DNA from: an uncultured Alphaproteobacteria bacterium
Lineage (GTDB): Bacteria > Pseudomonadota > Alphaproteobacteria > CAAHEQ01 > UBA3637
NCBI GenBank assembly: GCA_949286465.1
Contig: CASECI010000052.1
Span: forward strand, 1 to 35,080
Direction: 5' to 3'
DNA length: 35,080 nucleotides
Every line of letters begins with the position of its first letter. Within the stretch, counting starts at the first letter, position 1. Positions 1-35,080 of this stretch are shown here, one piece after another. Made by a program: the position numbers and the translations under genes. The notes under the pieces are model-generated. The model was not told where the DNA came from, made no database searches, and was given only the letters and a program-made list of their open reading frames with translations.

Positions 1-2
1 CT

Positions 3-1517
3 TGTACTTGTGCTCCCGGCGCTATTGAATGTCAAGGAAGTTGTTATGTATGTCCGGAAGGCTATTCTCTTGATACCTTGACATGCTCTTGTACATGTGA
101 TCCTCAAGAATGCCCGGAAAATGCGACTTGGAATAGTTTAACCTGTTCCTGTGAATGTATCGAAGGGTATGATATGTGTAATAACACCTGTCATCCTCAA
201 TGTAACGGTTCTGGCATGACCGGAGAAAGAGATCCGGATACCTGTGCTTGTATTTGTATTGAAGGAACAAACGCCGATACTTGTGCTTGCCCAGAAGGGT
301 ACATCTATATAGATGGACAATGCCAAAAATTCGAATGTCGTGGTGGACCGACTGAATACATATGTTATATTAATGATAAAAGGTGTGGATATGGTTGTAC
401 AGCGACAGGAAATGTTTGCCGTGTAGGAGCTTGCTATCCATCTTATTGTAATCAAGTAGGTACATTCAGTATAAAAGACTACTGGGGCGGATACGGAGGA
501 TGTGAGTATGAGACAACTTTTTGTGCTCCATGGGAAACAGGAGATTGGTATTGTTTTGATACAAAGACCCAACAGCCTTGCTGTGATGCTTATGAACCTA
601 ATTTCAATACTTGTTACCATGGTAGTTGTATTGACCCATGTAAACCTTATGATAATATAAATCCTAGCTATGGACATGCAAATTTTACATTAGTTACAGA
701 TAGACATAAAGGATGTTTCTTTGATAATGGAATCAGATGTTTATTATCTTCTCAAAAGTGGACTTGTTATATTAATGATTATTTTTTAGAATGTGGAAAT
801 GGATGCTCCTCTCCTATCAATTGTGGAAACTGTAGTCCAACCTATTGTCCTACAGGTTCATATTGGGATGAGCAAAAAAAACAATGTTGTACAAAAGACG
901 GAAACTCTGAGATTTGTTGTGGACGAGATGCTCAATGTTTTAGAGATGGTAAGGTATGCGGTGTTCGATGCGCTGAAATAGGAAAAAAATGTTCTTTAGG
1001 TCTATGTTATGATCCTGGATGCCCAGAAGGTTTTACCTTTGATCACAATGGATTTTATTTTGGATGTAAACAAGGTGAAATTCTCATGACTCAAGCATTA
1101 CAAGGAGAAGGGCCATATGTATGTTTTTATCAGAATGATGCAGGAGCCAAATATTGTACTGATCTAACAGGGAAAAATTGTGGTGAGATTTACTTAGATG
1201 TATGTTCTTACAAAAAGATTTGTCCTTATGCTTCTCTCATTACTGAAGACTGCAGATGTGCAGCAAATCCCAATGGACAAATTGGTGACTACTGTTGCCC
1301 TCCAGGTCATACTTATACTAATGGAGGCTGTACACTGATTGACTGTCCAGATGGACAAGTAGCTGATGAGGGCGGGATTTGTAAGACTGCTTGTAAAAAC
1401 AATGCTGAAGTCTTAGATTGCATCTGTTCTGGGACAACTCATACGAATCAATTCAATGCTAAAATTTGTTGCGAAAGTGGATATACCTGGAATGAAAATA
1501 CTCAAACCTGTCAATAA
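3..1517 (+). CDS. Cysteine-rich repeat protein, 5' end outside window
   Basis: The reading frame is open from the left edge, so the true start lies upstream; the TTG at 78 is simply a Leu codon within it. Cysteine is strikingly abundant, in small spaced groups such as C-x-C and C-P-E-G-Y, as in extracellular disulfide-rich or EGF-like modules. A motif of the form CYIND...CG.GC...C..G.C.P.YC occurs near 363-455 and again near 765-850, with a looser third copy near 920-1020, so the protein probably grew by internal duplication. No catalytic motif or membrane segment is visible in the part present, and the signal peptide would be upstream. A secreted or cell-surface structural or adhesive protein is the most likely role, but the function is not known. 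It ends directly in a hairpin terminator. Confidence 0.75.
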   Translation, partial: CTCAPGAIECQGSCYVCPEGYSLDTLTCSCTCDPQECPENATWNSLTCSCECIEGYDMCNNTCHPQCNGSGMTGERDPDTCACICIEGTNADTCACPEGYIYIDGQCQKFECRGGPTEYICYINDKRCGYGCTATGNVCRVGACYPSYCNQVGTFSIKDYWGGYGGCEYETTFCAPWETGDWYCFDTKTQQPCCDAYEPNFNTCYHGSCIDPCKPYDNINPSYGHANFTLVTDRHKGCFFDNGIRCLLSSQKWTCYINDYFLECGNGCSSPINCGNCSPTYCPTGSYWDEQKKQCCTKDGNSEICCGRDAQCFRDGKVCGVRCAEIGKKCSLGLCYDPGCPEGFTFDHNGFYFGCKQGEILMTQALQGEGPYVCFYQNDAGAKYCTDLTGKNCGEIYLDVCSYKKICPYASLITEDCRCAANPNGQIGDYCCPPGHTYTNGGCTLIDCPDGQVADEGGICKTACKNNAEVLDCICSGTTHTNQFNAKICCESGYTWNENTQTCQ

Positions 1518-1542
1518 AAAGCGGGGTTTTAATCCCGCTTTT
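1517..1542. terminator. Intrinsic terminator, probably bidirectional
   Basis: AAAAGCGGG (1517-1525) pairs with CCCGCTTTT (1534-1542) across an 8-base loop, with A-runs before and T-runs after. The last base of the stop codon of the cysteine-rich gene is the first base of the stem. The A/T symmetry means it can also serve the minus-strand gene that ends at 1553. Confidence 0.8.
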
Positions 1543-1552
1543 CAACTATGCT

Positions 1553-1798
1553 TTACTCTTCTTTTTGAAGTCGTTCTTCCAGCTTTTCAATTTTCATTTG
1601 ACAAATCTTAGATAACTCGTCCTCATTATGGTTATCAGACCATTCCTTAACCTCTCTTAAAACTGCTAATTTTTGCATATCTAAACTATGCAAAATATCG
1701 TGTAAATGGTCTGGCATTAAAGGCCATACTTGCTCTAATACATAATGAAAATGACATTTCTCTTTTTCACCACAAGACGTTTTTTTATTTTCTTCCAT
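1553..1798 (-). CDS. Small protein with a Cys/His cluster, unknown function
   Basis: This 81-residue protein is not recognised. Near the N-terminus, C9, C15, H17 and H18 form a short cluster that could bind a metal, with a further H at 31, H33 and H37. The rest is charged and looks helical, ending in a Lys/Glu-rich stretch that could form a coiled coil. The start has a good AGGAG ribosome site about 6 bases upstream, which supports it as a real gene. It is convergent with the cysteine-rich gene and shares its terminator. On the minus strand an extended -10 (TGCTATAGT) lies upstream, around 1870-1880. No signal peptide or membrane segment is visible, so it is probably cytoplasmic. Confidence 0.55.
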   Translation of the reverse strand: MEENKKTSCGEKEKCHFHYVLEQVWPLMPDHLHDILHSLDMQKLAVLREVKEWSDNHNEDELSKICQMKIEKLEERLQKEE

Positions 1799-1955
1799 TT
1801 TTTCTCCTTTCTTTAATAAAAACCTTCTACAAAAGGAAAATGGATATCGTATGTATCCCTGTCAATACAACTATAGCATATACCTTACAAAATTTTCCTG
1901 TACTTTTTTATCTTTTCAGACTAAATTAAAGAAAATTAAAAAAGGACATTTAATA

Positions 1956-3410
1956 ATGGAAAAATCTGAACAACTCCGTATTCCTCCTCAAAGTCTAGAG
2001 GCTGAACAGGCTCTTTTAGGGGCGATTCTTACCAATAATCGTGCTATGGAAAAAGTTGTTGAATTTTTAAAACCTGAACATTTTGCAAGTCCTATTCACA
2101 GTAAAATTTTTGCGGCATGTCAAACCCTCCTTGAAAGAGGACGTTTGGCAGATCCTATTACATTAAAAGAATATTTTGCGAATGATGGAACTCTAGATGA
2201 AGTCGGTGGACAAGATTATATATTTAAACTTGCCAACGCTTCAACGACTATTATTAATGCAAATGACTATGGAAAACAAATCTTTGATCGCTATCTAAGA
2301 AGACAACTTATAGGGCTGGGAACTGAAATTGTTAATGATGCGTTTGAAATCAACCTCGAAAATGATAGTAAAAAGCAAATTGAAAATGCTGAAAAAATGC
2401 TCTATGAACTGGCTGATGAAGGGGAACTTGAAGGTGGTCCAACGCCCTTTTCTGTTGGACTGAAACAAGCAATTGAAAGTGCTGAAAAAGCAATGCGAAA
2501 TCCTTCTGGTATTTCTGGTCTGCCAACTGGACTCATTGATATGGATAAATTAATGGGCGGGTTACATAATTCTGATTTGCTTATTTTAGCTGGGCGACCT
2601 GCCATGGGAAAGACAGCTTTAGCTACGTGTATTGCATTCAATGTCGCACGAAAAATGCAAGAAGAGAATAAAAAATCAGATAATAAATTAGGGGTTGCTT
2701 TTTTCTCTTTAGAAATGTCCGCCGAACAATTGGCTGGACGTATTCTTTCTACATATACTCATATCGGCGGGCAAGCGATGCGTACTGGAAAACTAACCGG
2801 CGAACAATTCGATGAAATTGCCGGCGCTCTCAGTATGCTCAATTCTTTGCCTCTTTATATTGACGATACTCCTGGCATCACTGTCAACACAATAAAAAAT
2901 AGGGCTCGAAGATTAAAACGTGATAAAGAAAAAGGCTTAGGTTTAATTGTTATTGACTATTTACAGCTTATCTCAAGTGGCGGCAGATCAGAAAATCGAG
3001 TTCAAGAATTATCTGAAATCACAAGAGCCCTAAAAATTATGGCTAAAGAATTAAATGTTCCGGTTCTTGTGTTGTCTCAGTTATCACGTCTAGTCGAACA
3101 AAGAGACAATAAACGCCCTCAACTTTCTGACTTAAGAGAGTCTGGCTCTATTGAACAAGACGCTGACATTGTTATGTTCGTCTATCGAGAAGCATATTAT
3201 CTCGAAAATGAAGCTCCGGTTCAACGCCCTAAAGAAACACAGGAAGCCTTCCAAAAAAGAATTTTAGAATGGGAACAAAAGAAAATTGATCTTGCTAAAT
3301 GTGCTGAAGCAATTATATCAAAACAACGACATGGACCAACAGGAACTGTTCATTTATTCTTTGATGGTCAATTTACTGAGTTTGGCAATTTAGAAAAAGA
3401 AAATGGATAA
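1956..3410 (+). CDS. dnaB: Replicative DNA helicase DnaB
   Basis: This is the hexameric 5'-3' helicase that unwinds DNA at the replication fork and recruits primase. From the ATG at 1956 the protein is 484 residues, normal for DnaB. The N-terminal domain begins with the typical IPPQSLEAEQALLGAIL segment. The RecA-like domain has Walker A GRPAMGKT (213-220), the SLEMS segment near 251 and Walker B LIVIDYLQL (330-338), followed by LSQLSR and DLRESGSIEQDAD. The frame also opens earlier, at 1851, but the intervening 35 residues do not look like DnaB, and AAAGGACA just before 1956 is a suitable ribosome site, so the later ATG is chosen. It abuts the convergent gene on the other strand with no spacer. 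Confidence 0.96.
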   Translation: MEKSEQLRIPPQSLEAEQALLGAILTNNRAMEKVVEFLKPEHFASPIHSKIFAACQTLLERGRLADPITLKEYFANDGTLDEVGGQDYIFKLANASTTIINANDYGKQIFDRYLRRQLIGLGTEIVNDAFEINLENDSKKQIENAEKMLYELADEGELEGGPTPFSVGLKQAIESAEKAMRNPSGISGLPTGLIDMDKLMGGLHNSDLLILAGRPAMGKTALATCIAFNVARKMQEENKKSDNKLGVAFFSLEMSAEQLAGRILSTYTHIGGQAMRTGKLTGEQFDEIAGALSMLNSLPLYIDDTPGITVNTIKNRARRLKRDKEKGLGLIVIDYLQLISSGGRSENRVQELSEITRALKIMAKELNVPVLVLSQLSRLVEQRDNKRPQLSDLRESGSIEQDADIVMFVYREAYYLENEAPVQRPKETQEAFQKRILEWEQKKIDLAKCAEAIISKQRHGPTGTVHLFFDGQFTEFGNLEKENG

Positions 3411-5594
3411 TTAATTCCAAAATACCTTCCCTGGTTTATAAAAATACCTTTTATCTTGGTTTAAAATAACAGCAATTTCATCACTATGTTTTAAAAGTAT
3501 TTGATTAAATCGTTGTTGTTGAGGAGCCATATTCCAAAAAAGTTTTGGATAATTTGGAAAAGAAAGCATCACATCCTGAAAATAGTTTGCATCTGCGGAA
3601 ACAAAATGAATTTGAGATGAAGATAATGTTGCATAATCTTTCTGAATATTTGTTTTCTTTGTTACTGGATTTGTCCAGCGATAACAACTTAAATACAAGC
3701 TTGTCCAATATCCACTCTTTGTAAAATTCGTCAAAACAACACCATTTTTTCCTTCAATAATAATATGTGTACGAGGCACTCCATATTTTTCAGTTAATCT
3801 ATTCATCTCCTTTACAGCATCATCCATTTCTGCTAAAGACATATTTTTGAAATCTAACCAAAAGTATTTTTTTTCTAAATCTAACCGCCCGCGCCATAGA
3901 TCTTCTAAAGTTTCCTTAGCATAGGGCGTATCATGCGAAACATGAAAAGTTTTATCTTCTGAATTCCAAAAAATATCCGTCTCAAAACCATTCCATGTAT
4001 CCCAATAAGCAGACAATCTATCTGAAGAATTAACCATATGTAACCATATCTTATCTGGGAAAAAATTAGGCTGAAAAGCTTTTTTTATAGGCGGTAAAGA
4101 AGCTTCCTTTTTTACAAACAAACTTTGACTCGTATCAATATCTGGATGAGATAATCCGACCAAATCTACCATTGTTTCCATAAAATATTGTAAATTAAAT
4201 TTGCTCTGTAATTGTGATTCTATTTCTACGACTTTATGAGGAAACATCTCTCTATATTTAGGAGATAACCACATAATAAAAGGAATCGCATACATATCGG
4301 GTGTACTCATTGCTTCTTCATGGCAAAAGCAACTATTTTCTGAAGAAACATCTTCTCCATGATCTGAAAAATATAAAAATGCCATAGCGTTTTTTTCTTG
4401 TTTAAGTAAGTTCAATAATTTTTCTAAAACACAATCTGTATATCTTATTGAATTATCATAGTGAGCTCTTAACGCTTCTGATCCTTTTAAGCTATATGCA
4501 TTAAAATAATCAGCATCTGAAGGATATCTATCCTTATACTCATAATGACTTCCCTTTAAATGAAGAAAAATAACCTTCCTAGGTGCTTTATCTGATAAAG
4601 CTTGTTTAAACAAAGGAATTAAGCTTTCATCATATTGCTCCTTTTTAGGAAAAGAATAAACATCTGCTTGTTTTGCTAAGACTGTTACAAGATTTGCAAA
4701 TAAGCCAAACTCCTCTTGGTTCGATATCCAATAAGTCTTGTATCCGGCATCTTTCATAAACTGTATTAAAGAACCTTTGCTCCAGGCAAGACTCATATCA
4801 TTTTCATTCGCTAACGTTAATGCTTTCTGTAGACTATTCATTGTCACTGCATGAGGAGATACAACATTTTGGAAAATAAATAAATCTTCTTCTTTGCTCA
4901 GAAAAGGCGTTGTTTCTTTTAAATACCCATATACACTCATTTCATTGCGCGAAACACTCTCCCCAATAACGATGACGTATGTTTGAGGTTCTTTATTTAT
5001 TCCTATAATTGTTTGATATGATTCAGTTGAGGTATTAACTGCAACCATATCATTTATAATTTTATTATACTGTTTATAGTTTTCTATTAAGTACGCGAAT
5101 GGCAGAAGATTATTCATTTGTAAAAGAAGAAATAAAAAACAAAAGAAACTGATCCAGATAAAAAAATTCTTTATATATTGAAAAGAAATATGTTTATCTC
5201 TCCAAAGCAAAGTCAAAAGACTAATACTTCCAATAAAAACTATTATAATAGGCCAATTCATAAAAGAAAAACAAAACGATAAAATTTCCCCAAAATTTGT
5301 TCCTAAAATAGAAAATATAGAGGCAGAATTCAACGGCGTTTTAAAAAGTATTTGATGCCCAACAACAAAAAACATCGGCAGATAACTTATAAGAAAATAA
5401 AGAATTAAATAACCTCCTTGATATTTTTTTAATACCATTTTCCAAAACATAAACACAAATGTTAAACAAAGGCCGTTCCAAAAAGAAAAAGTGTTATCAA
5501 CATACCATAATCCATAGAAAGGAGCCCCAAAATACAAGAAATTCAGAAAAAAAATTTTACAGTCTAAGCAATAGTCTTTTAATTTTATATGCAT
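3411..5594 (-). CDS. Phosphoethanolamine-transferase-like membrane protein with C-terminal phosphodiesterase-like domain
   Basis: The N-terminal third has about five membrane segments, as in the EptA/CptA family, which transfers phosphoethanolamine from phosphatidylethanolamine to lipid A or core sugars on the periplasmic side. The sulfatase-like domain shows the nucleophile motif VIGESVSRNEMSVYGY, a VSPHAVT segment, HLKGSHYEY, the metal motif YFSDHGEDV and a following CHEE. A further roughly 215 residues (about 3411-4060) are not part of normal EptA. They carry WLHMVNSS, FETDIFW, FHVSHD and FWLDFKN, a pattern like glycerophosphodiester phosphodiesterase or FAM151-type barrels (H-N, E-x-D, HD, D-x-K). 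The ATG at 5594 (727 residues) is preferred because GAAGG lies 10 bases upstream; an ATG at 5651 would add 19 residues but has no ribosome site. Lipid A or envelope modification is inferred; the exact substrate is unknown. Confidence 0.8.
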   Translation of the reverse strand: MHIKLKDYCLDCKIFFLNFLYFGAPFYGLWYVDNTFSFWNGLCLTFVFMFWKMVLKKYQGGYLILYFLISYLPMFFVVGHQILFKTPLNSASIFSILGTNFGEILSFCFSFMNWPIIIVFIGSISLLTLLWRDKHISFQYIKNFFIWISFFCFLFLLLQMNNLLPFAYLIENYKQYNKIINDMVAVNTSTESYQTIIGINKEPQTYVIVIGESVSRNEMSVYGYLKETTPFLSKEEDLFIFQNVVSPHAVTMNSLQKALTLANENDMSLAWSKGSLIQFMKDAGYKTYWISNQEEFGLFANLVTVLAKQADVYSFPKKEQYDESLIPLFKQALSDKAPRKVIFLHLKGSHYEYKDRYPSDADYFNAYSLKGSEALRAHYDNSIRYTDCVLEKLLNLLKQEKNAMAFLYFSDHGEDVSSENSCFCHEEAMSTPDMYAIPFIMWLSPKYREMFPHKVVEIESQLQSKFNLQYFMETMVDLVGLSHPDIDTSQSLFVKKEASLPPIKKAFQPNFFPDKIWLHMVNSSDRLSAYWDTWNGFETDIFWNSEDKTFHVSHDTPYAKETLEDLWRGRLDLEKKYFWLDFKNMSLAEMDDAVKEMNRLTEKYGVPRTHIIIEGKNGVVLTNFTKSGYWTSLYLSCYRWTNPVTKKTNIQKDYATLSSSQIHFVSADANYFQDVMLSFPNYPKLFWNMAPQQQRFNQILLKHSDEIAVILNQDKRYFYKPGKVFWN

Positions 5595-5683
5595 TCTTAT
5601 ATAACCTTCATATAATTTTCGAATGAACAAAGCTAGATTAACAAATAACATATACTATAAAAAGTAATTTCATAAAAAAATAC

Positions 5684-5712
5684 TTGCATTTTATAAAAAA
5701 AATAGCTATAAG
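5684..5712 (+). promoter_or_regulatory. Probable promoter of tRNA-Val
   Basis: TTGCAT, a 17-base spacer and TATAAG (5707-5712) sit about 20 bases before the tRNA. The -10 is good and the -35 keeps only the TTG. Confidence 0.4.
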
Positions 5713-5731
5713 AAGTTAACTTCGATATCAA

Positions 5732-5808
5732 GGGCGTGTAGCTCAGGTGGTTAGAGCGTTACGTTGACATCGTAAAGGTCAGAGGTTCGAGTCCTCTTAC
5801 GCCCACCA
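5732..5808 (+). tRNA. tRNA-Val (GAC)
   Basis: It is 77 bases long with encoded CCA. The acceptor stem GGGCGTG pairs with TACGCCC (5798-5804, one G-T pair). The D-loop GCTCAGGTGGTTAGAGC, the anticodon loop TTGACAT and the T-arm GAGGTTCGAGTCCTC are all standard. The anticodon GAC reads GUC valine codons. It is convergent with the transglutaminase-like gene, and no clear terminator separates them. Confidence 0.95.
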
Positions 5809-5828
5809 ATCCTTATAAAAAAATCTGA

Positions 5829-6629
5829 TTAAGTTCTACTAAGTACGTTTTTTAGATTTGTTGCTATTTCTTTGTTCTGTGAAAGGACAAGGGAAGGAAA
5901 AAAATCTCCTCCATCACCACAACCATAATACCATTTTGACCCTGTTAATATATTTTTAGTTTCAAAATAAATACTATTCCTACCTTCTGTTTGTATATGA
6001 ATTTGCTTTTCAAATTGTTTCTTATGCGTATCCGTCATTTCAACAGAGGAAATTCTAGGAAAATATCTTCCAGAGCTCAACATTGGATTAGATGGATCGT
6101 AAACATAATCTTTTGTTCCTACAACAAATGTTATGAAACTATGTGGTTCTCCTTTCTCGTCTTTTAAAGAATGTACTAATTCACCCCCAAAATACTTTGA
6201 CGCAATTCCCTGTCTTTGAAGGAACAACTGAGCAAGTAGAGCTATTTCTGCGCATTGACAAACTCCCTTTTGAAAAGCCTGAGATAAAGTTCTGCTTCCT
6301 CTTATATCATAGAAATTTTGCCGTTGTTGAACGTTTTTTGATAAATCGGGATACATTTTCCTAAGGACATGATCAAAAACATACATTTGCATAAATATTT
6401 TTGAATCAAAATTAGAAGCAATTTCTTTAAACCATTCTATATTTTTCTCGTTTTTCTGAAGAGTGATGACCGTTTTTTCTGCACATTCAAATAAGTCTTT
6501 AAATTTATCAGTATCGACTGTAACAAGTAAATCTAATTTGCTAGGGAACGAACCGCCGATAGGAACTTTATCATTCTCCTTTATATCACAAATACGACAA
6601 TTTGTTTCATTTAGCTTTTCAAAAAGCAT
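5829..6629 (-). CDS. Transglutaminase-like (papain-fold) protein
   Basis: This 266-residue protein carries the core of the transglutaminase-like fold. The segment CAEIALLAQLFLQRQGI has the usual C-x-E-x-A...GI spacing with C126 as the likely nucleophile, H163 in EPHSFITF as the second residue and D178 in YVYDPSNP as the third. No signal peptide or membrane segment is visible, so it is probably cytoplasmic. Bacterial members act as peptidases, amidases or protein-crosslinking enzymes; which one applies here cannot be told. An N-terminal C-x2-C pair (C11, C14) is a minor oddity. The start has GAGG about 7 bases upstream. It is transcribed alone, divergent from dacA, with a shared AT-rich spacer of about 190 bases. 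Confidence 0.7.
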   Translation of the reverse strand: MLFEKLNETNCRICDIKENDKVPIGGSFPSKLDLLVTVDTDKFKDLFECAEKTVITLQKNEKNIEWFKEIASNFDSKIFMQMYVFDHVLRKMYPDLSKNVQQRQNFYDIRGSRTLSQAFQKGVCQCAEIALLAQLFLQRQGIASKYFGGELVHSLKDEKGEPHSFITFVVGTKDYVYDPSNPMLSSGRYFPRISSVEMTDTHKKQFEKQIHIQTEGRNSIYFETKNILTGSKWYYGCGDGGDFFPSLVLSQNKEIATNLKNVLSRT

Positions 6630-6821
6630 TCCTTACCTCATATAAAGATGATACCCTATTTTAGAGATTTATTGAATATTTTATCTTCCCCTGATTGAAA
6701 AAAATCAAATCAACAAAAGTACTATATTTATTTAAATAATATAATTTCTCTCTTATAAACACTTTATTAATTTTTCTTTGAAAGAATAAATTTATTTGAA
6801 GAAGCTTTCAAAGGAAGTATC

Positions 6822-8087
6822 ATGCTTTTAAAAAAGATTGCATTTTGTCTTTTTTCCATATTTCTTTTTACACCTGCTTTTGCATGGAAAACACCTTCTT
6901 CTCTGGTTGCTGATGCTCAAAGTGGATATGTATTACACGCTAAAAATGCAGATGTAAAACAATATCCTGCTTCTTTAACAAAAGTGATGACCCTTTATAT
7001 TACTTTTGATGCTCTAGAAAAAGGGTATCTTCATATGGATGACTTAATCCCAGTTTCAAAACACGCAGCTCGACAACCAAGGTCTAAGCTTGGACTAAAA
7101 GCCGGAAGTGTTATGACTGTTAAGGAAGCTATTTTGGCCTTAATTGTCAAATCTGCAAATGACGCTGCTGTTGTTTTAGCTGAAGCATTAGCGCCTTCAG
7201 AAGAAGAATTTGCTCAGATGATGACTTCCTTTGCCCATGATTTAGGGCTTCATGATACAACTTTTAAGAATGCCTCAGGCTTACATGACCCCGAACAAGT
7301 TACCTCTGCAAAAGACATGGCTATACTTGCAATAGCAATGATGAACCACTTTCCTCAATATTATCCCCTATTTTCTACAAAAAGTTTCAAGTTTGATGGA
7401 AAGACTTATTATTCTCATAATTCTATTTTATTATATTATAAAGGAGCTGAAGGATTTAAAACAGGCTTTATTTCTGCAGTCGGTTATAACATCGTTTCAA
7501 CAGCCGAACGCGATGGAAGAACTTTAGTCGGAGTTGTTATCGGACAAGACTCGGCTGCTCTGCGTGACAAACAAATGAAAAATTTGCTTGATAAAGGGTT
7601 TGCCAAAGCAAAAACAAAAGAAAAAGAATTAAAGAAAAGTGCCAACAATCCTTTTTTTAAAAAAGCTTACATATCAAGTTCTCACAAACAAAAATACGAT
7701 GCTATCTTAAAAAAGAATATCGCTCAAACACAACTCAAAGTCGCTCAAATGACTGCAAAAGATAAAACAACTTTAATTGCCTCTATCCCTATGTCCCCTG
7801 TTGAAGAAGAAAATATTACAATAGAACAAGGAGACTATACACCGGCTGAATGGAGCATTCAAGTCGGCGCTTTTAATTCCGAAGAAAAAGCAAAAAAGCT
7901 TGCTCTTTCCGCTCAAGAAACACTTCATTTAAAAACAATTTCTATTCAAACTCCTCCTTATAAAAAAATGTTCCGTTCTCGCCTAGTCGGCTTCGAAACA
8001 AAAGAAGATGCCGTCGCCGCTTGCAATGCATTAAAAACAAATGCTTTTTCTTGCTTAGCTATTGCACCAAATAAAAAAGAACCCTAA
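6822..8087 (+). CDS. dacA: D-alanyl-D-alanine carboxypeptidase (PBP5/6 family) with SPOR domain
   Basis: This enzyme removes the terminal D-Ala from peptidoglycan pentapeptides in the periplasm and so limits crosslinking. A signal peptide ends near residue 21 (FTPAFA). The S11 serine-peptidase motifs are all present: S51-L-T-K54 (nucleophile and general base), S111-A-N113 and K213-T-G215. The last 75 or so residues (about 345-417, from SIQVGAF) form a SPOR domain, which binds denuded glycan strands and can bring the enzyme to the division site; DacA proteins with C-terminal SPOR are common in alphaproteobacteria. AAGGAAG just upstream supports the start. It lies 66 bases ahead of bamD. Confidence 0.93.
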   Translation: MLLKKIAFCLFSIFLFTPAFAWKTPSSLVADAQSGYVLHAKNADVKQYPASLTKVMTLYITFDALEKGYLHMDDLIPVSKHAARQPRSKLGLKAGSVMTVKEAILALIVKSANDAAVVLAEALAPSEEEFAQMMTSFAHDLGLHDTTFKNASGLHDPEQVTSAKDMAILAIAMMNHFPQYYPLFSTKSFKFDGKTYYSHNSILLYYKGAEGFKTGFISAVGYNIVSTAERDGRTLVGVVIGQDSAALRDKQMKNLLDKGFAKAKTKEKELKKSANNPFFKKAYISSSHKQKYDAILKKNIAQTQLKVAQMTAKDKTTLIASIPMSPVEEENITIEQGDYTPAEWSIQVGAFNSEEKAKKLALSAQETLHLKTISIQTPPYKKMFRSRLVGFETKEDAVAACNALKTNAFSCLAIAPNKKEP

Positions 8088-8153
8088 TTTAAATTTTCCT
8101 TTCCTCTTGTATAAAAAATGATATAGTAAGGAAAGTATGAAAGGGACTTTTAA

Positions 8154-8915
8154 ATGACTTCTTATCTTCAAAAAATTGGATTTATCTTTTTTGTTTCTTG
8201 TTTATTAATCTCTTGTTCTTCAACGAAACGAACACCTATGCCTGACAGAACTGTTGAAGATTTATATAATGAAGCCATGGATAAAGCAGAAAAAAATGAT
8301 CTCAAAGAAGCTGTCTCTCTCTTTGATGAAGTCGAACGGCAACATCCTTATTCGCCTTGGGCAGCAAAGGCTCAAATTATGACCGCTTATTTAAATTATC
8401 ACAATGCTAAATATGATGATGCTGTGCTTGCTTTAGACCGATTTCTGCAACTTCATCCTGGAAATAAATATGCTCCCTATGCTTACTATCTGAAAGGGAT
8501 GAGCTATTATGAACAAATATCTGATGTTTCTCGAGATCAAAAAATGACTGAAATGGCAATGGAAACATTCGGAAAACTTGTTATTTTATACCCTAACACC
8601 GACTATGCGAATGATGCCAAAGGAAAAATTATCTTAACCCAAAATCATCTCGCCGGAAAAGAAATGGATATTGGCCGTTATTATTTAAAACAAAAACGAT
8701 ATGCTGCTGCTTTAAATCGTTTCGGAGATGTTATCCGACATTATCAAACATCTATGCATACTCAAGAAGCTCTTTACCGCATGACAGAAGCCTATCTAGC
8801 TCTAGGACTTAAACAAGAAGCCAAACGTTCTGCTGTTGTTTTAGGCTATAATTATCCACAATCAAAATGGTATAAAAAAGCATATACTTTATTACAAAAA
8901 AATGGAGTTTCTTAA
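8154..8915 (+). CDS. bamD: Outer membrane assembly lipoprotein BamD
   Basis: BamD is the essential lipoprotein partner of BamA in inserting beta-barrel proteins into the outer membrane. The N-terminus is a lipoprotein signal with lipobox LLISC (Cys21), followed by SSTKR. About five tetratricopeptide-like helical repeats follow, with family-typical stretches such as ERQHPYSPWAAKAQ and LHPGNKYAPYAYYLKG. At 253 residues it has the usual length. AAAGGGAC upstream gives a good ribosome site. It is directly followed by recN, whose ribosome site lies within the last bamD codons, so the two are probably translationally coupled. In many alphaproteobacteria lpxC precedes bamD; here dacA does. Confidence 0.94.
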   Translation: MTSYLQKIGFIFFVSCLLISCSSTKRTPMPDRTVEDLYNEAMDKAEKNDLKEAVSLFDEVERQHPYSPWAAKAQIMTAYLNYHNAKYDDAVLALDRFLQLHPGNKYAPYAYYLKGMSYYEQISDVSRDQKMTEMAMETFGKLVILYPNTDYANDAKGKIILTQNHLAGKEMDIGRYYLKQKRYAAALNRFGDVIRHYQTSMHTQEALYRMTEAYLALGLKQEAKRSAVVLGYNYPQSKWYKKAYTLLQKNGVS

Positions 8916-12655
<3,740 letters not shown>

Positions 12656-12697
12656 TTTATGGATAAAATAGAAGAAACATATCACAATGAGGGGAAA

Positions 12698-15562
12698 ATG
12701 ACAGAAGAAGAAAACAAGCAATCATCCGAACTTCCTCCTGCAGAGTATGCAGGCCCTCCTAAGTCACATACTTTTAAAGATGAAACAACAACTTCTCAAA
12801 ACATCTCTTCTCCTGTAATAGAACCTGCCTCTCAACAGGATACAACTACTTTGCCTAAAACTGATACAGCTGTTTCCAAGAATCAAACCGAAAATCAAAT
12901 CAAAATTCCGCCTCACGCTCCAGCGCATATTGGCATGTTATCAGAAGAAGAAGCTGAAAAAGAAATTTTAGATATTCCAACAAAACAGCCCGCTTTAATT
13001 GATTTAATTGCTGATCCTGCCGATAATCCTGAAGAACAACCTAAAAAGAAATTTGAATTCAAATGGCACTTCGATCCTAAAATCTTTAAAAAATACAAAG
13101 ATGAAGTACGTGACTTCTTTAAAAAGTATCCTATGATTTATAAAGCATTCCAAGCAACTTGGATATGCTTAATGTTAGGTATTTATATCGGTGGTATTGC
13201 GTTCTTTTCTATCTTCTTCGTTCTCTATTTCGCTTTTACCCCCTTGCTTAAAAGTTACCTAGATTCAAGAGGCCTATCAAATATTGAATTCACTGTTGCT
13301 TCTCATAGTTTATCTGACTTAACAATTAAAGATATTCGAGACAAAAATGGTTTGTTTTCTATTAAAACACTTCGATTACAGTATACTTTTACTAACTTCT
13401 TAAAAGGAAAAATTACTCTTGCAGACGTCGATACATTAGAAATATTTATCAAACAAACACCACAAAAGGGATATAATGTTCGTGATTTAATGATGATTTT
13501 CCTGAAACTTGGGCTAATGGATAAAAACAGTCCAATGCATGTTCAATCTTTGCAATTTAAAAACTCTAAAATTTTCTTGGATAATAAGGAATTTCCAATC
13601 GACTTCTCTGGAATCGGCGATCTCGAAGTTCAACGCCAATTCGTTATCCCTTTTACAATACAAAATGAGTATATTACGGCTAATGCTTCTCTAACAACAG
13701 AACTCAATAACACTGGAACTATTTGGACAATTACTCTTGACAATGGAAAATTAACACTTCCTCAACTCCCAGCTGAAGATTTATCAGGAACTCTTGTTTT
13801 CAATACAAAAAATACACATTTCAGAAATTTCAACGCCGATCTTACTTTAAAGCAAGAAAATAGTGAAAAAAAATTAAAATTACAAATACTTCCTACGCAA
13901 AATAATAGACTCAATGCTAACCTTAGCCTAGATATCCCCTCAGCAAATGAACAAAAGCCTATACAAATTGAGCTTACTCTGCGTAATGTAGAACTCTCTA
14001 ATGATCTCAAAGCATTTTCAACAGATGATCCTTTGAATATTAAAATAACAAACATTACTTCTAGCTTTTTAACTACTCAAACATTACAAGCCTCTTTAAA
14101 TGGGAAGCTAAACTGCAAAAACAACCTTTGTTCTTTTAAACAGGAAAGACCTTCAGACATTATATTATTCTCTCCGATAAAAAAAATATGGGACACCGAA
14201 TTTAAAGCTTCTTACCCTTTAAGACTGACAATTACTCCTTCTAAGAATGATTTATTTGTGCTTGATAAAAGAAAGTTATCATTCGATGCTATCTTAAGAA
14301 AGTCATCTTTTAATCTAACAAAACAAAAAAGTACAAATGAAACAGAATCTTTCACAATATCAACAGGTGAAACAACTTTAAAAGGGGAATTTGATCTTTT
14401 ATCTAAAAAGGGAACTTTAGAAACTAACTCTGAAAATGTATCCATTTCTGATGACGTATTAAAACTAAGCAGAGCTAAAGTTGAGACACGTACAAATACG
14501 GAAGGCTCTTCTATAAGCATTTCCTCCCCTTCTGTATCTTTAACTGAAAACGATTTATTAAAAGTGCCTTTTGCTCTTCAGCTTCAGATAACGCCCGATC
14601 AATATTTTAGCATGTTGCTTCAAACAAGTAATAGACAAGTTACTTTGAATGCTAATGGTTACTTTAGTCCGTTTACCGGCGAAATCTTAGCCGCTGTTGA
14701 AACTCAACCTATCGTTTTCAAAAAAGGAAATTTACAACCGCATCAGATAAGCGGAATTATTAGTGATGACCTCAAAGAGGTCTCCGGAACAATCTCTCTT
14801 CGTGGACAATTTCATTGGAAAAATGACCGCAGTATCGATGGACCTATGAATATTGCCTTAGATAAAGTTTCCTTTGATTATGGAAATACAAAAATAAATA
14901 ATTTAACGACAATGATGGAGGTAACTTCTTTTGTCCCATTCGGTACAAAAAGAAATCAAGAGGCTTTTATCGAGTCTATTCTAACAACACTGCCTTTTAC
15001 AAATATTGGCATCAACTATTATTTCGACGCTTCAAAAAAACAATTAAATATATCTCGTATGAATATGGAACTTGCTGATATTATATTCAGAATTGACCCT
15101 TCCTGGTTAACATATCAGTCACCCGTTCAATCTATTTCCTTTAAGGCTAAAAATATTGATTTGGAAAAACTTGTCCCTTATGTCAACTTAAATGATTTTA
15201 ATATGCAAGGAAATATTTCTAATGCGAGCTTCTCTCTCCAGATGAATGATGAAAATGTTTTCTTGAAGAATATGGAATTAACAATTCCTCAAGATGGTTC
15301 AATTTCTTATCAACCAGATGTATTTACGAATACAGCTCTTGAGATATTCAAAGATCTTACTTTTAAAAAGGCAACCGTCATTCTAAATGAATTAGAAAAT
15401 CAAACAATCGATTTCTTGTTTATTGGCGATAATACAAATCCTCAAGATAAAAGAAAAACAACTATTCGTTTCAATATTACAGAACCTCTGCATAACTTTA
15501 TTAAAACAACCAAAATAGAAGCTATCCCAGACGAAGTTTCAGAAAAAATGAAACTATTTTAG
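12698..15562 (+). CDS. Large AsmA/YdbH-like membrane-anchored protein
   Basis: The protein has about 954 residues. The first 150 or so are polar, rich in Glu, Pro, Gln and Thr, and look disordered and cytoplasmic. One strong membrane segment follows (WICLMLGIYIGGIAFFSIFF). The remaining 780 residues are beta-rich with repeated short strands, as in AsmA-like proteins that bridge the periplasm. Toward the end, NMQGNISNASFSLQM and MELTIPQDGSISYQPD resemble the YdbH group, implicated in phospholipid transport between the two membranes. A first ATG at 12659 lacks a ribosome site, whereas the ATG at 12698 has GAGG 5 bases upstream and is preferred. It follows ligA at once, and no YnbE- or YdbL-like partner gene is next to it. 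The family is moderately sure and the function is inferred. Confidence 0.65.
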   Translation: MTEEENKQSSELPPAEYAGPPKSHTFKDETTTSQNISSPVIEPASQQDTTTLPKTDTAVSKNQTENQIKIPPHAPAHIGMLSEEEAEKEILDIPTKQPALIDLIADPADNPEEQPKKKFEFKWHFDPKIFKKYKDEVRDFFKKYPMIYKAFQATWICLMLGIYIGGIAFFSIFFVLYFAFTPLLKSYLDSRGLSNIEFTVASHSLSDLTIKDIRDKNGLFSIKTLRLQYTFTNFLKGKITLADVDTLEIFIKQTPQKGYNVRDLMMIFLKLGLMDKNSPMHVQSLQFKNSKIFLDNKEFPIDFSGIGDLEVQRQFVIPFTIQNEYITANASLTTELNNTGTIWTITLDNGKLTLPQLPAEDLSGTLVFNTKNTHFRNFNADLTLKQENSEKKLKLQILPTQNNRLNANLSLDIPSANEQKPIQIELTLRNVELSNDLKAFSTDDPLNIKITNITSSFLTTQTLQASLNGKLNCKNNLCSFKQERPSDIILFSPIKKIWDTEFKASYPLRLTITPSKNDLFVLDKRKLSFDAILRKSSFNLTKQKSTNETESFTISTGETTLKGEFDLLSKKGTLETNSENVSISDDVLKLSRAKVETRTNTEGSSISISSPSVSLTENDLLKVPFALQLQITPDQYFSMLLQTSNRQVTLNANGYFSPFTGEILAAVETQPIVFKKGNLQPHQISGIISDDLKEVSGTISLRGQFHWKNDRSIDGPMNIALDKVSFDYGNTKINNLTTMMEVTSFVPFGTKRNQEAFIESILTTLPFTNIGINYYFDASKKQLNISRMNMELADIIFRIDPSWLTYQSPVQSISFKAKNIDLEKLVPYVNLNDFNMQGNISNASFSLQMNDENVFLKNMELTIPQDGSISYQPDVFTNTALEIFKDLTFKKATVILNELENQTIDFLFIGDNTNPQDKRKTTIRFNITEPLHNFIKTTKIEAIPDEVSEKMKLF

Positions 15563-15616
15563 GATATTATTAGGTTTTTCTTGCAAGAAGTCTCTCTTTT
15601 CCCTACAATAGGTTTT

Positions 15617-16066
15617 ATGAAAACTTTTATTTTATGGACTATTACTATTTTAGCTTTGAGTAGCTTATTTCTTCTCATAAAAGCTCCACTTATAGGTGCT
15701 CTATTTTTATTTTTCCTCTTTATATTTTCTATTATTCTTTCTTTTCAAAAAAAGAAGTCTATCTTACCTCCTGTCATGTGGCTTTATCCCAAAATCGTAT
15801 TAGCTTTCGTTTTCTTATCTTGCATCGGATATAGTATATATCTTTACTTAAAAAATATCCAATGTGTCTCTTGTATGCATGGGATTCTTGCTGCAAATCT
15901 GCCAATGTCTCTTTCCTATGCTGAAGACAATATTATCTCTTTTCTCAAAGGACTATGGGCTCTTAATAATCGTGTTTGTTTCTTCTTTTTATTTATCGGA
16001 TTTTTCATAATTTTACATTTATTTTCTCATTTTTATAAAAAGGAAAAAGGACGTTCACATGCTTGA
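15617..16066 (+). CDS. Membrane protein resembling a shortened NuoJ
   Basis: This protein of 149 residues has about four membrane segments. The first two, around ILWTITILALSSLFLLIKAPLIGALFL, resemble the first two helices of NuoJ, the complex I membrane subunit. The conserved third NuoJ helix (the VYVGA...LF segment) is not found. The end, AEDNIISFLKGLWAL followed by a final hydrophobic helix and a Lys-rich tail, is placed like the NuoJ C-terminus. The identification rests mainly on position: the next gene is clearly NuoK/NuoN-like, and J-K is the normal order. The frame also opens from a TTG at 15581; the ATG at 15617 is chosen for its better match, and AGG precedes both. It overlaps the next gene by 8 bases. 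No other assignment is evident. Confidence 0.5.
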   Translation: MKTFILWTITILALSSLFLLIKAPLIGALFLFFLFIFSIILSFQKKKSILPPVMWLYPKIVLAFVFLSCIGYSIYLYLKNIQCVSCMHGILAANLPMSLSYAEDNIISFLKGLWALNNRVCFFFLFIGFFIILHLFSHFYKKEKGRSHA

Positions 16067-16700
16067 TTTTCCTTTAGCTATATGGATTAGTTTTAGTATT
16101 GTCGCCTTTGGCGCTTTCGGTCTTTTTTTTAGTCGCCAAGTAAAATATCTTATCTATTTTACTTCATTAATTTTTTGTGGAAGCTTATTCAATATTCTCA
16201 ATACAGCTCACTATCTCAACGACATTCGTGGCTTTATGTTATGCCTTTTCTTAATTATCGGATTTGCTCTTGAAACGGCAACAGAAATTTATTTACTCAA
16301 AAAGAAGAAAATCAAATCCTTTTCTCCAATTTTTTATGCATTAGCTTTTATGAGTTTCTTTCTTCTTGCTACCGCTAGAGACTTATTGTCCTTAATTATT
16401 GGATTAGAAGGATTCCAAATTTGTCTTTATGGTTTTGCTTTAAAACGTGAGAAATTAAAAAATATTTTACTCCCCTTATTTAAGGAAGGACTAGTTTCTT
16501 ATAGTGCTCTTGTATATGGGATCTCTATTTTGTATCTGACGCGAGGTCAATTCAGTCTGGTCGGATTACGCCTATCACTACAGTCACTTCATCCGATCGA
16601 CCCCTTTATTTTAATTGGTATCGGGTTGTTTGCTTTAGGAATTCTCATTAAAATAAATGGCTTTATTTTAATATCTAGGAAAAAATATCATCATGTTTAA
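16059..16700 (+). CDS. NuoK-NuoN-like fused and truncated complex I membrane protein
   Basis: The protein has 213 residues and about six or seven membrane segments. Residues 1-82 look like NuoK: FFSRQVKYLIYFTSLIFC and FLIIGFALETATEIYLL match its helices 1-3, but the first conserved membrane Glu appears to be Ile38; the second is kept as E72. Residues 91-202 follow NuoN closely from its helix 4: LLATARDLLSLIIGLEGFQ keeps the conserved Glu (E117), then ALVYGISILYLTRGQFSLVGL, and DPFILIGIGLFALGILIK ends just where NuoN would continue with VPFHxWTPD. The rest of NuoN, about 300 residues, is absent. It could not pump protons in the known way. It sits before birA and RNase J, where nuoN stands in other alphaproteobacteria. 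It is either a remnant or a reused membrane protein. Confidence 0.65.
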   Translation: MLDFPLAIWISFSIVAFGAFGLFFSRQVKYLIYFTSLIFCGSLFNILNTAHYLNDIRGFMLCLFLIIGFALETATEIYLLKKKKIKSFSPIFYALAFMSFFLLATARDLLSLIIGLEGFQICLYGFALKREKLKNILLPLFKEGLVSYSALVYGISILYLTRGQFSLVGLRLSLQSLHPIDPFILIGIGLFALGILIKINGFILISRKKYHHV

Positions 16701-17358
16701 ATCCTATTACTTTGAAAAATTAGACAATACGAATGATACAGCTAAATCATACCCGATATATAGTGCCATTTATACAGAGCAACAAATAAAAGGTCGAGGA
16801 AGAATGGGAAGAACTTGGGAGAGCATCAAAGGAAATTTATTTACGTCTCTTGTTGTTCCTGCTTCTGCTGATGCATCTGACTACAGTTTTATTGCAAGTT
16901 TAGCTGTTGCTTTAACCTTAGCTCCTCTTTCTCCAAGGATTAAATGGCCTAATGATGTTCTTATTCATGGGAAGAAAATAAGTGGCATTCTTTTAGAAAC
17001 ATTTAATGAAAAACTTATTATTGGAATAGGAATAAATATTATAGGGAATCCCTTACATACCCTTTATCCAACGACATGTTTAAAAGAATGCGGCATTGAA
17101 GTCACATCTAAAGTTATTTTTGAAAAATTGCTCCAAAATTTTTCTGATCTATTACTGATATACGGAAAATCAGGATTTAAAGATATTAGACGTCAATGGT
17201 TAGAATTTGCTGCAGGATTAGGACAAAAAATAGAAGTTCATCTCCCCCAAAAAAATTTAACCGGTATTTTTAAAAATATAAATGAGCAAGGAGCTCTTCT
17301 TCTAGAAACGCCTGAAAAAGAATATTCAATTACAGCAGGTGATGTTTTTATGATTTAA
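16693..17358 (+). CDS. birA: Biotin-protein ligase BirA (ligase domain only)
   Basis: This enzyme activates biotin with ATP and attaches it to a lysine of carboxyl carrier proteins. Motifs seen are GRGRMGR near 35 (the biotinoyl-AMP loop), TWESIKGNLFTSL, IKWPNDVLIHGKKISGILLE and IGIGINI. At 221 residues it has no N-terminal helix-turn-helix, so it is the single-function form without repressor activity. It overlaps the end of the NuoK/NuoN-like gene by 8 bases and precedes the RNase J gene by 10, as in the tail of alphaproteobacterial nuo clusters. Confidence 0.92.
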   Translation: MFKSYYFEKLDNTNDTAKSYPIYSAIYTEQQIKGRGRMGRTWESIKGNLFTSLVVPASADASDYSFIASLAVALTLAPLSPRIKWPNDVLIHGKKISGILLETFNEKLIIGIGINIIGNPLHTLYPTTCLKECGIEVTSKVIFEKLLQNFSDLLLIYGKSGFKDIRRQWLEFAAGLGQKIEVHLPQKNLTGIFKNINEQGALLLETPEKEYSITAGDVFMI

Positions 17359-17368
17359 AGGAAAGAAA

Positions 17369-19048
17369 ATGATAGAAGAAAATCAAGAAACTGAATTCAT
17401 TATCCCTCATGATTCCCTCGTATTTATTCCTCTTGGAGGCGTAACAGAAATAGGGCAAAACTTTTTCTTATATGGATATAAAGGAAAATGGCTTATCGTT
17501 GATTGCGGATTAGGGTTCCCTGGAGATCATTTCCCTGGAGTTGAAGTTCTGTTGCCTGATCCAACTTTTATTGCACAACACAAAAAAGATATCGTCGGCT
17601 TATTCATTACACACGGGCATGAAGATCACATTGGTGCTATCCCTTATTTATGGCAAGATTTACAGTGTCCAATATATGCAACCCCTTTTACAGCAGAGTT
17701 AATTGAAGACAAGTTAAATGAATTTAATTTAGTCGGGAGAGCTCAGTTGGAAGTTATAGAGCAAGGAGCTTTATTAGAACTTCCTCCTTTTGAGATAGAG
17801 TTTATTCCTGTTAATCACTCTATTCCTGAACCAAATATGCTCGCCATCAGGACAAAAGAAGGGACGATTATTCATACAGGAGACTGGAAATTTGATTCCT
17901 CACCTGTTATCGGTGAAAAAATTAATATCGATACATTAAAAGAACTAGGTCGAAATGGCGTTCTTGCTTTAGTTTGCGATTCTACAAATATCTTTTCTGA
18001 AAAAGAAGAAAAAACAGAACAAGATGTTCGTTCTTCGTTGATAGAAATTTTCAAAAGCGCCCCTTCTCGCATTATTATTACTTGCTTTGCCTCTAATGTA
18101 GGAAGAATTGAAAGTATCTATCAGGCTGCTCATGAAACAGGAAAGCAAGTTTGTCTTATGGGACGCTCTTTCTGGCGAATAGATAGTGCTGCTAGAGCTG
18201 CCGGTTATATGAAAAATATTCCTCCTTTTTTAACAGAAGAGGAAGCTGAAAATATTCCCAAAAATAAAATTGTTTATATTTGTACAGGAAGTCAAGGCGA
18301 ACCTTATTCCGCATTATCTAAAATCGCCTCTCAAAATACAAACGAGTTATTCATGTTAGGTGAAAGTGACACTGTTATTTTCTCTTCTCGTGTCATACCA
18401 GGAAATGAATTAGCCATTGCCGCCTTACAAAAACGCCTTTTAATGTCTGGATGTACTATTATTACCGATAGAGAAAAACTTGTTCATGTGTCAGGACATC
18501 CTTCTCAAGACAGCATGAAAAAATTATATGAATACTTAAAACCTCAAATTGCTATCCCTGTTCACGGAGAACCTATGTATATTATTGAGCATAAAAAACT
18601 CGCCGAAAAATGGGGGGCAAAAAATGCAATCATTGTAGAAGAAGGTGACGTTTTAGAACTAAATGATGGCGATCCTGAAATTATAGGGGAAGTTCCTGTC
18701 GGTTGTTTAGCCGTCGATGGGAAAAAAATTGTTTCTTTAGGCGCTGATGTTATCAAAAAACGTCGCAAAATGATTGAAGGTGGAAGTGTTGTCGGAACAG
18801 TTGTTGTGAATCAAAAAGGAGATCTATTGGGAGAACCTCAAATATCATCATTCGGATTACTTGATACAGATCCTTCTGATTTAGAAACGCTTATTCAATT
18901 GATAAAAAAGAATATCAGCGATATGGATAATTCTCTCAAAGAAGACGATGCAACGTTAAAAGAAACTATCCGCTTAACAATTAGACGCTTTATTACTGAG
19001 CAATTCGGGAAAAAGCCTTTAATCGAGATTCATTTAGTTCGTATATAA
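17369..19048 (+). CDS. rnj: Ribonuclease J
   Basis: RNase J is a metallo-beta-lactamase and beta-CASP ribonuclease with 5'-exo and endo activity, used in rRNA maturation and mRNA decay in alphaproteobacteria. The metal-binding THGHEDHIGAIP stands near residue 76-87, VNHSIPEP and HTGDWKFD follow, the beta-CASP part has the CTGSQGEP segment and the SGHPSQDSMKKL motif, and IPVHGEP is near 395. The C-terminal domain is present. At 559 residues it is of normal length. AAGGAAAG just upstream of the ATG is a strong ribosome site. Confidence 0.95.
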   Translation: MIEENQETEFIIPHDSLVFIPLGGVTEIGQNFFLYGYKGKWLIVDCGLGFPGDHFPGVEVLLPDPTFIAQHKKDIVGLFITHGHEDHIGAIPYLWQDLQCPIYATPFTAELIEDKLNEFNLVGRAQLEVIEQGALLELPPFEIEFIPVNHSIPEPNMLAIRTKEGTIIHTGDWKFDSSPVIGEKINIDTLKELGRNGVLALVCDSTNIFSEKEEKTEQDVRSSLIEIFKSAPSRIIITCFASNVGRIESIYQAAHETGKQVCLMGRSFWRIDSAARAAGYMKNIPPFLTEEEAENIPKNKIVYICTGSQGEPYSALSKIASQNTNELFMLGESDTVIFSSRVIPGNELAIAALQKRLLMSGCTIITDREKLVHVSGHPSQDSMKKLYEYLKPQIAIPVHGEPMYIIEHKKLAEKWGAKNAIIVEEGDVLELNDGDPEIIGEVPVGCLAVDGKKIVSLGADVIKKRRKMIEGGSVVGTVVVNQKGDLLGEPQISSFGLLDTDPSDLETLIQLIKKNISDMDNSLKEDDATLKETIRLTIRRFITEQFGKKPLIEIHLVRI

Positions 19049-19091
19049 AATCTTTAATATTTTTTAATCTTTCTTTTGTTATATTGTTATT

Positions 19092-20009
19092 ATGAAAGAT
19101 TACCGCTGGATAAAAGTTATTTTTATTCTTATGTTCGCTCTGTCTCTTACAGGGTGTGCTCAATATTATGTTAAATTACAACCATCCTATAAAACGCACG
19201 GTCAATTTCATCGCGTTCAAAAAAAAGAAACTGTATATGCTATTTCGCGTATATATAAAGTTCCTCCTAGAGAGATTATAGAAAAAAACAAATTAAAGCC
19301 TCCTTATGGTTTATCTGTAGGACAACTGTTATTTATTCCCCCTGTACAAGTGCATATTGTACGAAAAGGAGACACCCTCTATAGTATTTCTCGAGCCTAT
19401 AATGTTGACATGAATTCATTAGCTAAAGCCAATCAATTAAAAGCTCCTTATACATTATCTCTTGGTCAAACTCTTGTTATGCCTGGAACTCTTGTCCCTA
19501 TTACGCCTCAAAGTGACAAGAAAGTCAGTGCAAAAGTAGCCTCATCAAAACAAGCCCCTCAAATATCGCCCAAAAAAACATCATCTAACAAAACACAAAA
19601 AGCTGTTAAACTACCTCAGGCACCTAAACGCTCTGGTCGTTTTTCTTGGCCTGTAAGTGGTACTGTTATATCTAATTTTGGACCTTCTGGTGGCGGACGT
19701 CACAACGATGGCATTAATATCAAAGCCGCAAGAGGAACTCCATTTAAAGCTGCGGAAAATGGCGTTGTTGCCTACGCCGGTAATGCATTAAAAGGATTTG
19801 GAAACTTACTCCTTATTAAACATTCTGATGGCTTTGTAACTGCTTATGCACACGCTGATTCATTATCTGTTAAAAGAGGTCAAACCGTCAAAAAAGGTCA
19901 AACTTTAGGTAAAGTTGGCTCAACAGGAAATGTGAACACGCCTCAACTCCATTTTGAAATTAGAAAGGGGACAAAAGCAATTAATCCAAGAAGTTATTTA
20001 AGTTGGTAA
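19092..20009 (+). CDS. LysM and M23-domain lipoprotein, NlpD-like
   Basis: This is an envelope lipoprotein (lipobox LTGC, Cys22) with two LysM peptidoglycan-binding domains (about 36-83 and 85-131), a Lys/Ser/Gln-rich linker and a C-terminal M23/LytM domain (about 190-303). The M23 zinc residues look incomplete: the usual H-x3-D motif is HNDGIN, with Asn where Asp is expected, and the H-x-H motif reads PQLHFEI, with only one His. NlpD and EnvC share such loss and act by activating amidases rather than cutting peptidoglycan, so a role as amidase activator at division is inferred. No strong ribosome site is seen before the ATG. Confidence 0.85.
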   Translation: MKDYRWIKVIFILMFALSLTGCAQYYVKLQPSYKTHGQFHRVQKKETVYAISRIYKVPPREIIEKNKLKPPYGLSVGQLLFIPPVQVHIVRKGDTLYSISRAYNVDMNSLAKANQLKAPYTLSLGQTLVMPGTLVPITPQSDKKVSAKVASSKQAPQISPKKTSSNKTQKAVKLPQAPKRSGRFSWPVSGTVISNFGPSGGGRHNDGINIKAARGTPFKAAENGVVAYAGNALKGFGNLLLIKHSDGFVTAYAHADSLSVKRGQTVKKGQTLGKVGSTGNVNTPQLHFEIRKGTKAINPRSYLSW

Positions 20010-20076
20010 AAATAATGTTGGTCAAAACGATTTTTTTATAGTAAAATAAAGTAAACTTTAAAATAAGGAATAAGAA

Positions 20077-21450
20077 ATGTATAAACAAATTATTTCATCA
20101 CTTCTATGCTCCACCATTCTTATTACACCGGCATTTGCAGGCCTAAAAGAAGGGTTAGAATTCTTTGAACAAAAGAAATATGAGCAAGCTTTTGAAGAAT
20201 TCTCTTACCTAGCCGACGAAGGAGATAACATAGCTGCCTATCACCTTGGTTTAATGTATGAAGGTGGATTAGGGGTTCCACAAAGCAATCTTAAAGCTGC
20301 TGAATATTATTTAAAATCCTATCAAGCTGGTAATACAACAGCTGCATCAAAATTAGGTGTCTTACTCGTCAATGGAGAAGGAATTGAGCAAGATATTGAT
20401 AAAGGTATGGAGCTCTTAAAAATGGCTGCAAGAGCCGGAGAACAAGAAGCTCAATATCAGCTTGGAGAAATTTATGCAAAAGGAGAAGCCGTCGAAAAAG
20501 AATATGTCTATGCAGCTGGTTTCTACAAAATGTCGGCTTTACAAGGATATGCCCCTGCTCAATACAAATTAGGTTTATTATACCTCTATGGTCGTGGTAT
20601 TCCGCAAGATTATGCTTTAGCATTAAAATGGTTATCTCGTTCGGCAAATCAAGGCTATGTTGCAGCTCAACATGACTTAGCTGAGCTGAGAGCAAATGAC
20701 AAAATTTTATCAAATCCTGTAGAGGCTCATGCTTGGTATAACATTATTGCTGCTTATAATACTGACAAAATTGGAACTTGGGCGGCAGAACAACGCGATG
20801 CTATCGCAAAAAAGATTAAAGATCCTCAAAACTTAGAAATCGCCATGGAAACAGCTCGAAAGTGGCGCCCAATTCCTGCAAAAGATACTGTCCCTGAAAG
20901 TGAATTATCTGAACCGGCCGCAATCATTCCTGGCTTTAATGATGTTGATACTCTTCGGAAATTACAAGAAAAAAATATTACAATCTTATCCGATGGCTCT
21001 GCTTATGGGATTCGAACAGAAGAGTTGGAAAATGCCATTATTACAAGACAAACTGCTGGTATCGAAGCCAAAATCTCTGAACTTGGTCAAAATGGTCGTC
21101 CCGAAGCTTTTACCTTCTGGGCCAAGATTGTAGAAACAAGAATGCAAAATCCTAAGGGGGCTATTGCTTGGTACGAAAAAGGAGCTAATTATGGAGATCC
21201 TGAAGCTCAATACAAAATGGCTCAGCTCTATTGTGAAGGAAAAGATGTTCAACTAGACCCAACAACTTGTTATATGTGGCTACAAGTTGCTGCTAAAAAA
21301 GCTCAATCCCCTCTTAAAGAGATGGTTGATAATGTTATTAAATCTATTGAACCTCAATTAAAAGAAACTGAAAAAGAAGAAGGCTTGAAAAAAGCTCAAA
21401 ATTGGAAACCCGCTGAAGCTGTTAAGAAATCTGGCTTTAAGCTTTTCTAA
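20077..21450 (+). CDS. Secreted Sel1-like repeat protein
   Basis: A signal peptide ends near residue 21 (ITPAFA). Tandem Sel1-type helical repeats of about 36 residues follow, for example AAYHLGLMYEGGLGVPQ, AASKLGVLLVNGEGIEQ, AQYQLGEIYAKGEAVEK and AQYKLGLLYLYGRGIPQ. A spacer region (about 250-360) is followed by one or two more repeats (AQYKMAQLYCEGKDVQ). These repeats are protein-interaction scaffolds; the partner cannot be told. The protein is probably periplasmic. AAGGAATAAGAA precedes the ATG. A strong terminator closes the gene. Confidence 0.9.
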   Translation: MYKQIISSLLCSTILITPAFAGLKEGLEFFEQKKYEQAFEEFSYLADEGDNIAAYHLGLMYEGGLGVPQSNLKAAEYYLKSYQAGNTTAASKLGVLLVNGEGIEQDIDKGMELLKMAARAGEQEAQYQLGEIYAKGEAVEKEYVYAAGFYKMSALQGYAPAQYKLGLLYLYGRGIPQDYALALKWLSRSANQGYVAAQHDLAELRANDKILSNPVEAHAWYNIIAAYNTDKIGTWAAEQRDAIAKKIKDPQNLEIAMETARKWRPIPAKDTVPESELSEPAAIIPGFNDVDTLRKLQEKNITILSDGSAYGIRTEELENAIITRQTAGIEAKISELGQNGRPEAFTFWAKIVETRMQNPKGAIAWYEKGANYGDPEAQYKMAQLYCEGKDVQLDPTTCYMWLQVAAKKAQSPLKEMVDNVIKSIEPQLKETEKEEGLKKAQNWKPAEAVKKSGFKLF

Positions 21451-21456
21451 AAAGTA

Positions 21457-21491
21457 AAAAAAGTCCCTAGCTCTGCTCTAGGGACTTTTTT
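21457..21491. terminator. Strong bidirectional terminator
   Basis: AAAAAAGTCCCTAG (21457-21470) and CTAGGGACTTTTTT (21478-21491) form a perfect 14-base-pair stem with a 7-base loop. A/T runs on both sides let it end both the Sel1 gene and the minus-strand gene that stops at 21507. Confidence 0.92.
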
Positions 21492-21506
21492 AAAAACTAA
21501 ATTTCT

Positions 21507-21728
21507 TTAATCCTTTTTCAAAAATAAATTACAATGGCAATGCCCCATTTCCTCTATTTCCTTTTCATGTTCACCGCAAGGACAATATCCTCTTGTCATA
21601 TCACAAGGACATTTCCCTTCACAAACAGTCAAACACCGATTAATCACTTTATCTGCAAAAGGAGATAATTGGTACCCTTTAGCTTTTGCATATAACTCTA
21701 AAACATGTTTAAAATGTTCTTTATCCAT
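21507..21728 (-). CDS. Ferredoxin-thioredoxin-reductase-like small Fe-S protein
   Basis: This protein of 73 residues has eight Cys, including C40-P-C42, C49-P-C51 and C64-H-C66-NLFL. The CPC...CPC...CHC order and the CHCxLFL ending match the catalytic subunit of ferredoxin:thioredoxin reductase, where four Cys hold a 4Fe-4S cluster and two form the redox disulfide. By that pattern C40, C49, C51 and C64 would hold the cluster, and C42 and C66 would be redox active. The spacers differ from the plant enzyme (6 and 12 residues against 16 and 8). No variable subunit is nearby. A disulfide-reducing or electron-transfer role is inferred. It follows pgpA by 17 bases and has AAGGATAAAAA before its ATG. 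Confidence 0.7.
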   Translation of the reverse strand: MDKEHFKHVLELYAKAKGYQLSPFADKVINRCLTVCEGKCPCDMTRGYCPCGEHEKEIEEMGHCHCNLFLKKD

Positions 21729-21745
21729 TTTTTATCCTTTCTTAC

Positions 21746-22234
21746 TTAAATGATAAAAGCTATTTTTATAATAAAATATAAAATAACTCCGGCATACAAA
21801 CCCGCAATAACATCATCCAACATGACCCCATAGGCATTTTCAATTTTTTTATCAAAATAACAAGCTGGCCACACTTTGGTAATATCGAAGAAACGAAATA
21901 AAACAAACCCAAGCAAGTACGTTATCCATGTTGATGGTAAATAAGCTACAAATACAAAAGCAAGCAATTGCCCAACGACTTCATCTATAACGACTAAAGA
22001 AGGATCATGTTTTGTATATTTTAAAACTTCTTTCGTAGCAAAGTACCCTATCCAAAACAAGATAAAAGCACCTAAAAAGATTCCCCAAATTCCCATAAAT
22101 TCTTTCAACAAAAAGCAAACTGGCAATGCCGCAATGGATCCGACAGTACCAGAGGCAATTGGACTATATCCTGTACCGAACCAAGAAGCCAAAACAAATG
22201 CTAATTTCTTATATAAATTTTGCTGTAATAACAT
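21746..22234 (-). CDS. pgpA: Phosphatidylglycerophosphatase A
   Basis: This inner-membrane enzyme removes phosphate from phosphatidylglycerol phosphate to make phosphatidylglycerol. It has 162 residues with the family motifs GTGYSPIASGTVGS near 20-33 and VIDEVVGQLLA near 82-92, and about four membrane segments. AAGGGAAAAGAT precedes the ATG. It is the first gene of a two-gene unit with the Fe-S mini-protein. Confidence 0.93.
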   Translation of the reverse strand: MLLQQNLYKKLAFVLASWFGTGYSPIASGTVGSIAALPVCFLLKEFMGIWGIFLGAFILFWIGYFATKEVLKYTKHDPSLVVIDEVVGQLLAFVFVAYLPSTWITYLLGFVLFRFFDITKVWPACYFDKKIENAYGVMLDDVIAGLYAGVILYFIIKIAFII

Positions 22235-22255
22235 ATCTTTTCCCTTAAGGCTTCG

Positions 22256-22284
22256 AGTATAAATAATTTCATTTTTTTTGACAA
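22256..22284 (-). promoter_or_regulatory. Promoter of pgpA
   Basis: On the minus strand, TTGTCA (22279-22284), a 17-base spacer and TATACT (22256-22261) match the sigma-70 consensus at 5 of 6 positions in each box. The predicted start gives a short leader of about 15 bases. Confidence 0.55.
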
Positions 22285-22363
22285 GAGTTCTTTTTCTTAA
22301 TCCCTTTTACATTTTTCTTGTCTTTATAACCTAAAAGCGTATTCTTATACAAAGAGAAAAAAA

Positions 22364-22825
22364 ATGAACATACATTTATTTGCTATTGGAAAAATGAAAA
22401 AAGGAAGTCCCGAATTCGATATTATGTCGGACTATATTAAACAATGCAAATGGCCTATTAAAGTTCGAGAATTCGAAGAGAAAAAAACGCTATCTATCGA
22501 AGAACTAAAAAAAGCAGAAAGTAATTTACTGTTAAAAAATATTCCCGAAAAGGCGTTTATCATTGCTATGGACGAAAAAGGAAAAGAAATGACCTCCCGG
22601 GAATTTTGTAGCTTTTTAACTGACATTCAAAATCAAGGCTTTTCAGATATTGTTTTTCTTATTGGAGGAGCGAATGGGCACACTGATTTTCTTCGACAAA
22701 AAGCACATTTTATTCTTTCCATGGGGAAAATGACAATGCCTCATATGTTAGCAAGAACAGTTCTCACAGAACAAATTTTCAGAGCATGTTGTATTGCTCA
22801 TCATCACCCTTATCATCGAGATTAA
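22364..22825 (+). CDS. rlmH: 23S rRNA pseudouridine-1915 N3-methyltransferase RlmH
   Basis: RlmH methylates pseudouridine 1915 in helix 69 of 23S rRNA, using S-adenosylmethionine. It is a small SPOUT-family enzyme of 153 residues, the usual size. The knotted SAM-binding part shows FLIGGANGH, SMGKMTMPHMLARTVLTEQI and the C-terminal HHPYHRD. Only a weak ribosome site (GAG) precedes the ATG. It is convergent with the suf operon across a 14-base gap. The common partner rsfS is not in view next to it. Confidence 0.93.
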   Translation: MNIHLFAIGKMKKGSPEFDIMSDYIKQCKWPIKVREFEEKKTLSIEELKKAESNLLLKNIPEKAFIIAMDEKGKEMTSREFCSFLTDIQNQGFSDIVFLIGGANGHTDFLRQKAHFILSMGKMTMPHMLARTVLTEQIFRACCIAHHHPYHRD

Positions 22826-22839
22826 GCTTTTAACAGAAT

Positions 22840-23208
22840 TTATTCTATACCCAAAACAAGTTTAAGCTCTTCACTTAGCCTATCTAAAGTCCAAGGCGGG
22901 TCCCAAACTAGAGAAACATCAACTATCCCAACATTTTCTAGTTGTGAGACCGCCATAGCAACCATACCTGGCATTTCTCCTGCAATTGGACAAGTCGGAG
23001 CAGTTAAAGTCATTCGGATAAAAACATTTCCATTTGAATGGATATCAATATCGTAAATTAAACCTAAGCTCCATACATCCAACATCAGTTCTGGGTCTTG
23101 AACGGTTTTCAATGCCTCAATGACTTCTTCCTTTGTCGCAATAGAGTGGCCTTGTGGCAAAGGCTCTCCTAAACAAGCATGGAAATCTGTTGAATTTTCT
23201 TCTGTCAT
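22840..23208 (-). CDS. SUF-system DUF59/MIP18 protein (SufT-like)
   Basis: This 122-residue protein has a MIP18/DUF59 domain (about 25-105) with VQDPELMLDVWSLGLIY and the typical TAPTCPIAGEMPG, containing the family Cys. Such proteins assist Fe-S cluster maturation or transfer; the last place in a suf operon is a usual spot. It overlaps sufS by 4 bases (ATGA), which suggests translational coupling. The operon ends here. Confidence 0.85.
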   Translation of the reverse strand: MTEENSTDFHACLGEPLPQGHSIATKEEVIEALKTVQDPELMLDVWSLGLIYDIDIHSNGNVFIRMTLTAPTCPIAGEMPGMVAMAVSQLENVGIVDVSLVWDPPWTLDRLSEELKLVLGIE

Positions 23209-24404
23209 AACGATAATAACTCCTGTGCTTTTTTAAGCCCTTTAACAAATGTCTTTATATCGTCTTCATCACTATAAAGACCTAAAGAAACACGAATACT
23301 GCCACTTACACCAAATCGTTCATGAATAGGTTGTGCACAATGATGCCCAACACGAACAGCTATTCCCTGTTGATCTAAAAGCATTGCCACATCTTGAGGA
23401 TGTAATGTACCAATATTAAAGCAAATAAGACTTTCCTTATAATCTAATTTCCCAAGCGGATGAAAGTTAGGTATTTGTTCGAGTTCTTCCGTTAACAATC
23501 CCATTAATTTTTTTTCATACGCTTCTATTTTTCCTATACCTATCTTTGAAACATAATTGATAGCCGCATGAAGTCCTATTGCTTCTATAATAGAAGGTGT
23601 TCCTGCCTCAAATCGTGCGGGAGAATCTGCATAAACATTTTTATCAAGATGGACTGATTTTACCATATCTCCACCACCTTGTAAGGGCAGCAGCTCATTC
23701 ATTATTTCCCATCTTGCATAAAGAGCTCCTATCCCCGTTGGACCATAAATTTTATGACCGGAAAAAGCATACCAATCACATCCAATTTCATTCACATCAA
23801 CAACCTTATGAACGATTCCCTGGCAGCCATCAATTAAAACCTTAGCACCAACCTCATGCCCTAAACGCGTTATCTCTTTTATAGGGAAAAGCGTTCCTAG
23901 AACATTTGACATATGTGTCATAGCAACTAATTTCGTTTTATGGGTTAACGCTTTTTTATAAGCCTCTATATCTAATAGACCATCGTCTGTTACATCAACA
24001 AACTTTAAGACGACTCCTTTTTCGTCTCGTAATAATTGCCAAGGTATCATATTAGAATGATGCTCTGCTATTGATAGAACAATTTCATCGCCTTCTTTTA
24101 ATGTACGGCCATATGTTCCTGCAACTAAATTAATAGCATCTGTCGCGCCTCGTGTAAAAATAATATCCTTTGGTCTAGCATGGAGAAAATCAGCCACACT
24201 TTGTCGAGCCTGTTCAAAATCGTTTGTTGCAACTTCTGATAAATAATAAGCCCCTCTATGAACATTCGCATATTCTTTAATCGCCATATGATACATCGCA
24301 TCTAAGACAACTTTCGGCTTTTGGGCAGATGCTGCACTATCTAGAAAAACAAGCTCCTTTCCATAAATTTTTTCATTAAATATTGGAAAATCTTCTTTAA
24401 GCAT
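23205..24404 (-). CDS. sufS: Cysteine desulfurase SufS
   Basis: This PLP enzyme takes sulfur from cysteine and supplies it to the SUF scaffold. It has 399 residues, normal length. AEHHSN carries the PLP-stacking His, K218 in SGHKIYGPTG is the PLP lysine, and C356 in RVGHHCAQP is the persulfide Cys of the SufS type. The partner sufE is not in this operon. It overlaps sufD by 8 bases. Confidence 0.95.
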   Translation of the reverse strand: MLKEDFPIFNEKIYGKELVFLDSAASAQKPKVVLDAMYHMAIKEYANVHRGAYYLSEVATNDFEQARQSVADFLHARPKDIIFTRGATDAINLVAGTYGRTLKEGDEIVLSIAEHHSNMIPWQLLRDEKGVVLKFVDVTDDGLLDIEAYKKALTHKTKLVAMTHMSNVLGTLFPIKEITRLGHEVGAKVLIDGCQGIVHKVVDVNEIGCDWYAFSGHKIYGPTGIGALYARWEIMNELLPLQGGGDMVKSVHLDKNVYADSPARFEAGTPSIIEAIGLHAAINYVSKIGIGKIEAYEKKLMGLLTEELEQIPNFHPLGKLDYKESLICFNIGTLHPQDVAMLLDQQGIAVRVGHHCAQPIHERFGVSGSIRVSLGLYSDEDDIKTFVKGLKKAQELLSL

Positions 24405-25014
24405 GTTTCACCATCCAATCTAAAATATGATGCTCAAATGCTTCTGGAAGTAAATCCGACAAAAAGCCTTGAATTAACATCTTTTGAGCATCTTTCAATT
24501 CGATTCCTCTTGATTGCAGATAAAATAACTGCATTTCATCTAAAGCTCCGATGGCAGAACCGTGAGAACATTTAACATCATCCGCATAAATTTCTAATTC
24601 TGGTGTACATGTTACTTTTGCCGAATCTGACAATAATATTGCCTGATGATTTTGGCTCCCTTCACATTTCTGGCTATCATATGGAATATGTATCACTCCG
24701 TAATAGTTTGTTTGCCCATCTTCAACCAAAACACCTTTTACTATTTGAGATGAATACGTCTCGGGAACATCATGATAGACATGACAAGTAATTTGGTTAT
24801 TTAAATTTTTCGAAGACAGATAAACAATCTTTAAATCACAACGAGCCTCTTTCCCTTTCAGACGAACAGTTATATCTAAATTTTCTCCTTGTTGAAGAAA
24901 AACGCCCTCATAATGAGCCTTTTCAGGAACTTCTATCTCATAATGACCTGACGCATCTATCGTATCTTCATGAAGAACTTGAGCTGGCAATAAAACCTTA
25001 TTTGTAATCCGCAT
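24397..25014 (-). CDS. sufD: Short SufD, Fe-S cluster assembly protein
   Basis: SufD joins SufB and SufC in the SufBC2D scaffold. The C-terminal half is clear: TPELEIYADDVKCSHGSAIGALDE with H151 (the conserved His at the SufB-SufD interface) and C149, then FYLQSRGI and a helical end. But the protein is only 205 residues, about half the usual 400-450, and the N-terminal helical domain and much of the beta-helix are missing. The frame is clean, with compact overlaps on both sides (17 bases with sufC, 8 with sufS), so this looks like a true short form rather than sequence error. Function in the complex is probable but not certain. Confidence 0.85.
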   Translation of the reverse strand: MRITNKVLLPAQVLHEDTIDASGHYEIEVPEKAHYEGVFLQQGENLDITVRLKGKEARCDLKIVYLSSKNLNNQITCHVYHDVPETYSSQIVKGVLVEDGQTNYYGVIHIPYDSQKCEGSQNHQAILLSDSAKVTCTPELEIYADDVKCSHGSAIGALDEMQLFYLQSRGIELKDAQKMLIQGFLSDLLPEAFEHHILDWMVKHA

Positions 25015-25741
25015 AGCCTTTTTCTTCCAATTTCAAAGCTAAAGATTTATCCCCTGTATCAACAATTCGTCCATCTACCATAATATGAATAACATCTGGG
25101 ACAATATAATCTAAAAGTCGTTGATAATGGGTTATAAGTAAAAATGAACGATGAGGCTCTCTCATAATACTGACGCCTTGTCCAACTATTCGTAACGCAT
25201 CAATATCTAGTCCAGAATCCATCTCATCTAAAATACAGAAATCTGGTTCTAAAAAACCCATTTGTAAGGTCTCTAAGCGCTTTTTCTCACCCCCAGAAAA
25301 ACCAACATTGACGGGTCTTTTTAACATATCATCACTTATACCGAGCGCCTGAGCTCTCACTTTTAACCGCTTAATGAATTGTACTGCATCTAAAGGCTTT
25401 TCATGTAAATATTTCTTCTTACTTTCAAGAGCTTGCTTTAAAAAAGAAGCATAAGAAACACCAGGTATTTCAACAGGATATTGAAAACCTAAAAAGATTC
25501 CTTCATTTGCTCTTTCATCTGTACGTAATTCAAGTAAATTTTTACCTTTAAACCAAATTTCCCCTTCTGTTATTTCATAGGCAGGATTTCCGGCTATAAC
25601 ATTTGAAAGCGTACTCTTTCCTGAACCATTAGGTCCCATAATAGCATGAACGGTGCCTGGTTCTATTGTTAAAGTCAACCCTTTTAATATTTCTTTATCC
25701 CCAACTCGGGCATGTAAATTTTTTATTTCCAACAAAGACAT
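24998..25741 (-). CDS. sufC: Fe-S assembly ATPase SufC
   Basis: SufC is the ABC-type ATPase that drives structural change in the SufBCD scaffold. It has 247 residues. Walker A is GPNGSGKS (36-43), the signature is GFSGGEKKR and Walker B is FCILDEMDSGLD, with the switch His in LLITHYQRLL. The start is separated by one base from the MazG-like stop; the end overlaps sufD by 17 bases. Confidence 0.96.
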   Translation of the reverse strand: MSLLEIKNLHARVGDKEILKGLTLTIEPGTVHAIMGPNGSGKSTLSNVIAGNPAYEITEGEIWFKGKNLLELRTDERANEGIFLGFQYPVEIPGVSYASFLKQALESKKKYLHEKPLDAVQFIKRLKVRAQALGISDDMLKRPVNVGFSGGEKKRLETLQMGFLEPDFCILDEMDSGLDIDALRIVGQGVSIMREPHRSFLLITHYQRLLDYIVPDVIHIMVDGRIVDTGDKSLALKLEEKGYADYK

Positions 25742-25742
25742 T

Positions 25743-26015
25743 TTAACCTTCTAATCGCTTCTCTATTTTTTGTAATTTTTTCGGAACGTGTAACGCTACG
25801 GCATCTTCTATATTAAAGATATATTTAAGTTGTGTCAGCATAATTTCAACATCTGCTGTTTCATCGATAATCTCATTAAGATTATCTTTACCTCTATTCA
25901 TATACTTTAAAATCTCTTTTTGAAGCTCACTCATCTCTTCCAATAGCATCAAAAGCTGAGAATCTCTTCCCCAGGTATCTACTGCTTTTTGTAAAAGTTC
26001 CTTATCTATTTGCAT
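25743..26015 (-). CDS. MazG-like nucleotide pyrophosphohydrolase domain protein
   Basis: This protein of 90 residues is one MazG-like domain. The metal-binding pattern E-E-x2-E (E26, E27, E30) and E-x2-D (E52, D55) on two helices is intact, as in all-alpha NTP pyrophosphatases that hydrolyse (d)NTPs or modified nucleotides. Its ATG overlaps the sufB stop codon by one base (TAATG), and sufC follows after one base, so it is plainly co-translated with the suf genes. This family is not a known SUF component. The substrate is unknown; housekeeping removal of damaged nucleotides is one possibility. Confidence 0.75.
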   Translation of the reverse strand: MQIDKELLQKAVDTWGRDSQLLMLLEEMSELQKEILKYMNRGKDNLNEIIDETADVEIMLTQLKYIFNIEDAVALHVPKKLQKIEKRLEG

Positions 26016-27454
26016 TAACCAACACTTCCTTCCAGACTAATTCCTATTAATCTTCCTGCTTCTATTGCAAATTCCATCGGCAATTGTTGCATCACCTCTT
26101 TACAAAAACCATTCACAATCAAAGATACAGCTTCTTCCGGATTTAAACCTCTTTGTTCACAATAAAATAATTGCTCATCACTAATTTTAGAGGTTGTCGC
26201 TTCATGTTCAATTTGAGCACTCTTATTCGCACTTTCCATAACAGGAACTGTATGAGCGCCACATTTATTCCCTATCAGCAAGCTATCGCACCTTGAAAAA
26301 TTACGCCCACCTTCAGCATTTTTACCCATTTTCACAAGCCCACGATATGTTTGATTAGAATGCCCAGCTGAAATCCCTTTCGATACAATTGTTGAACGTG
26401 TATTTTTCCCAATATGTATCATTTTCGTACCTGTATCTGCTTGCTGATAATTATTCGTCAATGCTACAGAATAGAACTCACCAATACTATTATCTCCCAA
26501 CAAAACACATGACGGATATTTCCAGGTAATCGCAGAACCTGTCTCAACCTGCGTCCAAGATAACTTAGCATTCGAATGGCAAATTCCACGTTTTGTCACT
26601 AAATTATAAATACCTCCAATACCATTCTTATCTCCAGGATACCAGTTTTGTACAGTCGAGTATTTCACTTCTGCATTATCTAAAACAACTATTTCAACAA
26701 CAGCTGCATGTAGTTGATTCTCATCACGTTGCGGAGCAGTACATCCTTCTAAATAGCTTACATACGATTCTTCCTCAGCCACAATGAGAGTCCGCTCAAA
26801 CTGGCCGGAGTTTCGTGCATTAATACGGAAATAACTAGAAAGTTCCATCGGACATTTAACACCCTTCGGAATGAAAACAAAAGAACCATCCGAAAAAACA
26901 GCACTATTTAAACACGCAAAAAAATTATCCGTATAAGGAACAACAGAACCTAAATATTTTTTTACAAGGTCTGGATGATTCTTTATGGCTTCCGATATAG
27001 AGCAAAAAATAATCCCCTGCTCCGCTAAACGTGCTTTATATGTCGTCGCAACAGAAACACTATCGAATACAGCATCTACAGCAACCACCCCTGCCAACGC
27101 TTTTTGTTCATTCAATGGAATGCCTAACTTTTCATAGGTTTTCAGAATTTCTGGATCAACTTCTTCTAAACTCTTAGGTCCCATCTTCTTTTTAGGCGCC
27201 GTATAGTAATAAAGATCTTGGTAATCTATTGGGTCATATTGTATCTTTCCCCAATGAGGCTCCTTCATTGTTAACCAATGTCTATATGCCTTTAATCGAA
27301 ATTCAAGCAACCAATCCGGTTCTTTTTTCTTTTCCGATATAAAACAAATAACCTCTTCACTTAAACCTTTAGGAGAAGTTTCCGTTTCAATACTTGTTTC
27401 AAATCCATACTTATAAGATGCGTCTACTAAATCTTCTATTTCTTTTTGTGCCAT
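26015..27454 (-). CDS. sufB: Fe-S cluster scaffold protein SufB
   Basis: SufB holds the nascent Fe-S cluster in the SUF scaffold. It has 479 residues, normal length. Recognisable stretches are [35 protein letters not shown] and the end [15 protein letters not shown], which carries the Cys near the SufD interface. It is the first gene of the operon. GAGG stands 8 bases before the ATG. A TTGACA box at 27503-27508 (minus strand) lies upstream but without a good -10 at the right spacing, which could mean activator control; no IscR- or Fur-like regulator gene is present here. Confidence 0.96.
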
Positions 27455-27524
27455 TCCAAGCCTCTTTTTATTGCTCTCAACCTTGCACTAAAAAAGAAAA
27501 AATGTCAATATTTACCGATTTTGG

Positions 27525-27553
27525 TTGCAGATTATTTTTTTATCTATTAATCT
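27525..27553 (+). promoter_or_regulatory. Possible promoter of the PAS-GGDEF operon
   Basis: TTGCAG, a 17-base spacer and TAATCT (27548-27553) stand about 37 bases before the start codon. The match is moderate (4 of 6 in each box), and other AT-rich -10 choices are possible. Confidence 0.35.
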
Positions 27554-27589
27554 TTTATTATATTATGTGAAAGTTAAAGGGGTTTTATC

Positions 27590-28636
27590 ATGTCATCAAC
27601 TTGTTTGGAACCATGGGTTCTCGCAACCATTTTTGCAACAGCAACTTGTTTCCTTATTTTCTTATATGTCCAACTACGTATACGACATAATCGTATTTGT
27701 TTAAATTTAAAAAGTGCTAGCGAATCTTTTGCTGCTCAATCTAAAGAACTGGAAGAACTCAAAAAAAACAAAAATGACATTTCCGATGCTATCTCTGTCG
27801 AAAATGCACGAAGTATCATCGTCGCATTCGATCAAAAAGGAATCATCACTTATATCAATGATTATGCCGAGGAATTTTTCGGTTATACAAAAGAAGAGCT
27901 CCTTAATCATGAAATCATGGGAACTATCGTTCCTGTCCCGACTCGTAAAGATCCTAATCAACCAACATTAATTGAAAAGATTTTACTCAATCCTCAACTC
28001 TATGTAGATATAGAAACTAAAAATATAAAGAAAAATGGAGATGCTGTTTGGATTTCTTGGACAAATAGAGTCGTTTATGATGAAAACAATAAACCAATAG
28101 AAGTTCGCTCTGTTGGTTTCGATATTACAAAACGAAAACAATTAGAAGAAAAACTAAAATATCTAACATCAATCGATCCTTTAACAGGGGTTCTTAACCG
28201 TGCCGCCTTCTTAGAAGTAGGAAATCGCGAACTAAAACGAGCTATTCGTTATGATAGAGCTATTTCTTTATTGGTTTTAAAACTTGACCATTTTCGGGTT
28301 CTCGGTCAAGAATTCGGCTATAGCTTCGGAGATGAAGCCTTACAAAAAACTGTTCAAATTTGTAAAAATTCTATTCGCGATTCTGACTATTTAGGACGTA
28401 TCGGAGATGTTGAATTTGCTATCTTACTTCCCGAAACGCCTTTAGATAATGTCAAATTCTTAGAAGAAAGACTCCGCTTAAAAATCCAAGAACAAAATTT
28501 AAAAACTGAAATCGGTAATGCTTTTATTACGACAGCGTTTGGAACTGCAGGTCGTATTGATGAAAAAGATTCTATCGACGCTATGCTTGTTAGAGCAAAT
28601 CAATCATTAAAAGAAAATGCACAAAAAGAAAAATAG
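27590..28636 (+). CDS. Membrane-anchored PAS-GGDEF protein with degenerate GGDEF site
   Basis: One membrane segment (about 9-28) is followed by a short coiled coil (about 40-66), a PAS sensor domain (about 70-180, ending FDITKRKQLEE) and a GGDEF domain (about 190-345, with DPLTGVLNR at 196-204). GGDEF domains make cyclic di-GMP, but the active-site GG(D/E)EF reads GDVEF (272-276): the second Gly and the first acidic residue are replaced. Catalysis is therefore doubtful; such domains often bind GTP or act as regulators. AAAGGGG upstream is a strong ribosome site. The aldose epimerase gene follows 16 bases later, hinting at a link with sugar metabolism. Confidence 0.88.
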   Translation: MSSTCLEPWVLATIFATATCFLIFLYVQLRIRHNRICLNLKSASESFAAQSKELEELKKNKNDISDAISVENARSIIVAFDQKGIITYINDYAEEFFGYTKEELLNHEIMGTIVPVPTRKDPNQPTLIEKILLNPQLYVDIETKNIKKNGDAVWISWTNRVVYDENNKPIEVRSVGFDITKRKQLEEKLKYLTSIDPLTGVLNRAAFLEVGNRELKRAIRYDRAISLLVLKLDHFRVLGQEFGYSFGDEALQKTVQICKNSIRDSDYLGRIGDVEFAILLPETPLDNVKFLEERLRLKIQEQNLKTEIGNAFITTAFGTAGRIDEKDSIDAMLVRANQSLKENAQKEK

Positions 28637-28652
28637 GAAGGAATTCTTATAA

Positions 28653-29555
28653 ATGTCCGAAGAACTTGTAATTTTAAAAAACGATTATCTTGAGGTCGGA
28701 ATAGCTCCTTTTTGCGGAGGCTCTTTAACTTACTTACGAACGAAAGGAAGTAATCCTTTTGATTTACTCCGTCCAGCGTCAGCAACGGCTTTACAAAAAA
28801 AAGACCCTAATGGAATGGCTATGTTTCCTATGCTTCCTTTTACACATCGGATTAAAGGCGGAAAATTTACTTATTGGGGCATAACAAGACAAGTTCCCGT
28901 CAATCAATCTGGCATTCCAGACCCAATACACGGAGATGGATGGAAAACAGCTTGGACAATTATATCCCAAACAGAAACCTCTGTCGTACTTGGCATGAAA
29001 CACGAAAAAAATCAAAAAGGATATCCTTTCTCTTACGAAGCAGAGTTAAGTTATATTTTAGAAAAAGATGTTTTAAAAACAACTGTTACTCTCAAGAATA
29101 ATTCTATTCTTCCTATGCCATGTGGTATAGGACTTCATCCTTTCTTCGTAAAAACACCTAATATTACGCTTCGTTTTGGGACAAAAAATGTTTGGTCACA
29201 TCTCAACGATCCAATTGATAGACCCTATAAAACGCCAGAAGAATGGTCTTTTGAGACACCAAGAGAGATTAAAGATGCCGAGTTTGATACTTGCTTCGGA
29301 GGCTTTGATGGTACAGCAGAAATCATTTGGCCTAAATTCAAAAAAATGGTTCAAATGAAAGCTGACGAAATATTCAATCACGTCGTTCTTTACTCTCCTC
29401 TTCGTAAAAATTTCATTTGCCTAGAGCCGACAACAATGGCAAATAATGCTTTTAACCTTGCCTCTGAAGGTGTCGTTGGAACAGGCATTCAAAGTATTGG
29501 ACCTAATGAAAAAATTTCTGGCTCTATTACTTTCACAGTCAGAGAATTGAAATGA
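28653..29555 (+). CDS. Aldose 1-epimerase family protein (GalM-like)
   Basis: These enzymes interconvert alpha and beta forms of sugars and feed them to glycolysis. It has 300 residues in the beta-sandwich family. Motifs are LPFTHRIKGGKFTY, IHGDGW (conserved His) and GIGLHPFF (second conserved His). The exact sugar, or whether it acts on sugar phosphates as YeaD types do, cannot be told. AAGGAATT precedes the ATG. The end overlaps pyk by 4 bases (ATGA), linking expression of the two. Confidence 0.85.
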   Translation: MSEELVILKNDYLEVGIAPFCGGSLTYLRTKGSNPFDLLRPASATALQKKDPNGMAMFPMLPFTHRIKGGKFTYWGITRQVPVNQSGIPDPIHGDGWKTAWTIISQTETSVVLGMKHEKNQKGYPFSYEAELSYILEKDVLKTTVTLKNNSILPMPCGIGLHPFFVKTPNITLRFGTKNVWSHLNDPIDRPYKTPEEWSFETPREIKDAEFDTCFGGFDGTAEIIWPKFKKMVQMKADEIFNHVVLYSPLRKNFICLEPTTMANNAFNLASEGVVGTGIQSIGPNEKISGSITFTVRELK

Positions 29556-30967
29556 AAAATCCATTCACAAAGATTATCGCAACATTAGGCCCTGCAACTT
29601 CATCAAAAGAACGAATTTATGAACTTGTTAAAGCTGGCGTTAATGTATTCCGACTAAATTTTAGTCATGGCTCCTTAGAAGGACATAAGCAAAATTATAC
29701 CTACATTCGCGAAGTCGAAAAAGAATTAAATCAACCCATTGGTATTATCGCAGATATGCAAGGCCCTAAACTCCGCGTTGGGCAATTTAAAAAGGGTTCT
29801 ATTGTTCTAAAAGAGGGCTCTTCCTTTCGACTAGATATGGACGATCAGTTAGGAGACGAAACTCGTGTAAAGCTTCCTCATCAAGAAATTTTTGATGTTC
29901 TAGAAGAAGGTACTTACTTATTATTAAACGATGGAAATATACGATTAAGAGTAACAGAAGTCGGTGCACATCATGCAAATACTCTCGTTATTACAGGGGG
30001 TACATTATCAGATCATAAAGGCGTCAATGTTCCAGGAGTTACACTTCCAATTAATGCTCTTACGGAAAAAGATTTGATAGATTTAGAATATGCCCTAAAT
30101 TTAGGGGTTGATTGGATTGCACTTTCATTCGTTCAGCGTCCAGAAGATTTAATTATGGCTCGCGAAAAAATAAAAGATAGAGCATGGATTATAACAAAAA
30201 TAGAAAAACCGTCAGCATTAAAGAATCTAAAAGAGATTATTAATTTATCAGACGCGATCATGGTCGCGCGCGGAGATTTAGGCGTTGAATCTCCATTAGA
30301 GGATTTACCTTCTTTACAAAAACATATTGTAGGATTGTGCCGAGAACAAGGTAAGCCCGTAATTATAGCAACCCAAATGCTTGAAAGCATGATTAATAAT
30401 CCGACGCCAACACGTGCTGAAGTATCTGATGTGGCTACAGCGGTTTATGATGGTGTTGATTGTGTTATGTTATCTGGAGAAACCGCTGTAGGTCAATTTC
30501 CTGTTTTAACGGTTTCAATGATGCGTAAAATTATTGCTCATACAGAAGAAGATCCTTTATATAAGAAGCAGATGGAAATTTTAACTTTGCCTCCAGATCG
30601 TCTGGTTGCCAGTGCGATTACTTCTTCTATTCCTCATATGGCTCGTGTTTTAGATAAAGCCGCTTGTGTTGTTACCTACTCAATCTCTGGAGCAACAACA
30701 TTCCGTGTTGCACGAGAAAGGACTGGAATTCCTATTTTGAGCTTAACAACAGATGAAAAAGTAATGCATCGATGTACTTTAGTTTGGGGCGTTACTCCTA
30801 TTATCTCACGTACAGTCAATACGATTTTAGATATTGCTCCTATTGCATTAGAGTATGGGAAAAAGAAAGAAATGATTAAGTCAGGTGACCAAGTCATTAT
30901 CACAGCTGGGATTCCCTTTGCTCAAAAAGGAGCCACAAATATTATTCATATTCTAACAGTAGAATAA
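29552..30967 (+). CDS. pyk: Pyruvate kinase
   Basis: Pyruvate kinase turns phosphoenolpyruvate and ADP into pyruvate and ATP in glycolysis. It has 471 residues. Seen are KIIATLGPATSS, FRLNFSHG, ADMQGPKLRVG, ITKIEKPSALKN (catalytic Lys), MVARGDLGVE and ATQMLESMINNPTPTRAEVSDVA. The C-terminal regulatory domain is complete. Together with ppdK at the right end of the window, the organism can run the PEP-pyruvate step by two enzymes. Confidence 0.96.
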   Translation: MKNPFTKIIATLGPATSSKERIYELVKAGVNVFRLNFSHGSLEGHKQNYTYIREVEKELNQPIGIIADMQGPKLRVGQFKKGSIVLKEGSSFRLDMDDQLGDETRVKLPHQEIFDVLEEGTYLLLNDGNIRLRVTEVGAHHANTLVITGGTLSDHKGVNVPGVTLPINALTEKDLIDLEYALNLGVDWIALSFVQRPEDLIMAREKIKDRAWIITKIEKPSALKNLKEIINLSDAIMVARGDLGVESPLEDLPSLQKHIVGLCREQGKPVIIATQMLESMINNPTPTRAEVSDVATAVYDGVDCVMLSGETAVGQFPVLTVSMMRKIIAHTEEDPLYKKQMEILTLPPDRLVASAITSSIPHMARVLDKAACVVTYSISGATTFRVARERTGIPILSLTTDEKVMHRCTLVWGVTPIISRTVNTILDIAPIALEYGKKKEMIKSGDQVIITAGIPFAQKGATNIIHILTVE

Positions 30968-30992
30968 ATTTTATAAAAATATAAAAAAAGGC

Positions 30993-31021
30993 TAGACATT
31001 TTATAAAGAATCGATTATAAA
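30993..31021 (+). promoter_or_regulatory. Promoter of tRNA-Phe
   Basis: TAGACA, a 17-base spacer and TATAAA (31016-31021) each match the sigma-70 consensus at 5 of 6 positions. The tRNA starts about 14 bases after the -10 box. Confidence 0.6.
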
Positions 31022-31035
31022 AAATTTCATCTATT

Positions 31036-31111
31036 GCCCAGATAGCTCAGTCGGTAGAGCAGGAGACTGAAAATCTCCGTGTCGGTGGTTCGATTCCGCC
31101 TCTGGGCACCA
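31036..31111 (+). tRNA. tRNA-Phe (GAA)
   Basis: It is 76 bases long with encoded CCA. GCCCAGA pairs with TCTGGGC; the D-arm GCTCAGTCGGTAGAGC, anticodon loop CTGAAAA (GAA) and T-arm GGTGGTTCGATTCCGCC are standard. A terminator hairpin begins 4 bases later. Confidence 0.96.
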
Positions 31112-31114
31112 TCA

Positions 31115-31145
31115 AAAAGAGCGCCTTTTGGCGCTCTTTTGTTTT
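31115..31145 (+). terminator. Intrinsic terminator after tRNA-Phe
   Basis: AAAAGAGCGCC and GGCGCTCTTTT form an 11-base-pair stem with a TTTT loop, followed by GTTTT. It lies just before the end of the convergent HD-domain gene and may serve both strands. Confidence 0.9.
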
Positions 31146-31151
31146 ATAAGG

Positions 31152-31964
31152 TTATCGCGATTTTGATTGTTTTAGAACAAAATTAATCTCAGGTATCTTT
31201 CTTGAACCATCTAGTTCATTAAAAAACTCTCTACTACAAAGCATCGGATTGTCAATCTTTAAATAAGCATAATTATAAGCCTTCTTTTCGAATTGCATCA
31301 ACTGCTCTAGAGTTCTTTTTTCCTCGGCTGAAACACTATCTGTTCCAACTAAACATGCATCACAGACTGCCGCTGCTTTTTCAACATAATTTGTTTTCTT
31401 TTCTAACGTCCATATTGGCTCATAGTCTCCCTTTTCATTTGCCTTCATCATAAAAACATCAACACAATCTATTGTATTTGCTATTTGATCAGCCATCTTA
31501 ACCATTTTTGCGGATAAACTCATTGTCTTTGCATGCTCTGATTGCCATACTTTCTTTGCGGCATCCCTTTCCTGTTTTGTTTCTCCAGGAAAGCCTTCTG
31601 GAGGATTAGATAACTCTTGAACTAAAGAAGCTGTTTTATGAGCATTTGAAACCCCCATAATAGGAATAAGAGCAATAGTTAACTTATTTTGATTGTCTAA
31701 CGGCGTATCCTCTATTGCATCGTGGGCTAATGCAGAAGCCAAAATAGGAATATTCTTCTCATCTTTTAAAACCTTTTCGGGCTCCCCTAAAGCATTTGCA
31801 ACGATTTCCATAACTCTGAAAGGATGCGTTATATATAAAGCACGTATACCTTTTTTATTCAGCCCTTTCCGCTTTTGTCCCTCATGAGCTTTACAAACAA
31901 GCTCCCAGACATCTGATAAAACCTTATTCGCTCTAATATCTTTTACTGTTAATTGCTGATACAT
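31152..31964 (-). CDS. MESH1-like HD hydrolase (RelA/SpoT-type hydrolase domain only)
   Basis: This 270-residue protein is an HD-domain hydrolase with the pattern of the (p)ppGpp hydrolase part of RelA/SpoT: AHEGQKRK (26-33), YITHPFRV (H47), ALAHDAIEDT (H81, D82, E85, D86) and VKMADQIAN (D159, N163). The synthetase, TGS and ACT domains of long RelA/SpoT are absent, so it resembles small alarmone hydrolases such as MESH1. Hydrolysis of (p)ppGpp or a related nucleotide (MESH1 also acts on NADPH) is inferred. GAGG lies close before the ATG. It is a single gene, divergent from the XRE regulator. Confidence 0.75.
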   Translation of the reverse strand: MYQQLTVKDIRANKVLSDVWELVCKAHEGQKRKGLNKKGIRALYITHPFRVMEIVANALGEPEKVLKDEKNIPILASALAHDAIEDTPLDNQNKLTIALIPIMGVSNAHKTASLVQELSNPPEGFPGETKQERDAAKKVWQSEHAKTMSLSAKMVKMADQIANTIDCVDVFMMKANEKGDYEPIWTLEKKTNYVEKAAAVCDACLVGTDSVSAEEKRTLEQLMQFEKKAYNYAYLKIDNPMLCSREFFNELDGSRKIPEINFVLKQSKSR

Positions 31965-31999
31965 TTTGTCCTCTCTTTTATTTTTTTTAATACTCTTTT

Positions 32000-32008
32000 A
32001 TTATAGCA
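32000..32008 (-). promoter_or_regulatory. Extended -10 promoter of the HD hydrolase gene
   Basis: On the minus strand, TGCTATAAT is a perfect extended -10 element. No good -35 is seen, as is allowed for this class. The leader would be about 30 bases. Confidence 0.4.
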
Positions 32009-32054
32009 TAAATCGCGCTATTATGATAAAGGAAAGTAAGCTTAACCATTCATT

Positions 32055-32083
32055 TTTACTTTAATTAAAAAAAGGAGTATAAT
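32055..32083 (+). promoter_or_regulatory. Promoter of the XRE regulator gene
   Basis: TTTACT, a 17-base spacer and a perfect TATAAT (32078-32083). The -10 is overlapped by the left arm of an inverted repeat (32075-32106). Confidence 0.45.
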
Positions 32084-32106
32084 TTTTTAAATTTAAATAT
32101 ATACTC
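32075..32106. promoter_or_regulatory. Inverted repeat, possible operator of the XRE regulator
   Basis: GAGTATA (32075-32081) and TATACTC (32100-32106) are perfect 7-base inverted arms 18 bases apart. The left arm covers the -10 box, so binding would block transcription. An AAGTACTT palindrome follows at 32111-32118. Autoregulation by the XRE protein is inferred. Confidence 0.35.
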
Positions 32107-32173
32107 TAATAAGTACTTCTTGAGATAACTTTATAAAATGAAAAAATCACTTCATTAAAATAGAAAGAAAAAA

Positions 32174-32926
32174 ATGCCCTTTAAAAATAAACGAAATATA
32201 GTAGAACGAATATATTATAAGAATATATCCCTAGCACGATCAATATCTGAAAAAAAAGATATCTCCCCAGATCAAATAAAAGCCGCTCGAGCCCTATTAG
32301 GTTGGTCTCAATCAGAGCTGGCTAAAAAATCTGGATATTCTACGCCTGCTATTAATAATATAGAAAAAGGAACCTATGAAGCTCGCTCACAAACCGTCTC
32401 TGATGTCATTCAGACCTTTGAAGAAAACAACATAGAATTTATTGATAATGGAGTAAGAATTGCTTCAGAAAACTTACGTATCAAATGTTATGAAGGAGAA
32501 GAAGCTTTTATTCAATTATTTAAAAAACTCACTCGCGCTTTTGAATATGAAGATGGAGAAATCCTGCTTTGTGGAATTGATGAATATTTCCTAACAAATA
32601 ACTATCCATCAATGTTAAAAAACTTTCAAAAAGGAATTAACCAAAATCCGAATGCAAAAGTACGCATCTTATGTCACCGGAATCAAAGCGCCGGTTTAAC
32701 GTTTAAGAACTTTGAAAAGAAAATCGCGCCGAACGACATTCCTCTTATTCCGATTATTTTATACCGAAAACGTGTTGTTTCCATTCTTTTCGATGCGCCG
32801 GCGCAAGTCATCATGGTTTACACACCGACGCTTTATCAACATTATGTAGAATTATTTAATTTTTTGTGGACGTCTTCTAAAGGCCTTCCCCCTTCAAAAG
32901 ACACTTGCCTTTTTAAAGAAAAATAG
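32174..32926 (+). CDS. XRE-family transcriptional regulator with C-terminal sensor-like domain
   Basis: An XRE helix-turn-helix occupies about residues 34-90 (IKAARALLGWSQSELAKKSG...INNIEKG), ending EFIDNGVRI, a form common in alphaproteobacteria. The C-terminal part (about 105-240) resembles the PLD-like effector-binding part of some regulators: LLCGIDEYFL, ILCHRN, PIILYRKRVVSILFD and a final ELFNFLWTSSKGLP. No HKD catalytic motif is seen. The ligand and targets are unknown; autoregulation is suggested by the inverted repeat at the promoter. Codons between about 32640 and 32830 include more CCG and GCG than the rest of the gene. Confidence 0.75.
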   Translation: MPFKNKRNIVERIYYKNISLARSISEKKDISPDQIKAARALLGWSQSELAKKSGYSTPAINNIEKGTYEARSQTVSDVIQTFEENNIEFIDNGVRIASENLRIKCYEGEEAFIQLFKKLTRAFEYEDGEILLCGIDEYFLTNNYPSMLKNFQKGINQNPNAKVRILCHRNQSAGLTFKNFEKKIAPNDIPLIPIILYRKRVVSILFDAPAQVIMVYTPTLYQHYVELFNFLWTSSKGLPPSKDTCLFKEK

Positions 32927-32965
32927 TCATAATAAAAGAATATGAAATATCAAGGAGAGAGACCA

Positions 32966-33487
32966 ATGGCACAACGTAAATGTATTTTATATATGACAAT
33001 ATCTTTAGATGGTTTTATTGCTGATGAAAATGGAAATAGAAATAGCCTTATAGAACAAAGCCGTAAAGATATAAACGACTTTAAAGAGTTTCTTGAAACT
33101 GTAGATGTTATTTTAATGGGTCGTAAGACATATGACCAAATAAAAAATCTTCCTGAATGGCCCTATGAAGGGAAAAAAGTATATGTTATCACTCACTATC
33201 TAAAGCAAAATGATGAACATGTTACTTTTGTCCATGAAAATATTATGGGCCTTGTTCAAAACTTAAAAAATGAAAAAGGTAAGAATATTTGGGTTATGGG
33301 AGGATCAGAAATTGCTAATATTCTCATCAAAGAAGGATTATTAGATGAATATGTCCTTATTACAATACCAACAATCTTAGGTAAAGGTATTCGCTTATTC
33401 AAAGATGATAATCCAACAATTTATTTAAATCTAAAAGAGAGTAAAGCTTCCGGAAACTGTATTATAAGTAAATACGAAAAGAAGTAA
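32966..33487 (+). CDS. RibD C-terminal / dihydrofolate-reductase-like protein
   Basis: It has 173 residues with the fold used by dihydrofolate reductase and the reductase half of RibD. Seen are ILYMTISLDGFIAD, VILMGRKTYDQI, KVYVITHY, IWVMGGSEIANILI and TIPTILGKGIRLF. Stand-alone members (YyaP/YwjB type) are NADPH-dependent reductases of unknown substrate. The ATG at 32966 has AGGAGAGA about 8 bases upstream and is preferred to an in-frame ATG at 32942, which lacks a ribosome site. It follows the XRE gene closely and could be in the same transcript. It ends in a terminator. Confidence 0.82.
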   Translation: MAQRKCILYMTISLDGFIADENGNRNSLIEQSRKDINDFKEFLETVDVILMGRKTYDQIKNLPEWPYEGKKVYVITHYLKQNDEHVTFVHENIMGLVQNLKNEKGKNIWVMGGSEIANILIKEGLLDEYVLITIPTILGKGIRLFKDDNPTIYLNLKESKASGNCIISKYEKK

Positions 33488-33498
33488 TGTAATTATTA

Positions 33499-33524
33499 AG
33501 CCTTCCGAATTCGGGAGGCTTTTT
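33499..33524 (+). terminator. Intrinsic terminator
   Basis: AGCCTTCCG (33499-33507) pairs with CGGGAGGCT (33512-33520) with one G-T pair and an AATT loop, then TTTT. Confidence 0.85.
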
Positions 33525-33607
33525 AAAAAGCTTAAAAAAGTATTAAAAAGTCCTTGCCAAGTTACTGAAAGCATGTTAAAAACATTCCTGTTTTAGAAAG
33601 TTTTTTT

Positions 33608-33643
33608 CCTATTTTTAAAGAATTTTTTTCTTTAAAAAATAGG
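33608..33643 (+). repeat. AT-rich inverted repeat in the ppdK leader
   Basis: CCTATTTTTAAAGAA and TTCTTTAAAAAATAGG form a 15-base-pair stem with one bulged A and a TTTTT loop, followed within a few bases by a run of six T (33648-33653). It lies 40 bases before the ppdK start codon. It could be an attenuator, a second terminator or an mRNA-stabilising leader. Confidence 0.45.
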
Positions 33644-33682
33644 GTACTTTTTTGTTTAACTATGTGAAAGGATAAATGATCC

Positions 33683-35080
33683 ATGACAAAATGGGTTTAT
33701 ACATTTGGTGACGGTCAAGCTGAAGGCCGTGCTGATATGAGAAATCTGTTAGGTGGTAAAGGTGCTAACCTTGCAGAAATGGCAAGTATTGGTGTTCCTG
33801 TTCCTCCAGGATTTACAATTACAACAGAAGTTTGTACTTATTTCTATGAAAATAATAAAACTTATCCAGCAGATTTAAAAGAACAAGTTAATGCAGCTTT
33901 AGCTGGTATCGAAGCAAAAATGGGCAAAAAATTCGGTGATGCAGAAAATCCTCTGCTCTTCTCCGTTCGCTCTGGTGCTCGCGTATCTATGCCTGGTATG
34001 ATGGATACAGTTTTAAACCTTGGTTTAAATGATGAAACTGTTAAAGGCTTAGCAAAAGTATCTGGAAATGAAAAATTTGCTTACGACTCTTATCGCCGCT
34101 TTATTCAAATGTATGGAGATGTTGTTATGGGTGTTCATTCCGATAACTTCGAACATGTTTTGGATAAAGTTCGTGAAGAAAATGGTTATAAATTCGACAA
34201 CCAAATGACGGTTGAACAATTAAAAGATGTCATTGCTCAATTCAAAAAGATTTGTGACGATGCCGGCAAACCGTTGCCGCAAGATCCGCAAACACAATTG
34301 TGGGGTGCTATCGGGGCCGTGTTCGGTTCTTGGATGATTGACCGCGCGATTACGTATCGTAAACTCAACAACATTCCGGGCAACTGGGGAACAGCCGTGA
34401 ACGTTCAAACCATGGTGTTCGGCAACTCCGGCGACAATTCCGCAACCGGTGTGTGCTTCTCTCGCGACCCGGCAACCGGTGAAAACTATTTCTACGGCGA
34501 ATACCTGAAAAATGCTCAAGGGGAAGACGTCGTGGCCGGTATTCGTACACCGCAACCGATGACAAAATTGGTCAAAGAACGCTCCGGCACGGATATGCCT
34601 TGCATGGAAGAAGAATTCCCGGAATTGTTCAAACAATTGTCTGACATTCGCGCCAAATTGGAAGCGCATTACAAAGACATGCAAGACATGGAATTCACAA
34701 TTCAAGACGGTAAATTATGGATGCTGCAAACACGGAACGGGAAACGGACCGGAACAGCGGCTTTACGCATTGCCGTTGAAATGGTGAAAGAAGGCTTGAT
34801 TGACAAAAAGACGGCGATTATGCGCGTTGAAGCCGGTCAAGTGGATCAATTGTTACACCCGATGTTCGACAAAAAAGCGAAAAAAGAAGTCATTGCCCGC
34901 GGGTTGCCGGCTTCTCCGGGTGCGGCTGTCGGTCAGGTTGTTTTCTCCGCTGCTGATGCAGAAAGCTGGGCAGCTCAAGGAAAGAAAGTTGTCTTAGTTC
35001 GCGTTGAGACATCTCCTGAAGATATTTCTGGAATGCATGTTGCTCAAGGTATTTTAACAGCTCGTGGTGGTATGACTTCT
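33683..35080 (+). CDS. ppdK: Pyruvate phosphate dikinase, 3' end outside window
   Basis: PPDK interconverts PEP, AMP and pyrophosphate with pyruvate, ATP and phosphate; in anaerobes it often serves glycolysis. The frame stays open to the right edge for 466 codons, about half of the usual 880. The N-terminal ATP-grasp part shows [68 protein letters not shown] and [10 protein letters not shown]. The last residues, [10 protein letters not shown], end just before the catalytic His of GGMTSH. AAGGAT stands about 9 bases before the ATG. The middle of the gene (about 34258-34940) has clearly higher G+C and different codons than both flanks. Confidence 0.96.

Follow-up and report, generated by a model that had tools for sequence, protein, structure and literature searches.

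A NuoK-NuoN chimera conserved beside birA in small-genome Alphaproteobacteria that appear to have lost complex I

Gene content of the locus

The window is one complete 35-kb contig (35,080 nucleotides) from the draft genome of an uncultured alphaproteobacterium (1.24 Mb, 98.8% complete, 5.8% contamination). Two small membrane genes, here ORF1 and ORF2, lie 5′ of birA and an RNase J gene (Table 1). The preliminary description had reported two overlapping genes with intact frames at this place, and both the coordinates and the 8-base overlaps were confirmed. Six further ORF1-ORF2 pairs, each from an independent MAG, have ATG starts and no internal stops. Related alphaproteobacteria that have complex I carry the genes in the order nuoJ-K-L-M-N, several of them with BirA as the frame adjoining nuoN. 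ORF2 sits at this ancestral junction of nuoN and birA, as had been proposed. Promoter and terminator scans gave no signal that altered this picture.

The YdbH-like (AsmA-type) gene directly 5′ of the pair is linked to it by position only, and a functional link may exist. One published account implicates the YdbH-type family in phospholipid transport between the membranes (PMC11226057). Elsewhere in the window, three long ORFs had no Pfam match at E 1e-4: 78-1514 on the forward strand and 5832-6629 and 31155-31964 on the reverse strand.

Table 1. Positions of the genes, gene junctions and residues discussed in the text, numbered along the window. The labels g1, g6 and g9 denote the three genera that carry the pair.
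Feature	Position	Strand	Remarks
YdbH-like intermembrane phospholipid transport gene	12659..15562	+	PF11739, E 3.9e-22; 5′ of the pair in 7/7 genomes
ORF1	15617..16066	+	149 aa, intact frame, four predicted TM helices; neighbor of ORF2 in 7 genomes
C83-x-x-C86 of ORF1	15863..15874	+	Invariant in 7/7 homologs; predicted periplasmic, after TM3
ORF1 stop/ORF2 start overlap	16059..16066	+	8 bases in 6/7 genomes, 7 in the remaining one
ORF2	16059..16700	+	213 aa, intact frame, seven predicted TM helices; NuoK::NuoN chimera
NuoK-derived part of ORF2	16059..16322	+	Residues 1-88, TM1-3; profile ranking, hhalign, model match
E72 of ORF2	16272..16274	+	Aligns with NuoK E72; Glu in 6/7 homologs, Gln in one
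NuoN-derived part of ORF2	16323..16658	+	Residues about 89-200, TM4-7, ends at the NuoN lysine helix; profile ranking
D108 of ORF2	16380..16382	+	Alphaproteobacterial NuoN TM4-5 motif (SANDL); invariant across the chimera family
E117 of ORF2	16407..16409	+	Aligns with NuoN TM5 Glu (E133 in E. coli); retained by g1 and g6, replaced with Ser or Val in g9
K198 of ORF2	16650..16652	+	Aligns with NuoN TM7 Lys (K217 in E. coli); retained by g1 and g6, replaced with Glu in g9
ORF2 stop/birA start overlap	16693..16700	+	8 bases in 5/7 genomes; 14 and 4 in the remaining two
birA, biotin protein ligase	16693..17358	+	TIGR00121, E 3e-42; ancestral nuoN neighbor
RNase J gene	17369..19048	+	TIGR00649, E 1e-136

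Chimeric ancestry of ORF2

ORF2 is a chimera of NuoK and helices TM4-7 of NuoN. Scanned as a single sequence against NCBIfam, it is matched by the NuoN model TIGR01770 over residues 30-200 (E 6.7e-9, far below the whole-protein cut-off) and by the NuoK model over residues 10-77 (E 0.004). A profile built from the seven homologs retrieved both subunits from the PDB, with NuoN structures (E 2e-9) aligning over profile positions 69-207 and NuoK structures (E 2.5e-4) over 15-89.

The two ancestries separate when the profile is split near residue 89 and each half is run against every long frame in 15 alphaproteobacterial nuo operons. The first half placed the 15 NuoK frames on top (15/15, E 2e-8 to 3e-4; next best E 1.0), and the second half did the same with NuoN (15/15, E 1.6e-10 to 9e-6; next best NuoL at 0.027). 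Profile-profile comparison agrees. The first half scored 32.0 against NuoK and 13.5 against NuoN residues 1-95 by hhalign, and the second half scored 57.2 against NuoN 90-230. NuoK and NuoN 1-95 show no resemblance to each other in such a comparison, so the NuoK match of the first half is not a by-product of NuoN ancestry. The N-terminal part was also considered as NuoN TM1-3 and rejected on these scores. Thus, the earlier reading of the second protein as NuoK joined to NuoN helices, and stopping before the rest of NuoN, stands.

Structure prediction points the same way. The models were built from three sequences only and are weak (mean pLDDT 49 for ORF2 and 57), and the best matches to residues 1-88 of the ORF2 AlphaFold model are NuoK/ND4L chains (top Z 11.4). 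No other match of the models is prominent. Helical bundles can reach a Z of this size by chance, so the fold match counts as supporting evidence only. In the predicted topology of ORF2, which is consistent with such a fusion, positive loops follow TM1, TM3 and TM5 on the presumed cytoplasmic face, and the C-terminus is positive on that face too.

Residues 1-88 share with NuoK/ND4L, the E-channel subunit of complex I, three TM helices, the conserved Gly of the TM2-3 loop and the Glu of TM3 (E72). NuoK is a separate subunit of complex I, whereas here it is fused to NuoN helices and complex I is absent. Residues 89-200 resemble TM4-7 of NuoN/ND2, an antiporter-like subunit of complex I, in the DLLxLxxGLE segment, the YG of TM6 and the Lys of TM7. 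NuoN has 14 helices arranged as two inverted half-channels, but ORF2 has NuoK in place of TM1-3, ends after TM7 and lacks TM8-14. The NuoN part belongs to the same superfamily as MrpC/MrpD of the multisubunit cation/H+ antiporters. Residues 94-172 give a weak alignment to the MrpC model (E 6e-4), and the NuoN match given above is far stronger. No other antiporter-type subunits were found in the window's genome. Neither a NuoK-NuoN fusion nor the ORF1-ORF2 pair turned up in the open-access literature searched.

The partner protein ORF1

ORF1 sits where nuoJ would lie, and it had been described as NuoJ-like. This part of the preliminary description did not hold. By hhalign, ORF1 scored 15.7 against NuoJ with a probability of 0.4%, which is noise level. 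Among the nuo-operon frames, the best NuoJ ranked only 14th for the ORF1 profile (E 23). HMMER in both directions and PF00499 run on all family genomes also gave nothing. As no profile method detects a likeness, and as the invariant CxxC is not a NuoJ feature, we rejected the assignment; as far as sequence can tell, ORF1 is not recognizably NuoJ/ND6.

No credible match to ORF1 was found in Pfam, NCBIfam, PHROGs, PDB sequences or PDB folds. The placement of its CxxC in the periplasm is a prediction from positive-inside loops. DsbB-like and VKOR-like proteins are four-helix thiol oxidoreductases, and they resemble ORF1 in having four TM helices and a CxxC on the predicted periplasmic side. ORF1 differs from them in having no second invariant cysteine pair, and it does not match them in Pfam, NCBIfam or PDB sequences. 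In the genomes searched, ORF1 occurs only together with ORF2, and it is likely the partner of ORF2.

Residues of the proton path

The proposed proton path of E. coli complex I includes NuoK E36 and E72, a Lys/Glu ion pair in NuoN, and the central and distal Lys of NuoN (PMC9271201). The chimera retains this set in part. At the E36 position the window's genus has Ile, as had been noticed from the sequence, and all seven homologs are non-acidic there (I, L, A or T), so this TM2 Glu of NuoK is gone from every member. E72 and E117 are both kept in the ORF2 of the window, again as first described. The ion pair between the TM5 Glu and the TM7 Lys of NuoN is present in genera g1 and g6 and absent in g9. 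ORF2 ends before the PFHxW motif, and the central Lys, the distal Lys and the exit half-channel are therefore missing. A PF00361 search found no second piece of NuoN elsewhere in the genome. Without these parts the chimera cannot pump like complex I.

These residues bear on an alternative in which a cytoplasm-facing half-channel for protons or cations, formed by the NuoK and NuoN parts, would energize a partner in the absence of complex I. Proton access would power or gate a function in the periplasm that involves thiols, metal or lipid transport, with the partner being, for example, a redox or metal site at the CxxC of ORF1 or the neighboring YdbH-type lipid transporter. The retention of E72 and of the TM5 Glu and TM7 Lys in two genera is consistent with this, as are the invariant CxxC and the constant presence of the YdbH-like neighbor. 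Against it stand the universal loss of E36, the lack of the exit half-channel, the central Lys and the distal Lys, and the purely positional nature of the YdbH link. The loss of the ion pair in g9 also means that no clade-wide function can depend on the Glu-Lys pair and that no single charge-based mechanism fits all members. We consider this alternative possible but rather unlikely. The ion-handling role raised in the preliminary description thus fits the residue pattern only in part, since one of the three genera has lost the pair.

Distribution and selection

The pair is found in 7/43 genomes of the family, in three genera, each time between the YdbH-like gene and birA; 10 of the 13 genera lack it. 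BirA proteins from the pair-bearing genera form one clade (support 98/90), which would fit a single vertical history if the BirA tree is taken as a proxy for the species tree. No further chimeras were seen in the family or the class among the matches listed (385 class genomes); the class matches listed seem to be NuoN or NuoK frames standing on their own, or frames that lie at the ends of contigs.

Two cysteine-rich proteins were observed near this locus. A relative of the same genus encodes, near the same locus (L033:14989-16323, reverse strand), a predicted protein that is very rich in cysteine, with repeats such as CCNNSYCDGRCCNGVCC, and unusual for an alphaproteobacterium. The sister genus, g8, has a protein of cysteine-rich repeats (CxxCPANTYY type) 5′ of birA (L044:3-950, reverse complement, in the birA direction), in the place that the ORF1-ORF2 pair occupies in other members.

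We estimated selection between two of the genomes (G007 and G016), for which dS is about 0.65 and synonymous change is unsaturated. The dN/dS of ORF2 is 0.152 (Fisher 6e-20) and is equal in the NuoK and NuoN halves. ORF1 has a dN/dS of 0.204 (Fisher 4e-11), and BirA one of 0.076. Within the genus, the proteins of ORF1 and ORF2 change at a BirA-like rate.

The frames could be leftovers without function from an eroding nuo operon. The rest of complex I is lost, NuoN is cut short, one genus shows drift at key residues, and the pair is missing from most genera of the family, all of which would suit such decay. However, a dN/dS of 0.15-0.20 (p below 1e-10) at unsaturated dS is not that of recent remnants, the frames are intact in seven genomes and three genera at identities down to 28%, and the rate of protein change within the genus is similar to that of BirA. 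We regard decay as improbable. The preliminary description had left two options, recent remnants or a reused small membrane module; selection and retention in three diverged genera contradict the first and favor the second. ORF1 and ORF2 are thus most likely functional proteins and not recent debris.

Still less probable is that the two genes persist solely to couple translation into birA, with the protein sequence being unimportant. The 8-base overlaps at both junctions would allow this, but an open frame would suffice for coupling and would not need amino acid conservation, whereas ORF2 has held on to its NuoK and NuoN motifs and each of its halves has a low dN/dS.

Loss of complex I

Complex I was searched family by family, and of its subunits the search covered NuoD, NuoH, NuoJ and the antiporter subunits. 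For PF00346 (NuoD), PF00146 (NuoH) and PF00499 (NuoJ), none of the 43 family genomes yielded a match above cut-off; 27 of these genomes are at least 90% complete and no more than 5% contaminated. PF00361 (antiporter subunits) was above cut-off in one genome among the 43, and only for the chimera itself. In the window's genome, PF00346, PF00146 and PF00361 were absent above cut-off and PF00499 had no match. Control genomes were positive in these searches. The claim that NuoL and NuoM are missing is borne out for full antiporter subunits across all 43 genomes. The loss of normal complex I, also claimed at the outset, is likewise upheld: on the basis of absent NuoD, NuoH, NuoJ and full antiporter families, this family of small-genome bacteria appears to have lost complex I.

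The clear NuoK and NuoN parts and the remaining charged residues might have suggested that the proteins still work in a reduced complex I-like enzyme that is redox-driven and has its genes elsewhere in the genome, but this is effectively refuted by those absences.

Proposed origin and role of the chimera

ORF2 is established as a chimera, the locus is syntenic, both genes are under purifying selection, and NuoD, NuoH, NuoJ and full antiporter subunits are absent. From this we propose that a deletion fused nuoK to nuoN and that the product was kept, together with ORF1, as a small non-respiratory inner-membrane module. We give this reading a probability of about 0.6. Its deletion history is one that we infer from the anatomy of ORF2. 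During the loss of complex I, a deletion in an ancestral nuoJ-K-L-M-N-birA region would have fused the 3′ end of nuoK with the beginning of NuoN TM4. The topology would have stayed legal because NuoK TM1-3 takes the place of NuoN TM1-3 in the same orientation. The part of nuoN after TM7 would then have been lost, leaving the present gene before birA.

The 213-residue product would have been retained by selection as the core of the module. Co-conservation and overlapping genes suggest that ORF1 and ORF2 form a complex, in which ORF1 may supply a periplasmic thiol or metal site. The shared role of the module is probably structural or partner-organizing. In the two genera that keep E72, E117 and K198, a buried protonatable pair open to the cytoplasm may have been retained, and proton handling would be possible there.

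Complex I is thought to have evolved by the accretion of antiporter-like parts. The locus described here presents the reverse case, in which parts of complex I have been removed and a fragment is under selection without the surrounding enzyme. The chimera offers a small, naturally occurring system in which to learn what the E-channel subunit and the first NuoN half-channel can do on their own. It is also an example of a fusion that probably arose through a deletion inside an operon and turned into a conserved gene. These observations suggest that, in small-genome bacteria without complex I, a piece of a broken machine has been put to new use.
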